A stretch of DNA of 64,000 bases, taken from Synechococcus sp. CBW1107. GTDB lineage: Bacteria > Cyanobacteriota > Cyanobacteriia > PCC-6307 > Cyanobiaceae. Position numbers and translations under genes: made by a program. The notes beneath the pieces were generated by a model, which searched no databases, was not told where the DNA came from, and was given only the letters and a program-made list of their open reading frames with translations. The stretch spans positions 1,674,001 to 1,738,000 of the forward strand of contig NZ_CP064908.1 in the NCBI RefSeq assembly GCF_015841355.1, written 5' to 3'. This document shows, piece after piece, positions 1 through 64,000 of this stretch; the stretch's first letter is position 1; each line of letters opens with the position of its first letter.

Positions 1-515
1 CCCTGCCCTTTCTGCCGCTGCTGCCCAAGCAGATCCTGCTCACCAATCTGCTCACCGATCTGCCGGAGATGACCATCGCCTCCGACCGGGTGGATCCTGA
101 GTGGATCAGCAGCCCCCACCGCTGGAGAATCCCGTTCATCAAGCGGTTCATGGTCACCTTCGGTCTGGTGAGTTCTCTCTTCGACGTCCTCACCTTCCTG
201 GTGCTGCTCCGGATCCTCCACGCCGACGCCGCCCAGTTCCGCAGCGGCTGGTTTCTGGAATCAGTGTTCTCGGCCGCCTCGATCGTGCTGGTGATCCGCA
301 CCCGCGGTCCTCTGCTCCACAGTCGCCCTTCAAGGGCACTGGTGGCGGCCACGATCGCGGTGGGCATGCTCACCCTGCCCCTGCCCTGGACGCCGTTGGG
401 GCGCCTGTTCGGGTTCGTGCCCCTGCCGCTGGAGTTTCTGCTGCTGATCCTGCTGGCCTACGTGGCCAGCGCCGAGCTGGCCAAGGGCTGGTTCCACCGG
501 CGCTGGGCCGGCTGA
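1..515 (+). CDS. Magnesium-translocating P-type ATPase, C-terminal fragment (MgtA-like)
   Basis: The frame is open from the left edge (first full codon at 3), so only the last 170 or so residues are present. The fragment begins with a P-type ATPase C-terminal motif (PKQILLTNLLTDLPEM, then DRVDPEW), which in the MgtA/MgtB group marks the transmembrane end of the pump. Four to five hydrophobic segments follow, and the protein ends with a short basic tail. By family it would use ATP to import Mg2+ across the plasma membrane. The catalytic DKTGT and nucleotide-binding domains lie outside the window, so the substrate is a family-level inference. A second Mg2+ transporter candidate (CorA-like) lies near 62 kb. 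Confidence 0.85.
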   Translation, partial: LPFLPLLPKQILLTNLLTDLPEMTIASDRVDPEWISSPHRWRIPFIKRFMVTFGLVSSLFDVLTFLVLLRILHADAAQFRSGWFLESVFSAASIVLVIRTRGPLLHSRPSRALVAATIAVGMLTLPLPWTPLGRLFGFVPLPLEFLLLILLAYVASAELAKGWFHRRWAG

Positions 516-632
516 GGCAGACAGGCTCCCAGGACCCCGCTCGGTAAGGTGACGGCAAGTTCATGCCGAGCGGCCGAACCGACCCGCAGGGGTGTCGCCA
601 GGCCCCCGCTGCACCGTTCCAGGAGGAGGAGC

Positions 633-1925
633 ATGGGGCTGCGCAGCACCCTGCGATACGCCGTCCTGGCTCTCCTGCTTGTGGGCCTGATCGCCACCGG
701 AGCCCTCTGGGCGCAACGCCAGGCACCTGTGGTCGTCACGGCGCTGATGCCGGCGCCGTTCGTGGAGGCCACCGTGCCGATCGTGGAGCGCTTCAACCGC
801 AGCCATCCCGGCATCGTGCTGCGGGTGAACCGGGGCCCCTTCGAGACCGAGGCCATCTCCGATCTGGCGATCAGCAGCCTGCTGCTGGGGGACAGCCCCT
901 ACGACCTGCTGCTGATGGACGTCACCTGGACGCCGAAGTATGCCGCCGCTGGCTGGCTCGCCCCCCTGGAGCCGCTGCTGGGGGACGACGCCCTCGCCGG
1001 GGTGGTGCCGGGGGCTCAGGAGGGCAACCGCTTCGATGGCCACCTCTGGCGGATCCCCCTGGTGGCCGACATGGGGCTGCTCTACTGGCGCACCGATCTG
1101 ATGGCGACGCCCCCGCGCACCCCCGACGAGCTGATGGCCACCGCCGGCGCACTGCAGCGGGCTGGCCGGGTGCGCTGGGGCTACGTCTGGCAGGGCCGCC
1201 AGTACGAGGGACTGAGCTGTGTCCTCCTGGAGGTGCTGCACGGCTTCGGCGGGACCTGGCTCTCCGCCTCGGGTGATCGAGTGGAGCTGGGCAGCCCGGC
1301 CGGGGTGGCCGCGGCCGCCTGGTTGCGCCAGCTGATCGTTCAGGGCATCACCCCTCGGGCGGTGGCCAATTTCGCCGAACCGGAGGCGCTGCAGAGCTTC
1401 GAGGCCGGCGATGCCGCCCTGATGCGCAACTGGCCTTACGCCTGGGCCGAGCTGCAGAAACCCGGCAGCCAGGTCAGGGGGAAGGTGGGCGTGACCACGA
1501 TGGTGGCCGCCCCCGGGGGGCGCCCAGCCGCCACCCAGGGCAGCTGGGGATTCTCACTGGTGAGCCAGAGCCCCCATCCCCGCGAGGCCGCACTGGTGAT
1601 CGCCGCCCTCACGGCGCCGGAGGTTCAGAAGGACCTGGCTCAGCGGCTGGGCTACACCCCCACGCTCTTGGCCCTGTTCGAGGACCCGGAGCTGGTGGCG
1701 GCGAACCCGGTGCTGCCGGAGCTGCGCCGGGCGCTGGAGGCCACGGTGCTGCGTCCGCTCAGCCCGCTCTATGCCCAGCTCAGTGACATCCTGCAGCGGC
1801 AGCTCAGCGAGGTGATCACCGGCGAGCGGGTGGCCGCCGAGGGCATGGAGCGGGCCCAGAGCCTCAGCAACCAGTTGCTGAGGGCCAGCGGCGTGGGGGT
1901 CAGCGGCGGGGCGGCGCGGTCATGA
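633..1925 (+). CDS. Carbohydrate ABC transporter substrate-binding protein
   Basis: A 430-residue extracytoplasmic solute-binding protein of the sugar-binding family 1 (MalE/UgpB/GgtB type). One hydrophobic N-terminal segment (about residues 7-25) serves as an uncleaved anchor or signal peptide; no lipobox cysteine is seen. The start was set at ATG 633 because AGGAGGAGG sits 4-12 bases upstream; the frame is open further up to 549 but without a ribosome site. It overlaps the next permease gene by four bases (ATGA), making it the first gene of a four-gene importer operon. Cyanobacterial relatives of this arrangement import glucosylglycerol, sucrose or trehalose (Ggt system); the exact substrate cannot be read from the sequence. 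Confidence 0.85.
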   Translation: MGLRSTLRYAVLALLLVGLIATGALWAQRQAPVVVTALMPAPFVEATVPIVERFNRSHPGIVLRVNRGPFETEAISDLAISSLLLGDSPYDLLLMDVTWTPKYAAAGWLAPLEPLLGDDALAGVVPGAQEGNRFDGHLWRIPLVADMGLLYWRTDLMATPPRTPDELMATAGALQRAGRVRWGYVWQGRQYEGLSCVLLEVLHGFGGTWLSASGDRVELGSPAGVAAAAWLRQLIVQGITPRAVANFAEPEALQSFEAGDAALMRNWPYAWAELQKPGSQVRGKVGVTTMVAAPGGRPAATQGSWGFSLVSQSPHPREAALVIAALTAPEVQKDLAQRLGYTPTLLALFEDPELVAANPVLPELRRALEATVLRPLSPLYAQLSDILQRQLSEVITGERVAAEGMERAQSLSNQLLRASGVGVSGGAARS

Positions 1926-2779
1926 CCCTTCTGCTCACGCTGCCCGCTCTGCTGCTGCTGGCGCTGGTCTTCGCCGTGCCCCTGCTGCGTTACGGCTGGC
2001 TCAGCTTCCATGCCGACTCGGTGATCACCGGCCTGCAGCCGGTGCCCAACGGCGGTGCCAACTGGCTGCGCCTGCTCGAGGACGAGCGCTTCTGGCAGGA
2101 CACCGTTCAGACCCTGCGCTTCACCGGGCTGTCGGTGTCGCTGGAGCTGCTGCTGGGGCTGGCCCTGGCCTTGCTGCTGCATCAGAGCTGGCGGGGCCGC
2201 ACAGCGGTGCGCACGATCACCCTGCTGCCCTGGGCCCTGCCCACCGCGGTGATGGCTCTGGGCTGGCGCTGGATCTTCAATGATCCCTACGGACCGATCA
2301 ATGCCCTGGTGCAGGCGCTGGGACTGCCGGCGCTGCCCTTTCTGAGCAGCCCCGCCAGCACCTGGCTGGTGGTGGTGCTCGCGGATGTCTGGAAGACCAC
2401 TCCCTTCGTGGCTCTGCTGCTGCTGGCCGGACTGCAGTCGATCCCCATGGACCTCTACGAGGCCTTCGCCCTGGAGGGCGGCACACCCGCTCAGGCTCTG
2501 CGCCGGATCACCCTGCCGCTGCTGCTGCCCTATGTCTTCCTTGCCGTGCTGTTCCGGCTGGCCCAGGCGCTGGGAGTGTTCGACCTGGTGCAGATCCTCA
2601 CCGGCGGTGGCCCGGCCGGGAGCACCGAAACCCTGGCTCTCTATTCCTATCTCTCAGCCATGCGCTTTCTCGATTTCGGCTACAGCGCCACGGTGATGCT
2701 GGGGATGTTCATGCTGCTGCTGGGTCTCACCGCCGCTCTGCTGCTGGGCCGGCGCTGGCTGGCGGGGGGGAGATCCTGA
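1922..2779 (+). CDS. Sugar ABC transporter permease, MalF/UgpA type
   Basis: A 285-residue inner-membrane permease with about six hydrophobic segments. The EAA loop that docks on the ATPase is visible around residues 180-200 (EAFALEGG followed by an I-x-LP ending). The start ATG overlaps the stop of the binding-protein gene, and its own stop overlaps the next start by one base (TGATG), so translation is probably coupled along the operon. It would form the membrane channel as a heterodimer with the product of the following gene. No unusual features. Confidence 0.87.
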   Translation: MTLLLTLPALLLLALVFAVPLLRYGWLSFHADSVITGLQPVPNGGANWLRLLEDERFWQDTVQTLRFTGLSVSLELLLGLALALLLHQSWRGRTAVRTITLLPWALPTAVMALGWRWIFNDPYGPINALVQALGLPALPFLSSPASTWLVVVLADVWKTTPFVALLLLAGLQSIPMDLYEAFALEGGTPAQALRRITLPLLLPYVFLAVLFRLAQALGVFDLVQILTGGGPAGSTETLALYSYLSAMRFLDFGYSATVMLGMFMLLLGLTAALLLGRRWLAGGRS

Positions 2780-3588
2780 TGCGGTTCCGTCGCCTGGCCG
2801 TGCTGCTCGTGCTGCTCTGGAGCTTGCTGCCTCTGTTCTGGCAGCTCTACACCTCACTGCGCACAGGGGCGGCTCTGGTGAATCCTCAGGCGGACCTCAC
2901 GGGCTGGACCTTCGACAACTACCGGCAGATCCTCTCGGGTGATCCACCCTTCTGGCGCTTCCTGCTCAACAGCACAGTGGTGGGGCTGACCACCACGGCC
3001 CTGACCCTGCTGCTGGCCATCCCCTGCGCCTACGGCCTCCAGCGGCAGCGGGCCGGAATCCGGGTGGCGCTGAGTGGCGTGCTGCTCGCTGCCGCGGTGT
3101 TCCCCTATGTGCTGCTCTTCCTGGCGCTGCTGGAGCTGGCCAGGCGCTTCGGGCTGGCCAACCATCTGCTGGCGCTGAGCCTGCCCTACGCCGGCCTCTC
3201 CCTGCCTCTGGCGGTGTTGCTGCTGGGGGCGGCGTTCCGGGATCTGCCGCCGGAGCTGGAGGAATCTGCCGTGCTGGAGGGCCTCAACCTCTGGCAGCGG
3301 CTGCGCTGGGTGCTGCTGCCGCTGATCGCCCCCGCCAGCGCCAGCACCGGGCTGCTGGTGTTCCTGTTCAGCTGGAACGAATACCCGATCGCCCTCACCT
3401 GGATCAGCCGCCAGGAGCTGCTCACCCTGCCCATCGCCATCGCCCGCATCGCCGGTTCCTCCGTGTACACCGTTCCCTATGGCGCCTTCGCGGCGGCCAC
3501 CGTGCTGGGCAGCCTGCCGCTGCTGGCCCTGGTGGTGATCTTCCAGAAGCCGATCGTGGCGGGCCTGACCCAGGGGGCCGTCAAATGA
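2779..3588 (+). CDS. Sugar ABC transporter permease, MalG/UgpE type
   Basis: A 269-residue second permease subunit with six predicted membrane segments and the EAA-type loop at about residues 161-180 (EESAVLEGLN, then LLPLIAP). The start follows the previous stop by TGATG overlap and the end overlaps the ATPase gene by ATGA. In MalFGK2-type importers this subunit pairs with the MalF-like protein and contacts one ATPase copy. Its fixed position between MalF-like and MalK-like genes supports the assignment. Confidence 0.87.
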   Translation: MRFRRLAVLLVLLWSLLPLFWQLYTSLRTGAALVNPQADLTGWTFDNYRQILSGDPPFWRFLLNSTVVGLTTTALTLLLAIPCAYGLQRQRAGIRVALSGVLLAAAVFPYVLLFLALLELARRFGLANHLLALSLPYAGLSLPLAVLLLGAAFRDLPPELEESAVLEGLNLWQRLRWVLLPLIAPASASTGLLVFLFSWNEYPIALTWISRQELLTLPIAIARIAGSSVYTVPYGAFAAATVLGSLPLLALVVIFQKPIVAGLTQGAVK

Positions 3589-4580
3589 GCGGTATTCAGC
3601 GGCCGCAGGGCCTGGTGCTCGAGGGGCTGGAGAGACGCGTCGGCGGCACCCTCGTGCTCGACGGCCTCAACCTCGGCGTGGCGCCGGGGGAGTGCCTGGC
3701 ACTGCTGGGCCCCAGCGGCTGCGGCAAGACCACCACCCTGAGGCTGATCGCCGGGCTCGATCAGCCCAGCGCCGGCAGCATCCGCCTCGATGGCGACGAC
3801 ATCACCCGGCAGCCGCCCAGCCGCAGGCAGGTGGGGATGGTGTTCCAGAGCTATGCCCTCTACCCCCACCTCACGGTGGAGCGGAACCTCTCCCTGGGGA
3901 TGGAGCTGCGCGGCCTCCCCCGCGATCGGATCGCGGAGCAGATCAGCTCGGTGCTGGAGCTGTTGCAGCTGGAGCCCCAGCGCCGGCGCCGGCCGGCGGA
4001 ACTCTCGGGCGGTCAGCGCCAGCGGGTGGCCCTGGCCCGGGCTCTGGTGCGCAAGCCGCGGTTGTTTCTGCTCGATGAGCCGATGAGCAATCTCGATGCC
4101 CAGTTGCGCGAGGACCTGCGCGCGGAGCTGCGCCTGTTGCTCTGCGGCGGCCCCCAGCCTGTGGTCTATGTGACCCACGATCAGCAGGAGGCCATGGGCC
4201 TGGCCGACCGCATCGCCGTGCTGCAGCAGGGGCGGCTGCAGCAGATCGGCACCCCCCGTGAGCTCTACGACGAGCCCGCCAATCTTTTCGTGGCCGGCTT
4301 CATCGGCCGACCGCGCATCAATGTGCTGCCCGCCGAGGCCGGCCGCATCCGGGCGGTCCGCCCGGAACACCTGGAGCCCGTGACGGAAGGGGGGCTGCCG
4401 GCCCGGGTGCTGCTGCGTGAGTGGCAGGGGGCCAGCCAGCTGCTCCAGCTCGACACGCCCCACGGCCGCTGGCGCATGGTCTGCGATGGCCGGGTGGAGG
4501 TGGGCGAAACCATGGGGCTGGGCTGGCCGGCGGCGCGCGAACTGTGGTTCGAATCCGGCAGTGGCCGGCGGCTCGCCTAG
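3585..4580 (+). CDS. Carbohydrate ABC transporter ATP-binding protein, MalK/UgpC/GgtA type
   Basis: A 331-residue ATPase that drives sugar import. Visible motifs: Walker A GPSGCGKT (42-49), signature LSGGQRQRVALARA (from 140), Walker B FLLDEP (161-166) and the switch histidine in VTHD (about 198). Beyond residue 230 lies a C-terminal regulatory TOBE-like extension, shorter than in E. coli MalK (371 residues). It is the last gene of the operon. Its stop codon lies inside CTAG at 4577-4580, a palindrome that also supplies the stop of the convergent gene on the other strand, so the two genes end on the same four bases. Confidence 0.9.
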   Translation: MSGIQRPQGLVLEGLERRVGGTLVLDGLNLGVAPGECLALLGPSGCGKTTTLRLIAGLDQPSAGSIRLDGDDITRQPPSRRQVGMVFQSYALYPHLTVERNLSLGMELRGLPRDRIAEQISSVLELLQLEPQRRRRPAELSGGQRQRVALARALVRKPRLFLLDEPMSNLDAQLREDLRAELRLLLCGGPQPVVYVTHDQQEAMGLADRIAVLQQGRLQQIGTPRELYDEPANLFVAGFIGRPRINVLPAEAGRIRAVRPEHLEPVTEGGLPARVLLREWQGASQLLQLDTPHGRWRMVCDGRVEVGETMGLGWPAARELWFESGSGRRLA

Positions 4581-5416
4581 CGCAGCTCAGCCTCCAGCAG
4601 GCCCAGCCAGGCCTCCGGCAGACGCCAGTGGCGGGCTCCCCGCAGGATGGCCGCGGCGTAGTCGCCGCCGGCGCTCAGCCCTGGGGTGCGCCAGGCGGGA
4701 GTGGGCACGTAGGTGAGGGCGTCGAGGCGCTCGCCGCTGTCGGTGATCACCTGGACCCTCTGGTGGCCGTAGTGACCGGCCGCCACGCCCTCGCAGTGGT
4801 CGAGGGCGGCCCGATCATCCGGGCTGTGATGGTGCACCACTCCCCAGCAGTGGGCGCCGCTGTGACGCACCAGCCCAGCGGCCCCTTCGCCCGGGGCGCG
4901 GCCCAGGCGCCGTTTGTTGATCCCCCAGCGCCAGCCCTCCAGCCGCGCCACCAGGCCGCTGCCATCCCAGCGCGGACAGCGCCGTGCCAGCTGGGAGGGG
5001 CAGAGGTTCGAGCCGTAGCTGAACACCGGGGTGCTCCTCCAGTCGCCGTAGGGCACCAGCGGCAGGCCGATCACCTGCTCATGGCGGCCCAGGTACAGCC
5101 AGGCCAGGCTGCCGTCGCTCAACTGCCAGCGCTGGCGCTGGTACTCGCGGGGCACGTCTTCAAGCTGATCGAGCCGGGACAGGACGCTCCCCTCCAGGGC
5201 ATACAGCTCGCCATGGATCAGCGCGGGTTCCGGTGGTTCCCGGGGCTCATCCAGTTTCAGCTCAGCGGCGGCAGGCACCGCCATCGGGTAGGGGCCGAGG
5301 TCGTGCAGCCTGGCTCCCACCAGGCGCCGCCGCCCGAGGAAGTGGCTGCCGTGGAGCCAGGGGTGGTTGGGCTCCCCCCGCTTCAGGCTCCCGTAGACGA
5401 ACACCAGCTCGGACAT
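4577..5416 (-). CDS. Tandem gamma-glutamylcyclotransferase-like protein (two GGCT/AIG2 domains)
   Basis: A 279-residue protein with two copies of the GGCT fold. The first carries YGSL (residues 8-11) and an acidic residue in LEDVP (near 86). The second carries YGSN (134-137) and the candidate catalytic Glu in CEGV (near 199), followed by GHY. Family members release 5-oxoproline from gamma-glutamyl compounds or glutathione-type amines; the substrate here is unknown. Both copies keep the glycine-rich substrate loop, so both may be active. It is the last gene of a minus-strand run that begins with the Kir channel; 21 bases separate it from the upstream helical protein. Most family members have a single domain, so the duplication is unusual. 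Confidence 0.75.
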   Translation of the reverse strand: MSELVFVYGSLKRGEPNHPWLHGSHFLGRRRLVGARLHDLGPYPMAVPAAAELKLDEPREPPEPALIHGELYALEGSVLSRLDQLEDVPREYQRQRWQLSDGSLAWLYLGRHEQVIGLPLVPYGDWRSTPVFSYGSNLCPSQLARRCPRWDGSGLVARLEGWRWGINKRRLGRAPGEGAAGLVRHSGAHCWGVVHHHSPDDRAALDHCEGVAAGHYGHQRVQVITDSGERLDALTYVPTPAWRTPGLSAGGDYAAAILRGARHWRLPEAWLGLLEAELR

Positions 5417-5437
5417 CGGACGCCCGCCTGCCTCGCC

Positions 5438-5887
5438 TCAGCCGGGGAGGGGATCGGCCGGCTCGATGCCCCACTCCTGGCGGATGGCCGGGTTGCTCAG
5501 TTCCCAGGCATGCTCCTGTGCGGCCAGTGGCGCCGTGCGGTTGCCGGGCTCGAGGCCCCGCCGGCTCAGTTCCCCGCGCACTTCAGCCTGGAAGCAGCGG
5601 GTTTCGCGCAGCAGATCGGCCACCCGCTGAGGCCCTCCCAGCACGTTCTGCATCGCCTGCTGGCCGCTGGAGAGCTGGAGGGTGGCGAGGTGGTCCTCGA
5701 GCCAGGCCCATTCGTAGGGGAGCATGGCGTCACTGCAGGCCTGAAGGCGCTCGCGGTAGGTCTGCAGATGCTCCTCGAGCACCCGCTCGGTCAGGGGGCT
5801 GTAGGGAACGGCAAGCGGCTCGTGGCCGGAATCGCTGGCACCGGAGCGCTCCCGCAGCCGGACCATGATCTCGCGCAGATAGCTCAT
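5438..5887 (-). CDS. Hypothetical helical protein
   Basis: A 149-residue soluble protein that I do not recognise. It looks almost entirely alpha-helical, with repeated charged and leucine-containing stretches and no cysteines in motifs, membrane segment or signal peptide. The start was placed at ATG 5887 (residues MSYLREIM); the frame is open further upstream but that part reads as low-complexity translation. It sits between the DCC-family gene (19 bases upstream) and the tandem GGCT gene in the same direction, so it is probably co-transcribed with the potassium channel gene. Confidence 0.6.
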   Translation of the reverse strand: MSYLREIMVRLRERSGASDSGHEPLAVPYSPLTERVLEEHLQTYRERLQACSDAMLPYEWAWLEDHLATLQLSSGQQAMQNVLGGPQRVADLLRETRCFQAEVRGELSRRGLEPGNRTAPLAAQEHAWELSNPAIRQEWGIEPADPLPG

Positions 5888-5906
5888 GGCGCCGCGATCG
5901 CTGACG

Positions 5907-6365
5907 TCAGAGGCTAAGCCGGGCGGTGTCATCCGGATCGACCGGCAGTCCCCGCAGGGCCAGGGCACCACGGCGGGCGGCCAGCAGCAGGGGGTAGAGC
6001 CTGCGGCTGCGCTCCTCTTCGCCGAACACCGTTGTGAGCAGGCTCAGCAGGGTGGAACTTGGCCGCAACTGAGCGCAGAGCCGCTGCACAGCCTCGGCCC
6101 CATGCCAGCAGTGCTCACCCTCGATCAGCACCGCCCCCCTGGCCAGATCGAAACCCCGTGCCTTGAGCTGCCGGCGCAAGGCGTGATCGGCGCGGCCATC
6201 GATGATCCGCAGCTGAGGCAGACCCCCACGCAGTTCGCCCATGGCGGCAAACGCGCTGCAGAAGGGACAGCCACCGTCAAACACCAGCTGGATGGTGCCG
6301 GTTTCAGCGCTGGCGGGTGTCGTTGAAGCGGCTGAAATCAAGACAGCGGAACTCGCTCTGGTCAT
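5907..6365 (-). CDS. DCC-family thiol-disulfide oxidoreductase-like protein (DUF393)
   Basis: About 152 residues with the family signature FDGGCPFCSAF, giving a CxxC pair at residues 33 and 36 of the chosen start, followed by the usual helical region and a C-terminal hydrophobic stretch. DUF393 proteins resemble thioredoxins in the active site but their partners are mostly unknown. The start is uncertain: the conserved part begins around 6305, and the nearest ATG upstream (6365) puts the first 62 bases inside the end of the channel gene. A non-ATG start nearer 6305 is possible. A second member of this family lies at 9771-10199. Confidence 0.75.
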   Translation of the reverse strand: MTRASSAVLISAASTTPASAETGTIQLVFDGGCPFCSAFAAMGELRGGLPQLRIIDGRADHALRRQLKARGFDLARGAVLIEGEHCWHGAEAVQRLCAQLRPSSTLLSLLTTVFGEEERSRRLYPLLLAARRGALALRGLPVDPDDTARLSL

Positions 6366-7215
6366 CTTTGACGATATCGACGAAGGTTTCGTCGAAGCGG
6401 ATCTGGCTGCTGGTGTACGCGGCGCGTTTGAACACCGGGCTGCGCACTGTTTCATCGACGCCCTCGAACGCCACCAGCACCTCCCCGTGGGCGGCGCGCA
6501 ACTCGGCCTGGCCCAGGCCGTGCAGGGGGCTGTCGGGACCGATGGGGTGCATCACCGTCCACATCAGCTGGAACAGGAAGGCCTGGCCGCGCACCAGCTC
6601 CAGCCGGTGCAGGCGGCGCATCGTTTCGCCTTCGACGCTGCGTTCATCGATGGCCAGATAGGCCTGCACCTGCGCGCTGACCAGATTGTTGTGGTGCACG
6701 TTGGCGATGCGGAAGGTGAGGCAGGGCCGCCCATCCCAGGGCTGGACCGTGGCCACCTCGCTGAAGCGGATCTCCGCCCGGCTGCGGGAGAAACGGGCGA
6801 ACACCAGGCCGGTGGTCACGGCGGTGAACACCAGGCTCACGAAGGCCTGCAGGGTGACCAGCGCGTTCACCAGCGGCGAGACGGGATGGAGCACGCCGTA
6901 GCCGATCGAGCCCAGGGTCTGAACGCTGAAGAAGAAGGCGTCGCTGAAGCCTGCCATCTGGCCCGGGGGCAGTCCGCCGATGCCGGGGGCATCCAGCAGA
7001 TAGAGCAGGGCGAAGACGACGTTGGTGCCCAGGTAGGCCAGGGCGATCAGCAGCAGGAAGCCCGGCCAGGGCACGCTGAGCATCAGCCGGTAGGGCTCCC
7101 GCCACTGGCTGATCAGGCTGTCGATGTTGTCGGCGCGGTAGACGCCATCGAGCTTGAGCAGGCGCACGGGGCGCAGGCGGCTCGGTCGGGTCCGCAGGGA
7201 ACGGAAAGGGCTCAT
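6304..7215 (-). CDS. Inward-rectifier (Kir/KirBac-type) potassium channel
   Basis: A 303-residue channel subunit of the prokaryotic Kir family. The N-terminal slide-helix region precedes TM1 (about 50-73), a pore helix (90-100), selectivity filter T-L-G-S-I-G-Y-G (100-107) and TM2 (110-138). The remaining half is the cytoplasmic immunoglobulin-like Kir domain (RFSEVATV, LTFRIAN, then HPI). The filter has Ser where TIGYG normally has Thr; GYG itself is intact. It is the first gene of a minus-strand run and overlaps the next gene by up to 62 bases. It presumably sets K+ permeability of the plasma membrane; gating ligand unknown. Confidence 0.9.
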   Translation of the reverse strand: MSPFRSLRTRPSRLRPVRLLKLDGVYRADNIDSLISQWREPYRLMLSVPWPGFLLLIALAYLGTNVVFALLYLLDAPGIGGLPPGQMAGFSDAFFFSVQTLGSIGYGVLHPVSPLVNALVTLQAFVSLVFTAVTTGLVFARFSRSRAEIRFSEVATVQPWDGRPCLTFRIANVHHNNLVSAQVQAYLAIDERSVEGETMRRLHRLELVRGQAFLFQLMWTVMHPIGPDSPLHGLGQAELRAAHGEVLVAFEGVDETVRSPVFKRAAYTSSQIRFDETFVDIVKDDQSEFRCLDFSRFNDTRQR

Positions 7216-7329
7216 GGGTTCGGAAGCGGGGAGGCAGGAGAGCGCTCCGTTGCCGACGGCACCCCCAGCCGGTGATCGGGGGGCTCCACCATCGCCAGCC
7301 GGCAGAGTCAGGTTAGCCAGAAGGTTGTC

Positions 7330-8241
7330 TCAGCCCAGCTCCAGGCAGGCCAGGCCATAGATGTCCCCCAGTGGCAGCTCGGGAGGGGTTCCCCGGTACA
7401 TGCGCACGGTGCGGCCGGCGATCTGGAAGCCGCGCTGCTCCAGCAGTCGATGGGCCCTGGGATTGACTTCGGGGGCGTCGATCAGCACCGGCCCGCTCCG
7501 CTCCGAGCAGAGCCGATCGAGCAAGGCACCGGCGAGCGGCGGAGCATCCGCCAGCAGGGGGCCCAGCCGCCAGCCCACGGCGCCGGCGTCATCGGGGAGC
7601 AGGCAGGGTCTGATCCGCCCGAAGCCGCGGCAGCAGCCCAGCTCATCGCGCACCAGCTCCACGGTGCCGCTGTCCTGCCGCAGCCATTCCCCCAGGAAGT
7701 GGGGGCGCGGAGTGGCTTCATGGCGGGCGTCATAGGTCAGCACCAGTTCGTTGCTGCCGGCATCCGCGCCCAGCTCCGCCGCAGCCACCACGGCAAACCC
7801 CGCCGGCAGCTGACCTCCGCTGCAACGAGCGCGGCTGGCAGATGGCAGGCGCCAGCGGAGGGTGTTGTAAGCCGCCTTGAAGCCCCAGTGGCTGTAGTCG
7901 ATCAGTCGCTCGGGCGCCGCCTCCAGGCCGATGCAGGCCACCCCATCGAGATGCGCGAGGGCCTGACGCCAGAGCGCCACTCCGTAGCCGCGGCCGCGGA
8001 AGGCCGGCCGCACAAGGAACAGGCCGATGAATCCATAGCGTTCGTCGTAACGAATGCCCGCGATACATCCCACCGGCTCCTCCCCCAGGCAGCCCACCCA
8101 GAGACCAGCGGCATCGGTATGGCGATACACACCGGTGTCGCCCACACCAGGGCAGAAACCTTCCCGACGGGCCCATTCCGTCACCAGCGGCAGGTGTGAC
8201 TCGGCCATCGGCCGGATCGTGAAAGGTGGACTGGCAGCCAA
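7330..8241 (-). CDS. GNAT-family N-acetyltransferase with C-terminal second domain
   Basis: About 303 residues. The N-terminal half is a GNAT fold: FTIRPM at the start of strand 1, then the acetyl-CoA-binding loop RPAFRGRGYG. The C-terminal half ends with a second GNAT-like segment (VNPRAHRLLEQRGFQIAGRTVRMYRG), as in two-domain acetyltransferases of the YitH/Acetyltransf_18 type. The acceptor substrate is unknown. The start is uncertain: TTG 8241 keeps the whole first strand, ATG 8208 would cut into it, and the frame is open to 8433. It is a single gene, transcribed toward the Kir gene with a gap of 114 bases. Confidence 0.75.
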   Translation of the reverse strand: MAASPPFTIRPMAESHLPLVTEWARREGFCPGVGDTGVYRHTDAAGLWVGCLGEEPVGCIAGIRYDERYGFIGLFLVRPAFRGRGYGVALWRQALAHLDGVACIGLEAAPERLIDYSHWGFKAAYNTLRWRLPSASRARCSGGQLPAGFAVVAAAELGADAGSNELVLTYDARHEATPRPHFLGEWLRQDSGTVELVRDELGCCRGFGRIRPCLLPDDAGAVGWRLGPLLADAPPLAGALLDRLCSERSGPVLIDAPEVNPRAHRLLEQRGFQIAGRTVRMYRGTPPELPLGDIYGLACLELG

Positions 8242-8548
8242 CGTGGCGACCCCTGGGATGCCCGATCGCCCACATCCTGGCTGAGATTCGTTGTGCTCAG
8301 GTCCGGAGCTGGTGATGGCCTTCAGCGGGATGGCTGGGGGGGTGGTGAGTCGGTCCCCCGAGAAGATCCATCGCGGCGGTGAGCCCGCCCCGCGAAAACC
8401 AAGGGGATGATGTGGCCTTCCGTCAAGCGGCATGCGGCTTGCATTCGGTCATCAGTTTGCGGAGGTTGTTGGCCTGAACTGGGAGCTGTTTCCTGGTCAA
8501 AGCATCTGTTCGATTGCTATGATTTGATCGTTCCAAGACACGAACGTC
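8242..8548. other. Intergenic region upstream of cyAbrB and acetyltransferase
   Basis: About 300 bases between two divergent genes. The acetyltransferase reading frame continues into it without a clear start. The part nearest the cyAbrB gene is AT-richer and holds a candidate extended -10 promoter. No RNA gene or repeat was recognised. Confidence 0.5.
8515..8523 (+). promoter_or_regulatory. Candidate extended -10 promoter of the cyAbrB gene
   Basis: TGCTATGAT reads as an extended -10 element (TGn plus TATGAT), ending 25 bases before the ATG at 8549. The -35 position (about 8495-8500, GGTCAA) is a poor match, as expected for extended -10 promoters. No obvious Shine-Dalgarno sequence precedes the start codon. 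Confidence 0.45.
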
Positions 8549-8917
8549 ATGCTCACCGGACCTGACCTGCTCGCCAAGGTGAAGGAGATGGGTGATGCCT
8601 CCAAGTCCGACCTGGTGCGCAGCTGCGGCTACGTGAGTTCCAAGAAAGACGGCAGTGAGCGGCTTAACTTCACGGCCTTCTACGAAGCGCTGCTGGAGGC
8701 CAAGGGCGTCAGCCTCGGTGCCGGCGGCGGCGCCGGTGCCGGCAAGAGTGGCCGCAAGCTCAGCTACGTCACCAAGGTTCAGTTCAACGGCAACCTGCTG
8801 ATCGGCAAGGCCTACACCGCCCTGATCGACCTCAAGCCCGGCGATGAGTTCCAGATCAAGCTCGGCCGCAAGCAGATCCGTCTCGTTCCTGTCGGGGGCG
8901 ACGACGAAGACGAGTGA
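8549..8917 (+). CDS. cyAbrB-family transcriptional regulator
   Basis: A 122-residue DNA-binding protein of the cyanobacterial AbrB-like family, which regulates carbon and nitrogen metabolism genes as a global regulator. The N-terminal half (MLTGPDLLAKVKEM, LVRSCGYVS, FYEALLEAKG) is the cyanobacteria-specific module. A Gly/Ala-rich linker (about residues 57-66) leads to the AbrB-like beta domain (VQFNGNLLIGKAY to KLGRKQIRLVP). A short acidic tail closes the protein. Unlike Bacillus AbrB the DNA-binding fold is C-terminal. It stands alone with its own candidate promoter. Confidence 0.93.
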   Translation: MLTGPDLLAKVKEMGDASKSDLVRSCGYVSSKKDGSERLNFTAFYEALLEAKGVSLGAGGGAGAGKSGRKLSYVTKVQFNGNLLIGKAYTALIDLKPGDEFQIKLGRKQIRLVPVGGDDEDE

Positions 8918-9034
8918 TCGTCTCAGTGTGACGGCGGGGCACCGCCTTGCCGCAGCAGGGGGTTGGCCTCTGCCATCACTTCGCTGAGCCCTGCGGCCTT
9001 CAAACGAGGGCTGCAGGGATTTTCCCTGGTGCGC

Positions 9035-9664
9035 TCAGCTTCTCCGCCGCCAGAGACCGAGCCATTCGTTATCCCGGCTGGGCAGCCCGCCCTGAGCGGG
9101 CCCCCACACTGCGGCTTCAAAGCCGACGCTCTCCAGTAACCCGTTCACCTGCTCAGGTTGAGAGCCGAACGGTGGTCCGCCGCTGCGGGAGTGGCACCAG
9201 AACAGTCCCAGAAACCAGCCTCCCGGTGCCACCAGGGTCCCCATGCTCCTGGCATAGGCTCCGCGCCGGGCTGGATCGATCGCGCAGAAGCAGGTGTGCT
9301 CCACCACACCGATCATGCTGGCCGCTGCCAATCCCTCCTTGTTCAGCGCGACAGGGTCGAGGACATCCAGCTGCAGCCACTGACAGGACACGCCGGGCTG
9401 ATCCAGCCTGCGGGCTTCGCGCAGCGCTTCGGTGCTGATGTCGATTCCTGTCACCGAGAAGCCGAGGCCAGCCAGCAGCCGCGCTTCATGGCCGCGGCCG
9501 CAACCGGGCACCAGCACCCGGCCCGGAGGCTTGGGTGAGAGAGGATGCTCGTTCAGAAACTGTTGCAACGGCGGAGCCGCCTGGCCGAGTTCCCATCCAT
9601 CACGACCCTCCAGGTAACGCTGATCCCAGGCCGTTGCGGTCAAGTCAGTGTCCTGCGTCGTCAT
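9035..9664 (-). CDS. TPMT-family SAM-dependent methyltransferase (possible thiol/halide methyltransferase)
   Basis: A 209-residue methyltransferase of the thiopurine methyltransferase family. The SAM-binding motif PGCGRGHE is at residues 53-60 and the acidic residue of motif II in GIDIS. The stretch EHTCFCAIDPARR resembles the conserved segment of plant and bacterial HOL-type halide/thiol methyltransferases. Such enzymes methylate halide, thiocyanate or thiols; the acceptor here is inferred only. Start ATG 9664 (MTTQDTD) was chosen over more upstream in-frame codons because the family begins shortly before the W-D-x-R-Y motif. Confidence 0.8.
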   Translation of the reverse strand: MTTQDTDLTATAWDQRYLEGRDGWELGQAAPPLQQFLNEHPLSPKPPGRVLVPGCGRGHEARLLAGLGFSVTGIDISTEALREARRLDQPGVSCQWLQLDVLDPVALNKEGLAAASMIGVVEHTCFCAIDPARRGAYARSMGTLVAPGGWFLGLFWCHSRSGGPPFGSQPEQVNGLLESVGFEAAVWGPAQGGLPSRDNEWLGLWRRRS

Positions 9665-9770
9665 GGGCCAGATCCTGTGAAGATGGCAGGGGGAGAGTGG
9701 GCGGTAATCCGGCGTTGAGCGAGCCGTGATTCCAGCTGTCTCAGGCAAGATCCGGCCCTAAGGTCATTCG

Positions 9771-10199
9771 ATGGCCATCCCCGAGATGATCCTTCTCTAC
9801 GACGGAGCCTGTCCACTCTGCAGGCGTGAGGTGGAGAGTCTCGGCCGTCGTGATGGCGGCCGTGGAGCGATTCGCTTCGTTGATGTCGATGATCCGCTCT
9901 ATGACCCTGACGCCTTCCAGGGGATCAGCTATCGCGAGGCGATGGGCCGCGTTCACGGGATCACCGCCGATGGCCGCGTGCTGCGCGATCTGGCGGTGTT
10001 CCAGGAGGCCTACCGCCTGGTGGGGCTCGGTTGGATCTATGCCCCCGTCGAGTGGCCCGTGATCGGCCCGCTGGCCCAGGTGGTCTATCGACTCTGGGCG
10101 CGCCTGCGACTGCGCATCACCGGCCGCCCCGATCTCGACACCCTCTGCGCCGGGCGTGAGGCCGCCGCCTGCCGCTCCTCACCAGTGGCGTCCAGCTGA
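9771..10199 (+). CDS. DCC-family thiol-disulfide oxidoreductase-like protein (DUF393)
   Basis: A 142-residue protein with the family motif YDGACPLCRREV, a CxxC pair at residues 14 and 17, followed by FVDVDDP, a GRVHGITADGRV segment and a hydrophobic helix-rich C-terminus ending in a basic RLRLRITGRP stretch. Membrane-proximal thiol chemistry is suggested by the family but the partner is unknown. It is divergent from the methyltransferase gene, with about 106 bases between starts. It is a diverged paralogue of the gene at 5907-6365. Confidence 0.85.
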   Translation: MAIPEMILLYDGACPLCRREVESLGRRDGGRGAIRFVDVDDPLYDPDAFQGISYREAMGRVHGITADGRVLRDLAVFQEAYRLVGLGWIYAPVEWPVIGPLAQVVYRLWARLRLRITGRPDLDTLCAGREAAACRSSPVASS

Positions 10200-10341
10200 G
10201 CCGCGACAGCCAGGAGGTCCCAGCGCCATCGAGTCCGTGCCCGGCCCAACCGGTGCATCTCCGGCGACGATCTTCTCCCGGGGTGCCTCTGCATCACTGG
10301 TGGGACCCTGATGGCATCAGTCCGTCGGTGGTCCACCACTC

Positions 10342-10761
10342 TCAGTCCACGAAGCGTCTGTACAGCCAGCGCACAAATCCCCCCACGACTGGAACCGGCG
10401 AGAAGGTTGGCCCCACGAAGTCGAAGTAGTCGCGGTGGTCGACGATCAGACCCACGTCGTTGAGCAGCAGTCGGGTCGTGCCGGGATAGATGAACTCGAT
10501 GCCTTTGATCTTCAGGCCCATCTCCCACTCCACGAAGGCGGTCTTGCCGTCGATCGCGATCGCCCCAGGCTTCAGATAGATGTCATCACAGCGCTTCACG
10601 AGGCCCTCCTGTGCCTGGATGTAGGCCGCAAGCCCATGCCGTTCCTGGGTGGGATCCTGAAAATGCACGTCTTCGGCGTAGAGGGAGCGCCACTGCGCGT
10701 CTCCCGGGGGCGGAGTGCCGTACGGCTTGGTGAACAGGGCTTGCAGCCTGGCTTGATCCAT
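10342..10761 (-). CDS. SnoaL/NTF2-like domain protein
   Basis: A 139-residue single-domain protein with the cone-shaped NTF2-like pattern: helix DQARLQALF, then Y-A-E-D-V-H-F-Q-D-P and GLAAYIQA, alternating beta strands and a terminal WLYRRFVD. The family includes both small enzymes and ligand-binding proteins, so no reaction is assigned. Start ATG 10761 was preferred over 10785 because the fold begins there. It is 83 bases upstream of the sulfotransferase-like gene's end and transcribed in the same direction, but it is downstream of it. Confidence 0.7.
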   Translation of the reverse strand: MDQARLQALFTKPYGTPPPGDAQWRSLYAEDVHFQDPTQERHGLAAYIQAQEGLVKRCDDIYLKPGAIAIDGKTAFVEWEMGLKIKGIEFIYPGTTRLLLNDVGLIVDHRDYFDFVGPTFSPVPVVGGFVRWLYRRFVD

Positions 10762-10844
10762 GGTTGTGGTGTTGAACGCTCCCATTCCACAGGACCCGCC
10801 CTGCCCCTGTGGTGAGCCACCCCAGGATCAATGGCGTCAATGGC

Positions 10845-11522
10845 TCAGCTGTAACCGAACAGTTCGAAATCCTCCTGGTACACCCGCTGAAGGTTGGCCT
10901 TCGCCGCAAGGCTGAGGGGGGCCGAACTGTCGTTGTCGGTTGATAGGGCTGCTTCCACCTGATGGAGGTCGGGTGTGCGCAGTTTGATGCCTGTGATCTC
11001 CCGCAGCAGGGCAAGATCGATGTCCCAGGTTTCCGCTTTGAAGACCCGGTCGACGTAGAGCTTACCTTTGTAGCGCAGGAACTGGTGCTGCGGCCGGAGC
11101 AGTGGATGCTCCAGCAGCGGGGATGCGGCCTGCAGGTTGGTGGCCACGGCCTCGACCCCGGATCCCAGGCGGCTGAGGTCATGGCGAAGTGCGCTCAGGC
11201 CACGGAGCTCCTGGCCTGCCGCAACCAGCCGCATCGCCGTGAGGAAGCGGTCGATGGGATGTCGGACGAAGGCATAGACGAAAGCGGAGCCGAAGAACAG
11301 TCGATCAGACCTGAAGCACTGCTCCACGGTGAGCGGGTTGATCTGGAATCCAAGATAGGCATCGAGGAACAGGTCGCCGCCGCTGCCTGGGATTGGCAGG
11401 AAAATGAGATTGTCGCGGCGAAACTGTGGCGGGAAGACATCGTGTTTGTAGTTGTGAATCAGGTTGAGTCGTGTCACCAGGGCCTTGGAGGCCTTCGTTG
11501 CTGACAGCAGTTGGTTGAACAT
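10845..11522 (-). CDS. Sulfotransferase family 2-like protein
   Basis: A 225-residue protein resembling carbohydrate-type sulfotransferases that transfer sulfate from PAPS. The 3'-phosphate-binding motif AFVRHPIDRF is clear (Arg at about 87). The 5'-phosphosulfate loop reads LPIPGSGGDLF (about 42-52), where active family members usually have a K-T/S-G-S/T pattern; the lysine is missing here. That raises doubt about activity. It may modify a surface glycan or be a degenerate member. It lies in a region of small accessory genes with base use slightly less GC-rich than neighbours. Confidence 0.7.
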   Translation of the reverse strand: MFNQLLSATKASKALVTRLNLIHNYKHDVFPPQFRRDNLIFLPIPGSGGDLFLDAYLGFQINPLTVEQCFRSDRLFFGSAFVYAFVRHPIDRFLTAMRLVAAGQELRGLSALRHDLSRLGSGVEAVATNLQAASPLLEHPLLRPQHQFLRYKGKLYVDRVFKAETWDIDLALLREITGIKLRTPDLHQVEAALSTDNDSSAPLSLAAKANLQRVYQEDFELFGYS

Positions 11523-11697
11523 GAATCAGGGAAGAACAAGCCTTGGCCGGGCCTGGTGGACCAGGTGAAACCGCCTGGCTGAACGATCGTGTCAAGGCTG
11601 TCCTGCCATCGGGTCCATCAAGATCCTCGACGATTTGGGCCTCTCGCCTTGATCCGGAATCCTCGCCTGCGATCATCCGCTTCCCCTTGCTTGATCG

Positions 11698-11910
11698 ATG
11701 ACAGCCATGGGACCGTCAGCGGACTACTGGGCAGCTCTGGCTGTCCTGGGCCTCAACACCATGCCCGGAAGCCGCCGGGACCTGGCCAGGCTGGTGGCGC
11801 GTTGCCACCCGGCCTCCCATCCCTGGAGCGGAGTTCAGACCGCGGCCTACCGCAGAGTCTGGGAACAGCTGGAGATCGGCGTCGAAGCTGATCGACCACT
11901 GGCGGCCTGA
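11698..11910 (+). CDS. Small hypothetical protein
   Basis: A possible 70-residue protein, not recognised. The composition (DLARLVARCHPASHPW, then AAYRRVWEQLE) looks like a short helical protein rather than a random GC-rich frame, but there is no clear ribosome site and the opposite strand is also open. ATG 11698 or 11707 could be the start. Treated as tentative. Confidence 0.4.
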   Translation: MTAMGPSADYWAALAVLGLNTMPGSRRDLARLVARCHPASHPWSGVQTAAYRRVWEQLEIGVEADRPLAA

Positions 11911-12038
11911 GCGACGGCGGCAACGGCGCACTGAACCTTCCCGGACCCAGGTCCCGCCAGGCAGGTCCAGGGATGGGCTGTGACCTGAGGCTGTGCGCAC
12001 CCTGATCACCCGTCATGCTGCACCCCTGCGGCCGGGAC

Positions 12039-12452
12039 TCAGGGTGCGGAACAGCGCACCCGCCGGGTCGCGCCGGCCACCCCCACCACCTCCAGGCTCA
12101 GCCGGTCGCCCGCCTCCTCAAGTTGCAGGTGTCCCAGGTGGAGCCAGGTGCTCCCCTCACCGGAGAGCTCGCTGATGAAGCCGATCGAGCGACGGCCCTG
12201 GCTCACCACGGCCAGCACCGGCCCGCTGCTTTCGTAGAAGCTGATCCGCCGGGGCTCGATCCGCATCCATGACTCGTCGGTGGCCGGGCCGCGACAGTGC
12301 CGCTCCTCAGCCATCCACACCCCCTGGAAGGCAGGTGGGATCGCTTCGAGCCGCTCTGCGCCGGACGCAGCCATCCCCCCCGAGAGAGCCGAGAGAACGA
12401 GCAGGGGAATGGCTGCCCCAGCAGCGCCGGAGGTCAGTTCAGATGGTCGCAT
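12039..12452 (-). CDS. Putative secreted hypothetical protein
   Basis: A 137-residue protein starting MRPSELTSGAAGAA with a hydrophobic signal-like segment (about residues 10-30) ending in an Ala-Ser-Gly-Ala stretch. The mature part has two cysteines (in EERHCRG and VRCSAP) and a beta-rich pattern, suggesting a small disulfide-bonded periplasmic protein. ATG 12452 was chosen because the signal peptide begins right after it. Function unknown. The gene is divergent from the PPC-domain gene at 12568. Confidence 0.6.
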   Translation of the reverse strand: MRPSELTSGAAGAAIPLLVLSALSGGMAASGAERLEAIPPAFQGVWMAEERHCRGPATDESWMRIEPRRISFYESSGPVLAVVSQGRRSIGFISELSGEGSTWLHLGHLQLEEAGDRLSLEVVGVAGATRRVRCSAP

Positions 12453-12567
12453 TGCCGATGGACGATGGAGTCCGTCGAGGAAGGGCTTGTCCTCGACCAG
12501 GACATGCTGCTCCTTCTCCCAGGCAAGACTGGCAGAGTCCCTGGATTGTGGTCTGGGAGATGCACCC

Positions 12568-13008
12568 ATGCGAGTGGTGCCGATCCGCCTGGGGCCTGGC
12601 ACTGATCTGCGCCTTGGCCTTGAGCAGCTTCTGGTCGACCGGGACGAGCAGGCGGGATGCGTGATCAGCGGCATCGGCAGCCTGTCGACGGCGTGCCTGC
12701 GACTGGCCGGTGGCCTTGAGCCCACCCGGATGAGTGGAGAGTTCGAGATCCTCTCGCTGGCAGGAACGCTTGCGCTGAATGGAGCCCACCTGCATCTCAG
12801 CATCGCCGATGGACAGGGCCTGGTGATCGGTGGTCACCTCTGCGTCGGCTCACTCGTGCGCACCACCGCCGAGCTGGTGGTGGGTGTGCTGCCGGACTGG
12901 TCGTTTCGCCGCGAGATCGATCCGGCCACCGGATTCCGGGAGCTGCAGATCAGGCAGCGGCAAGGGATGGAACCAGTTGACCTGCCCAGCCTCCCGTCGT
13001 CCCCTTGA
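12568..13008 (+). CDS. PPC/DUF296-domain protein
   Basis: A 146-residue single PPC (DUF296) domain. It opens MRVVPIRLGPGTDLR, continues with SGIGSLSTACLRLAGG and ends its core with GAHLHLSIADGQGLVIGGHL, the pattern of this trimeric fold. In plants the domain is fused to AT-hooks; bacterial free-standing members have no settled role, although DNA or small-ligand binding has been proposed. Start ATG 12568 was picked because homologous sequence begins there. A second PPC domain, fused to glutaredoxin, is encoded at 53431-54042 and starts with nearly the same pattern, so the two are paralogues. Confidence 0.8.
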   Translation: MRVVPIRLGPGTDLRLGLEQLLVDRDEQAGCVISGIGSLSTACLRLAGGLEPTRMSGEFEILSLAGTLALNGAHLHLSIADGQGLVIGGHLCVGSLVRTTAELVVGVLPDWSFRREIDPATGFRELQIRQRQGMEPVDLPSLPSSP

Positions 13009-13023
13009 ATTCCTCGCCCTCCT

Positions 13024-13593
13024 TCAGCCGGCGGGTAGTTGGATGGCCGCCAGGGACCTGTGAATCGAGACGTCCAAGTCATGGATCAGGATTGGATTCT
13101 CAACCTCGATCAACCAGGCCAGTGCTTCACCGTTGATGGAATCACCGGTGCCGCTGAGGCCGCTCCCGGGGGATGTCGTGATCAGGGAGAGTGTCATGGT
13201 CTCGTCGGCTTCTGGCCTGTGGCTCATGCCGGTCCAGAGGGAGTCGAACGCACTGGTTGGCAGCCAGATGTACACGACGCCTTCGGCCTGATACTGATCA
13301 AGACCCAGCAGCTCTTTTCTGGCGGTTCTCAGGTAGATGGAGGCTGCCAGATTCGGCAGGCGTCGCTGCTTGGCAAGCCGCAGGACGTGATCGGACGGGG
13401 GACTGCTCTGAAGATCGTTGACATGACCTGTCCAGATCAGCTCGGTCGCCTCTCGTGTCATGCAGCGATCGATCGCGGCGATGGAGCGATGCTCCGGCAT
13501 CGTTCCGTCGAAGGCCATCCAGCGCATCACCCCGCCTTCGCGGTACTGAAGATGCCACTCGGGTCTGTTCAGCTGCAACTTGATGGTGGTCAT
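13024..13593 (-). CDS. Hypothetical protein
   Basis: A 189-residue protein that I do not recognise. It starts MTTIKLQLNRPEW at ATG 13593, is mixed alpha/beta, and has no signal peptide, membrane segment or metal-binding cluster. A Ser/Thr/Gly-rich stretch (about residues 140-155) may be a flexible loop. It converges on the PPC-domain gene, with 15 bases between the ends, and has 244 bases of apparently non-coding DNA upstream before the LemA gene. Confidence 0.55.
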   Translation of the reverse strand: MTTIKLQLNRPEWHLQYREGGVMRWMAFDGTMPEHRSIAAIDRCMTREATELIWTGHVNDLQSSPPSDHVLRLAKQRRLPNLAASIYLRTARKELLGLDQYQAEGVVYIWLPTSAFDSLWTGMSHRPEADETMTLSLITTSPGSGLSGTGDSINGEALAWLIEVENPILIHDLDVSIHRSLAAIQLPAG

Positions 13594-13837
13594 GTTCAGT
13601 CCGTCCTGGGGGCGGTCCTCTGACTGACCCCTGTGATTCGTGCGTGGTTGACGACCTCGTGGGGAGTGCCCCAAGAGACTCTGGACCTCTTCACGCTCCG
13701 TCCGGGCGCCCCGTCCTGTCCATCACCCATCTGGGTGAATCCACTGGTGAATCACCCCCGGCCCGCTCACCCGCTCGAGTCCTGCCTGGAGAACCTGGGC
13801 GACAGACTCCTAGGCTCGATCCATCTCCGCCGCTGGC

Positions 13838-14395
13838 GTGATGGCCCTGCTGCTGCTGGCCCTGGTGGTGGCCCTGGCCCTGGGGCTGATCGTCCTCTAC
13901 AACCGGCTGGCCCAGCTGGGCGTGCAGGCCGACAACGCCTGGGCTGACATCGACGTCCAGTTGAAACGGCGCCATGACCTGATCCCCAACCTGGTGGAGA
14001 CGGTGAAGGGCTATGCCAGCCACGAGAAGGAGAGTTTCCGGGCCGTGATCGAGGCCCGCAGTGCCGCCATCGCCGCGCGTGGCCCGGCCCAGCAGCAACA
14101 GGCGGAGCAGCAGCTGGGGGCTTCGCTCGGCCGGCTGTTCGCCCTGGCGGAGGCGTACCCGGCCCTGCGGGCGGTGGAGAGCTACAGGGCCCTGCAGGAC
14201 GACCTGGGCAGGATCGAGGAGGCCCTTCAGAACGCCCGGCGCTACTACAACGCCGTCGTGCGCGATCTCAACACGGCGATCGTCCAGTTCCCCTCCAACC
14301 TGGTGGCCAGCGGTTTCGGCATCCGTGCGCGCCCGTTCTTCGAGCTCAGCGACCGCTCCGAGGCTGCCGTTCCCCGGGTCGATTTCGGTGGCTGA
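13838..14395 (+). CDS. LemA family protein
   Basis: A 185-residue LemA protein: one N-terminal membrane segment (about residues 3-20), then the long helical domain with the family signature YNRLAQLGVQADNAWADIDVQLKRRHDLIP (read here in parts, residues 20-50) and the C-terminal ARRYYNAVVRDLN. LemA proteins are membrane-anchored helical bundles of unclear role, often encoded beside TPM-domain or DUF2207 proteins. The start is GTG 13838 or the adjacent ATG 13841. The stop overlaps the following DUF2207 gene by eight bases, so the two are probably co-translated. Confidence 0.92.
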   Translation: MMALLLLALVVALALGLIVLYNRLAQLGVQADNAWADIDVQLKRRHDLIPNLVETVKGYASHEKESFRAVIEARSAAIAARGPAQQQQAEQQLGASLGRLFALAEAYPALRAVESYRALQDDLGRIEEALQNARRYYNAVVRDLNTAIVQFPSNLVASGFGIRARPFFELSDRSEAAVPRVDFGG

Positions 14396-16190
14396 GGGCG
14401 CTTCAGCCCCCGAGCGCCGGCCCCTCCATCGCCGCGGTGGGCGGTTGCTCACCCTGCTGCTGGGACTGGGGCTGAGTCTGCTGCTGCTCATGCCGCGCGG
14501 TGACTGGGCGGCCGGGGCGGCCGAGCGGCAGCTGGAACTCACGGGCTTCCAGATGGTGGCCGACGTGGCCCGGGATGGCTCGGTGGCGGTGAGCGAGACA
14601 CTCACCGCCCGCTTCCAGGGGAAGTGGAACGGATTGCGCCGCGAGATTCCCGTGCTGGCGAGACGCCCTGACGGCCTCGAACCCCTGGGGCTGACGCTGG
14701 TCTCGGCCAGCGATGGCGCTGGCCACGCCTACCGCACCGAAACACGCCGCCTCGGCAACGACCTGGATCTGCGCATCTTCGTGCCCGGGGCCGAAGACGC
14801 CACCCGCACGGTGGTGCTGCGCTACCGGGTGCGCAACGGCCTGCGCTTCTACCCGGACCACGACGAGCTCAACTGGAACGTGACGGGCAATGCGTGGGAG
14901 ATCCCGATCGATCGGGTCAGTGCCCGCGTGCAGCTGCCCGAGGGGGCCCGGGGGCTGCACGCCTCGGTGTACACGGGCCCGTTGGGGGCCAGGGGCCAGG
15001 ACGCCCGCCTGGTCATCGGCGAGCGGGAGGTGACGGCCGTGAGCACCCGGCGCCTGGAGCCGGGCGAAGGGCTGACCCTGGCGGTGGGCTTCGACAAGGG
15101 GCTGGTGACGCCCCGTTCAGCGACGCAACGGGCACTGGCCTGGCTGCAGGGGCGGCTGGCCCTGCTGCTGCCGCTGGTCACCGGGCTGATCCTGGGCCGC
15201 GTCTGGTGGCTGTACGGCCGCGATCCGGCCCTGGGTTCGGTGCCGGTGGTCTATGAACCCCCCGGCGCCCTGCCGGCAGCGGTGCTGGGGAGCCTGGTGC
15301 AGGAGAGCGTGGGCAGCGTGACGCTGGGGGCCACGCTGGTGGACCTGGCGGTGAAGGGTCACCTGCGCATCGAGGAGCTGGCGCACACCCTGCTGTTCCT
15401 GCCGCTTGCGAAGCACTACCGGTTCACCCTGCTCACCACCACCCGGCAGTGGAAGGGCCTGGCACCCCACGAGACCTACCTGCTCGAGCATTTGTTCCCC
15501 TCCCGTGAGATCGGCGAGAGCGTGGACACCAAGGAGCTGCGCGACCACTTCTACGTTCATGTGCCCGGTTTCGAGAAGCTGGTGCGCGAAACGGTGCTGG
15601 CGGAGGGTTTCTACCGGCGCTGGCCCGGCACGGTGCGGGCCGTCACCCTCGTGGGCGGCATCGTGGCGGTGGTGGTGGCCATGGTGCTGGCCACGGTGCT
15701 GCTCCCCCAAGATCTCTCCCGGCTGCAGGCGGTGGCCGATCCATGGCTCACGGGCCTCTGCCTGCTGGTCACGCTGGTGCTGATCGGCGTGTTCGCCTGG
15801 ATCATGCCGAGCCGGACGCCCCGGGGAGTGGAGGTGCTGCGCCAGACCCTGGGGTTCCAGGAGTTTCTGCGCCGGGTCGATGCTCCCCGTTTCGAGAAGG
15901 TGATCCTCACGCCGGAGCTGTTCGAGCGCTTCCTCCCTTACGCGATGGTGGCCGGCCTGACGACGGCCTGGGCAGCCGCTTTCCAGGGCATCGTGCAGGC
16001 GCCGCCGAGCTGGTATGTCGGCAGCGGCGACGGCTTTGACATGGTCGGTTTCGGCTCCAGCCTCGATCAGTGCTGCAACAGCACCAGCAGCGCCATGCAG
16101 TCATCGCCGAGCAGTTCCAGCTCCAGCGGCAGTTCGGGGGGCGGCAGCTCCGGCGGCGGGGATGGCGGTGGCGGCGGCGGTGGGTTCTGA
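14388..16190 (+). CDS. DUF2207 domain membrane protein
   Basis: About 600 residues. GTG 14388 is the likely start (it overlaps the LemA stop), giving a basic N-terminus followed by a signal-type membrane segment (about 20-36). A large beta-rich extracytoplasmic domain follows (ELTGFQMVADVARDGSVAVSE, then VVLRYRV and NWNVTGNAWEIPI). A membrane segment comes next (around 265-280). The cytoplasmic domain contains two more hydrophobic segments (about 420-470). The C-terminus is a Ser- then Gly-rich tail, typical of this family. Function unknown; the LemA partnership suggests an envelope role. Confidence 0.85.
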   Translation: MAEGASAPERRPLHRRGGRLLTLLLGLGLSLLLLMPRGDWAAGAAERQLELTGFQMVADVARDGSVAVSETLTARFQGKWNGLRREIPVLARRPDGLEPLGLTLVSASDGAGHAYRTETRRLGNDLDLRIFVPGAEDATRTVVLRYRVRNGLRFYPDHDELNWNVTGNAWEIPIDRVSARVQLPEGARGLHASVYTGPLGARGQDARLVIGEREVTAVSTRRLEPGEGLTLAVGFDKGLVTPRSATQRALAWLQGRLALLLPLVTGLILGRVWWLYGRDPALGSVPVVYEPPGALPAAVLGSLVQESVGSVTLGATLVDLAVKGHLRIEELAHTLLFLPLAKHYRFTLLTTTRQWKGLAPHETYLLEHLFPSREIGESVDTKELRDHFYVHVPGFEKLVRETVLAEGFYRRWPGTVRAVTLVGGIVAVVVAMVLATVLLPQDLSRLQAVADPWLTGLCLLVTLVLIGVFAWIMPSRTPRGVEVLRQTLGFQEFLRRVDAPRFEKVILTPELFERFLPYAMVAGLTTAWAAAFQGIVQAPPSWYVGSGDGFDMVGFGSSLDQCCNSTSSAMQSSPSSSSSSGSSGGGSSGGGDGGGGGGGF

Positions 16191-16239
16191 GGCGACCCCA
16201 GGAGCTTCAGGGCTGAGGAGCCGGCCCTGCCTGCTGGGA

Positions 16240-16614
16240 TCAGCGCTGCACCAGCAGAAGCAGCCGGTTCCCTTCCGGGTCGCCTAACCAGGCCTCCACC
16301 CCGAAGGATTCCTGCCGCGGCGGTTCCAGCACCGAGGCCCCCGTTCGTGTCGCCGACTCCAGCCAGTCGTGGAGCTCGGCCATGGGATCCGCTCCGGCGG
16401 CGGCGCGCTGCAGGCAGAGGGCCAGCCGCCCCTGCCGCCGGGGCTGGGGCCTGCTGCTCGACGGGGCATAGATCTCCAGCCATCCGCCTGGGGGCCAGGG
16501 CACGCGCCAGTGTGTGGCACTCAGCCCCTGCTGCGGTTCCACGCCCAGCAGCCCTGCGTAGAAGTCCGCCAAAGCAGCGGGAGCATCCGCCGCCAGCACG
16601 ATCGACCCGTTCAT
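16240..16614 (-). CDS. VOC (glyoxalase/bleomycin-resistance fold) protein
   Basis: A 124-residue VOC-superfamily protein. It starts SIVLAADAPAALADFYAGLLG, the usual first beta-alpha unit, and ends WLGDPEGNRLLLL, the family's closing strand. These proteins bind a metal or small molecule and may be dioxygenases, isomerases or resistance proteins; the substrate is not visible. Its ATG overlaps the stop of the upstream CDGSH gene by four bases, so the two form an operon. Confidence 0.8.
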   Translation of the reverse strand: MNGSIVLAADAPAALADFYAGLLGVEPQQGLSATHWRVPWPPGGWLEIYAPSSSRPQPRRQGRLALCLQRAAAGADPMAELHDWLESATRTGASVLEPPRQESFGVEAWLGDPEGNRLLLLVQR

Positions 16615-16877
16615 CTCCACCGCCGCCACCAGGCCCGGCGCAGCGGTTGTTCGTGATGACCGTCGCAGAGGGGATAGCGGCGGGAGCGGCCGCACCCGCA
16701 CATCAGAACGGTGGTGGACTCCTGCAGCTGAAGCTCACGGGCGATCAGCCCGGTGCCCAGGTGGGCGCCATCGCAGAACCAGCCGTGGCGGCTGCGCCCA
16801 CAGCTGCAGAGATGGTGGCAGCCGGCGGGCAGCACCAGAGGAACCGGTCCTGCCGGAGTCGGAGCAGGTTCAGCCAT
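16611..16877 (-). CDS. Dual CDGSH iron-sulfur domain protein
   Basis: An 88-residue protein with two CDGSH-type [2Fe-2S] binding sites: CSCGRSRHGWFCDGAH (about residues 23-38) and CGCGRSRRYPLCDGHH (about 59-74). Each has the three-Cys, one-His pattern of mitoNEET-like clusters; in the first the usual proline is replaced by tryptophan. Soluble dual-CDGSH proteins are electron-transfer or cluster-transfer proteins. It is translated just ahead of a VOC protein, with ATGA overlap. A perfect 10-bp inverted repeat lies 10 bases upstream of its start. Confidence 0.88.
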   Translation of the reverse strand: MAEPAPTPAGPVPLVLPAGCHHLCSCGRSRHGWFCDGAHLGTGLIARELQLQESTTVLMCGCGRSRRYPLCDGHHEQPLRRAWWRRWR

Positions 16878-17268
16878 GGCCTGCGCAGGACTGCACCGTG
16901 CACGTGCAGTCCTGGCAAGTGCACCGGAGTGCGGTGGGTTGCTCCAGGGTCGTGGTCATGGCGTTTCCGGCTCAGGGCGGTGGAAACCACTTTGGCGCCG
17001 GAGCTGGGGAGGATCGGCTTGCCTTGCTGACCAGGCGGTCCAGCGGACATGGGACTGAACCAGAGGCAGGAGCGTGTGGCTGGTTCCTCTTCACGTCCTG
17101 GGGAATGGGGGACGCGCTCCACCGGTTCTGTTCCCTAAATTCTGAGCGGAGCCTGGACTTCCTGAGACAGCCCAGAGGTTGCTGGCCCCAAAGGTCACAC
17201 GGCCGCTCCATCCATTTGGCGTGTTCCCCGGTAGTCCACCAGTAGCCCCTTCCCCCTGGAGCGAGCGT
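16878..17268. other. Intergenic region between CDGSH operon and GT2 gene
   Basis: About 390 bases between divergent genes. Apart from the inverted repeat at its left end I see no RNA gene, repeat or convincing small gene. It probably carries both promoters. Confidence 0.5.
16887..16913. promoter_or_regulatory. Inverted repeat upstream of the CDGSH operon
   Basis: Perfect inverted repeat AGGACTGCAC - 7 bases - GTGCAGTCCT, located just upstream of the CDGSH gene start at 16877. It fits an operator or a 5'-leader hairpin. No regulator is identified. Confidence 0.45.
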
Positions 17269-19512
17269 GTGATCCGCCTCCCCAACGGCCTGACCCAGCG
17301 GCGGCCGATGCAGATCGTCCTCTGGGCCGCTCTGCCGCTGCTGACCGCCGCCCTGGTGAGCCCGACGGCCATGCTGCCCGGCTGGACCGTGCCGCTCCCG
17401 GCCCTGGTCGTGGCGCTCTGGTGCGGCTGGCTGACCTGTCGACCGGAGCAGACCCTGCCCCTGGTCGCCCGGCGCTCGGCCGTGGTGGTGATCACCCTTC
17501 TGGGGGCCCGTTACCTGGTCTGGCGGATCGGGGCAACCCTCAACCTGGCCACGCCCATCAGCACCGGCCTGGGTCTGCTGATGCTCGCGGCGGAGCTCAC
17601 CCTGCTGGCCAATGGCCTGCTGCAGCTCTGGCTCACCTGGGCCCGGCAGCCGCCCGTTCAACAGGAGGCCGCCGCCGCCGAGTCCACCCTGCAGCAGCGG
17701 ATCGCCTGGGAACCCTGGCGCGTTCCGACGGTTGACGTGCTGGTGCCCAGCTGTGGTGAACCGGTCGACCTGATCGAGCGCTGCCTGAGCGGCTGCCTGG
17801 CGATGGACTACCCGCGCCACCAGGTCTGGCTTCTCGATGACAGCGCGCGCCCGGAGCTGAGCCGGCTCTGCCGCCGTCTTGGCTGCCGCTACCTGAGCCG
17901 TGACGGCAACACCCATGCCAAGGCGGGCAACCTCAACCACGCCCTCCCCCATCTCAACGGTGAGCTGTTGGCGGTCTTCGACGCCGATGTGGTTCCGCGG
18001 GCTGCCTTCCTGGCTCGCAGCGTGGGCCTGTTCACCGATCCGCGGGTGGGGTTCGTTCAGACCCCCCAGACGTACATGAACGCCGATCCGGTGATGCGCA
18101 ACCTGCGGCTGGAGCGCTGGCTCATGCCCGATGAGGAGAGCTTCTACCGCTGGATCGAGCCCACCCGCCAGGCGGTCGGAGCCGTGGTCTGTGCCGGTAC
18201 CTCGTTCGTGATGCGTCGCTCGGCCCTGGAGCGGGTGGGTGGCTTCGAGACCGGAACCCCCTCCGAAGATCTGGCCACCGGCATCCGGCTGGCGGCGGCG
18301 GGCTACCGCAACCTCTACCTCGACGCAAAGCTGAGCGCCGGGCTGGCGCCGTTCACGATCGGGGCCATGGCACGCCAGCGCTGTCGCTGGGCCAGCGGAA
18401 CCCTGCAGACCCTGCGCACGGGCGCCAATCCCTTCACCATCGCCGGCCTCACTCCTCTGCAGCGGATCGCCTACCTGGAGGGCATCCTCCACTGGTTCAA
18501 CGTGGTGCCCCAGCTGCTGTTGCTGCTGATGCCGCTCTCCCTGGGGCTGCTGGGAGTGGCCCCGATCCTGGTGCGGGGACCAGGCCTGGTGACCATGGCC
18601 TTGCCGTTCTACCTGTCTCAACTGCTGCTGGTGAGCTGGTTCAGCCGCGACGCCCGCAACGCCCTGCTGCCGGAGCTCTACCGCTGGATCTTTCTGCTGC
18701 CGCTCGTGGGGGCCGTGCTCAGCACCCTGGCGGGCCGGCCCCAGCACTTCCGGGTCACTCCCAAGGCGATCAGCGGCTGGGCCCGGCCCGGTCCTGAGCA
18801 GCGACTGCTGGTGCCGTTGCTGGGGCTGCTGGGGCTGCAGCTGCTCAACCTCACCCTGCTGATCGTCGGACCCGGCACGGCTGGAGCGATCGGTGCCGCA
18901 GCCTCCAGCCTCGCTCCCGCCAACCAGGCCCTTGGCCTCACCTGGTCCCTGCTGGGCAGCACCAGCCTGCTGCTGGCGCTGCGCACCTGCTGGGACCGCA
19001 CTCAGGACAACCCGGTGCCCTGGCTGCGCATCGATGGGCTGACCCTGCCATTGCATGCACCCGGCGGGGAACGGCCTGCCCGGATCCTGGCCATCAGCGA
19101 GCAGGGGGTGGAACTCGCTCTGGCCGAACCTGGCGGCAACTTCCCTGGCGACGAACTCCCCGCTGACGCTGGCAGCTGGGGCTTGGCCTTGCCCGGGCGC
19201 CCTGGGGACGTCCTGCCTCTGTGGCCCGAGCAGCGCCGCCACGAGCGAGGTCTGTTGCTGATCGGCTGCCGCTGGGGCCCCCTCAGTGATTCCCAGACCG
19301 ACGCCCTGCAGGCGTTGCTGTACCGGGGATCCGGCGAATGGCCCAGCCGTCAGGCCCCATTCGAGCCCAAGGCCCTGCTGGCTGTACTGGCCCTGCTGCT
19401 CCAGCCCGTGCCGGCCCAGGGCTGGTTTCGGCGCAGCCTGATCTCTGCTGCAGGCCCCAAGGCTCGGGAGCAGAACCATGGAGCGTTGGCGCAGCTCGCC
19501 GAATCACGTTGA
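17269..19512 (+). CDS. Cellulose synthase-like family 2 glycosyltransferase
   Basis: About 747 residues with the BcsA architecture: three N-terminal membrane segments, a cytoplasmic GT2 domain and four or more C-terminal segments. Catalytic motifs are present: DD in LLDDS (about 190), DAD in VFDADVV (238-240), FVQTPQ (262-267), the ED of PSEDLATG (332-334, in place of TED) and QRCRW (370-374). The region after the last membrane segment (ARILAISEQGVELAL) looks like a worn PilZ domain, but the c-di-GMP-binding arginine motif is not clear. It should polymerise a beta-linked glycan and export it. GTG 17269 is the likely start. Confidence 0.85.
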   Translation: MIRLPNGLTQRRPMQIVLWAALPLLTAALVSPTAMLPGWTVPLPALVVALWCGWLTCRPEQTLPLVARRSAVVVITLLGARYLVWRIGATLNLATPISTGLGLLMLAAELTLLANGLLQLWLTWARQPPVQQEAAAAESTLQQRIAWEPWRVPTVDVLVPSCGEPVDLIERCLSGCLAMDYPRHQVWLLDDSARPELSRLCRRLGCRYLSRDGNTHAKAGNLNHALPHLNGELLAVFDADVVPRAAFLARSVGLFTDPRVGFVQTPQTYMNADPVMRNLRLERWLMPDEESFYRWIEPTRQAVGAVVCAGTSFVMRRSALERVGGFETGTPSEDLATGIRLAAAGYRNLYLDAKLSAGLAPFTIGAMARQRCRWASGTLQTLRTGANPFTIAGLTPLQRIAYLEGILHWFNVVPQLLLLLMPLSLGLLGVAPILVRGPGLVTMALPFYLSQLLLVSWFSRDARNALLPELYRWIFLLPLVGAVLSTLAGRPQHFRVTPKAISGWARPGPEQRLLVPLLGLLGLQLLNLTLLIVGPGTAGAIGAAASSLAPANQALGLTWSLLGSTSLLLALRTCWDRTQDNPVPWLRIDGLTLPLHAPGGERPARILAISEQGVELALAEPGGNFPGDELPADAGSWGLALPGRPGDVLPLWPEQRRHERGLLLIGCRWGPLSDSQTDALQALLYRGSGEWPSRQAPFEPKALLAVLALLLQPVPAQGWFRRSLISAAGPKAREQNHGALAQLAESR

Positions 19513-19824
19513 AACCGTCCCCGGTGCAGCCCTCCTGGCCGTGAGTCCAGGCGTAACGGCCTTGGAGCGGGTGGACGGTGGTGGTTCGGTGGTGGGGAAC
19601 ACCGACGACGGAGTCCTCGCCGTGCTGGAACGCCAGGCTCGACACGACCATGCTGAGGGGACTGGCCGTGGATACTTCTGAGCCAGGAACGTCGCCGTAT
19701 GGTCGCCTCCTGACAGTTGTTGACCTGCAGGATCGACTCTGGTTTTGCCGTCAGACTGCAGGCGACCACTTGAAATTGAAGTCGATCAATACACCCATCC
19801 CTGGAGGATCGGTCACCAAAATCA

Positions 19825-19877
19825 TCAGAGTTGAAATGTTTCACTGTCAGAGGTAATTGTTTCGCCCTCAGAGTTAA
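19825..19877. repeat. Three direct TCAGAG repeats at 21-22 bp spacing
   Basis: TCAGAGTTGA (19825), TCAGAGGTAA (19847) and TCAGAGTTAA (19868) recur at intervals of 22 and 21 bases, about two helical turns. The last two copies extend leftwards as TGTTTC-n4-TCAGAG. The spacing is that of an iteron or cooperative operator. Confidence 0.45.
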
Positions 19878-20262
19878 GCACCGTGTATTGAGCACTGAAA
19901 AGGTTTACGGGGCTCCATCCGCTGGCTCCCCCGGCGGCCACGGCTAATGACACATTGGCGATAAGCGAACCTTGGCTTAAAACCAGATTTGCTTGGTAAT
20001 ACGCAGGTGAGCCAAAGAGCTTGTTTCATGGAAGACTCAAGCTTGGCGCCTGCATGAATCTTCTCTGCGGCTGGATCTTCGAGAGGGGTGAACAGTGGAT
20101 GGCTAGTCATTCCGGGCTTGAGAGCGCGGGCAATGCTTTGATGGCAGTGATCGAATTCCGCTTCTCCGCCCAGTCGAAACTTCTAGATTTTCGAGGTATT
20201 TTCATGCCATGACAATGTCCCCATGCCAAGGAATGCACATCATCGGCATCGATGAGTATCAA

Positions 20263-20304
20263 TGGCTACGTGATTAAGCGCGGATGTGCTTAATCACGTA
20301 GCCA
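20263..20304. repeat. Perfect 17-bp inverted repeat (hairpin)
   Basis: TGGCTACGTGATTAAGC at 20263-20279 is matched exactly by its reverse complement at 20288-20304, with an 8-base loop. No T-run follows, so it is not a standard terminator. It lies 55 bases before the small membrane-protein gene. Confidence 0.75.
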
Positions 20305-20358
20305 AACGACTGTCCTCGAGACAATGCAAGTACACGACCTGCTTAGACTCAGATTCCC

Positions 20359-20820
20359 ATGAAGAACGCGACCGAACGTTCTGCAAGCTCCTCAGAGGCT
20401 GGTTTGCTGACGCTGATGCGCCGTTATCGGCGCGCACAACGGCTGGTTGTTGATTATGCCATTGGCCTTGGGATCCTGGGCCTTGCTCCAAAGTTGTTGA
20501 CCCCCATTCTAATCATCGCTGCAGCTCTCCTCTTGACCATGATCTGGCATGTCGGCAGGTGTTGGCAGTTCGCAATCGTAATTAACCCGATCACTATTGG
20601 TGGAGAGGTCTTGAATGTCTTGGGTGCTTTGGTGGTGGCTGTTCTGACCTGGCTCATCCTTGTCGTGTTGGGTGTGTCAATTCCACTTGTTGACCACTTT
20701 TCACTATCCGGCGCTCTGATGAGCGGCACGTGGACATTTGGAGCAGCAGTCAACCAGTTTTTCTTTCTTGGCTTTATTAGGAAATACTCGCATGAGTATG
20801 TCGTAGGTGGTCATGAGTAA
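20359..20820 (+). CDS. Small membrane protein of unknown function
   Basis: A 153-residue protein with four hydrophobic segments (roughly residues 31-50, 50-64, 84-110 and 118-140) after a polar, Ser-rich N-terminus. I do not recognise the family. Codon use is noticeably AT-richer than in the surrounding genes, consistent with transfer. Its stop overlaps the start of the lipase-like gene by eight bases (ATGAGTAA), so the two were made as a pair. No good ribosome site precedes the start. Confidence 0.6.
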   Translation: MKNATERSASSSEAGLLTLMRRYRRAQRLVVDYAIGLGILGLAPKLLTPILIIAAALLLTMIWHVGRCWQFAIVINPITIGGEVLNVLGALVVAVLTWLILVVLGVSIPLVDHFSLSGALMSGTWTFGAAVNQFFFLGFIRKYSHEYVVGGHE

Positions 20821-21963
20821 ACTGACTCGCCGGCAAGTTCTGGTGGCAGGCCTTGGCGTTGGCGGATTGCTTTCCGGTATGCATGAGGCGATGCGTCGTC
20901 ATGCTCTGGAGGTCGAGCAGCAAGGCCTGACGGAAGCCTTTCTTGATAATCCGAAATATGTGCAGAGTGCCGTGAATCAGGCCATCGAGGGAGACTTGGA
21001 GTCATCGGCTGAAATTGAAAAAATTCTCGCATCACTCACTATTCAGTCGCCAGATGCACCCTACGATCGTGCTATTTCTAAAATCCTGATCCAATGCAGT
21101 CGCTTGGCCACAGAGCAGTATTTAACGGGTAAGTTTGACTTGCGTTTTCAAGGCTCCATCACGGGTTTGCCGAGCCATAGCCCGCGCTTGGATCAGTATA
21201 TTCAGGTTGCTTCCATCAAGGGGCCTGAGACAGTCACAGCCACTCGCGCCATCGATGTTGAGGGGAATCTCTTGAATGACCCGCTTGTGGCAGGAACAGC
21301 GAGACTAAAGAATCTTGTTCAGCATCTTGCTGGCCAGGCTATGGTGATCAAGTGGAGTTATCCTGTCTTCTGGGGATTTGTTCTTCGTGGTGACACCCAT
21401 AATATCCTGATTCTGCGGGGCACTCAGCGGGCAAACGAATGGCTGGAAACGCTGCGCGCCAATCAGGTTCGATCGGAGGCTGTCCCACGTTTCGACTTCA
21501 AGGGTGCAATCCACTATGGATTTCGACAATCTATTCTGAGTTGTCCAAGCCAATCATCGCTGCCGCTCAGCGATTGGATCCGTCAAGGCCACTCTTTGTG
21601 TCTGGCCATAGCCTTGGATCGCCTCTCGCTATGCTTGCAGCCCTTGACATTGCACAGAAGCTGCCTGCTTTAAGAGATAATGTACGACTTTACAGCTATG
21701 CAGGGCCGAGGTTGGGCGATCCCGAATTCGTTGAGCACTACAGTCGACTCCTGCCCAACACCTATCGGGTCGTGAATCTCGGTGATCTGGTGCCATCGCT
21801 TCCACCGACAAGGACTAACTCGTTGACTTATGTTCATGCTGGAGAGCAATGGGTGTTTCCTCCCATGAGTAGCGATATCGGGCCCAACCACTTCATCAGT
21901 GCCTACCGGAATGCCGTGGAGGCGGAGCAGGAACAGCTGCTGAAGAGCCAGGTGCGGTCTTGA
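20813..21963 (+). pseudogene. Class 3 lipase-like protein with Tat signal, broken by a frameshift
   Basis: The first part (ATG 20813) carries a twin-arginine signal (LTRRQVLVAGLGVGG) and an N-terminal helical region, then the lipase oxyanion segment ILILRGTQRANEWLETL, ending near HYGF. The rest continues in the frame one base back: IYSELSKPIIAAAQ, the nucleophile elbow GHSLG, SYAGPRLGD, NLGDLVPSLPP and a late His. Joining the two at about 21520-21530 gives a normal lipase class 3 order, so one base has been lost there. No slippery heptamer is present. Either a recent pseudogene or a sequencing error. Intact it would be an exported lipase/esterase of about 382 residues. Confidence 0.75.
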
Positions 21964-21964
21964 G

Positions 21965-22035
21965 GCCGGACTTCCCTTCGACATAGTTGCTCCTCCCGGA
22001 GTCACTGAACGGTGAGGAGCTTGAGTCCGGCTTTT
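21965..22035 (+). terminator. Nested hairpin with T-run after the lipase gene
   Basis: An outer stem GCCGGACT / AGTCCGGC (21965-21972, 22024-22031) encloses an inner stem GCTCCTC / GAGGAGC and is followed directly by TTTT. Position just after the lipase stop fits a transcription terminator, although the enclosed loop is long. Confidence 0.5.
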
Positions 22036-22141
22036 AGTCCCGAAATTCGCGCAGGAATTCCCTGACAAAGTCCCCTTTGTGCTACCGCGCTCATCCAGGC
22101 CATCTGCCGAGAAAACCTGTGCTGGAGTGGTTTTGATGAGA

Positions 22142-22213
<72 letters not shown>

Positions 22214-22254
22214 TTAGCGGCATTCTGCCCCCACACCATGACCCTGCTCCCACC

Positions 22255-22758
22255 ATGGCCAGTGGCCGCAGCCATGACCGTGCCACCTGGCTGCTGAGCC
22301 TGCCTTTCGCACTGGTGTGGTGGCCATGGCTGGGGCTGGCGGGGGTGGCCAGCGCAGCCGCTGGCTTCCTGGCCGGTGGGCTCTGGCTTTCCCCCGACCT
22401 CGACACCCACTCCAACCCCAGCCGGCGCTGGGGCCCGCTCGCCCTGCTCTGGTGGCCCTACCGCCGAGGGCTGCGCCACCGCTCTCTCCTCTCCCACAGC
22501 CCGCTGCTGGGTTCAGCGTTCCGGCTGGTCTACCTGGGGGTGGTGGTGATGGCGCTGAGTGCGCTGCTCTCCCCCCTGGGAGCCCCTGGCCCCGGGTCGC
22601 TGCTGGAGGCGGGCCGTGGGCTCTGGAGCCAGCAGCGGCCCCTGCTGGTGGCGGCGCTGGTGGGGGTGGAGGCGAGCAGCTGGCTGCATCTGCTCCAGGA
22701 TGGTGATCCGCTGCCGCGCCCGCCCCGGCTGCTGCGGCGGAAGCGCAACCGGCGTTAG
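22255..22758 (+). CDS. DUF2227 putative metal-binding membrane protein
   Basis: A 167-residue protein with two or three hydrophobic segments. Conserved-looking polar motifs include SGRSHDRATW near the N-terminus and SPDLDTHSNPSRRWGPL (about residues 46-62), with HRSLLSHSPLLG further on. The His and Asp residues on one face suggest a metal site, as annotated for the DUF2227 family; the activity is not known. It begins 42 bases after the tRNA gene on the other strand and precedes mazG by 12 bases. Confidence 0.7.
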   Translation: MASGRSHDRATWLLSLPFALVWWPWLGLAGVASAAAGFLAGGLWLSPDLDTHSNPSRRWGPLALLWWPYRRGLRHRSLLSHSPLLGSAFRLVYLGVVVMALSALLSPLGAPGPGSLLEAGRGLWSQQRPLLVAALVGVEASSWLHLLQDGDPLPRPPRLLRRKRNRR

Positions 22759-22770
22759 GACGGTGGCCCT

Positions 22771-23712
22771 GTGGCTCAGCGGCCTGTGACCGGCCCCGCT
22801 TCCCGCCTCGATCCCTCCGACCAGGACCCCACCCTGGAGGCCCTTGCCGGGCTGATCGCGGTGGTGGCCCGGCTGCGCGATCCCGAAAACGGGTGCCCAT
22901 GGGATCTCGAGCAGACCCATGCCTCCCTGGTGCCCTACGTGCTGGAGGAGGCCCATGAGGTGGCCGACGCGATTCGCCATGGAGACGACCTTCATCTGGC
23001 GGAGGAGCTGGGCGATCTGCTGTTGCAGGTGCTGCTGCACGCCCAGATCGCCAGCGAGGCGGGCCGCTTCGATCTCACCGCGATCAGCCGTGGCCTTCAC
23101 GACAAGCTGGTGCGGCGCCATCCCCACGTGTTTTCGGCCTCCGCCACGGCCTCTGAGCGGGGGGTGGCAGGCGACAGCGCCGCGGTGAAGGTCAGCTGGG
23201 AGGCCATCAAGGCCCGGGAGGCCAGCGCCAGGGCAAGATCCGGCGTCTCCGGATCCACCACCGCAGACGCGGGGGAACCCTCCGTCAGTCCACTGAGCGA
23301 TCGCCTGGCCGGCAAGGTTCGGGGCCAGCCCGCCCTGGCCGGGGCCATGACCATCTCGCGCAAGGCCGCTGCCGCCGGCTTCGAGTGGGAGTCGATCGAG
23401 GGGGTGTGGGACAAGGTGCACGAGGAGCTCGATGAGCTCAAGCAGGCCGTGGCCAGCGGCGACAGGGCCCATGCCCAGGAGGAGCTGGGGGATGTGCTCT
23501 TCACCCTGGTGAACGTGGGCCGCTGGTGTGGCCTGGATCCGGAGGCCGGCCTGGCGGGCACCAACCGTCGCTTCCTGGATCGTTTCTCCCGAGTGGAGGC
23601 GGCCCTTGGCGGGACTCTTGAGGGCCAGACCCTCTCTGAGCTGGAGGCCCTCTGGCAGCAGGCCAAGGCGCAGATCCGCACGGAGGCCGGAGGCCGGAAC
23701 TCCTCGGCGTGA
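22771..23712 (+). CDS. mazG: Nucleoside triphosphate pyrophosphohydrolase MazG
   Basis: A 313-residue MazG with both all-alpha NTP-PPase domains. The first has CPWDLEQTH and the metal-binding EEAHEVADAI with EELGDLLLQV; the second has EELDELKQAV and EELGDVLFTLVN. It hydrolyses (d)NTPs to monophosphates and pyrophosphate, cleaning aberrant nucleotides. A linker of about 25 residues rich in Ser/Thr separates the domains. The start is GTG 22771. Downstream arfB is convergent, 17 bases away. Confidence 0.93.
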   Translation: MAQRPVTGPASRLDPSDQDPTLEALAGLIAVVARLRDPENGCPWDLEQTHASLVPYVLEEAHEVADAIRHGDDLHLAEELGDLLLQVLLHAQIASEAGRFDLTAISRGLHDKLVRRHPHVFSASATASERGVAGDSAAVKVSWEAIKAREASARARSGVSGSTTADAGEPSVSPLSDRLAGKVRGQPALAGAMTISRKAAAAGFEWESIEGVWDKVHEELDELKQAVASGDRAHAQEELGDVLFTLVNVGRWCGLDPEAGLAGTNRRFLDRFSRVEAALGGTLEGQTLSELEALWQQAKAQIRTEAGGRNSSA

Positions 23713-23729
23713 GCTGCCGGCCCAGCGGC

Positions 23730-24164
23730 TCAGTCGTCGGGGAGAGGGGGCCGCGACCGGCGCTGACCCTTGATCGCACCCCGTTGCTTCTTGGCACTCA
23801 GGCGCCGCTCCACCGAACCCCGGGTGGGCTTGGTGCGCCGGCGGGGCGGTGGTGGAGGTTCGATGGCGGAGCGCAGCAGCTCCGCCAGCCGTCGCAGAGC
23901 TGCCTGGCGGTTCTGCCACTGGGACCGGTGCTCCGACGCCGTGAGCACCAGCGCGCCATCCAGCAGGCGCCCCTCCAGCCGCCGCAGGGCCCGGGCCTTG
24001 AGCAGAGGCGGCAGCGCCGTGGTGGCCTCCAGATCGAACACCAGCTCCACCCGTGAATCGGTGGTGTTCACCCCCTGGCCGCCAGGACCCGAGGAGCGTG
24101 AGAAGCGCCAGCTCAGCTCGGTCGCCGGAATCACCAGCCGCTCGTTCAGAGGCAGGTCAGGCAT
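23730..24164 (-). CDS. arfB: Alternative ribosome-rescue peptidyl-tRNA hydrolase ArfB (YaeJ)
   Basis: A 144-residue release-factor-like protein with the catalytic GGQ (residues 28-30, in SSGPGGQGVNTTDSRVEL) and a basic C-terminal tail (RRRTKPTRGSVERRLSAKKQ) of the type that enters the empty mRNA channel of stalled ribosomes. It lacks the codon-recognition domains of RF1/RF2. It would release peptides from ribosomes stuck on broken mRNA. It follows the carbonic anhydrase gene by 18 bases on the minus strand. Confidence 0.92.
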   Translation of the reverse strand: MPDLPLNERLVIPATELSWRFSRSSGPGGQGVNTTDSRVELVFDLEATTALPPLLKARALRRLEGRLLDGALVLTASEHRSQWQNRQAALRRLAELLRSAIEPPPPPRRRTKPTRGSVERRLSAKKQRGAIKGQRRSRPPLPDD

Positions 24165-24182
24165 CGATCGCCCCTGGGTGAC

Positions 24183-24926
24183 TCACAGCAGCGCCACCGT
24201 GCCGCTGGCGATGTCGAACCAGGCGGGCTGGATCCTCAGCCGCCCGGCGCTCACCGCCTCCCGCAGCAGGGCGCTGCGACGGCTCAGCTCCCGGGCGGAG
24301 TGGCAGGCGTTGTGGCGGATCGCCAGGCTGAGGTCGTCGCCCGGCTCCAGCGCCGCCCGGATCGGTGTGACCAGGTGCTCCAGCAGGGGGGTGAGCGGTG
24401 CCTCGGCCAGGGCGGCAGTGACGGCGCCGCACCCGCTGTGGCCCATCACCAGGATCAGCGGCACCGCCAGTTCCGCCACCGCGTACTCCAGCGAGGCGAC
24501 GCCGTCGTCGAAGGCGGTGTTGCCCGCGCAGCGCACATCGAACAGCTCGCCGGATCCCGACACGAAGATCCACTCCGGAGAGACCCGGGAATCAGCGCAG
24601 CTCAGCAGGGCCGCCCAGGGCCGCTGGCCGCTGGCCATGGCGCTGGGGTCCACCTGACAGCTGCTCTGCCAGAGGGCGTTCATCACCGCGGTGCGCTCCT
24701 GGGGGCTGCCGGCCGTGGCGGCAGCCTGCCAGGCACGGCTGAACTGGCCATTGCGGCGCAGCAGGCTGCCGAGCGGATCGTCGTGGGGCGAGCAGGCCGC
24801 CAGGCTCTGCTCCAGTTCAGGGGTGAGCGGGCCGGCCTCCGCCCGGGCCGGGCTCAGCCCGGGCAGGGCCAGCGCGCCGGCGGCCAGGCCTGCGCGCTGC
24901 AGCCACTCCCGTCGGGTCAGGGTCAT
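24183..24926 (-). CDS. Exported beta-class carbonic anhydrase with Tat signal
   Basis: A 247-residue beta-carbonic anhydrase that interconverts CO2 and bicarbonate. The zinc ligands and partner residues are visible: CADSR (Cys 110, Asp 112, Arg 114) and HSGCG (His 163, Cys 166). The N-terminus (TRREWLQRAGLAAGALALPG, with an Ala-rich cleavage region near 28-31) is a twin-arginine signal, so the enzyme should be folded and metallated in the cytosol and exported to the periplasm. It is distinct from carboxysomal enzymes and could assist inorganic carbon capture or periplasmic pH. Confidence 0.9.
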   Translation of the reverse strand: MTLTRREWLQRAGLAAGALALPGLSPARAEAGPLTPELEQSLAACSPHDDPLGSLLRRNGQFSRAWQAAATAGSPQERTAVMNALWQSSCQVDPSAMASGQRPWAALLSCADSRVSPEWIFVSGSGELFDVRCAGNTAFDDGVASLEYAVAELAVPLILVMGHSGCGAVTAALAEAPLTPLLEHLVTPIRAALEPGDDLSLAIRHNACHSARELSRRSALLREAVSAGRLRIQPAWFDIASGTVALL

Positions 24927-25022
24927 CGGCTCAGAGTCATCGATGGTGCGGGCTCAGGGACGCCTGGGTGACAGGGTGCTCCTCTGGAGGCTTAGCTAGG
25001 GCGGCTCCGGGAGTCAGCAGCC

Positions 25023-25883
25023 ATGGATCCAACCGCTGGCTGGGTGGATGAAATTCACCAGGGCGTGCGCTACGGCCTGGAAGCCCAGGTGCTGCTGGAG
25101 CAGTCCAGCCCCTACCAGCGGATCACGATCATCGAGAGCCGGCGCTACGGCAAAGGGCTGCTGCTCGATGGCTGCTGGATGACGGCCGAGGGCCAGGAAC
25201 GTCACTACCACGAACCGCTGGTGCATCCGGCCCTGTGTGCCGCCGCCAACCTCGAGCGGGTGCTGGTGATCGGCGGCGGCGACGGTGGCACGGCCCGGGA
25301 GTGCCTGCGCCACCCCGGCGTGCAGCACCTCGATCTGGTGGAGATCGATGGACTGGTGGTGGAGTGCGCCCGGCGCTACCTGCCCTCCCTCGGTGGAGGC
25401 TGCTGGGACGACCCACGCTTTCAGCTCACCGTGGGGGATGGCATCGCCTGGGTGTCGGCGGCCCCCGCCGCCAGTTACGACGTGGTGATCGTGGACGGCT
25501 CCGACCCCGCAGGCCCAGCTGAGGGCCTGTTCAACCGGGCCTTCTTCCAGCAGTGCCGCCGCCTGCTGCGGTCCGGAGGTGTGTTTGCCACCCAGAGCGA
25601 ATCCCCCGAGGCCTTTCGTGAGGTGCACCTGGCCACCGTGCGGCTGCTGCGGGACGTGTTCGGCCACGCCGATCCCCTCTATGGCTGGGTGCCGATGTAC
25701 CCCAGCGGCTGGTGGAGCTGGACCTTCGCGGCCGTCGACGGCCGCCGCTATCTGGAGCCCAGGCCCGAGCGGGCCGCGGCGGTGGCGGATGGCTGTGAGA
25801 TCTGGTCGCCCCGCTGGCAGCGCGGTGCCTTCGACGCCATTCCCGCCGGCATCGAGCGGGCCCTTGACCACCCCCAGGCCTGA
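25023..25883 (+). CDS. speE: Spermidine synthase (polyamine aminopropyltransferase)
   Basis: A 286-residue aminopropyltransferase. It has an N-terminal beta-domain ([15 protein letters not shown]) and the decarboxylated-SAM-binding motif [14 protein letters not shown] (about 81-94), with the catalytic Asp in VIVDGSDP and the polyamine-site sequence HYHEPLVHP. It transfers aminopropyl from decarboxylated SAM to putrescine or a related amine. The next gene, an agmatinase/arginase-family enzyme, begins four bases after its stop, so the pair is a polyamine operon. Confidence 0.93.
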
Positions 25884-25887
25884 GCCC

Positions 25888-26814
25888 ATGGCTGTGTCCG
25901 CTGCGCTGGATCGTTTCGAGTCCGACCTGTTCGATCGCGACGGCGCCATCTTCATGGGATCACGACGTGACCCCGAGGGTTGCCGGGTGGGCCTCTTCGG
26001 GGTGCCCTACGACGGCACCACCTCCTTCAGGCCGGGCACCCGCTTCGGGCCGGCGGCGATCCGGGAGGTGAGCAGCGGGCTGGAAACCTATGACCCCCAG
26101 TTGAATCTCGATCTCGACGACCTCGCCTTCGCCGACCTGGGGGCGCTGGCCATTCCCTTCGGCGCGCCCGAGCCTGTGGTGGCTGCTGTCGGCGAGGCCA
26201 CCAGCGCGGTGCTGGAGCTGGGGCTGCGGCCGCTGATGCTCGGCGGTGAGCACTCGATCAGCAGCGGCGCCGTGGCCGCCGTGGCCGCCCGCCATCCCGA
26301 CCTGGCCCTGGTGCAGCTCGATGCTCACGCCGATCTGCGCCAGAGCTGGCTGGGCGCCCACCACAGCCATGCCTGTGCCATGCGTCGCTGCCTGGAGGTG
26401 CTCCCCTCCGGCGATCTGCTGCAGGTGGCGATCCGCAGCGGCACCCGCGAGGAGTTCGAGGAGCTGCGCCGCAGTGGCCGGCTGGTGGGGCAGGGCCCGG
26501 GCCTGTCGCTGCAGCCCGAGCGGCTTCAGGCGGAGCTGGCGGTGGCTCTCGCACCCCTGCGGGGCCGGCCGATCTACCTGACCGTTGACCTCGACTGGTT
26601 CGATCCGGCCGTCCTGCCCGGTACGGGCACCCCGGAGCCCGGGGGCTACCACTGGGGCCACTTCGCGGGGCTGCTGGAGGAACTGCGCCACCACCGGCTG
26701 GTGGCGGCCGATGTGGTGGAACTGGCCCCCGGCCTGGATCCCAGTGGCGTGAGCGCGGTGCTGGCGGCGAAGGTGACCCGCAGCCTGCTGCTGCTGCTCG
26801 GCCAGGCTCAGTAG
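25888..26814 (+). CDS. speB: Agmatinase/ureohydrolase (arginase family)
   Basis: A 308-residue binuclear-manganese ureohydrolase. Metal-binding motifs: GGEHS (119-123), DAHADL (145-150) with a following HHSHA, and DLDWFDP (about 233). It would cleave agmatine to putrescine and urea; guanidinobutyrase or arginase activity cannot be excluded from sequence. ATG 25888 is the right start (it follows the speE stop). The end overlaps the convergent cyclic-nucleotide-domain gene by seven bases. Together with speE it converts agmatine to spermidine. Confidence 0.88.
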   Translation: MAVSAALDRFESDLFDRDGAIFMGSRRDPEGCRVGLFGVPYDGTTSFRPGTRFGPAAIREVSSGLETYDPQLNLDLDDLAFADLGALAIPFGAPEPVVAAVGEATSAVLELGLRPLMLGGEHSISSGAVAAVAARHPDLALVQLDAHADLRQSWLGAHHSHACAMRRCLEVLPSGDLLQVAIRSGTREEFEELRRSGRLVGQGPGLSLQPERLQAELAVALAPLRGRPIYLTVDLDWFDPAVLPGTGTPEPGGYHWGHFAGLLEELRHHRLVAADVVELAPGLDPSGVSAVLAAKVTRSLLLLLGQAQ

Positions 26815-27203
26815 GAGTAGGAGCCGCTGGACCGTTGCTCCCGCAGCCGTTCATGCTGCTGCCCGATCAGCACCACCGCCAGCGTGGGGTGGTTGTGCAG
26901 CAGGTTGAGGAAGTTCAATCGCTCCAGCTTCACCAGTTCCACCGGGGTGCGGGCGATGGCCTCGTTGCGGAAGTAGCCGCCGCGCCAGGCGATGTCTTCG
27001 TAGCTGAACAGCTCGCCGTGGCGGTAGCAGAGGCGATTTCTCGAGGGGTCGATCAGTTCGACGATGCCCTTGCGGACTCCGTAGATGGCACGGGCGAGAT
27101 CACCTTGGTGAAAGACATGGGAGCCGGTGGGCAGGGTGAGGGTTTCACCGTCCACCTGGGACGCCATCAGTTCAACCGGCGTTGCGGGTGCGAGTGCAAC
27201 CAA
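26808..27203 (-). CDS. Stand-alone Crp-type cyclic-nucleotide-binding-fold protein
   Basis: A 131-residue protein with a beta-roll like the N-terminal domain of Crp/Fnr: LTLPTGSHVFHQGDLARAIYGVRKGIVEL, then RLCYRHGELFSYED. The phosphate-binding Arg of true cAMP sites is not evident, and there is no helix-turn-helix domain, which would need about 70 more residues. It may be a ligand sensor acting through partner proteins. It ends in a Ser/Tyr tail and converges with the agmatinase gene. Confidence 0.75.
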   Translation of the reverse strand: MVALAPATPVELMASQVDGETLTLPTGSHVFHQGDLARAIYGVRKGIVELIDPSRNRLCYRHGELFSYEDIAWRGGYFRNEAIARTPVELVKLERLNFLNLLHNHPTLAVVLIGQQHERLREQRSSGSYSY

Positions 27204-27325
27204 TCAACTACCTCCATGCAGGGATCAGAACGCTCAGCATGGCGCGCACTGCGCTTTTCAGTTGGCTATCTGGATGACACGATGCGGCGAAAATGCTGCG
27301 AAATCAATCCACGCCCGGCTGAAGC

Positions 27326-27583
27326 TCAACTGGCGGCCACCAGCAGGTCGGTGAGAGCGAGCTGGCGGTTGGGCGATGTCGGGATGGCCACCACGGAGTG
27401 ATCGACGCTGGGCAACCGGGGGGGACGGGGGGTCCAGTGGTGGCACCACAGATCCGCGGCCAGTTCAGGGTGGATCGCCAGTCGTCGCATCTGGCACCAG
27501 CTCTGCTCCGCGCCGCCGAAGGAGGCCTCGGGAGCCTGGCAGTGATTGCAGCTACGACAGTTCGGGCGCTGGCCCATGGGCAC
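27326..27583 (-). CDS. Small Cys-rich protein of unknown function
   Basis: An 85-residue protein with CRSCNHC near the N-terminus (residues 9-15), WCQMRR and LWCHHWTP, so five Cys and several His that could bind zinc or an iron-sulfur cluster. It starts MPMGQRPN. The codon pattern and Cys spacing look coding. I recall similar short proteins from picocyanobacteria, but no function is known to me. It is divergent from gcvT. Confidence 0.6.
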   Translation of the reverse strand: MPMGQRPNCRSCNHCQAPEASFGGAEQSWCQMRRLAIHPELAADLWCHHWTPRPPRLPSVDHSVVAIPTSPNRQLALTDLLVAAS

Positions 27584-27760
27584 GACCCATCCAGGGCACC
27601 CAAGGTAATGACCTTGCCTTGATCAGGCCAGAGGAAAAACCGAACCTGCCGGAAGTCTTCGGTTTTGCCCGGAGGGCGTGTTCAGGATCTGCGGTCCTGG
27701 GCCTGCGTCCCCTGGACCGGCGTCCATAGGATCCCGCCAGCAGTCGCGACAGCCCATCCC

Positions 27761-28897
27761 ATGGCGGACTCCCTGAAGCGAACGCCTCTCCATGGGGCCT
27801 GCCGCGATGCCGGCGCCCGTCTGGTGCCCTTCGAGGGCTGGGAGATGCCTGTGCAGTTCCAGGGCCTTGTGCAGGAACACAGGGCGGTGCGTCAGGCCTG
27901 CGGTGTCTTCGACATCTCCCACATGGGCGTGCTGCGCCTGCGCGGTGATGGCGCCAAGGACGCCCTGCAGGCCCTGGTGCCCAGCGACCTGTTCCGGATC
28001 GGCCCTGGTGAAGCCACCTACACCGTGTTGCTCAACGAGGCCGGCGGCATCCGCGACGACCTGATCGTCTACGACCTGGGCCGGCCTGAAGACAACGAGG
28101 GCCCAGCCGATGAAGTGCTGCTGATCATCAACGCCGGCTGCGCCGAGGCCGACACCGCCTGGCTGCGCAGCCAGCTGGAGCCCGCTGGTCTGCTGATCAG
28201 CGACCGCAAGGCCGATGGGGTGCTGCTGGCCCTGCAGGGCCCCGAGGCGATCGCCCGGCTGGAGGCTCTGGCGGCCGCCGACCTGGGCGGCCTGCCCCGC
28301 TTCGGTCACCGCAGCATCCAGCTGGCTGGCACCGCGGCGGCTGAAGCCGCCGGCGCCACCGCCTTCGTGGCCCGCACCGGCTACACCGGCGAAGACGGGG
28401 TGGAGCTGCTGCTGGATCGCAACGCCGGCGTCGCCCTCTGGACCCAGCTGCTGGCGGAGGGGGTGACCCCCTGCGGTCTCGGCGCCCGTGACACCCTGCG
28501 CCTGGAGGCGGCCATGCACCTCTACGGCAGCGACATGGACAGCGGCACCACCCCGTTGGAGGCCTCCCTGGGCTGGCTGGTGCACCTGGAGATGCCGGCG
28601 GCCTTCATCGGCCGCGAAGCGCTGGAGCGCCAGAGCGCTGAGGGGGTGAACCGGCGCCTGGTGGGCCTGAAGCTGCAGGGCCGGGCGATCGCGCGCCATG
28701 GCTATCCGGTGCTGCACGCTGGCCAGGTGGTGGGGGAGGTCACCAGCGGCACCTGGTCACCCACCCTGGGGGAGGCGATCGCCCTGGCCTACGTGCCGGC
28801 CGACGCCGCCCGGGTGGGCACGGAACTGGCGGTGGAGATCCGCGGCAAGGCGGAGCCCGCCGTGGTGGTCAGGCGGCCCTTCTACCGGCGCGCCTGA
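27761..28897 (+). CDS. gcvT: Glycine cleavage system T protein (aminomethyltransferase)
   Basis: A 378-residue GcvT that passes the methylene carbon of glycine from the lipoylated H protein to tetrahydrofolate. Visible pieces: EGWEMPVQF, the active-site region GVFDISHMG with the downstream catalytic Asp, [10 protein letters not shown] and the C-terminal beta-barrel ending [10 protein letters not shown] 27761 was chosen; the open frame extends upstream but into non-homologous sequence. aspS follows in the same direction after 54 bases. In cyanobacteria this complex is part of photorespiratory glycine turnover. Confidence 0.93.
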
Positions 28898-28951
28898 GAG
28901 CTTTGGCCAGGCGGGCGCCATGGGACACTCGCGGATTGAGTTCCTTTCTCC

Positions 28952-30772
28952 ATGCGCAGCCACGGATGCGGCGATCTGCGCAGCAGCAGCGTCGATCAGG
29001 TCGTTGAGCTGAGCGGTTGGGTCGACCGTCGCCGCGACCACGGCGGGGTGATCTTCGTGGATCTGCGCGACCGCAGCGGCACCGTCCAGATCACCGTCGA
29101 TCCCGACCTGGGGCCCGAGGCGTTCGCGGTGGCCGAACACCTCCGCAATGAAACGGTGGTCCAGGTGCAGGGCCGGGTGCGGCTGCGGCCCCAGGAGTCG
29201 CTCAACACCCGCCTGGCCACCGGTGAGGTGGAGGTGCTCGCCAGCCGGCTGACGGTGCTCAATGCCGTGCGCAGGCCCCTGCCCTTCCCCGTGTCGGTGC
29301 ACGACGAGGAGAACACCCGCGAAGAGCTGCGGCTGCGACACCGCTACCTGGACCTGCGCCGCGAGCGCATGAACGGCAACCTGCGCCTGCGGGCCCGCGC
29401 GATCCAGACCGCCCGTCGCTTCCTGGAGGAGCAGGGCTTCATCGAGGTGGAAACCCCGGTGCTCACCCGCTCCACCCCCGAGGGGGCCCGCGACTACCTG
29501 GTGCCGTCGCGGGTGTGCGGCGGCGAGTGGTTCGCCCTGCCCCAGTCGCCCCAGCTGTTCAAGCAGCTGCTGATGGTGGGCGGCATCGAGCGTTACTACC
29601 AGGTGGCCCGCTGCTTCCGCGACGAGGACCTCAGGGCCGACCGTCAGCCGGAGTTCACCCAGCTGGACATCGAGATGAGCTTCATGGACCAGGAGCAGAT
29701 CCTGGAGCTCAACGAGGCCCTGATCGCCACCATCTGGCAAACGGTGAAGGGGGTGGAACTGCCGCGCCCCTTCCCGCGCCTCACCTGGCACGAGGCCATG
29801 GAGCGCTACGGCACCGACCGGCCCGACACCCGCTACGGCATGGAGCTCAGCGATGTCAGCGACCTGGTGGCCGGCATGGGTTTCAAGGTGTTCTCGGGCG
29901 CCGTGGCGGCCGGCGGCTCGGTGAAGTGCATCGCCGTGCCCGGCGGCAATGAGGCCCTCTCCAACGTGCGCATCAAGCCCGGTGGGGATGTGTTCAGCGA
30001 GGCCCAGGCCGCCGGAGCCGGAGGACTGGCCTTCATCCGCGTGCGCGAGGGCGGCGAGATCGACACCATCGGTGCCATCAAGGACAACCTCAGTGCCGGG
30101 ACCAGGGCCGAGCTGCTGGAACGCACAGGCGCGGAGCCCGGCACGCTGCTGCTGTTCGGCGCCGGGGACACCGCCACGGTCAACAAGGCCCTCGACCGGG
30201 TGCGTCAGTTCCTGGCCCGCGAACTGGGAATGGTCAAACCCGACCGGGAGAACGACAGCTGGAACTTCCTCTGGGTGGTGGATTTTCCGATGTTCGAGTT
30301 CAACGAGGGCGAGAACCGGCTCGAGGCACTGCACCACCCCTTCTGCGCCCCCAACACCGACGACCTCGGGGCCGATCCGGCCCAGTGGGCCACCACCCTG
30401 CCCACGGCCCGCGCCCAGGCCTACGACCTTGTGCTCAACGGCCTGGAGCTGGGTGGCGGTTCCCTGCGCATCCACGATTCGGAGCTGCAGCGCCAGGTGC
30501 TGCAGACCATCGGCCTGCCCCTGGAGGAGGCCGAGCGCCAGTTCGGTTTCCTGATGGAGGCCCTCGACCTGGGAGCCCCGCCCCACGGCGGCCTGGCCTT
30601 CGGGGTGGACCGGATCGTGATGCTGCTGGCCGGCGAGGAGTCGATCCGCGACACGATCGCCTTCCCGAAAACCCAGCAGGCCCGCTGCCTGCTCACCAAG
30701 GCCCCCGCCGGCGTCGCCCCCCAGCAACTGGACGACCTGCACGTGGCCAGCACCTGGGTCGAGCCCGAGTGA
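28952..30772 (+). CDS. aspS: Aspartyl-tRNA synthetase
   Basis: A 606-residue bacterial-type class II AspRS. It has an N-terminal OB-fold anticodon domain ([19 protein letters not shown]), motif 1 region around [20 protein letters not shown], motif 2 [18 protein letters not shown], the bacterial GAD insertion (about residues 300-420) and motif 3 [13 protein letters not shown]. It charges tRNA-Asp and, where GatCAB is used, possibly tRNA-Asn; that cannot be told from sequence alone. Follows gcvT in the same direction. Confidence 0.96.
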
Positions 30773-30840
30773 GCGCGGCGAGACCCGCCTGATCCTGAAG
30801 AGAAACCTTCTGTTTCGCGCTGCTTTTTTGTGGCAACACG

Positions 30841-32082
30841 ATGGTGAAGGGACTCCGACCAGGGTTCGTGTCCTCAGGGTCCACACCAGCGCTTCCAGGC
30901 AGTCCCGAACTCGAGGAGCCGAGCGATCTCGAGGCCGGTCCAGACAGCGGCTCGGCTTCCACCCGGGCCGTTCGGGACGGCTCGCGCCTGCCCGGCCGTG
31001 GCAGTGCCGATCTGGTGCGGCTCTACCTCCAGGACATCGGCCGGGTGGACATGCTCAGCCAGGAGGAGGAGTTGCTTCTCGCCCGCCAGGTACGGGCCCG
31101 TGAGGCGCTGCTGAGCCACAGGCTGGAGAAGGCCAGTGAGCTGCCGATCCTCCAGACCATGGTCGATCTGGAGCTGGTGCGCCAGCGGCTGGCCAGCCGC
31201 CTCACCCATCAGCCCTCCCATGGCCAGTGGGCGGAAGCCTGCGACCTGCCCCTGCCTGAGCTGCGGCGTCTCCTTCAGGAGGGCCACAGGACATGGGCGA
31301 CTTGCCTGGGGCTCAGCCTCGGCGATCTCCAGCAACGGCTGCTGCGCGGCCGCCGGGCCCGCGACCGCATGATCCAGGCCAACCTGCGCCTGGTGGTGGC
31401 CGTGGCCAAGAAATACCAGAAACGGGGTGTGGAGCTGCTCGATCTGGTTCAGGAGGGCACCCTCGGCCTGGAGCGCGCGGTGGAGAAGTACGACCCCACC
31501 CGCGGCTTCCGTTTCAGCACCTACGCCTACTGGTGGATCCGCCAGGGCGTCACCCGGGCGATCGCCACCCAGAGCCGCACCATTCGCCTGCCGGTCCACG
31601 TCACCGAGAAGCTGAACCGGATCAAGAAGGCCCAGCGCCAGTTCGCCAGCGACCACGGCCGCACCGCCACCCTCGCCGAGCTGGCCGAGGCCCTGCAGTG
31701 GAGTCAGGAGGCCGTGCGTCTCACGCTGCTGCGGGTGCCCCGCTCGATCTCCCTGGAGGCCAAGGTGGGCCGCGACCAGGACACCCCCCTGGGGGATCTG
31801 CTGGAGGCCACCAGCGACACCCCCGAGCAGTGCCTCACCCGCCAGCAGCTGCACAGCGACCTCGACGCCCTGCTCGATGAACTCAGCCAGAGGGAGGCCG
31901 AGGTGATCCGCCTGCGCTTCGGCCTCACAGACGACACCCCCCGCACCCTGGCCCAGATCGGCGAGGGGATGCAGCTCTCACGGGAGCGGGTGCGCCAGAT
32001 CGAAACGCGGGCCCTGCACAAGCTGCGCCAGCCGGCCCGCCGCGGCCGGGTGCATGGCTACCTCGCCAGCCTGGACGGCTGA
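30841..32082 (+). CDS. Group 2 RNA polymerase sigma factor (RpoD-like)
   Basis: A 413-residue sigma-70 family protein. Region 1.2 ([21 protein letters not shown]) is present after about 55 residues of low-complexity N-terminus without the acidic region 1.1. Regions 2.1-2.4 ([17 protein letters not shown], then [18 protein letters not shown]), 3 ([10 protein letters not shown]) and 4.2 ([18 protein letters not shown]) are intact. These near-housekeeping sigma factors direct stress and light/circadian transcription in cyanobacteria. The gene stands after aspS, with T-rich sequence at 30824-30829 between them. Confidence 0.93.
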
Positions 32083-32123
32083 CCCGGCGCTGGGCTAAAC
32101 CGAAATCAGTCCGACCTGGTCCC

Positions 32124-32621
32124 GTGAGCAACGTCCCCCCCATCACCGCCCCTCCGATCGACATCGGCATCTCCGATGACCAGCGCCAGCAGATCGCGGC
32201 CGGTCTCGGCCGGGTGCTGGCCGACAGCTACGTCCTCTACGGCAAGACCCACGGCTTCCACTGGAACGTGACCGGGCCGATGTTCAACACGCTCCACCTG
32301 ATGTTCATGGAGCAGTACACCGAGCTCTGGATGGCCCTCGATGTGATCGCCGAACGGATCCGGGCTCTGGGCTGTCCGGCCCCCTTCGGCGGTGCCCGCT
32401 TCGCGGCCCTCTCCTCGATTCCTGAAACCCAGGGCCAGCCACCGGCTCTGGAGATGGTGCGCGAGCTGGTGATGGGCCATGAAGCCGTGGCCCGCACCGC
32501 GCGCAGTCTCTTCCCCCTGGTCTCGGAAGCCGGTGATGAGCCCACCGCCGATCTGCTCACCCAGCGGCTGCAGATCCACGAGAAGACCGCCTGGATGCTG
32601 CGCAGCCTGCTCGACGCCTGA
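32124..32621 (+). CDS. dps: Dps-family ferritin-like DNA-protection protein
   Basis: A 165-residue Dps. The ferroxidase-centre residues lie in [11 protein letters not shown] (with the His) and [21 protein letters not shown] (Asp/Glu pattern), as in other 12-mer miniferritins. It oxidises and stores iron with hydrogen peroxide and shields DNA. The start is GTG 32124. The gene lies between the sigma factor (41 bases upstream) and pyrG (50 bases downstream), all on the plus strand. Confidence 0.95.
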
Positions 32622-32638
32622 GCGGGCAGGCTCGATAG

Positions 32639-34306
<1,668 letters not shown>

Positions 34307-34344
34307 CCGCTGCGTGAACCGCCTGATTGGTGAGGGTTAACCCG

Positions 34345-34382
34345 CTTGCTGGCTGCCCAGTAAGCTGGGTAGCCAGCAAGCA
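34345..34382. promoter_or_regulatory. Palindromic operator before the toxin-antitoxin operon
   Basis: Inverted repeat GCTTGCTGGCTGCCCA - GTAAGC - TGGGTAGCCAGCAAGC with 15 of 16 positions matched, ending 10 bases before the antitoxin ATG. The position fits autoregulation by the antitoxin or the toxin-antitoxin complex. The sequence overlaps the likely -10 and leader region. Confidence 0.65.
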
Positions 34383-34392
34383 AGGTGGAAGG

Positions 34393-34692
34393 ATGAAAAC
34401 GACCTTGGACCTGCCGGACCATCTTGTGCGCCAGGCCAAGCAGCGGGCCCTGCAGCAGGGCCTCACGCTCAAGGAGCTAGTGGCTGGCTACATCAGTCAG
34501 GGGCTCCATGGCGGCGCATCAGGGTCTGTGCCCCCCACCAGCGATTTGGTGACAGTGGATGGAATGGGACTTCCGGTGTTCCGCTGTGAGCCCTCCGGCA
34601 GCAAAGCGGGGATCGATCTGGCAGCGTCATTGCAACTTGAGCAGGATTGCCTGGAGCAGGAGGACCGCCGCCGTGCTGGCCTCCCTGCTTGA
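34393..34692 (+). CDS. Antitoxin of a VapBC-type module
   Basis: A 99-residue protein with a ribbon-helix-helix-like start: MKTTLDLPDHLVRQAKQRAL, the usual beta strand and helix of VapB-type antitoxins, then a more variable C-terminal half that would wrap the toxin. GGAAGG (34388-34393 region) supplies a ribosome site. Its stop overlaps the toxin start by 20 bases, as in many type II modules. It should bind the palindrome directly upstream. Confidence 0.75.
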   Translation: MKTTLDLPDHLVRQAKQRALQQGLTLKELVAGYISQGLHGGASGSVPPTSDLVTVDGMGLPVFRCEPSGSKAGIDLAASLQLEQDCLEQEDRRRAGLPA

Positions 34693-35140
34693 TGTGAATG
34701 TGTGGCTGGCGGCGGCCTTCGAAGCCCATCCAGCCCATCGCAGCGCCCAATCGGTGCTGCTTGAGGCCACGCCCGCTACACCAGTCCTGCTCTGCCGTGC
34801 CACCCAGCAGAGTTTTCTGCGGCTGGCGTCCACCCCAGCGATCTTCACGGCCTACCAGAGCGCGGCGATCACGAACCTGGATGCTCTGGCTGCCCTTCAG
34901 TCTTTTCAGGCCCTGCCTCAGGTGGACCTGGTGGACGAGCCGATCGGAATCGAATCGCTCTGGTGGCGCTTGGCGGGGCTCGCTGAGGCCGCACCAAAAA
35001 GGTGGATGGACGCCTACCTGGCGGCTTTCGCGATCACCGGCTCCACCCGGATGGTCACGCTGGATCAGGATTTCCGGCAGTTCCTCGGGGCGGGGCTCGA
35101 TCTGGAGCTCCTGCAGGCCGACGCCCGCAGCGGGGGTTGA
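34673..35140 (+). CDS. PIN-domain toxin (VapC-like ribonuclease)
   Basis: A 155-residue PIN domain. Acidic residues sit at the expected places: LLDVNVWLA near the start, then Glu in LVDEPIGIE and the late pair in MDAYLAAFA and TLDQDF. These coordinate Mg2+ for RNA cleavage in VapC toxins. The start is GTG 34673, preceded by GGAGCAGGAGG. It belongs to the TA-system PIN group that begins L-L-D-V-N rather than M-D-T. The whole module is small and could be on a recent insertion, but no repeats flank it. Confidence 0.8.
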   Translation: MLASLLDVNVWLAAAFEAHPAHRSAQSVLLEATPATPVLLCRATQQSFLRLASTPAIFTAYQSAAITNLDALAALQSFQALPQVDLVDEPIGIESLWWRLAGLAEAAPKRWMDAYLAAFAITGSTRMVTLDQDFRQFLGAGLDLELLQADARSGG

Positions 35141-35247
35141 GCGGAGCTGCTGTCTCGATCAGATCAAGGCTGCTGTCGGCGGTACAGCCTTGCGTTGTGC
35201 CGCTGAGCGTCCGCTCTCCGCTTCTTAAAGTGACGTGTTGTCGTGCC

Positions 35248-35904
35248 GTGGCCGTGCCCCCAGCCGGACTCCCGGTGGTGGAAACCTTCCACTCCCTGCA
35301 GGGCGAGGGAGTTCACGCTGGCCGCAGCGCCTTCTTCATCCGGCTGGCCGGCTGCTCGGTGGGCTGCAGCTGGTGTGACACCAAGCACTCCTGGCCGGCG
35401 GACGCCCATCCCCACCGCCACCTCCAGGATCTGGCGGCGAGCGCCGCCTTGGCGGCAGCCGAGGGTGCTGCCTTCGTGGTGATCACCGGTGGTGAACCCC
35501 TGCATCACAACCTCGATCCGCTCTGTGAGGCCCTGCGGCAAGGATTCGGCGTCGGCCCCTCGCAGCTCCCCCTGCACCTGGAAACCAGCGGCGTCGACCC
35601 GCTCAGCGGCCGCTTCGAATGGATCACCCTCTCGCCCAAGCGCCACCGGCCGCCCACCGCCGAGCTGCTGGCCGCCTGCCATGAGCTCAAGGTGGTGATC
35701 CACGAGATCGCTGATCTGGCCTTCGCTGAGACGATGGCTGCCGCCGTGTGCTCCGCCCGCCCGGTGGAGGGAGCGCTGCCCCAGCTGTTGCTGCAACCTT
35801 CCTGGGGGAGCGCGGCGGGTCAGGAACTGGCGGTCCAGCACGTGCGGCGCCATCCGGCCTGGCGCCTCAGCCTGCAGAGCCACAAATGGCTGGGCGTTCG
35901 CTGA
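35248..35904 (+). CDS. queE: 7-carboxy-7-deazaguanine synthase QueE
   Basis: About 218 residues with the radical-SAM signature CSVGCSWC (CxxxCxxC) following [21 protein letters not shown], and TGGEPL. It makes CDG, the first deazapurine precursor of queuosine, from carboxytetrahydropterin. GTG 35248 was chosen as start; GTG 35230 and 35254 are equally possible. It is followed by hisS in the same direction with a gap of about 35 bases. Confidence 0.92.
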
Positions 35905-35939
35905 AGGCCGGCCTCAGTGATCCCGCAAACTGTGAGCGA

Positions 35940-37232
35940 GTGAGCAACGCGGGCGTGGACAAGCTGCAGAGCCTTCGGGGCATGGTCGATCTGCTTCCGG
36001 AGCAGATGCCGCTGTGGCAGCACGTGGAAGCCCTGGCCCGCTCGCAGTTCCAGCGGGCTGGTCTGAGGGAGATCCGCACGCCGTTGCTGGAGGTCACCGA
36101 GCTGTTTGCCCGCGGCATCGGCGAAGCCACCGATGTGGTGGGCAAGGAGATGTACACCTTCCAGGACCGTGGGGAGCGCAGCTGCACCCTGCGGCCCGAG
36201 GGCACCGCCTCGGTGGTGCGCGCCGCCCTGCAGCATGGCCTGCTCAGCCAGGGGCCCCAGCGCCTCTGGTACACGGGGCCGATGTTCCGCTACGAGCGTC
36301 CCCAGGCCGGGCGGCAGCGCCAGTTCCACCAGGTGGGGATCGAGTTTCTGGGATTTGCCGACCCCCGCAGCGATGCCGAAGCGATCGCGATCGCCTGGGA
36401 CCTGCTCAGCGAGCTTGGGGTCGGCGGCCTGGCGCTGGAGCTCAATTCCCTCGGCGATCCCGCCGACCGTGCCGCCTACCGCACGGCCTTGGTCGCCTGG
36501 CTGGAGGAGCGCCGCGAGCTGCTCGATGCGGAATCCAGGGAGCGGATCAGCACCAATCCCCTGCGCATCCTCGACAGCAAGAACCCTGACACCCAGGCCG
36601 TGCTGGCTGAGGCACCGCTGCTGATCGACAGCCTGAGCGACGCCAGCCGTGAGCGCTTCGAGGCGGTGCGCCGCTGCCTTGAGGCGCTGGAGATTCCGTA
36701 CCAGCTCAGCCCCCGCCTGGTGCGGGGCCTCGACTACTACACCCACACGGCCTTCGAGATCACCAGCAGCCAGCTCGGGGCCCAGGGCACAGTCTGCGGC
36801 GGCGGTCGTTACGACGGCCTGATCGAGCAACTGGGCGGTGCTCCCACGGCGGCGATCGGCTGGGCGATCGGCCTCGAGCGGCTGGTGTTGCTGTGCGCCC
36901 AACGGGACGCGGCAGAGGGAGCGCTCCCTACGGTGCCGGTGCCGGATGTGTACGTGGTCAGCCGCGGCGAAGCGGCCGAACGCCAGGCGCTGGTGCTCTC
37001 CCGCCAGCTGCGCCAGGCCGGCCAGATGGTGGAGCTTGATCTCACCGGGTCCGCCTTCGGCAAGCAGCTCAAGCGGGCCGATCGCTGCGGGGCCCCCTGG
37101 GCTGTGGTGATCGGCGAGGGGGAAGCGGAGCAGGGGGTGGTGCTGCTCAAGGACCTGCGCCGCAGCGGTAGGACCCCCGAAGAGGAGCGACTGGGGCCGC
37201 AGGAGCTGCTAAGACGTCTTCTTTGCCAATGA
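35940..37232 (+). CDS. hisS: Histidyl-tRNA synthetase
   Basis: A 430-residue class II HisRS: motif 1 region RTPLLEV, motif 2 [21 protein letters not shown], the histidine-binding [12 protein letters not shown] and motif 3 [13 protein letters not shown], then the C-terminal anticodon domain (PDVYVVS to LKDL). GTG 35940 is the likely start. The sequence carries two overlapping copies of GCGATCGC at 36381-36394. A 20-bp perfect palindrome follows right after its stop codon and covers the start of ugd. Confidence 0.95.
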
Positions 37233-37252
37233 GCATGAGAAGCTTCTCATGC
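37233..37252. promoter_or_regulatory. 20-bp perfect palindrome over the ugd start codon
   Basis: GCATGAGAAG followed directly by CTTCTCATGC. The ATG of ugd (37249) lies within the right arm. No T-run follows, so it is not a terminator. It could be an operator or an mRNA hairpin that limits initiation. Confidence 0.55.
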
Positions 37253-38685
37253 CTGAGTCCCTTCCCTGTCATCGCCCTGTGAAGACTGTTCAGACCATCT
37301 GCTGCATCGGCGCGGGTTATGTGGGTGGACCCACCATGGCGGTGATTGCCGACCGCTGCCCTCACATCCAGGTCACTCTCGTCGATCTCAATGCCGAGCG
37401 AATTGCCGCCTGGAATGATGCTGATCTGAGCAGGCTTCCCGTCTACGAGCCAGGCCTGGCGGATGTGGTGGCCCGATGCCGAGGTCGCAATCTGCATTTC
37501 ACCACCGAGGTGGATGGGGCGATTGCAGCGGCCGATATGATCTTCCTCTCGGTGAATACTCCCACGAAGAGAAAGGGCCTCGGGGCCGGGCAGGCGTCCG
37601 ATCTGCGCTGGATCGAGGCCTCGGCCCGCCAGGTGGCCGCCCAGGCCCGAGGGCACACGATCGTTGTGGAGAAGAGCACCCTGCCGGTGCGCACCGCCGA
37701 AACGATTCAGGTCATCCTTTCCGCGGCTCAGGATGGCTCCGAAGGAGCAGCCAAAACATTTTCTGTGCTCTCCAATCCTGAGTTTCTGGCGGAAGGAACA
37801 GCCATCTCCGACCTGGAAAATCCCGACCGTGTGTTGATTGGTGGTGATGATCCGAACTCCATCGATATCCTGGCAGAGATTTACTCCCATTGGGTCAGCC
37901 CTGAGCGGATTCTGCGCACCAATCTCTGGAGCAGTGAACTCTCCAAGCTCACGGCCAATGCCTTTCTGGCCCAGAGGATTTCCTCGATCAATGCCATTGG
38001 TGCCCTCTGTGAGGCCACCGGCGCCGATGTCAAGGAGGTGGCCCGGGCCATAGGTGCTGATTCTCGCCTGGGCCCGAAATTTCTCTCTGCCGGTCCGGGT
38101 TTTGGTGGCAGTTGCTTTCGCAAGGACATCCTCAATCTGGTGTATCTCTGCCGTCACTACGGCTTGGAGCAGGCGGCCCAGTACTGGGAGCAGGTGGTGG
38201 ATCTCAACAGCTGGCAGCAGCAGCGCATTGCCCGGCTGGTGGTGAGTCGCCTGTTCGGCACCATTAGCGGCAAGCGCCTGGCGGTGCTGGGGTTCGCCTT
38301 CAAGGCCGACACCAATGACACCCGCGAATCACCAGCGATCAGCATCTGCCGCGATCTGCTCGAAGAGGGTGCGCACCTGGCGATTCATGACCCGAAGGTA
38401 GGACCCGACCAGATCGCCAGGGACCTTGGCCATGGGCCCTCAGCTCCCGGCCTAGGCTTGGCTGACGAGGGCAGCTGGCAGCCTGCGTCCGGGGTGCTGG
38501 ACGCCGTGGAGGGTGCCGACGCGGTGATCGTGCTCACGGAATGGCGCCACTTTGCTGAACTCGACTGGCCTGCAATCTCTGAACGCATGCGCCGACCTGC
38601 CTGGCTGTTCGATGTGCGCGGGGTGACCGATTCTGAGGCTGCCCAGGCGGCTGGTCTTAGGGTCTGGCTTGTGGGAGAAGGCTGA
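37249..38685 (+). CDS. ugd: UDP-glucose 6-dehydrogenase
   Basis: A 478-residue UGD resembling the longer animal/plant-type enzymes. It has the Rossmann motif [12 protein letters not shown], the active-site Cys in [14 protein letters not shown], and the second nucleotide-binding region [20 protein letters not shown]. It oxidises UDP-glucose to UDP-glucuronate with two NAD+. It precedes uxs by four bases and then an epimerase, an operon that makes UDP-xylose and probably UDP-galacturonate. Codon use is less GC-rich at third positions than in the neighbouring hisS, so transfer is possible. The start codon is inside a palindrome. Confidence 0.92.
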
Positions 38686-38689
38686 ATCC

Positions 38690-39643
38690 ATGACTCCATC
38701 CCCTCTTCGTCATCTCGTCACTGGCGGTGCCGGCTTCGTGGGCTCCACCCTCGTCGACCGGCTGATGGAGGCGGGCGAGGAGGTGATCTGCCTTGACAAC
38801 TACTACACCGGAAGCAAAGCCAATGTGGCCCGCTGGATCGGCCATCCCCATTTTGAGCTGATTCGCCACGACGTCACCGAGCCGATCCGTCTGGAGGTCG
38901 ATCGGATCTGGCATCTGGCCTGTCCGGCTTCACCGAGGCACTACCAGTCGAATCCGATCAAGACAGCGAAAACGAGCTTTCTCGGGACTTACAACATGCT
39001 GGGCATGGCCAGGCGGGTGGGCGCACGGCTGCTGTTGGCCAGCACCAGTGAAGTGTATGGTGATCCAGAGGTTCATCCCCAGCCTGAGAGTTATCGAGGG
39101 AGTGTCAATCCCATCGGGATTCGCTCTTGCTACGATGAGGGCAAGCGCATTGCCGAAGCCCTCTGCTTCGATTACATGCGCATGCATGGCACGGAGATCC
39201 GTGTGGCCAGGATCTTCAACACCTACGGTCCGCGCATGTTCCCCGATGATGGGCGTGTGGTGAGTAACTTCATCGTTCAGGCTCTGCGCGGACAGCCTTT
39301 GACCCTCTACGGCGATGGCAGTCAGACTCGTAGTTTCTGCTATGTGGATGATCTGGTGGAGGGTCTCATCCGGCTGATGAACGGCAACCACACCGGCCCG
39401 ATCAATATCGGCAACCCCGGTGAATTCACGATCCGGCAACTGGCGGAGCTGGTGCTGCAACGCATCAATCCTGAGTTGCCGCTCACTTACCTGCCGCTGC
39501 CGCAGGATGACCCCCTTCAGCGCCAACCCGTGATTGATCTTGCCCGCGCTGAACTGGGCTGGGAACCGCAGGTGTCCCTTGAGGATGGCCTCGGCCCCAC
39601 GATTGCCCATTTCCGCTCCGTGCTGGGCCTTGAGAAGCCATGA
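38690..39643 (+). CDS. UDP-glucuronate decarboxylase (UDP-xylose synthase)
   Basis: A 317-residue extended SDR of the UXS family: TGGAGFVGS (NAD loop), LDNYYTGSK, the catalytic S-S-T and Tyr-x3-Lys in [12 protein letters not shown], and the family hallmark [16 protein letters not shown]. It converts UDP-glucuronate to UDP-xylose and CO2. ATG 38690 was chosen. It overlaps the next epimerase gene by four bases. Product probably feeds capsular or lipopolysaccharide glycans. Confidence 0.93.
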
Positions 39644-40665
39644 CGGTGCTGGTCACCGGAGCGGCAGGCTTCGTCGGAGCTGCGGTCACCGAGGTGCTGT
39701 TGCGGCGTGGCGACAGCGTGGTTGGTCTCGACAATCTCAACGACTACTACGATCCGGCCCTGAAGCGAGCCCGGCTGAGCCGTTTGCAGCGCCTGCCGGT
39801 CTCAGATCAGGGGAGTGGTTTCCGCTTCCGTGAACTGACCCTTGAGGACGGATCCGCTCTGGCGGAGCTCTTCGCGACCGAGCGCCCCCGCGCGGTGATC
39901 CACCTCGCCGCCCAGGCGGGGGTTCGCTATTCGATCGAGAACCCTTCGGCTTACATCCAGAGCAACCTGGTGGGTTTCGGGAACATCCTCGAGGGCTGCC
40001 GCCACCACGGAGTTGAGCACCTGGTGTATGCCTCCAGCAGCTCGGTGTATGGCGGCAACCGGCGGATGCCTTTTTCTGAGCAGCATCCGGTGAACCATCC
40101 GGTGAGCTTGTACGCGGCCACCAAGAAGGCCAATGAACTGATGGCCCACACCTACAGCCACCTCTACGGGCTGCCGGCCACGGGTCTGCGCTTCTTCACC
40201 GTCTATGGCCCCTGGGGTCGTCCGGATATGGCGCCGATGCTCTTTGCCAAGGCGATCCTCGCGGGAGAACCGATCCGGGTGTTCAACCATGGCCGCATGC
40301 TGCGTGACTTCACCTACATCGATGACATCGTCGAGGGGGTGATCCGCTGCCTCGACAAGCCCGCCACCCCGGATCCTTCCTTCGATCCGCTGGATCCCAA
40401 CCCCGCCACGGCGGCGGCTCCGCACCGGTTGTTCAACATCGGCAACAGCCAGCCCACTCCCCTGCTGCGTTTCATCGAAGTGCTCGAAGACGCTCTCGGT
40501 GTGAAAGCCATCCCTCAGTTCGAGCCGATGCAACCCGGCGATGTGGCTGCCACCGCCGCGGACACGTCAGCCCTGGAGGCCTGGGTGGGCTTCGCGCCCC
40601 ACACCCCGCTGGAGGTGGGGATCGGCCATTTCGCCCGCTGGTATCGCGAGTATCACGGGGTCTGA
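39640..40665 (+). CDS. NAD-dependent epimerase, probable UDP-glucuronate 4-epimerase
   Basis: A 341-residue extended [48 protein letters not shown] (Tyr-x3-Lys) and [13 protein letters not shown]. The DNLNDYYD and GPWGRPDMA motifs are typical of UDP-glucuronate 4-epimerases, which make UDP-galacturonate. It starts with an ATGA overlap on uxs and is the last gene of the cassette; a hairpin shared with the convergent psb operon follows. Branching of UDP-glucuronate into two sugars in one operon suggests an acidic or xylose-rich surface polysaccharide. Confidence 0.88.
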
Positions 40666-40678
40666 GTTCATCGCCATC

Positions 40679-40704
40679 AAAAAAAGGGGCCCGATCGGGG
40701 CCCC
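40679..40704 (-). terminator. Rho-independent terminator of the psbEFLJ operon
   Basis: Read on the minus strand: stem GGGGCCC / GGGCCCC around a 5-base loop, followed by seven T (A-run at 40679-40685 on the plus strand). It lies 25 bases beyond psbJ. The hairpin may also stop plus-strand transcription from the epimerase gene, but the T-run is on the psb side. Confidence 0.8.
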
Positions 40705-40729
40705 TGATCGTTGGTGTTGAGGCTCAGGC

Positions 40730-40930
40730 TCAGGCTGAACCGACGCCGACGTAGGAGCCGTAAAAGAACAGGCCCACCACGAAGATGACGGCAATGCCGC
40801 CGGCCGTGGCCACGAGCCAGAGGGGCAGAACCCCTTCGGTCCAGCGGCTCTTCCAGGCCACGGCCGGACGGCCATCGGGAAGGCGGTCGGGAAGTCGACC
40901 GTCAGGTAAACCAGATTTCTTGCCGCTCAT
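40730..40930 (-). CDS. psbJ: Photosystem II reaction centre protein J
   Basis: A 66-residue PsbJ: polar N-terminus ([20 protein letters not shown]), then one membrane helix (about 37-57) ending [14 protein letters not shown]. It is a low-molecular-mass subunit near cytochrome b559 that affects plastoquinone exchange. Last gene of the psbE-F-L-J operon, with psbL 15 bases upstream. Confidence 0.97.
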
Positions 40931-40945
40931 GGCTGTGTCTCCCGA

Positions 40946-41065
40946 TCAGTTGAAGAAATAGCTGGTGAACAGCACACCGATGACGAACACGAACAGCAGC
41001 CCCAGGTAGAGGCTGGTGCGGTTCAGTTCGACGGGCAGGTTGTTCGGGTTGGGATTGCGCTGCAT
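40946..41065 (-). CDS. psbL: Photosystem II reaction centre protein L
   Basis: A 39-residue protein [18 protein letters not shown] followed by one hydrophobic helix ending YFFN, the canonical PsbL. It is needed for PSII dimer stability and Q_A function. It is too short for standard gene calling but fits exactly between psbF and psbJ. Confidence 0.97.
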
Positions 41066-41073
41066 GGCGGTGT

Positions 41074-41208
41074 TCAGCGGCGGACGAACTGCATGGCCGC
41101 CAGGGCACCCAGGAAAAAGACCGTGGGGATCCCCAGCGCATGCAACGACAACCAGCGGACCGTGAAGATCGGATAGTTGCGGGGCGTGGTGCTCGGTGAC
41201 TGGGTCAT
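41074..41208 (-). CDS. psbF: Cytochrome b559 beta subunit
   Basis: A 44-residue protein with one membrane helix and the haem-ligand His in [12 protein letters not shown]. It pairs with PsbE to hold cytochrome b559 haem in photosystem II. It starts three bases after psbE ends, eight bases before psbL begins. N-terminus [19 protein letters not shown] is typical. Confidence 0.97.
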
Positions 41209-41211
41209 GGC

Positions 41212-41460
41212 TTATTGCAAGCGCAGGTCGAGCTGGCTCTTGCCTTCGTAGCGCTTGCTCACCACGGGTGCCTTGGCTTCTTGGGCCTGGAAGTAGGCGT
41301 CGGGGCGAGGCGTGCCGAAGGCGTCGTAAGCCAGACCGGTGGAGACGAACAGGAAGCCCGCCAGAAAGATCGCCGGCAGTGTGACGGCGTGGATCACCCA
41401 GTAACGGATGCTCGTAATAATCTCGAAGAACGGACGTTCTCCGGTGGAGCCGGCAGCCAT
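41212..41460 (-). CDS. psbE: Cytochrome b559 alpha subunit
   Basis: An 82-residue PsbE starting [21 protein letters not shown], with the haem-ligand His in [10 protein letters not shown] and a lumenal C-terminal half ([12 protein letters not shown]). ATG 41460 gives the usual length; an in-frame ATG 12 bases upstream also exists. First gene of the psbEFLJ operon; ycf48 is about 104 bases upstream on the same strand. Confidence 0.97.
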
Positions 41461-41564
41461 AGCAGCGGGCAAATCAGCTGGTTGATCTTAGGGCTTGGCG
41501 GTCGGGCGGAACGTGCGCTCCAGCGGGTTGGTTACACAGGGATGCAAGTGGGACCGTCAGGGCC

Positions 41565-42560
41565 TCAGCCCACCCAGCGCAGCAGGCTGCCCCGCTCGCC
41601 CAGCAGGAAGCCCTTGTCATCGCCCTCGAAGACGATCCGGGTGAAGTTGGTGGGCTGGGAGCCCCCCAGGGGATCCCGTTGCCAGCTGGAGCCGCCGTCC
41701 TGACTCACCAGCAGGGTGCCGCTGCCGCCGCCGGCCCAGATGGCGCCCTTGGGATCCCAGGCCATGTCGAGGTAGCCATAGCCGTTGGTGATCGGGATCA
41801 CCGGCTTGCTCCAGGCCTCCACATCGGCAGCATCGGGGTTGAAGCGCAGCTGGGCGCCGCGGGTGACCATCCAGAGCTTGCCATCGGGCTGGAAGCCCAT
41901 GCTCTGCAGCCGTTGGCTGCTGATGCGCTGGTGGGGTTCCCAGGTGGCCTGGCCAGGCTCCCAGGTCGCGAAGAAGTTGCCCAGGCTCGAGACGCTCACA
42001 TAGCGGCCGTCGGGCGAACGCCGCAGGTCGCGCACGGCACCGGCGGCATCGCTCACCTCGGCCTGCCAGCTGCCGCCGCCGTCACTGGTGCGGTAAATGG
42101 CGCCAACGGTGGTGGCCAGCTCGGCCTTGCCGGGAGACAGGGCCGTGATCAGGTAAGGGTCGCCGGGCAGCTTGGTGTCGAGCAGCAGGCGCTCCCAGTT
42201 CTGACCCCCATCGGTGCTGTGCAGCAGCAGGCCGGGCTGGCCGGCGATCCAGCCCTCCTTGCCGGTGAAGTCGATGCTGAGCAGGCGGAAATTCTCGTCT
42301 TCAGGCAGGGCGAGGGAGCGCGGCTCCCAGCTGGCGCCGCCGTCTTCGGTTTCGAGGATCAGGCGGTTGCTGCCCACCAGGAAGCCGTGCCTGTCATCGG
42401 TGAACGCCAGGTCGAGGGGATTCGAGCGGGTGTCGAGGGCGACGGGCTGCCAGGGGCTGCTGGCGGCCACGGGCAGACCGGTGGTGACGCAGCCGCCGAG
42501 GCCGAAGGCCAGGCCCGCGGCCAGCACCAGGCCGAGAAGGGAAGAGAACAGGCGTTTCAC
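41565..42560 (-). CDS. ycf48: Photosystem II assembly factor Ycf48 (HCF136)
   Basis: A 331-residue lumenal/periplasmic lipoprotein: signal and lipobox LGLVLAAGLAFGLGGC (Cys about 24), then a seven-bladed propeller with repeated GxxG and W-x-P blade motifs (for example ILETEDGGASWEP and LLHSTDGGQNWE). It binds precursor D1 during PSII assembly. It is encoded just upstream of psbE and just after rubredoxin, the conserved cyanobacterial order. No anomalies. Confidence 0.95.
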   Translation of the reverse strand: MKRLFSSLLGLVLAAGLAFGLGGCVTTGLPVAASSPWQPVALDTRSNPLDLAFTDDRHGFLVGSNRLILETEDGGASWEPRSLALPEDENFRLLSIDFTGKEGWIAGQPGLLLHSTDGGQNWERLLLDTKLPGDPYLITALSPGKAELATTVGAIYRTSDGGGSWQAEVSDAAGAVRDLRRSPDGRYVSVSSLGNFFATWEPGQATWEPHQRISSQRLQSMGFQPDGKLWMVTRGAQLRFNPDAADVEAWSKPVIPITNGYGYLDMAWDPKGAIWAGGGSGTLLVSQDGGSSWQRDPLGGSQPTNFTRIVFEGDDKGFLLGERGSLLRWVG

Positions 42561-42565
42561 GGGAC

Positions 42566-42973
42566 TCAGCGGAGGGAATACAGAGAGAGGAAGAAGGCGA
42601 AGGCCAGGGCGAAGCCCCCGAAGATCAGCACGTTCTTCTGGCCGGGGGTGAGCTTGTTCACGCCGAGGCCGAAGTTGAGGTTCTCCTCGAAGCCACTGGG
42701 CTTGCTGCGCGGACCGATGTCGCGGAAGGCACCGACGCGGCTGCGGCAGACCGGGCAGCGAAAGCTGACCGGATCGAGCTCCGTGAAGGGAAGGCCCGGC
42801 GCGATGGCCAGCTTGCGGATGCCCTCCTCGGGGTCATAAACGAAGCCGCAGCTGCGGCACTCGTAGCGGTGGGTGTCGGGATCGCTCTCCACCACAGCCG
42901 CGGGCTCGCCTGGAGCCTCGCCGCTGGCCTGGTCCGGAGCTCGTTCCTCGTCGCCGTCGTGCCCGTTGACCAT
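42566..42973 (-). CDS. rubA: Membrane-anchored rubredoxin RubA
   Basis: A 135-residue protein with an acidic low-complexity N-terminus, the rubredoxin iron site ([15 protein letters not shown] and [10 protein letters not shown], four Cys), and a C-terminal membrane segment (about 112-132). Cyanobacterial RubA is required for photosystem I or II assembly. ATG 42973 is the plausible start. It precedes ycf48 by 5 bases and is divergent from ndhC. Confidence 0.94.
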
Positions 42974-43061
42974 GGCGCTGGCCCCACTGCCGTCAGATCG
43001 GACTCTATCCAGGCGTTCCCTGCCGACGGATGCCAGACTGCGCCCCAGGTTGGGCCCTTTC

Positions 43062-43424
43062 ATGTTCGTGCTTCCCGGCTACGACGCCTTTCTGGGCTTT
43101 CTGCTGATCGCGGCGGCCGTTCCCGTGCTGGCTCTGGTCACCAACAAGCTGGTAGCTCCCAAGTCGAGGGATGGGGAGCGTCGCCTCACCTACGAATCGG
43201 GGATGGAGCCGATCGGCGGTGCCTGGATCCAGTTCAACATTCGTTATTACATGTTCGCCCTGGTCTTCGTCATCTTCGACGTCGAGACCGTCTTCCTCTA
43301 TCCCTGGGCCGTGGCGTTCCATCGCCTGGGCCTGCTGGCCTTCATCGAAGCCCTCATCTTCATTTCGATCCTCGTGGTGGCCCTCGCCTACGCCTGGCGC
43401 AAGGGTGCCCTCGAGTGGAGCTGA
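43062..43424 (+). CDS. ndhC: NDH-1 subunit 3
   Basis: A 120-residue NDH-1 subunit 3 with three membrane helices and the conserved loop [20 protein letters not shown], whose Glu and Asp ([12 protein letters not shown]) are in the quinone/proton channel region of complex I. Start ATG 43062. First gene of ndhC-K-J, the usual cyanobacterial cluster. ndhK begins 34 bases downstream. Confidence 0.97.
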
Positions 43425-43458
43425 TTCCCAGCCAACCGGAACCCCGACCAGCCGAACG

Positions 43459-44220
43459 ATGACCCTCACTCCGTCCAGTCCAGGAACCAGCGAGGCCCCC
43501 TCGATCGAGGCCCTGCGCGATCTGCGTGCCGCCACCTGCAATCCGGTGGGCGCCCCCACGGTCACCTCGGATCTTTCCGAGAACGTGATCCTCACCAGCC
43601 TCGACGACCTGCACAACTGGGCCCGGCTCAGCAGCCTCTGGCCCCTGCTCTACGGCACGGCCTGCTGCTTCATCGAGTTCGCGGCCCTGATCGGCTCCCG
43701 CTTCGACTTCGACCGTTTCGGCCTTGTGCCCCGCTCCAGCCCGCGCCAGGCGGATCTGCTGATCACGGCCGGCACCGTGACGATGAAGATGGCACCGGCT
43801 CTGGTGCGGCTCTATGAGCAGATGCCCGAGCCGAAGTATGTGATCGCCATGGGCGCCTGCACGATCACCGGCGGCATGTTCTCCGCCGACTCCACCACGG
43901 CTGTCCGCGGCGTCGACAAGTTGATCCCCGTGGACCTCTACATCCCGGGCTGCCCGCCTCGGCCGGAGGCCATCTTCGATGCGGTGATCAAGCTGCGCAA
44001 GAAGGTGGGCAACGAGGCCCTCGCCGAGCGGGGCAATCTGCAGCCCACCCACCGGTACCTCACCATCGAGCACGCCATGAAGCCCGTCGAGCCGATCGTG
44101 ACGGGTTCCTATCTGCGGGCGGAAACGCAGAAGGCCGCCTTCGCGGCAGGGGCCGGGCTTCCCCTGGCCACCCCGGAACCCGAAGCCCTCGAAGCCACAC
44201 CCTCTTCCAGCGATGCCTGA
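43459..44220 (+). CDS. ndhK: NDH-1 subunit K
   Basis: A 253-residue NuoB-type subunit with an N-terminal extension. The [4Fe-4S] N2 ligands appear in [10 protein letters not shown] (adjacent Cys), MGACTITGG and [10 protein letters not shown] variable, Ala/Pro-rich C-terminus of about 40 residues follows. The cluster passes electrons to plastoquinone. Start ATG 43459. Its stop overlaps the ndhJ start by eight bases (ATGCCTGA). Confidence 0.96.
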
Positions 44221-44752
44221 TCCCACCCCCTCCACCGAGCTCAGCCCCGCTCCGGTCGGCGCGGTCAGCCAGTGGCTGACCGCCCAGGGCTTCGACCACC
44301 AGCCCCTGCCCGCCGACCACCTCGGCGTCGAGATCATCGGGGTGGAGCCGATGTTCCTGCCTGTGGTGGCCGCCGCCCTCAAGGCCTGGGGTTTCGATTA
44401 CCTGCAGTGCCAGGGCGGTTACGACGAAGGTCCTGGCGGACGTCTGGTCAGCTTCTATCACCTGGTGAAGCTGGCGGCGGCGCTGGAGCCGGGTTCATCT
44501 CCCGCTCAGCCCCCCGATGAGGTGCGCCTGAAGGTGTTCCTGGAGCGCAGTGGCGACCTGACCATTCCCACCCTCTACGGCCTGTTCCGGGGTGCCGACT
44601 GGCAGGAGCGGGAAACCTTCGACATGTTCGGCATCAGCTTCTCGGGCCATCCCCATCCCAAGCGCCTGCTGATGCCCGAGGACTGGAAGGGTTTCCCCCT
44701 GCGCAAGGACTACGTGCAGCCCGATTTCTACGAGATGCAGGACGCCTACTGA
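44213..44752 (+). CDS. ndhJ: NDH-1 subunit J
   Basis: A 179-residue NuoC-type subunit with the family signature [29 protein letters not shown] (read in parts, about 135-165) and the C-terminal LRKDY. It forms the peripheral arm near the quinone site of the NDH-1 complex, which supports cyclic electron flow and CO2 uptake. Last gene of ndhC-K-J. Confidence 0.97.
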
Positions 44753-44777
44753 GCGGGGCATCCTGCGCCGTGGGTGC

Positions 44778-46265
44778 TCACTGGGCTCGGCTGCTGCTGA
44801 GCCAGTCGAGATCGCTGCTGGATCTGTGGCCCCTGGATTTGCGGTAGAAGCGCATCACGGCATGGGCGAGGCTGCGGGAGTCGTGGCGCAGCGTGTCTCC
44901 CGGGCGTGAGCCCTGCAGGGGGGCGAGCATGACGTCGTAACCGGCATCATGCAGCTGACGCGCATCGCAGAGCACCGGCTCGGCTCCCCGGGCGCGGTAA
45001 TGCTCCAGCAGGGCGACGTCGTGGAAGGGTTCCTGCGCGAGCACCGCCGGAAACAGCCGCTGGGTGATCCCGAGGCTGGCCAGCTGGGCTTCGATCGCCC
45101 GCAGGTGCCCGGCCACATCCAGCCGGTCGGTTTCACCGGGCTGGGTCATCAGGTTGCAGATGTAGAGCTTCGGTGCCTTGCTGCGGCTGATCGCCTGCAC
45201 CAGTTCCGGCACCAGCAGGTTGGGCAGCAGGGAGGTGTAGAGGCTGCCGGGTCCGAGGATGATCAGCTCGGCATTGGCGATGGCCTCGATCGCCCGGGGC
45301 AGGGCCGGTGGCCGTTCGGGGATGCAGCCGAGGCGCACGATCGGACTGGTGGAGTGGCCGATCTTCGATTCGCCCTCGATGCGCTCGCCGTTCTCCAGCT
45401 CGGCCCAGAGGCGCACATCGGCATTGGTGGCCGGCACCACCTGGCCCTGAACGGCCAGGACCCGGCTGCTGGCGGTGATCGCCGACTCCAGGCTGCCGGT
45501 GATGGCGGTGAGGGCCGAGATGAACAGATTGCCGAAGCTGTGGCCCTCCAGCCCGTTGCCCGCCTTGAAGCGGTACTGGAACAGGCGGGTGAGCAGCGGT
45601 TCCTCCCGGGCCAGGGCCGCCAGGCAGTTGCGGATGTCACCCGGAGGCTGCACCCCCAGTTCGCGGCGAAGCACACCGCTGCTGCCGCCGTCATCGGCGA
45701 CGGTGACGATGGCCGTGATGTTGCTGCTGTAGCGCTTGAGGCCGCTGAGCAGGGTGGAGAGACCGGTGCCTCCGCCGATCGCCACGATGTTCGGGCCGCG
45801 GTTGAGCCGCCGCTGAGCCAGCAGGGCATCCACCAGCACCGTGTCCTTCTCCGGTGCGAGGGCCTGCTGGATCGAGCCGAAGCTGCGGCTCTGGCCCCAG
45901 ATCACCAGAGCCGCCCCGGCGATCAGCACCAGCGGACCGGTGAAGCCTCGTGGCAGCACCCGCGCCACGTTGGTGATCAGCCAGGTGAGCGACTCCAGCA
46001 TCCAGTAGATGGGCTTGAGATCCGCCAGGATGGCGGCGCCCAGAAGCGCTAGCACCAGCCCGAGGCCCGATGTGAGCACCCAGCGCTTCACCACCAGCCC
46101 TGGTTGCAGCCAGCGCACCGCCCGCTTGGAGCGGCTCACAAGGTCCTGCTGGCGCAGATCGCCCCGGCCCATCCAGCCCGGACGGCGGACCTGCCGGGGG
46201 CGGCGGGGCTTGGCAGGGCGCTGGGAGGTCAAGCCGATGGGGCGTTTCGCCACAGCACGGAGCAC
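44778..46265 (-). CDS. YvcK/CofD-like protein (gluconeogenesis factor family), membrane-anchored
   Basis: About 495 residues. The cytoplasmic domain has NIVAIGGGTGLSTLLSGLK and TVADDGGSSGVLRRELG, the CofD-like UDP-sugar/phospholactyl-binding motifs, with GHSFGNLFI. YvcK proteins in other bacteria bind UDP-N-acetylglucosamine and regulate cell shape and carbon flux. The N-terminus has a basic arm and two membrane segments (about residues 60-75 and 105-120). Start uncertain: GTG 46265 here, ATG 46172 alternative. It is divergent from the Mla-type ATPase with only about 28 bases between starts. Confidence 0.85.
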   Translation of the reverse strand: MLRAVAKRPIGLTSQRPAKPRRPRQVRRPGWMGRGDLRQQDLVSRSKRAVRWLQPGLVVKRWVLTSGLGLVLALLGAAILADLKPIYWMLESLTWLITNVARVLPRGFTGPLVLIAGAALVIWGQSRSFGSIQQALAPEKDTVLVDALLAQRRLNRGPNIVAIGGGTGLSTLLSGLKRYSSNITAIVTVADDGGSSGVLRRELGVQPPGDIRNCLAALAREEPLLTRLFQYRFKAGNGLEGHSFGNLFISALTAITGSLESAITASSRVLAVQGQVVPATNADVRLWAELENGERIEGESKIGHSTSPIVRLGCIPERPPALPRAIEAIANAELIILGPGSLYTSLLPNLLVPELVQAISRSKAPKLYICNLMTQPGETDRLDVAGHLRAIEAQLASLGITQRLFPAVLAQEPFHDVALLEHYRARGAEPVLCDARQLHDAGYDVMLAPLQGSRPGDTLRHDSRSLAHAVMRFYRKSRGHRSSSDLDWLSSSRAQ

Positions 46266-46292
46266 TAGGAACTGTACGGATGAAACGCCGGG

Positions 46293-47096
46293 ATGAACCA
46301 CCCCCCCTCAAAAGCCCCTGACGGGCCGGTGCTGGAGCTCAATGGCGTGGGTATGCGCTGGGGCAGCAACATCGTGCTCAACGACCTCGATCTCAGCCTG
46401 GGGCGGGGCGAGCGACTGGCGGTGGTGGGACCCTCGGGCACCGGCAAATCGACGGTGCTGCGCATCCTCGCGGGACTGCTGCTGCCCACCGCCGGGGAGC
46501 TACGCCTGCATGGAACCCCCCAGCGCTATCTGCGGCTCGACCAGCGCTATCCGCCGGATGTGCGCCTGGTGTTTCAGAACCCGGCTCTGCTGGGTTCACT
46601 CACCGTGCGCGAGAACGTGGGCTTTCTGCTCTACCGGCACAGCAGGCTGCGGGAGGCGGAGATCCGCGAGCGGGTCGGCCGGGCCCTGGAGGCCGTGGGT
46701 CTCTCGGGCATCGAGGAACGGCTCCCCGGGGAACTCAGTGGCGGCATGCAGAAGCGGGTGAGCTTCGCCCGCGCCCTGATCCAGGACCCCGGTCAGCCGG
46801 AAGGTCAGCATCCGATCCTGCTGTTCGACGAACCCACGGCGGGGCTCGATCCGGTGGCCTGCACCCGCATCGAGGACCTGATCGTGACCAGCACCAAGGT
46901 GGCGGCGGGCTGCTCGGTGGTGGTCAGCCATGTGATGAGCACAATCGTGCGCTCGGCCGAGCGGGTGGCGATGCTCTATGAGGGACACCTCCAGTGGCTG
47001 GGCACCGTGCAGGACTTCGGCCGTACCGACAATCCCTATGTGGTGCAGTTTCGAACCGGTAGCCTGAGCGGGCCGATGCAACCGGCGGAGATTTAG
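46293..47096 (+). CDS. Mla-type ABC transporter ATP-binding protein (MlaF-like)
   Basis: A 267-residue ATPase with Walker A GPSGTGKST (about 50-58), signature LSGGMQKRVSFARALI, Walker B LLFDEPTAGLDPV and a switch His in VSHVMS. The Gly-Met after SGG and the DEPTAGLDPV stretch are typical of the MCE/Mla phospholipid transporter subfamily. The MCE-domain gene follows after six bases; the permease is not in the window. It moves lipids between envelope membranes. Confidence 0.9.
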   Translation: MNHPPSKAPDGPVLELNGVGMRWGSNIVLNDLDLSLGRGERLAVVGPSGTGKSTVLRILAGLLLPTAGELRLHGTPQRYLRLDQRYPPDVRLVFQNPALLGSLTVRENVGFLLYRHSRLREAEIRERVGRALEAVGLSGIEERLPGELSGGMQKRVSFARALIQDPGQPEGQHPILLFDEPTAGLDPVACTRIEDLIVTSTKVAAGCSVVVSHVMSTIVRSAERVAMLYEGHLQWLGTVQDFGRTDNPYVVQFRTGSLSGPMQPAEI

Positions 47097-47102
47097 AGCC
47101 CC

Positions 47103-48059
47103 ATGCGTCGCAGTGTGCGAGAGGCCATCGTTGGATTTTCGCTGCTGGCGGCCGTGGTGGGGGGGGTCGGTTTCTGGATCTGGCTCCGGGGCATCTCGCT
47201 CAGCCAGAACAACTGGACCCTGAAGGTGACCTTCCAGGACGCCGCTGGCCTGGCGGACCGCTCGGCGGTGATCTTCCGCGGCGTGCAGGTGGGAAGCGTG
47301 CGCAAGATCAAGACCACCTCCGCCGCAGTCCTGGCCGAACTGGAGATCAGCGATCCCACCCTGCAGCTGGCGCGCCCCACCACGGCCCAGGTGCAGACCG
47401 GCTCCCTGCTGGGCGGTGATGCCCAGGTGGCCCTGATCAGCACCGGCAACCCCCTGCCCGGGAACGCCCCCCTTCCCCGCGACAAAGCCTGCGACAACAC
47501 GGTGATGGTCTGCGCCGGCTCTGAGCTCAAGGGCGTCACGGCCGCCAGCCTCAGCAGCGTGACCGAGCTGATGCAGCGCCTGCTGGCCGAGGTGGATGAG
47601 AAGCAGGTCGTGGCGGAGCTGGCCCGCACCACCCGCAGCTTCGATGCCACCTCCAAGGAGGCCACCCAGTTCCTTCAGCGTGCGCAGGTGCTGGTGGCTG
47701 AGCTGAAGCGCTCCGTGGGCAAGGCCGATCCGATCCTGGCCAACCTCAACACCGCCACGGCCGAAGCGGCGGCGGCCAGCCGCCATGTGCGCAACGTCAC
47801 GGCCTCGCTCGACAATCCCAAGACCCTCGCCCAGCTCAAGACCACCGTGGGCAATGCCGAGCGGCTGACCGCCCGCATCGATGCCGTCGGGGGTGACGTG
47901 AACAAACTCACCAGCGACGCCGAATTCATGGACGGTGTGCGCAGCGTGGCGATCGGCCTGGGCCAGCTCTTCGATGAGCTCTATCCCGCCCAGACGGGTC
48001 TGGCCAGGGACAAGGCCGAGAAAGAAGCCCAGAAGAAGGCGGCGCCTAAGCCCCGTTGA
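47103..48059 (+). CDS. MCE-domain (MlaD-like) lipid transport protein
   Basis: A 318-residue protein: one membrane anchor (about residues 10-28), the MCE domain (about 40-115, including [21 protein letters not shown] and the lipid-handling loop), then a long helical C-terminus (about 150-300) of the type that forms a periplasmic tunnel or needle, ending in a charged basic tail. Pairs with the MlaF-like ATPase directly upstream. The 3' end overlaps the convergent chlD gene by 14 bases. Confidence 0.9.
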
Positions 48060-50163
48060 GGGCGTCGAGGGCGATGGCGGCGATCGCCTGATCACTGGCC
48101 TTGGGCAGCTGCACGTACTTGCCGCCGGCCGCCTGGGCCAGGTCCTTGCCCATGCCACTGCCGATGAATTTGCGCTCGGTGTCGATCACCAGCAGCTTGA
48201 TCCCCAGGGCCCGGTAGCGGCCGGCCACCTGGATCACCTCCTCCTTGAGGTCGACGGGCTCGTCGCCCTCCAGCTGCGGCTGGCCCAGGGAGCGCGAGAG
48301 GGGCACATTGCCGCGGCCATCGGTGATCGCCACCACCACCACCTGGCCGAGATCGCCGGTGGCCAGGGCGTTGGCGGCCACCCGGGCCGCCTGGGTGAGG
48401 CCGTGGGCCAGCGGTGAGCCGCCGCCGCAGGGCATCTGCTCCAGCCGGCGGCGGGCGGCGGTGATCGAGCGGGTGGGGGGCAGCAGCACCTCGGCCTGCT
48501 CGCCGCGGAAGGGGATCAGGGCGACCTCGTCGCGGTTCTCGTAGGCCTCGGTCAGCAGGCGGATCACGGCCCCCTTGGCACTCTGCATGCGGTTGAGGGC
48601 CATGGAGCCGCTGGCGTCCACTAGGAAGATCACCAGGGAACCGGCCTTGCGTTGCAGCTGCTTGGCCCTCAGGTCGCCCTCCTCCACGATCACGCTGCGG
48701 TGGGGCTCCCGCGCCCGGCGCGCTTTCTGGTACGGCGCGGCGGCCCGCAGGGTGGCGTCCACGGCGATGCGACGCACGGGTCCGCGGGGGAGCATCGGCT
48801 TCACGTAGCGGCCGCGGGAGTCGGAGAGCACCACGGAGCGCTTGCCGCTGCCGCCGCTGCGCGATTTGGCCGCGGCGAAGAGCAGCAGATCGGGATCGAT
48901 GGCGATCGCCTCGGGATCGAGCAGGAACTCCTCGGGCACCTGGGGCGGCGCCTGGTCCTCGGGGCTGTCGTCCTCGTTGCCGTCATCCGGCTCGTCGTCC
49001 GTGCTGTCCGGCTCCGGGGGCTCGGGGCTCTCGGGCTCGGGCGGCTGCTCCCCCTGGGGCGGAGGTGGCGGCGGAGGTGGTTCCAGCGGTTGCTCGGGAT
49101 CGGGCGGCGGCAGCTGCAGGGCCCGCGGGGCGATCACCAGCCGCACGGCCACCTGCAGGTCGTCGGCGTCGACACGGTCGCGGCCGCTCAGGGCCGCATG
49201 GGCCCGTGCCACCCGCACGGCGTAGAGCTCGGAGCGATGCCCCTCCACGCCGCCGCGCAGGGCCTCGTTAACCAGGTAGGCGATCTGCTCGCGGGCGATC
49301 GTCACATCGGGCAGCCACTGGCGGGCCAGCAGCAGCTGGGTGGCCAGGGCATCGGTCTCCTCCTGCCAGCGGGCGCGGAAGGCTTCGCTGGAGCTGCCGT
49401 GATCGAGGGCGGAGCCGGTGATCTCCACCCTCTGCTCGATCTCCAGCAGCTGGTTGGCCGAGAGGGCAATGGCGAAGCGGTCGAGCAGGTGGTCGCGCAC
49501 CGCCCCCTCTTCGGGGTTGTAGGTGGCGATCAGCAGGGTGCGGCAGGGATGGGAGAGGCTGAGCCCCTCGCGTTCGATCCTGTTCTCGCCGCTGCCCACC
49601 GCCGCCAGCAGCAGGTTGGTGATGCTGTCGTCGAGCAGGTTGAGCTCATCGACGTAGAGCACACCCCGGTGGGCTTCCGCCAGCAGGCCGGGCTGGAACA
49701 CCGGGGCCCCCGCGGCCAGGGAGGCGGCCACATCCACCGAGCCCACCAGCCGGTCTTCCGTGACCCCGAGGGGCACCTGGATGAACGGGGCAGGGATCAC
49801 CGTGGTGGGCAGCAGAGCTGTGGGGTCGGCTCCGGTGGGGTCACCGCCCAGCTGGGTGATGCGGGCGTGAATGGTGGCATCCCAGTCGTCAGGCCGCTGG
49901 GGGTCCACGTTGAGGCGGCGGCAGGCCTCACCGAGCGCCAGCACGTCGATCGGAGGCAGCAGAGCATGCAGGCCACGGGCCAGCACCGACTTGCCGGTGC
50001 CGCGCCCGCCGGCGATCACCACCCCACCCAGACCCGGATCAACCGCCGCCAGCAGCAGGGCCAGCTTGAGGGTGCCGTGGCCGGTGATGGCCGCCAGGGG
50101 GAAGGAACTGGTGCCCGCCGCTCTGGCACCCGCCGGGGAGGCTGCAGACCCGCTGACGACCAT
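48046..50163 (-). CDS. chlD: Magnesium chelatase subunit D
   Basis: A 705-residue ChlD: an AAA+ domain (Walker [14 protein letters not shown], about 52-65; [11 protein letters not shown]), an acidic Pro/Glu/Asp-rich linker (about 355-415) and a C-terminal integrin-I/vWA domain with MIDAS DASGSMA. With ChlI and ChlH it inserts Mg2+ into protoporphyrin IX, the first committed step of chlorophyll. ATG 50163 is the probable start; the upstream in-frame part does not resemble ChlD. The stop overlaps the MCE gene. Confidence 0.95.
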
Positions 50164-50218
50164 GGGGGCGGATGCCACGAGGGGGAAGGCGTCAGTCTGG
50201 CCGATGGACCGCCTGGAC

Positions 50219-50548
50219 CTAGAAGCGCGACATCGCCTTGATCTTGGCGATCTTGTCGGCATCGAGGCCGTCGAGTTCCTGCAGGTCCAGAAGGTTTTCC
50301 TTCACCAGGCTGGCGAACACGAACAGAATGCCGTCGAGACGGAAATCGAAGCGCCCTTCCATCACGTGGCGCTGGGTGCTGAGATAATCGTGCAGGCGCC
50401 AGAGGGCCTCGGCGTTGTTGATGGAATCGGCCTCACGCCGCACGGTGCTGATCACGGACTGCACGGCGCGGCCGTAAGCGCAACTGAAGGCTTCTTCGGC
50501 GATGACCTGCTCGGTATCGCTCCAGGTGATCAGTGCCGAATCAACCAT
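50219..50548 (-). CDS. frp: Fluorescence recovery protein (FRP)
   Basis: A 109-residue helical protein matching cyanobacterial FRP: W-S near the start, [12 protein letters not shown], then [37 protein letters not shown] (read in segments), ending [11 protein letters not shown] binds the C-terminal domain of activated OCP and speeds its return to the orange form, ending photoprotective quenching. It lies 23 bases after the crtW stop and completes an OCP - ketolase - FRP operon. Start ATG 50548. Confidence 0.93.
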
Positions 50549-50571
50549 GATGTCTTCCTTGATACAAGACC

Positions 50572-51357
50572 TTATCGCGGCTGGGCCTGGGGCGCGAGCC
50601 GCAGCGATTGGGTTGCCACCGACGGGCGGAACCGGCGCATCCCAGGCAGCTGGAACCAGGCGCTGGTGGGGAACTCGTGGTGTTCCCAGTGATAGCCGAA
50701 GTGGAAGCAGGCGAGCAGGGAGAGCCATACCGGCAGCTCCAGGCTGCGGGCCTGGTGAGGAGTGCCCTCGGTGTCCGCATGGCGGTGGGGCAGGTACGTC
50801 CCGAAGACGAACAACTGCAGGGAACTGATCAGCAGGGGCAGGGTGCAGATCAGCAGCACCGATACCGGGGCCATGGCGCCGGAGGGTGCGGCCAGCAGGG
50901 TGAGCAGGGCCCACCCCCCCAGCAGGCGCAGCATCTGGCCGGCGGAGAGATAGCTGGCCATGAAGTGGCTGTACCAGCGCAGCACCCCGCCGCCCCGGGC
51001 CGGCCGGTGGTCGGGATCGCGGGGGGTTCCCGGGGCCTGATGGTGGCGCAGGTGGTTGACGCGGCAGGCGCCATAGGGAAGCCCGGCATAGAGCCCGAGA
51101 GCCCACTGCCCCAGCCGGTGATTCAGCCGCGGCTGGCCCGGCAGGAGCAGGCCGTGCATGGCGTCGTGGCCGACGATGAACAGGCCGGTGTGCAGCACCG
51201 AGCGGAGGCCGACGGCGAGCAGCAGCAACGGCAAGGGGAAATGGCCCGGATCGGCCGGGAGCAGAAGCACCAGGCTGAGGATCCAGGCCAGCAGGATGGC
51301 GGCGGCCAGCAGCAGGCCCTTGCCGGTGGCAGGGGGCGTGGCCGTGGCGAGGCTCAA
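50572..51357 (-). CDS. crtW: Beta-carotene ketolase CrtW
   Basis: A 261-residue integral membrane fatty-acid-desaturase-fold ketolase. Histidine clusters: HDAMH, HLRHH and HWEHH (plus HRHAD), which bind the di-iron centre, between four hydrophobic segments. It adds 4-keto groups to beta-carotene, giving echinenone and canthaxanthin, the carotenoids that OCP binds. Its ATG overlaps the OCP stop (ATGA), so pigment synthesis and apoprotein are translationally linked. No frameshift or missing His. Confidence 0.94.
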   Translation of the reverse strand: MSLATATPPATGKGLLLAAAILLAWILSLVLLLPADPGHFPLPLLLLAVGLRSVLHTGLFIVGHDAMHGLLLPGQPRLNHRLGQWALGLYAGLPYGACRVNHLRHHQAPGTPRDPDHRPARGGGVLRWYSHFMASYLSAGQMLRLLGGWALLTLLAAPSGAMAPVSVLLICTLPLLISSLQLFVFGTYLPHRHADTEGTPHQARSLELPVWLSLLACFHFGYHWEHHEFPTSAWFQLPGMRRFRPSVATQSLRLAPQAQPR

Positions 51358-52307
51358 CGGGCGAACTTGAGCAGTTCGGCGGGTGAGGCCAGCAGGTCGA
51401 TGGCCACGAAGTAGATCTTGCCCTCGGGGTTGAGCAGGAAGCGCCAGGCCACGTTCATGCCCACACCGGCTCCGAACCAGGGGGTCTGGACCTTGCCGGT
51501 CACCTTGATCTGGGTGAAGCCGTCGTCGGTGGGTTCGGCAACGCCGGATTCGGGCAGCAGCTTCAGGTTCTGGCAGTCCTCGCGGAAGAAGCGCAGGATG
51601 GCCTCCTTGCCCACGATCGGTTTCTGGAAGGGAGGTTGCAGAGCCCCATCCGGGAGGAACAGCTCGATCAGGTTGTCGAAATCGTTGGCGTTGAGCTGAT
51701 CCATGTAGGCGCTCACCGTGGCGTTGTCGATTCCGGCGATCGACACCTTCTGACGCTGGGACTCAGGGGTGGGAGCGACCACGGGCTCCATGACGCGCTG
51801 GCCCTCGCCCTTGGCGGGGTCATAGCCCATGTCGACGACGAAGTTGCGCAGCAATGTGATCTGCTGGCCCTGCTCGACACTCTTGAGGGAGCTGAGCACG
51901 GAGGCGGCGTTGGCGGAGAGCTGGTAGCCCTGGGGGATCGGGGCCACGATGCCGGCGGCCATCCATTCGCCGAGCTGATACCAGAAGCCGAGCTTGATGT
52001 TCACCGACCAGCCGGAGTACGTGCGGCAGATCTCGGTGTCGGCGCTGTTGGCCAGATCACACATGACCTGGCTCTGCTGGGCGAAGCTCATGGTCTTGAT
52101 CTGGTTGAGCACGCCTTCGGCGAACTGCATACGGGCCGCGCCGGGGGCGGCGATGGTGATGGTCTTGCCCATCTCGAGGTAGGCGTACCAGATCAGTGCA
52201 AGCTGGTCCTCGGCGCTGAGCAGCTTGTAGCGGGCCGTGATGGCGGGAACGACGTCCGCCGACAGGGTGTCGGGGAAGATCTGGGTGGCCTTCTCGAGCG
52301 TGAACAT
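51354..52307 (-). CDS. ocp: Orange carotenoid protein (OCP)
   Basis: A 317-residue OCP of the canonical type: N-terminal helical carotenoid domain (LIWYAYLEMGKTITIAAPGAA), linker, and NTF2-like C-terminal domain (NANDFDNLIELF to FVAIDLLASPAELL). Residues matching the family's Arg155 (in LLRNFVVDMG), Tyr201 (in SAYMDQL) and Trp288 (in NVAWRFLLN) are conserved, so light activation and FRP control are expected. First gene of OCP - crtW - frp. ATG 52307 gives the usual start MFTLEKA. Confidence 0.97.
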   Translation of the reverse strand: MFTLEKATQIFPDTLSADVVPAITARYKLLSAEDQLALIWYAYLEMGKTITIAAPGAARMQFAEGVLNQIKTMSFAQQSQVMCDLANSADTEICRTYSGWSVNIKLGFWYQLGEWMAAGIVAPIPQGYQLSANAASVLSSLKSVEQGQQITLLRNFVVDMGYDPAKGEGQRVMEPVVAPTPESQRQKVSIAGIDNATVSAYMDQLNANDFDNLIELFLPDGALQPPFQKPIVGKEAILRFFREDCQNLKLLPESGVAEPTDDGFTQIKVTGKVQTPWFGAGVGMNVAWRFLLNPEGKIYFVAIDLLASPAELLKFAR

Positions 52308-52464
52308 ATGCGGTTGGTCCCTTTTGTTAAGGAGATTTACAGACTCTAGCCGATGGGCCATGAAGCTGGTAAGTAATCCTGCCTAGTGCCTTCGGCGTTG
52401 GTGAGCCCAGGCCGACCGGAAAGGGCCGACCCTTCAAGTTTCGGATCTACGCCAACCTGGAGAG

Positions 52465-52887
52465 ATGCTCCGCTTCGTTCTTAACGTCCTCTGGTTCGTG
52501 CTCGGGGGCTTCGTGATGGGCCTGGGCTGGTGGCTGGCCGGGCTGGTGGCCGCCATCACGATCGTGGGTCTTCCCTGGGCGCGGGCCTGTTTCGTGATCG
52601 GCAACTTCTCCTTCTGGCCGTTCGGGAAGGAGGCCATCAGCCGCCGCGAGCTCACCGGCCGCAACGATTTCGGCACCGGCCCCCTGGGGCTGGTGGGCAA
52701 CGTGATCTGGTTCCTGCTGGCGGGCTGGTGGCTGGCGATCGGCCACCTCAGCTCGGCCCTGGCCTGCTTCGTGACGATCATCGGCATCCCCTTCGGGATT
52801 CAGCACGTCAAGCTGGCGCTGATTGCCCTGGCGCCGATCGGCCTGCAGGTGGTTCCCACGGGAACCCGGCTCCGGGCTCCGGAGTGA
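52465..52887 (+). CDS. YccF-family inner-membrane protein (DUF307)
   Basis: A 140-residue membrane protein with two repeated hairpin-like units: LNVLWFVLGGFVMGLGWW ... WARACFVIGNFSFWPFGKE and NVIWFLLAGWWLAIGH ... IGIPFGIQHVKLA, the YccF pattern. Function unknown in all bacteria. It is divergent from the OCP operon and converges on, and overlaps by 80 bases, the end of the unknown gene at 52808. Confidence 0.85.
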   Translation: MLRFVLNVLWFVLGGFVMGLGWWLAGLVAAITIVGLPWARACFVIGNFSFWPFGKEAISRRELTGRNDFGTGPLGLVGNVIWFLLAGWWLAIGHLSSALACFVTIIGIPFGIQHVKLALIALAPIGLQVVPTGTRLRAPE

Positions 52888-53434
52888 AGCGGCAGCGCAG
52901 CAGCGCCAGGGCCTCATCGGGCAGCCCCAGGACACGGTCCAGCCAGGGCTCGCCGCTGGGCTGGATCGTGGCCACCCCCACCAGCAGGGCCAGGCCATCG
53001 CTGTCGAGGGGCTGGCCGCGGCGCCGGTGCCGCTGGCTGCTGATGTCGCCCGTGACCAACTCCGTGGTCACCAGCAGTGGCGGTGCGCTGTAGAGCGAGC
53101 CCAAACGAAAGAGAAAGCGCGCCCTGAAGTTCAGAGCCAGGGAGCCGCTGGCCGGATCGAGGACTCCCTCCAGTTGCTCGGCTTCGATGCCGATGCTCAG
53201 CCCCGGCGGCAGGGGCACCCCCAGCACGCGGGTGCTGCGCCAGTCGAGCGGCGGAATGCGCAGTCCGTCGGGCTGGAATCTCAGCGGCCGGCTGCCGTCC
53301 CCGGCCGGTTGCCCCAGCCGGCCGCTGCCGCCACCTCCCCTGGCGTCGTAGCGGAAACGCGGGTAGCCGGAGATGGCCAGACCGCAGTCCGCCAGCGTGC
53401 TGAGCTCAAGCGTGGCGGCTGCCGGGGGGCTCAT
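52808..53434 (-). CDS. Hypothetical protein
   Basis: A 208-residue protein that I do not recognise. No signal peptide or membrane segment; it is beta-rich in the middle with a Gly-rich loop (ARGGGGSGRLGQ, about 31-42) and ends Pro/Ala-rich. Its start overlaps the stop of the PPC-glutaredoxin gene by four bases. The last 80 bases overlap the convergent YccF gene, so part of the C-terminus may be dispensable. Conserved operon position suggests a link to the fusion protein upstream. Confidence 0.6.
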   Translation of the reverse strand: MSPPAAATLELSTLADCGLAISGYPRFRYDARGGGGSGRLGQPAGDGSRPLRFQPDGLRIPPLDWRSTRVLGVPLPPGLSIGIEAEQLEGVLDPASGSLALNFRARFLFRLGSLYSAPPLLVTTELVTGDISSQRHRRRGQPLDSDGLALLVGVATIQPSGEPWLDRVLGLPDEALALLRCRFTPEPGAGFPWEPPAGRSAPGQSAPA

Positions 53435-54042
53435 CCCTGGCGCAGGTCCTCGAGCTCTCCCCGGCCCTGGCGCTCGGCCAGTTCGCTGTAGCCGCCGATC
53501 AGTTCCCCATCGACGAAGACCTGGGGGACGGGACCCTCGGCGCTGGGCTCGATCAGCCGGTGGGGAATGCCGAGGGTGCGCAGCATGCGCAGCGCACGTC
53601 TGGAGAACGGGCAGCCTGAGCGCACGGCGATCGTCACCCGGGGCGCGCCGGTGCCGGACTCGTCGGCCCCCGGCCTGGAGGCCTGCGCCGTTGCCTGGGC
53701 CGGCGTCTGCCCCGGAGTGTCCAGCAGGCCCACCAGCAGGTCGGCGCCCTTGAGCACCCGCGAGCCCGGCTCGAGGTGCCCGCCCCAGACCCGGCAGTCG
53801 CCATCGGCGAGGCTCAGGTGCAGGTGCACGCCCTGGGGGGAGAGGGTGCCTTGCAGGGTGATGATCTCCAGCTCACCGCGCAGCACGGTGGGGGCGATCC
53901 TGCCGGGGCACTGGAAGGCGGCCTGGGCGAGGTTGCCCACCACGCCGAGCACGAAACCGGAGGCGTTCTGCTCCACGGCCAACTGCTCGAGCGCCTGGCG
54001 CAGGTCACTGCCGGGCTCGAGGTGGAGCGGCACGGAACGCAT
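53431..54042 (-). CDS. PPC/DUF296 domain fused to a monothiol glutaredoxin-like domain
   Basis: A 203-residue two-domain protein. Residues 1-110 are a PPC domain (MRSVPLHLEPGSDLRQALEQL, VVGNLAQAAFQC, GVHLHLSLADGDCRVWGGHL). After a Pro/Ala/Gln-rich linker (about 112-132) comes a glutaredoxin domain with CPFS active site (in VAVRSGCPFSRRAL region), cis-Pro VPQVFVDGELIGG and GGYSEL. CPFS is a monothiol-type site. Fusion of these two domains is not one I know. It follows the SDR gene by 29 bases. Paralogue of the free PPC protein at 12568. Confidence 0.85.
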   Translation of the reverse strand: MRSVPLHLEPGSDLRQALEQLAVEQNASGFVLGVVGNLAQAAFQCPGRIAPTVLRGELEIITLQGTLSPQGVHLHLSLADGDCRVWGGHLEPGSRVLKGADLLVGLLDTPGQTPAQATAQASRPGADESGTGAPRVTIAVRSGCPFSRRALRMLRTLGIPHRLIEPSAEGPVPQVFVDGELIGGYSELAERQGRGELEDLRQG

Positions 54043-54071
54043 CGCGGGCGCGGCAGAGGGGAGGGGAAAGG

Positions 54072-54959
54072 TTAAGTCGCAGGCTGCGGCTCAGGCCCGG
54101 TGCCGGGAGTGGTCGCGAGGATCGCCAGGCGGGGATGCAGCAGGCTCAGGCCCAGCTCCCGCAGGCGGCGGTTCGAGATTCGCTTCTCGGCGGCCGGGCT
54201 GGTCGTCGTGCCGTTGTCGCCGTCCCAGATCACCGGCTCGAGGCCGGCGGCGCGGCAGCTGCGGTCGATCAGCTCGCGCACGCTGATGGGTTCGTCATCC
54301 ACCAGGTTGATGAGTCCATCGAAGCCCTGCTCCACCGCCCAGGTCAGGCCCGCCACCACATCGTCGCGGTGGATCCAGCTGATCAGGGACGACCCATCCC
54401 CTTCGCGGCGGCTGCCCGCGAGGGAGCGGAAGCGGGGCTCCAGCTCGCGCCCGGGGCCATAGATCGCCCCCAGCCGCGCGATCGCGACGCGGCGCTGGGG
54501 GCTGCGGCAGGTAAGCAGCAGATCCTCGGCGTCGCGCAGGATCCGAGCATGAGGCTCCCGGGGCTGAAGGGGCGTGTCTTCCTCCACCAGGCCCGTGGCC
54601 TCTCCATAGACCGAGCAGCTGCTGGTGTACACGAGCTGCCGGAGCTCGGGGAGCTGGGACACCACGGCCGCCACGGCCTCCATCGTGCGCAGGTAGGTGG
54701 CCTCGTAGCCGGCGGCATCCACCTGGCGGTTGCCGCCGGGTGCCAGGCAGAACACCGCCGCCTCGCTGGTCTCCAGGGCCTGGCGCAGCTGGTCCGGGTC
54801 GGAGGCCTCTAGCCGCTGCACCGCATCGGCCAGGGGGGCCAGCTCCGCCAGCCGCTCATCACGGGTGGTGGTGACCCGCAGCCAGTGCCGGCCCTGCTGG
54901 TGCCAGTGGCTCGCCAGGGCGGAGCCCACATAGCCGCAGCCAACGATCGTGATCCGCAT
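54072..54959 (-). CDS. SDR-family NAD(P)-dependent epimerase-like protein
   Basis: A 295-residue extended SDR-like protein. It starts RITIVGCGYVGSALASHW, a GxGxxG dinucleotide loop, and has LVYTSSCSVYGE, then LRDAEDLLL where classical members have Tyr-x3-Lys. The catalytic Tyr is not where expected, as in the YeeZ-like group. Substrate unknown. First of three minus-strand genes with the PPC-glutaredoxin fusion and an unknown protein. Confidence 0.8.
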   Translation of the reverse strand: MRITIVGCGYVGSALASHWHQQGRHWLRVTTTRDERLAELAPLADAVQRLEASDPDQLRQALETSEAAVFCLAPGGNRQVDAAGYEATYLRTMEAVAAVVSQLPELRQLVYTSSCSVYGEATGLVEEDTPLQPREPHARILRDAEDLLLTCRSPQRRVAIARLGAIYGPGRELEPRFRSLAGSRREGDGSSLISWIHRDDVVAGLTWAVEQGFDGLINLVDDEPISVRELIDRSCRAAGLEPVIWDGDNGTTTSPAAEKRISNRRLRELGLSLLHPRLAILATTPGTGPEPQPAT

Positions 54960-55046
54960 CGAGACTGTGCTGGCTGGCGAAAAGCTAGGGCGCCACGATC
55001 ACCGTGAAGCCACCACACTGACACCAGCAGCACCACTCCAGTCGCC

Positions 55047-55433
55047 ATGACGGGTCACGACCGCCAGTGGGAGCTCAACAGACTCAACTTCGAGGGCCGC
55101 TGGTGTGGCACGAGCCGCTGGTACGAGCGCAGTGACACCGGTGTGCTGGACCTCACCCGCCCCAGCGCCGAGATCGAGGGCACCTGCTACGCCATCAGCT
55201 TCTCCGACCCCGACACCGGTCTGTGGGACGGCAGCGGCCTGCGCTTCGCTCCGGACGGTCGCCGTCAGCTGCCCCTCTCCCGCGCCACCTACAACAGCGG
55301 CGGACAGTGCTGGCAGTTCCGCGGTGCCGCCGGCCAGTCGAGCCTGGCGGTGGACGGGCGGCAGCCGCGATTCGGCCATGAGCTGAATCTGTTCCGGGGC
55401 CGCTCCCGCTCGATGCTGGTGCTGCTCTACGCA
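55047..55433 (+). pseudogene. DUF3598-like gene, 5' part, split by an insertion element
   Basis: The first 129 codons of a cyanobacterial protein resembling DUF3598 proteins: WELNRLNFEGRWCG, GLWDGSGLRF and FGHELNLFRGRSRSMLVLLYA. The coding sequence runs into the insertion element at 55434. The rest resumes at 57110 in the same frame once the element and one copy of the 9-bp duplication are removed, so the gene was whole before insertion. Function unknown; a related fold is used by bilin lyase-type proteins. Confidence 0.8.
55425..55433. repeat. Left target-site duplication of the IS256-type element
   Basis: CTCTACGCA directly precedes the element's left end and recurs exactly at 57110-57118. 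Confidence 0.85.
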
Positions 55434-55726
55434 GGCCGCGTCCCTTTGCGTGGTGTAAAACCCGAGGCCCGAATGCCCTAGTCAGAGGGTGAACAGGGTG
55501 GAATGACGGGCTGTCATTCCGGAGGTGCAGATGCGCCTCGTTCAATCACGATGAATCAGGACGAATGACTTGTCAAGTCTTTCGTCAGCTTGCGGATGTG
55601 TTGTGAGTTGGAGTGACTTCTGCGGCCTGGAGGTGGCAGCGGCCGGCCCCCGGGCTGCGATCAAGGCCGCTGCGCCCTCTGGGGGCGCTGCAGCCTCGAT
55701 CACCTGGGGCCTGCGTCCTGCCTCTC

Positions 55727-56953
55727 TCAGGTGCTGAGGGCCTGGAGAGCAGGGATGGCATCCAGCTCCGGGATGGTCGCCATGCTCTCGGCTGAGAACA
55801 TGCGCCGGCCCTCCAGCTGCCAGTGCTCGTGCTGCTCCAGCAGTACCGCGCCCACCAGGCGGGTGATCGACGCGTCGTTGGGGAAGATGCCGACGACCCT
55901 GGTGCGGCGTTTGATTTCCTCGTTGACCCGCTCGAGCAGGTTGGTGCTCCAGATCTTGCGCCAGTGGTCCTTGGGGAAGTGGCGGAACGCCAGCACGTCC
56001 TCCTTGGCCTCATGCATCAGCGCAGCGGCCTTGGGGAAGCGCTCCGCCAGCGAGGCCGCCAGATCATCCCAGCGGGACTCGATCTCTTCCGCGCTCTCCT
56101 GAGCGAACACGCTGCGCAGGGCGGCGGTGACCATGCCCTGGTGAGCCTTGGGAACGCACTGCAGCAGGTTGCGGGCAAAGTGGACCCGGCAGCGCTGCCA
56201 GACGCTGCCCTGCAGCTGCCGTCGGATGGCCTTGGTGAGTCCGCTGTGGGCGTCAGAGATCACCAGCTTGACGCCAGCGAGGCCTCGCTCCTTGAGGTGG
56301 GCGATGAACTCCGCCCAGAAGGGCTCGCTCTCGCTGTCGCCCACCTTGAGGCCCAGCAACTCCCGGCGCCCGTCCTCGTTCACCCCCATGGCGACGACGA
56401 CGGCGCGGGAGCAGACCTGCTGAGCCTTGCCCAGCCGCCCCTTGAGGTAGGTGGCATCGAGGTAGACGTAGGCGTAGCCGCTGCTCTCCAGCGGCCGGCC
56501 CAGGAACGCCTGCACCTGCTGGTCGATCTCCTGACAGATGCGACTCACCTGCGACTTGGAGATGCCGCTCTGGGAGCCGAGCGCCGCCACCAGGGCATCG
56601 ACCTTGCGGGTCGAGACCCCACCGATGTAAGCCTCCATGATCACCGCGTACAGGGCCTGATCAACCCGGCGGCGGGGTTCGAGGATCGAGGGGAGGAAGC
56701 TGCCCGCGCGCAGTTTCGGGATCTGCAGTGCCAGATCCCCCACCTGGGTGGTCAGGGTGCGAGGCCGGTAGCCGTTGCGGTGGCCGAGCCGCTCCTCGGT
56801 GCGCTCGTGCCAGTCCGCACCGAGGAAGGCAGCGAGCTCCAGCTCGATCAGCTGCTGCAGGCCGTGGCGTGCCAGTTCAGGGATCAGCTCCCCGGCACTG
56901 CTGCCATCGAGTAGCGAGGCCAGCTCAGGTACGGCAGCATGGGTCTTGGGCAT
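55727..56953 (-). CDS. IS256-family (mutator-type) transposase
   Basis: A 408-residue DDE transposase: YLDATYLKGR (first Asp), VISDAHSGLTKAI (second Asp), CRVHFARNLL and TNLLERVNEEIKRRTRVVGIFPN (the Glu). These are the signatures of the IS256/Mutator group, which moves by copy-out with 8-9 bp duplications. No frameshift, so probably active. ATG 56953 (MPKTHAAV) was taken as start; an earlier codon at 56980 is possible. Confidence 0.93.
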   Translation of the reverse strand: MPKTHAAVPELASLLDGSSAGELIPELARHGLQQLIELELAAFLGADWHERTEERLGHRNGYRPRTLTTQVGDLALQIPKLRAGSFLPSILEPRRRVDQALYAVIMEAYIGGVSTRKVDALVAALGSQSGISKSQVSRICQEIDQQVQAFLGRPLESSGYAYVYLDATYLKGRLGKAQQVCSRAVVVAMGVNEDGRRELLGLKVGDSESEPFWAEFIAHLKERGLAGVKLVISDAHSGLTKAIRRQLQGSVWQRCRVHFARNLLQCVPKAHQGMVTAALRSVFAQESAEEIESRWDDLAASLAERFPKAAALMHEAKEDVLAFRHFPKDHWRKIWSTNLLERVNEEIKRRTRVVGIFPNDASITRLVGAVLLEQHEHWQLEGRRMFSAESMATIPELDAIPALQALST

Positions 56954-57048
56954 GGTCTGTCTGGTTGAGGTGGTTCTCAAACCAGGGAAACGGGCCTGCC
57001 CACCCCTTGCAACGTCAGCCGTGGAGCCGATCGCCTGAGGTGCGGACG

Positions 57049-57073
57049 CTCAGCCCGGCTACGCCGGGCTGAG
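57049..57073. repeat. Subterminal hairpin at the right end of the IS
   Basis: Perfect stem CTCAGCCCGGC / GCCGGGCTGAG with a 3-base loop, inside the element next to its right inverted end and upstream of the transposase start. It may block read-through transcription into the transposase or be part of the transposase-binding region. Confidence 0.6.
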
Positions 57074-57109
57074 GCCCTGGGGATTTACACCACTGCCGGG
57101 GACGCCAGC

Positions 57110-57550
57110 CTCTACGCACCGCTGGCGCCGGCCCCGGGCGAGTCCTCCGGCTGGCGGCTGCAGAGCCTGGGGGTGGTTCCCTTCCGCTGTGGCCTGGCCC
57201 CCGAGCCCGAGCCACCCCGCCCCGCGGCCAGCGACTGGCGGGCCCTGCTGGCGGAGCAGGAGGGCTGGCCCGGCCTGCTGGAGCGCCTGGAGCCCCAGCG
57301 CTGGCCCGCCGAGGATCCGGAACCGCAGCCGTGTGACCCCTTCTGCGCCAGCCGCTTCAGCAGCAACGACCTCACCGCCGGCTTCGATGATGGCCTGCTC
57401 TGTTCCCTGCCGGAGCAGCTGCCGGAGGGGGCTTTCGCGTTGCAGGTGGGCTGCCGCCTCGATGCCGACCACTTCCAGCAGGTGAGCCTGACGTACGACA
57501 CCCAGCAGCAGCTCACGGCCTGGGAGCTGCGGCGCTTCCGCAGGCCCTGA
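57110..57550 (+). pseudogene. DUF3598-like gene, 3' part, after the insertion element
   Basis: Continues the interrupted gene: LYAPLAPAPGESSGWRLQSLG, then VVPFRCGLAPE and a conserved-looking end LTYDTQQQLTAWELRRFRRP. Without the element and one 9-bp repeat, the joined protein has about 272 residues. The right TSD copy is 57110-57118. No other lesion was found in the 3' part. Confidence 0.8.
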
Positions 57551-57553
57551 GGC

Positions 57554-58651
57554 TCAGCCCAGCAGGCTGGCCTCCACGCAGAGGCCAGGTCCGAAGGCCA
57601 GGGCCACCCAGGGGCGCGGAGCTGCCGTGCGGCGCAGGCGCTCGAGGATGAACAGGATCGTCGCCGACGACATGTTGCCGAACTGGCGCAGCACGGCCGC
57701 CGAAGGCTCGATCTGGCCGGGGTGCAGCTCCGCCGCGGCGGCGACGGCCGCGAGGATGCGCGGCCCGCCGGGGTGAAGCGCCCAGGATCCGATCGAGGCC
57801 AGGCTCTCGCCCCGGAGGTTCAGCCAGCGCTCCAGCCAGGGACGCAGGTTGGCGGCGATGGTGTCGGGCACCCTGGACGACAGCGTCATCTCGAAGCCGT
57901 GGTCGGCGATGGTCCACGACATCAGATCGGCGGTTCCGGAGATGAGCGTGGAGCCGGAGCCCAGCACCTGCAGCGGCGGGGCATCGGAGGCAGGACCGCT
58001 GTCTTCGGCAGGACCGGTGGCCACCAGGGCGCCGGCGCCGTCGGCGAAGAGGGCGTTGGCCACCACCTTCTCCGGATCCCAGCCGTAGTGCATGTGCAGG
58101 CTGCACAGCTCCACGGCGCAGAGCAGCACGCAGGCGGTGGGATCGGCCTCCACGAAGGCCCGCGCCACCCGCAGACCGTTGAGCGCGCCGTGGCAGCCCA
58201 TGAAGCCCACATGGGTGCGCTCCACATCGGGATGGAGGGGCAGCTGAGCCATCAGGGCAAGATCGAAACCCGGTGCCTGGAAGCCCGTGCAGCTCACCGT
58301 GACCAGGTGGGTGATCCGCCCGGGCGCCAGCCCGGCATCCGCCAGGGCGGCGCGGGCCGCCTCCAGGGCCAGGGGTTCGGCATGGGCCTCGAAACGCCGG
58401 ATCCGCTCGCCCGTGGACGGGCTGCTGGCGCCATAGAACGGCAGGCGGCCCTGGATGCCGGCCTCATGCTCGGCCGATTCCAGCAGCACGCTGTGGCGCA
58501 CGTTCACCCCGGAGCGCCGCTGGATGCGCGCCAGCAGGGCGGCCCGCTCGGGCGTGGAGGCGGAGATGCGCCCGGCCATGGCCGCGGATTCCCCCTGGCT
58601 GATCCGGTGGCGGGGAACCGCGGTGCCGAGGCCCAGGATCGTCAGGGGCAT
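57554..58651 (-). CDS. Type III polyketide synthase (chalcone/stilbene synthase family)
   Basis: A 365-residue ketosynthase homodimer subunit with the complete Cys-His-Asn triad: Cys 153 (FMGCHGALNG), His 293 (WALHPGG) and Asn 326 (GNMSSAT). These enzymes extend an acyl-CoA starter with malonyl-CoA and cyclise the product to pyrones or resorcinols. The start MPLTILGLGTAVP (ATG 58651) overlaps the oxidoreductase stop by ten bases. The chain length and product are not predictable from sequence. Downstream it ends three bases after the interrupted DUF3598 gene stop. Confidence 0.9.
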   Translation of the reverse strand: MPLTILGLGTAVPRHRISQGESAAMAGRISASTPERAALLARIQRRSGVNVRHSVLLESAEHEAGIQGRLPFYGASSPSTGERIRRFEAHAEPLALEAARAALADAGLAPGRITHLVTVSCTGFQAPGFDLALMAQLPLHPDVERTHVGFMGCHGALNGLRVARAFVEADPTACVLLCAVELCSLHMHYGWDPEKVVANALFADGAGALVATGPAEDSGPASDAPPLQVLGSGSTLISGTADLMSWTIADHGFEMTLSSRVPDTIAANLRPWLERWLNLRGESLASIGSWALHPGGPRILAAVAAAAELHPGQIEPSAAVLRQFGNMSSATILFILERLRRTAAPRPWVALAFGPGLCVEASLLG

Positions 58652-59769
58652 GGCATCAGCCGTTGCGGCAGGGATGGCAGGCGCGAGGCGGCCCAGAACA
58701 GGCCACGGGCGCTGCTCGGATGGCGCAGTGCCAGGGCGAGGCCGCGGCAGACCAGCTGCCGGCGGCCGATCCGCTGCCGGTGGGTCCGGCACCAGCGGCG
58801 CTCGAGCGCCGGGCCCCACGCCCCGGTCCCCTCCAGCACCAGCGGCGTGGCGGCGGCGGCGGCGGTGAGAGCCCAGCCCATGCCTTCTCCGGTGAAGGGT
58901 TCCACATAGCCGGCGGCATCTCCGAGCACCAGGAAACGATGGCCGGCCAGGGGTGTGCTGCGGCGGCTGAGGGCCGGAGTGCTCTGCCAGTCGGCCTCCT
59001 CCAGCCTGGGCAGGGCCGGGAAGCCGGCTTCCTCCAGCACCCGCCCGGCGGCGGCCGCGGCGCTGCCGGTCTCCTGCAGGAGGGAGCGATCGAAGGCGGC
59101 AGCCACGTTGAGGCCGCCGTCGTCCACCCGCACCAGCCCCACGTAGCCCTGCCGGCCCACGGCCATGTGGATGCTGCCCTCCTCCCAGTGGTGCTGGTCC
59201 GCACCCGCCAGCACGCAGCCGGCCCCCAGCCGCGAACGGGGCTGGATGCGGGTGTGGGCGCCGGGCTCGTTCTCGAGGCAGCGGTGGGCCAGTCCCGCCG
59301 CCACCAGCACCACGGCCGCCTGCACCTGCTGCTCCTGCCGCCCCTGGCGCAGGCTGACGTCGCGGGCGTGGGCGCCGGCTGGCCCCAGCTGCGCCGTGGT
59401 TTCGGGGCGGAAGACGGCACCGGCGCCGACGGCGGCCTCCACCAGGGCCTGATCGAAGCGGCTGCGGGAGACGGCCCACCCGGGTGGCAGCGCACAGCTC
59501 GTCTGCCGTCCGCCCAGGCCCAGCCGCAGCCGCCGTAACGGCAGCCCGCCCAGACTCTCGAGCAGGTGACCCTGACCCACGGAGGCGAGCGCCGCCTGGG
59601 CCTGGCCGTTGAAGCAGGCGCCGCAGACCTTCCAGCGCGGGAAGCGGCGCTTCTCCACCAGCAGCACCCGCAGGCCCCGGCGCGCAAGATCCAGGCTGGC
59701 CAGGGCACCGGCCGGACCGGCTCCGATCACCAGCACATCCCAGAACTCGCCGGGCAGGGTCTCAGCCAC
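58642..59769 (-). CDS. FAD-dependent oxidoreductase (geranylgeranyl reductase/hydroxylase-like)
   Basis: A 375-residue flavoprotein: DVLVIGAGPAGALAS at the start (FAD dinucleotide loop), WKVCGACFNGQA, the substrate strand and GDAAGYVEPFTGEGMGWAL for FAD contact. It resembles GGR-type and aromatic hydroxylase flavoproteins. In characterised type III PKS clusters of other bacteria (for example S. griseus SrsC) a flavoprotein hydroxylates the PKS product. It starts with an eight-base overlap on the methyltransferase and overlaps the PKS by ten. Confidence 0.87.
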   Translation of the reverse strand: MAETLPGEFWDVLVIGAGPAGALASLDLARRGLRVLLVEKRRFPRWKVCGACFNGQAQAALASVGQGHLLESLGGLPLRRLRLGLGGRQTSCALPPGWAVSRSRFDQALVEAAVGAGAVFRPETTAQLGPAGAHARDVSLRQGRQEQQVQAAVVLVAAGLAHRCLENEPGAHTRIQPRSRLGAGCVLAGADQHHWEEGSIHMAVGRQGYVGLVRVDDGGLNVAAAFDRSLLQETGSAAAAAGRVLEEAGFPALPRLEEADWQSTPALSRRSTPLAGHRFLVLGDAAGYVEPFTGEGMGWALTAAAAATPLVLEGTGAWGPALERRWCRTHRQRIGRRQLVCRGLALALRHPSSARGLFWAASRLPSLPQRLMPCP

Positions 59770-60508
59770 GGGACCAGCTCAGCAGGTACCGCTCCGGCCA
59801 GCAGCGCCGCAGTGTGGCGCCCTCCAGCCCGGCCCGCTCGGCCATGGCGGCCACCTCAGCGAGCTGGAAGGCCCCCTGCACCGACAGCGGTCCATCGGTG
59901 TGCACGATCCAGGAGCGGCTGAGCAGCCGGGTGCCGACCCAGGCCAGCCCGTAGCCCAGGGGACTGCGGATCAGGTCGTTGACGAGCACCAGCTGACGGG
60001 CCCGTCGGGCCATCAGGGCCAGCAGCCTCTCGGCGTCGCGGTCGTCGAGGTGGTGGAGGAAGAGCGAGGTGAGCACCACGTCGTAACCGCCGGGGGCGGC
60101 CCCGGCGGGACCCGACGGCAGCGGATCGGCCAGGGCATCGGCGCCGAAGAAGCGTGCCTCGGCGCCGCGGCGCTCGGCATTGGCCCGGGCGATCGCCACG
60201 GCGCCGGGGCTGATGTCGCAGCCTTCGAGGATCAGCGGAAGGCCGCTGCGCCGGGCCATCAGGGCCAGGTCGATGGCGGTGTCACCACCTCCGCAGGCCA
60301 GATCCAGCACCCGCAGGGGGGTGCCGCGCCGGCGCTCCGCCAGCTCGCGGATCGGTGCGAACAGGCTGGCGGAGCAGCGGCTGAGGGCATTGATGCGCCG
60401 GAGCCCCGCCAGGGCACGGGCGTGCTCGGCGGGGTCGATTCCCGGCTGATCCATCACTTCGGCGACCCGCTCACGGCGGGTCAGGGACCTGAGGCTCGGC
60501 ACGGCCAT
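59762..60508 (-). CDS. SAM-dependent methyltransferase of the PKS cluster
   Basis: About 248 residues with the class I SAM motif VLDLACGGGDTAIDLALMA, the acidic EGCDISPGAV and the post-motif LTSLFLHHLDD. It looks like an O- or C-methyltransferase acting on a small aromatic. In S. griseus a methyltransferase (SrsB) sits beside the PKS and flavoprotein in the same way. ATG 60508 was chosen; a TTG at 60574 overlapping the upstream stop is an alternative. Confidence 0.85.
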   Translation of the reverse strand: MAVPSLRSLTRRERVAEVMDQPGIDPAEHARALAGLRRINALSRCSASLFAPIRELAERRRGTPLRVLDLACGGGDTAIDLALMARRSGLPLILEGCDISPGAVAIARANAERRGAEARFFGADALADPLPSGPAGAAPGGYDVVLTSLFLHHLDDRDAERLLALMARRARQLVLVNDLIRSPLGYGLAWVGTRLLSRSWIVHTDGPLSVQGAFQLAEVAAMAERAGLEGATLRRCWPERYLLSWSRG

Positions 60509-60570
60509 CACTGTCCTGCCAGGGCGTGAAGGCACTATGGCGCCGGCGATCCGGCGTCGGCGCGTTTCGC

Positions 60571-61083
60571 TCAATCCCGCCGCCAGCTGGCGCGCATGGG
60601 TGAGCCGGCGTCCGCGAAGGGTGCGTCCAGCGTTCCACCGAAGGCATGCACCAGGGCCTCACCCAGGCCGTGGGTGGCGTGGATGCCGGTGAAGCGCAGC
60701 AGCACCTCGCCGCTGGCGGGATCGCCGTCGCTGTCGATCAGGCGCTCCAGGGCATGCTCCTGGCGGATGTGCTCCTCGGTGTTGCTCACCAGCCGCATCA
60801 CCTCGTCGGCATGCTCGGCCAGGAAACGGCCCGAGAGCCGCAGTTCGCCTGCGGGAACTCCATCCCGGATCCGCTCACAGGCCGGACAGCGGTGGCTGGC
60901 GGCGCCGGGCGCCGGTGCCTCCCAGGTCCAGCGCCCCTGGTGGTAGGTGGCCTGGCAATCCGGACAGGTGCTTGGCTCGGAAGGCTTCTGGCGCTGCTGA
61001 TAGGGATCGCTGTGATGCCCGCTCTCCATCCCGTCATGGCGGGGTTGATGGCTGGCAGGCGCGTTGGTGGTGTTGGCGGACAT
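60571..61083 (-). CDS. BCAM0308-like zinc-ribbon protein
   Basis: A 170-residue protein with a low-complexity N-terminus rich in His, Gln and Ser, then a zinc ribbon CPDCQATYHQG ... HRCPACERIRDG (two CxxC) and a helical, acidic part. It resembles the BCAM0308 family of unknown role. The stop lies 63 bases from the methyltransferase ATG, or overlaps it if the TTG start is used, so it may be part of the PKS operon. Whether it is functionally linked is not shown. Confidence 0.65.
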   Translation of the reverse strand: MSANTTNAPASHQPRHDGMESGHHSDPYQQRQKPSEPSTCPDCQATYHQGRWTWEAPAPGAASHRCPACERIRDGVPAGELRLSGRFLAEHADEVMRLVSNTEEHIRQEHALERLIDSDGDPASGEVLLRFTGIHATHGLGEALVHAFGGTLDAPFADAGSPMRASWRRD

Positions 61084-61240
61084 GGGAGTTGGCCCTTCTG
61101 TTTCCGCTGTAGCCACGCTCAGGGACGCTGTCAGGGGTCAAGGGCGTGACGATGGGTCACAGGGGGCCTGCCCGCGGGTGGTGGGGACTGCCCGATCAAG
61201 CGGTCACAATGGCTGCTGCGATGCCCACCGGATCCCCGTC

Positions 61241-61726
61241 ATGGCGACCAGCACCGACACCCCGCCCGCCGGCAACCTCGACCTGCTGCGCATCCTCTGC
61301 TGTGTGGCCTGGTCGGATGGCGAATTCTGCGCGGAGGAGCGCGAACTGCTGCAGGAGCTGGTGGAGCGCTACATCGTGACGGATGGTGGAGTGCCGCTGC
61401 CCGCCGAGGCGGCTGAGGTGCTGGCCGGGCAGAGCCTGCAGCCCGAGGCCCTCGACGCGCTGATTCCCCGGCTCCGCTCCGAGGAGGACCGGCAGCTGGC
61501 CCTGAAGCTGGGCTACATGATGGTCCGCGTCGGCCGGCGGCCCGGTGACGAATCGAGCATCAACCCGATGGAGAAGGTGGCCTACCGCCGCCTGGTCGAC
61601 GGTCTCGGCCTGAGTGAAGCCGACATCGCCGAAGCGGAATGGGCCGCCGAACTCGACCTCGAGGCCCAGAGCGAGAGCGGCCTGCGCGGCTTTCTTTCGC
61701 GCCACTTCGGTTTCCTGGTGGCCTGA
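61241..61726 (+). CDS. TerB-like tellurite-resistance-family protein
   Basis: A 161-residue helical protein: LDLLRILCCVAWSDGEFCAEERELLQELVERY, then MVRVGRRPGDESSINPMEKVAYRRLVDGLGL, matching TerB with its two acidic metal-binding faces (DGE and the later Asp/Glu). TerB proteins bind metals and are often linked to envelope stress rather than tellurite itself. ATG 61241 was chosen. Divergent from the BCAM0308-like gene, about 157 bases apart. Confidence 0.78.
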   Translation: MATSTDTPPAGNLDLLRILCCVAWSDGEFCAEERELLQELVERYIVTDGGVPLPAEAAEVLAGQSLQPEALDALIPRLRSEEDRQLALKLGYMMVRVGRRPGDESSINPMEKVAYRRLVDGLGLSEADIAEAEWAAELDLEAQSESGLRGFLSRHFGFLVA

Positions 61727-61974
61727 GCGGCGCTCCTGCGGCCAGCGCCCCGAGATCTGCGTCTGCCTTCAGGGCCACAGAACACGCAGATCCTGAAAGT
61801 CTGGATTTCTGGCAATCGCCGCCTGGTTGTGATGTTGTTCCCGGTGAGTCTCGCGGCTCGATGATTGCCGGGTTCAGACGGTCATCCTGACCCTGACCGA
61901 CGTGCGTCAGAAGTCCTGGTCCGGCTCCCGCAAGTCCGTTCCTACGCTGCCGCCTGGGATCCGATCAGGACGAC

Positions 61975-63012
61975 GTGTCTGACTCCTGCTTCTACCAGAT
62001 CGGCAGCAGCGGCCCTCCGAAGCGCGTCAGGTCGGCCAGGGCTGCCGTGGCGGCAGCGGCGGAGAATGGTTTCGCCTGGTTGCACTACAACGAGGCCACC
62101 AGGGAGGAGCTCGAGGAGCTGGTGGGACTTCTCGGTCTGCATCAGCTGTCGATCGAGGATTGCTTTGATGATAATCAGATTCCCAAAATCGAAGACTTTC
62201 CGAGCAATACGTTCATTCTCTTTAATACGTTTGAGTATGACAATAGTGACCTGGAGGTGGGTGAAATCAATTTGTTCATCGGCGAGAAATTCCTGGTCAG
62301 CATCAGTCACTTCAACTCAGGCCGTCGCCCCGGTCTGGAAGGAATTCAGCGACTGGTCGAGAAGGGTCTGGAGGGGGTGGCGGAGCGGCAGGGGCCTTCC
62401 CAGGTCATGCACCTGATTCTGAATGAAGTTGTGGATCAGAAGTTTGTGGCCATCGAGGCCCTGGAGGATGAGCTGGACGATGTCGAAGGGGCGCTCATCT
62501 CCGACCCCGCAAGCTTCAAGCCGGCCGAATTGATTCGGTTCAGGCGGTATCTGCTGAGACTGCGCAAGAGCCTCTTTCACGAACGTGAGATCCTTGGCAG
62601 GATCTGTCGCAGGGACTGTCGATTCATCTCAGAGCGGTCCATCTACAATTATCGTGATATCTACGACCACCTGGTCAGATTTTTTGAGCTGACCGAGTCC
62701 TACCGGGACATCGTTACAAGTTTGATGGAAATGTATCTTTCGATGTTGAATAATGAAATGGCCAAGGCTGCCAATGATACGAATATCACCGTGAAACGGC
62801 TGACATTGATCACCACGATCTTCATGCCGTTGACGCTGCTGGCCGGCATCGGCGGGATGTCGGAGTGGTCGATGATCACAGGTCCCAGCAACTGGAGGGT
62901 GTCCTATCCGGCCTTCCTGCTCGTCATGGTCCTGATCGCCTGCGCCAGCTACTACATCCTCAGCAGGCTCGACCGGAAGCGAACCCGCACAAGGCGGGGC
63001 AGGCTTCTCTGA
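61975..63012 (+). CDS. CorA-family divalent cation transporter with GGMS in place of GMN
   Basis: A 345-residue CorA-like protein: N-terminal alpha/beta funnel domain, a long stalk helix (about 160-280) and two membrane helices near the C-terminus. The pore signature reads LLAGIGGMSEWSMITG instead of the usual YGMN; the GGMSE variant occurs in one CorA subgroup. It probably transports Mg2+ or another divalent ion. GTG 61975 is the likely start. The SulP gene begins one base after its stop, so they are co-transcribed. Confidence 0.87.
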   Translation: MSDSCFYQIGSSGPPKRVRSARAAVAAAAENGFAWLHYNEATREELEELVGLLGLHQLSIEDCFDDNQIPKIEDFPSNTFILFNTFEYDNSDLEVGEINLFIGEKFLVSISHFNSGRRPGLEGIQRLVEKGLEGVAERQGPSQVMHLILNEVVDQKFVAIEALEDELDDVEGALISDPASFKPAELIRFRRYLLRLRKSLFHEREILGRICRRDCRFISERSIYNYRDIYDHLVRFFELTESYRDIVTSLMEMYLSMLNNEMAKAANDTNITVKRLTLITTIFMPLTLLAGIGGMSEWSMITGPSNWRVSYPAFLLVMVLIACASYYILSRLDRKRTRTRRGRLL

Positions 63013-63013
63013 C

Positions 63014-64000
63014 ATGAGCGCCTCGACGCCTCCATCGGCGCCCCGCTCCCGCGCCGGCTGGAGGCGTTGGCTTCCCGGTCTGTCCGTCATCAGCCACTAC
63101 GACATCGCCTGGCTCCGGCATGACATCGTGGCTGGCCTGGCGCTGACGGCGGTGCTGCTGCCGGCAGGCATCGCCTACGCGGTCGCTTCCGGTGTGCCGC
63201 CCATCTGTGGTCTGTACGCCACCATCTTCGGCCTCTCCGCCTATGCCCTGTTCGGCCCCAGCCGGATGCTGGTCCTGGGGCCTGACTCGTCGCTCGTCAC
63301 CCTCGTCCTCGGAATCGTGCTGCCCCTGTCTGCAGGGGATCCCCAGCGCGCCATGGCCCTGGCCGGGATGCTGGCCCTTGTCTCCGGCAGCCTCTGCCTG
63401 CTTGCGGGAACCGCCCGGCTGGGGTTCATCACCGAATTGCTCTCCAAGCCGATCCGCTACGGCTACATGAACGGCATCGCGCTGACCGTGCTGGTCAGCC
63501 AGCTGCCCGCCCTGTTCGGTTTCAAGACCCAGGGCGACGGACTGCTGATCGAAGCCCGGGCCTTCATCGCCGCGGTTCTGGCCGGCAGCACGAACGGGGT
63601 GTCGCTGGCCCTCGGCGTCGGCACCTTGCTGATGATCGGGCTGCTGAGGCGCAGCAGGCGAGTCCCGGCGGTTCTGCTGGCTGTCGTCGCTTCGACCGTG
63701 ATCGTCTCGGTGCTGAATCTGGCGACCCGCGCCGGGGTGACGGTGCTCGGTCCACTTCCCAGAGGCCTGCCCGGTCTGACGATCCCCGCCATCGGCACGG
63801 GCGACCTCGTGCCGGTGTTGCTGGGAGGCTGCGCCATCGCCCTGGTGTCGTTCGCGGACACGAGCGTGCTCTCGAGGACCTATTCCGCACGGCTGGGGGA
63901 CACGGTCGATGCCAATCAGGAGATGGTTGGACTGGGCGCAGCCAACCTGGCCGCCGGTTTGTTTCAGGGGCTCCCCATCAGCGCGAGCAGCTCGCGCACT
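63014..64000 (+). CDS. SulP-family anion transporter, 5' part
   Basis: The frame is open to the right edge (329 residues visible). It begins MSASTPPS..., then HYDIAWLRHDIVAGLALTAVLLPAGIAYAVASGVPPICGLYAT, the SulP signature, and several membrane segments with LSKPIRYGYMNG and FADTSVLSRTYSARLGD. SulP proteins carry sulfate, bicarbonate or other anions; in cyanobacteria BicA is a bicarbonate importer. The STAS domain would lie outside the window. Directly after CorA (one-base gap). Confidence 0.92.
   Translation, partial: MSASTPPSAPRSRAGWRRWLPGLSVISHYDIAWLRHDIVAGLALTAVLLPAGIAYAVASGVPPICGLYATIFGLSAYALFGPSRMLVLGPDSSLVTLVLGIVLPLSAGDPQRAMALAGMLALVSGSLCLLAGTARLGFITELLSKPIRYGYMNGIALTVLVSQLPALFGFKTQGDGLLIEARAFIAAVLAGSTNGVSLALGVGTLLMIGLLRRSRRVPAVLLAVVASTVIVSVLNLATRAGVTVLGPLPRGLPGLTIPAIGTGDLVPVLLGGCAIALVSFADTSVLSRTYSARLGDTVDANQEMVGLGAANLAAGLFQGLPISASSSRT

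Follow-up and report, generated by a model that had tools for sequence, protein, structure and literature searches.

What does a glutaredoxin do when it shares a polypeptide chain with a PCC (PPC/DUF296) domain? The question is raised by a gene in a 64,000-nt stretch of Synechococcus sp. CBW1107, contig NZ_CP064908.1, the whole of which is referred to here as the window and within which all coordinates are counted. Prokaryotic PCC domains are widespread, their structures have been solved several times, and the fold usually forms trimers. The open-licence literature yielded neither a paper assigning a function to a prokaryotic PCC domain nor a functional study of bacterial PCC-glutaredoxin proteins. 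A glutaredoxin fusion that comes with two new cysteines in the same ancestor gives a handle on PCC function, in that it points to both the place that is touched and the signal.

The domain pairing itself has been published before. DUF296-GRX is listed by Alves et al. 2009 (PMC2679010) as a bacteria-specific architecture with a CPYC-class glutaredoxin and was taken there as a sign of DNA-binding regulation, which answers the statement in the original prediction that no such combination was known to it from described systems. Compared by described architecture, the window protein is of the same kind, a bacterial protein in which DUF296 and a Cys-Pro glutaredoxin share one chain. Unlike the description given here, the account in the available text of Alves et al. 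includes no cysteine pair, glutaredoxin helix deletion or neighbour gene, and the words Synechococcus and Prochlorococcus are absent from the paper's main text. A 2022 picocyanobacterial survey (PMC9361551) names two glutaredoxins, a monothiol one and glutaredoxin 3, as having a global distribution. What is new here is a pair of cysteines in the PCC domain (C45 and C83), a shortened glutaredoxin that also lacks a lysine, and a neighbouring gene that we name YPF; we regard the case as sound, testable and modestly surprising.

The fusion gene and its domains

The fusion gene lies at 53431..54042 on the minus strand and encodes 203 amino acids plus a stop, with an ATG start and no internal stops. 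The PCC/DUF296 domain comprises residues 3-108 (53719..54036, minus strand) by Pfam match and alignment, with PF03479 matching residues 3-105 at E 4.2e-19 and 69.4 bits (cut-off 25). The glutaredoxin domain follows at residues 133-203 (53434..53646, minus strand) and carries the active-site motif C144-P-F-S147 (53602..53613, minus strand); PF00462 matches residues 136-165 at E 6.7e-7 and 29.9 bits (cut-off 22.9), although this best stretch covers only profile positions 1-30 of 60. Between the two domains is a flexible linker, residues 109-132 (53647..53718, minus strand), that is rich in Pro, Ala and Gln, is partly predicted to be disordered, and is under weak constraint.

An AlphaFold2 monomer model of the window protein has a mean pLDDT of 89.1 and a pTM of 0.57, with two confident domains on either side of linker residues 115-129, which fall below pLDDT 50. 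With the pTM only at this value, the relative placing of the PCC and glutaredoxin domains is not fixed by the model. The PCC part superimposes on 2p6y with Z 20.2 and rmsd 1.1 over 107 residues, and the stand-alone bacterial PCC/PPC proteins 2p6y, 2hx0, 2nmu, 2dt4 and 2h6l all share its fold (Z 13.9 to 20.2) but, unlike the fusion, have no glutaredoxin domain. By analogy, the PCC domain of the fusion is presumably a trimer. The glutaredoxin part matches the GSH-bound cGrx2 structure 4tr1 with Z 10.1 and rmsd 2.2 over 71 residues. The original prediction of a PPC/DUF296 domain joined to a glutaredoxin in one protein through a Pro/Ala/Gln-rich linker is thus borne out by the intact reading frame, by two Pfam matches above their cut-offs, by both modelled folds and by the linker's composition and partial disorder; its proposed modelling check of the glutaredoxin fold comes out positive in the match to 4tr1, but the domain is incomplete, as the helix that would join strands 2 and 3 is deleted from the sequence and missing from the model.

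Distribution, loss and selection

A profile built from 23 fusions was run on 388 genomes of the class, including 64 from the window's own family, which we take to be the Cyanobiaceae in GTDB naming. Both domains are matched in a single frame in 64/64 of the same-family genomes, and no fusion occurs among the matches listed for the 324 class genomes outside the family, which comprise the PCC part alone or cross stops past the PCC domain. In a scan of genome contigs, which also reached beyond the cyanobacterial class, the best 80 of 337 relatives are all picocyanobacterial by title or content; the named loci come mostly from Synechococcus, Cyanobium, Vulcanococcus and Prochlorococcus, and the nearest named relative among the matches listed is Synechococcus sp. 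WH 5701. Picocyanobacterial genomes are small, and still many of them, Prochlorococcus included, retain the fusion gene. One contig, CALPNT020000053.1 (locus L081), is titled as a Bifidobacterium breve metagenome-assembled genome and contains a typical picocyanobacterial fusion together with YPF, and its title looks wrong.

The fusion is absent from part of the family. In a wider sample 331/400 family genomes give some match to the query, a number of them only by way of a glutaredoxin or a paralogous PCC gene. A profile search of 27 family genomes picked for a weak or missing match, some of them incomplete assemblies, found no intact full-length fusion (0/27); two of these (G193 and G246) have a partial fusion that is cut off where the contig ends. 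In genus g9, each of the seven members examined has separate glutaredoxins only, and the existence of such genomes indicates that the fusion gene can be lost and is not essential to the family. A decaying copy is seen in another of the 27, at G360:C2:29429-29938 (locus L242), in a partial genome of genus g79 that is 67% complete, with three stops and with C83, H89 and the active-site Ser replaced.

Five pairs from the window's genus give dN/dS values of 0.14-0.26 for the PCC domain and 0.13-0.23 for the glutaredoxin domain, compared with 0.54-0.94 for the linker, where it could be computed in 4/5 pairs. Both domains are under purifying selection while the linker drifts, the pattern of two conserved units joined by a loose tether. 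A frameshift artefact, named beforehand as the refuting finding for the linker in relatives, is ruled out, as is an assembly artefact, by the presence of the fusion throughout the 64 family genomes together with the low dN/dS of both domains. In a tree of 31 fusions and 43 others, the PCC domains of the fusions form one clade with bootstrap 100; judged from the sequences, the fusion arose once.

Phage origin was considered and rejected. Ten phage records match the query, none over more than 52% of it and each by the PCC domain alone or the glutaredoxin alone, and the viral contig matches listed (80 of at least 210 confirmed) all start at residue 109 or later, with none over the PCC part.

Cysteines and histidines of the PCC domain

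Two residues set the fused PCC domains apart. C45 (codon 53908..53910, minus strand) and C83 (codon 53794..53796, minus strand) are Cys in 123/123 distinct fusion sequences, as is the active-site C144, and exactly these three cysteines are present in the aligned region of 80/123. In stand-alone PCC domains position 45 is occupied by F (23), L (17), W (1) or Y (1), with Cys in 0/42, and position 83 is Gly in 42/42. This control has 43 rows from 42 genes, of which 35 are from other cyanobacterial families and 7 are same-family paralogues, two of these from the window's own genome, and it was drawn largely from the highest-scoring profile matches, that is, from the most fusion-like stand-alone PCC domains. 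Twelve further stand-alone rows, inspected by eye, are also without Cys at 45 and 83, and there is no Cys at the aligned places in 2hx0 or 2p6y. The window contains its own internal control for the pair, a second and stand-alone PCC gene at 12568-13008 on the plus strand, which has Gly at the place of C83 and no Cys at that of C45.

Three histidines, H73, H75 and H89, are invariant, being present in 123/123 fusions and in 43/43 rows of the stand-alone set, and the cyanobacterial stand-alone proteins thus resemble the fusion in these residues and differ from it in lacking C45 and C83. The latter takes the place of a glycine in the turn before a GGH motif, near one of the histidines in sequence; strand order alone would allow a wide separation of C45 and C83 in a single chain. 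Acetolactate decarboxylase is among the structural matches of the PCC part (6j92, Z 9.7, rmsd 2.7, 98 residues). We compared the three histidines with what we take to be the metal-ligand pattern of that enzyme, and by this analogy they may bind metal.

Because the fusion arose once, the PCC cysteines and the fusion amount to one historical coincidence and not to a repeated co-gain. The fixation of the pair and the fusion in what appears to be a single ancestor is suggestive, yet it is one event. The surroundings of stand-alone PCC genes give no common neighbour in 20 neighbourhoods from other cyanobacterial families, with genes called by a crude longest-ORF rule, and the largest cluster other than PCC is present at 3/20 loci.

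The glutaredoxin domain

The active-site motifs of the 123 fusions are CPFS (38), CPWS (35), CPWC (22), CPYS (21), CPYC (3), CPYT (2), CTWS (1) and CAWS (1), so that Pro directly follows the active Cys in 121/123. Position 147 is S in 96, C in 25 and T in 2, with six changes on the tree, an interchange of Ser and Cys that is expected if one cysteine suffices. The description of the window protein as a monothiol glutaredoxin is apt with regard to its single active-site Cys in CPFS, but it does not extend to membership in the CGFS Fe-S class, and 25/123 relatives have a second Cys.

About 12 residues forming the helix between strands 2 and 3 are deleted in 47/123 fusions, the window protein among them, and are kept in 76/123. 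The deletion maps as one change on the full-alignment tree and as two on a tree without the deleted columns. We equate the deleted helix with helix 3 of the glutathione-scaffold site, to which that helix is counted in glutaredoxin work such as PMC5382279. The residue three before the active Cys, where the activator lysine would be placed, is L in 76 fusions, R in 26, A in 15, K in 1 and another residue in 5, and is R141 in the window protein. In yeast ScGrx7 this lysine is described as the activator of both the catalytic cysteine and glutathione (PMC5382279). The fused glutaredoxin may carry out its glutathione chemistry slowly or with a bias towards oxidation; with the lysine replaced and, in the window clade, the helix lost, the balance may lie with oxidation by GSSG rather than with reduction by GSH.

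By its active site the fused glutaredoxin is class-I-like in sequence. Active class I glutaredoxins have a Cys-Pro motif and a short active-site loop (PMC7138851), and the window protein has CPFS and no loop insertion, while the class II CGFS traits (the CGFS motif itself, an elongated loop and a WP motif) are all absent from its sequence and alignment. For the window protein the Grx4 model is outscored by both TIGR02180 and TIGR02181, and among six other chosen members TIGR02181 (class I GRX_bact) is best in five and Grx4 in one, with all scores below the curated cut-offs. Pairwise BLAST against the proteins of the same genome is less clear-cut: the fused domain scores higher with the CPFC than with the CGFS protein in only 19/123 cases, with median bits of 42.4 and 47.4 respectively, and in a glutaredoxin tree the fused domains fall in neither the class I nor the class II clade.

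A proposed glutathione switch

The best reading of these features, which we hold tentatively and at somewhat less than even chances, is that the tethered monothiol-type glutaredoxin acts on the cysteines of its own PCC domain. A free linker, one active Cys and two extra invariant cysteines in the partner make up a sensor-like layout, and it is on this layout that we propose glutathione exchange between C144 and C45/C83. A PCC trimer with a putative three-histidine metal site would carry its own tethered glutaredoxin, whose C144 would take up glutathione from GSSG or from a glutathionylated protein and hand it to C45/C83 of the same trimer, leaving these glutathionylated or as a disulfide; the reverse reaction would reduce them. 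Through these steps, each of which we infer, the glutathione redox state would switch whatever the PCC domain binds. Of the redox control of a DNA- or ligand-binding domain that was originally suggested, ligand binding stays the best general idea, with the two extra PCC cysteines in its favour, and it is the DNA-binding half that is poorly supported.

Natural proteins are known in which a fused glutaredoxin acts on the domain or complex it is joined to, namely the Haemophilus influenzae peroxiredoxin-Grx hybrid and a ribonucleotide reductase subunit with a fused Grx; these partners are known enzymes, whereas PCC has no known reaction. The engineered Grx-roGFP2 sensors (PMC10897161) resemble the proposed switch in that a glutaredoxin is tethered to a two-cysteine protein and works by a monothiol mechanism, and they differ in being artificial and in having GFP as the partner. 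If the proposed switch is true, the fusion is nature's own form of a sensor in wide laboratory use.

Neighbouring genes and alternative roles

The downstream neighbour, YPF, is a 208-aa family-restricted predicted beta-barrel protein encoded at 52808..53434 on the minus strand, and its start codon overlaps the fusion stop (ATGA). YPF adjoins the fusion in 58/80 named loci, being downstream in 36, upstream on the same strand in 15 and divergent in 7, with gaps, measured between tblastn matches, of -9 to 54 bp, 13 to 57 bp and 91 to 783 bp respectively. The other 22/80 named loci show no YPF, although one of these (L125) has less than 1 kb of contig left downstream. YPF was found in 7/145 class genomes, and all seven are among the 14 listed from the family of the fusion. 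No convincing Pfam family was found in 16 members (best E 0.092, in one member), and Foldseek gave no match at E 0.001. The prediction is of a small beta-barrel with pLDDT 90, and its weak matches, up to Z 10.9, include outer-membrane barrels, YceI-like proteins and PsbO; we read the predicted fold only as 'beta-barrel'.

The frequency of this neighbour raises the possibility that the glutaredoxin arm acts on a client outside the fusion, with YPF as the leading candidate and the PCC trimer acting as scaffold and docking platform, an arrangement that we consider possible but fairly unlikely. Adjacency in three arrangements argues for it, as do two cysteines of YPF: across 16 aligned rows the first never varies and the second is kept in 13/16. 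Among hand-picked family genomes YPF is present in 13/17 with the fusion versus 5/15 without an intact fusion, and plant PPC domains are described as serving protein-protein contacts (PMC4209074). However, the 7/14 listed family genomes without YPF all have the fusion, five genomes (G031, G099, G026, G079 and G240, several of them assemblies in many contigs) have YPF with no intact fusion found, and the two PCC cysteines are left unexplained. The proposal that the fusion is a natural counterpart of Grx-roGFP2, in which a lysine-less and, in the window clade, minimal and helix-less glutaredoxin would act mainly as an oxidant and set the cysteine pair of a trimeric, metal-binding PCC domain and, by way of it, YPF, strikes us as unlikely; if it is true, such a sensor is found in abundant picocyanobacteria of sea and lake. 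The PCC domain might instead be a metalloenzyme with a catalytic three-histidine site of the acetolactate decarboxylase type, for which the glutaredoxin would present or remove glutathione on the substrate. The invariance of H73, H75 and H89 in fused and stand-alone domains alike, the structural match to 6j92 and the title of PDB entry 2h6l as a metal-containing protein are all consistent with such an enzyme, but no pathway gene is conserved around the fusion, and we judge this role improbable.

DNA-binding and Fe-S roles, both raised in the original prediction, are poorly supported. A redox-controlled DNA-binding regulator, as also proposed by Alves et al. 2009, would accord with the naming of several PCC entries as 'putative DNA-binding protein' and with the regulation of transcription by plant AHL proteins that have a PPC domain (PMC4209074). 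In the AHL proteins as described, however, it is the AT-hook that contacts DNA, whereas the part played by PPC lies in localisation and in contacts with other proteins (PMC4209074, PMC9946822). No AT-hook RGR core is present in the 203 residues of the window protein, profile searches matched no known DNA-binding domain family, and the PCC fold is also found in acetolactate decarboxylase, with three invariant histidines kept in the fusion; a regulator of this kind is thus very unlikely. An Fe-S cluster protein of the CGFS type is the least credible of the roles weighed here, and we give it hardly any weight. The single Cys together with Ser at the active site speaks for it, as do the 104/123 fused domains that score no better with the CPFC than with the CGFS protein (ties being counted here) and the one of six chosen members that is best with the Grx4 model. 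It is opposed by the Pro after the active Cys, which is nearly invariant, by the absence of the class II loop and WP motif, by the five of six members best with the class I model and by the tree, which puts the fused domains in neither class. Glutathione exchange between the tethered glutaredoxin and C45/C83 is the reading that we retain.

Upstream of the fusion in the window is a gene of the NAD-dependent epimerase family (PF01370; 54072..54959, minus strand), 29 bp from the fusion start. Epimerase, YccF and orange carotenoid protein (OCP) neighbours occur in 11, 12 and 12 of the 80 loci respectively, mainly in the window's genus and its next relatives. The OCP gene in the window lies at 50572-52361 on the minus strand, with Pfam Carot_N and NTF2 matches, and the open reading frame behind it is presumably desaturase-like. 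Close to the fusion locus, at 55727-56980 on the minus strand, is an open reading frame that we take to be a transposase of the IS256 (mutator) type. In two Prochlorococcus-like loci (L107:6603-6860 and L121:6624-6881) a small tryptophan-rich, membrane-like protein, seen by eye, is encoded next after the fusion; its start overlaps the fusion stop, the L107 protein contains KPWWCQPW, and the gene that then follows in both loci reads by eye like a GNAT acetyltransferase.
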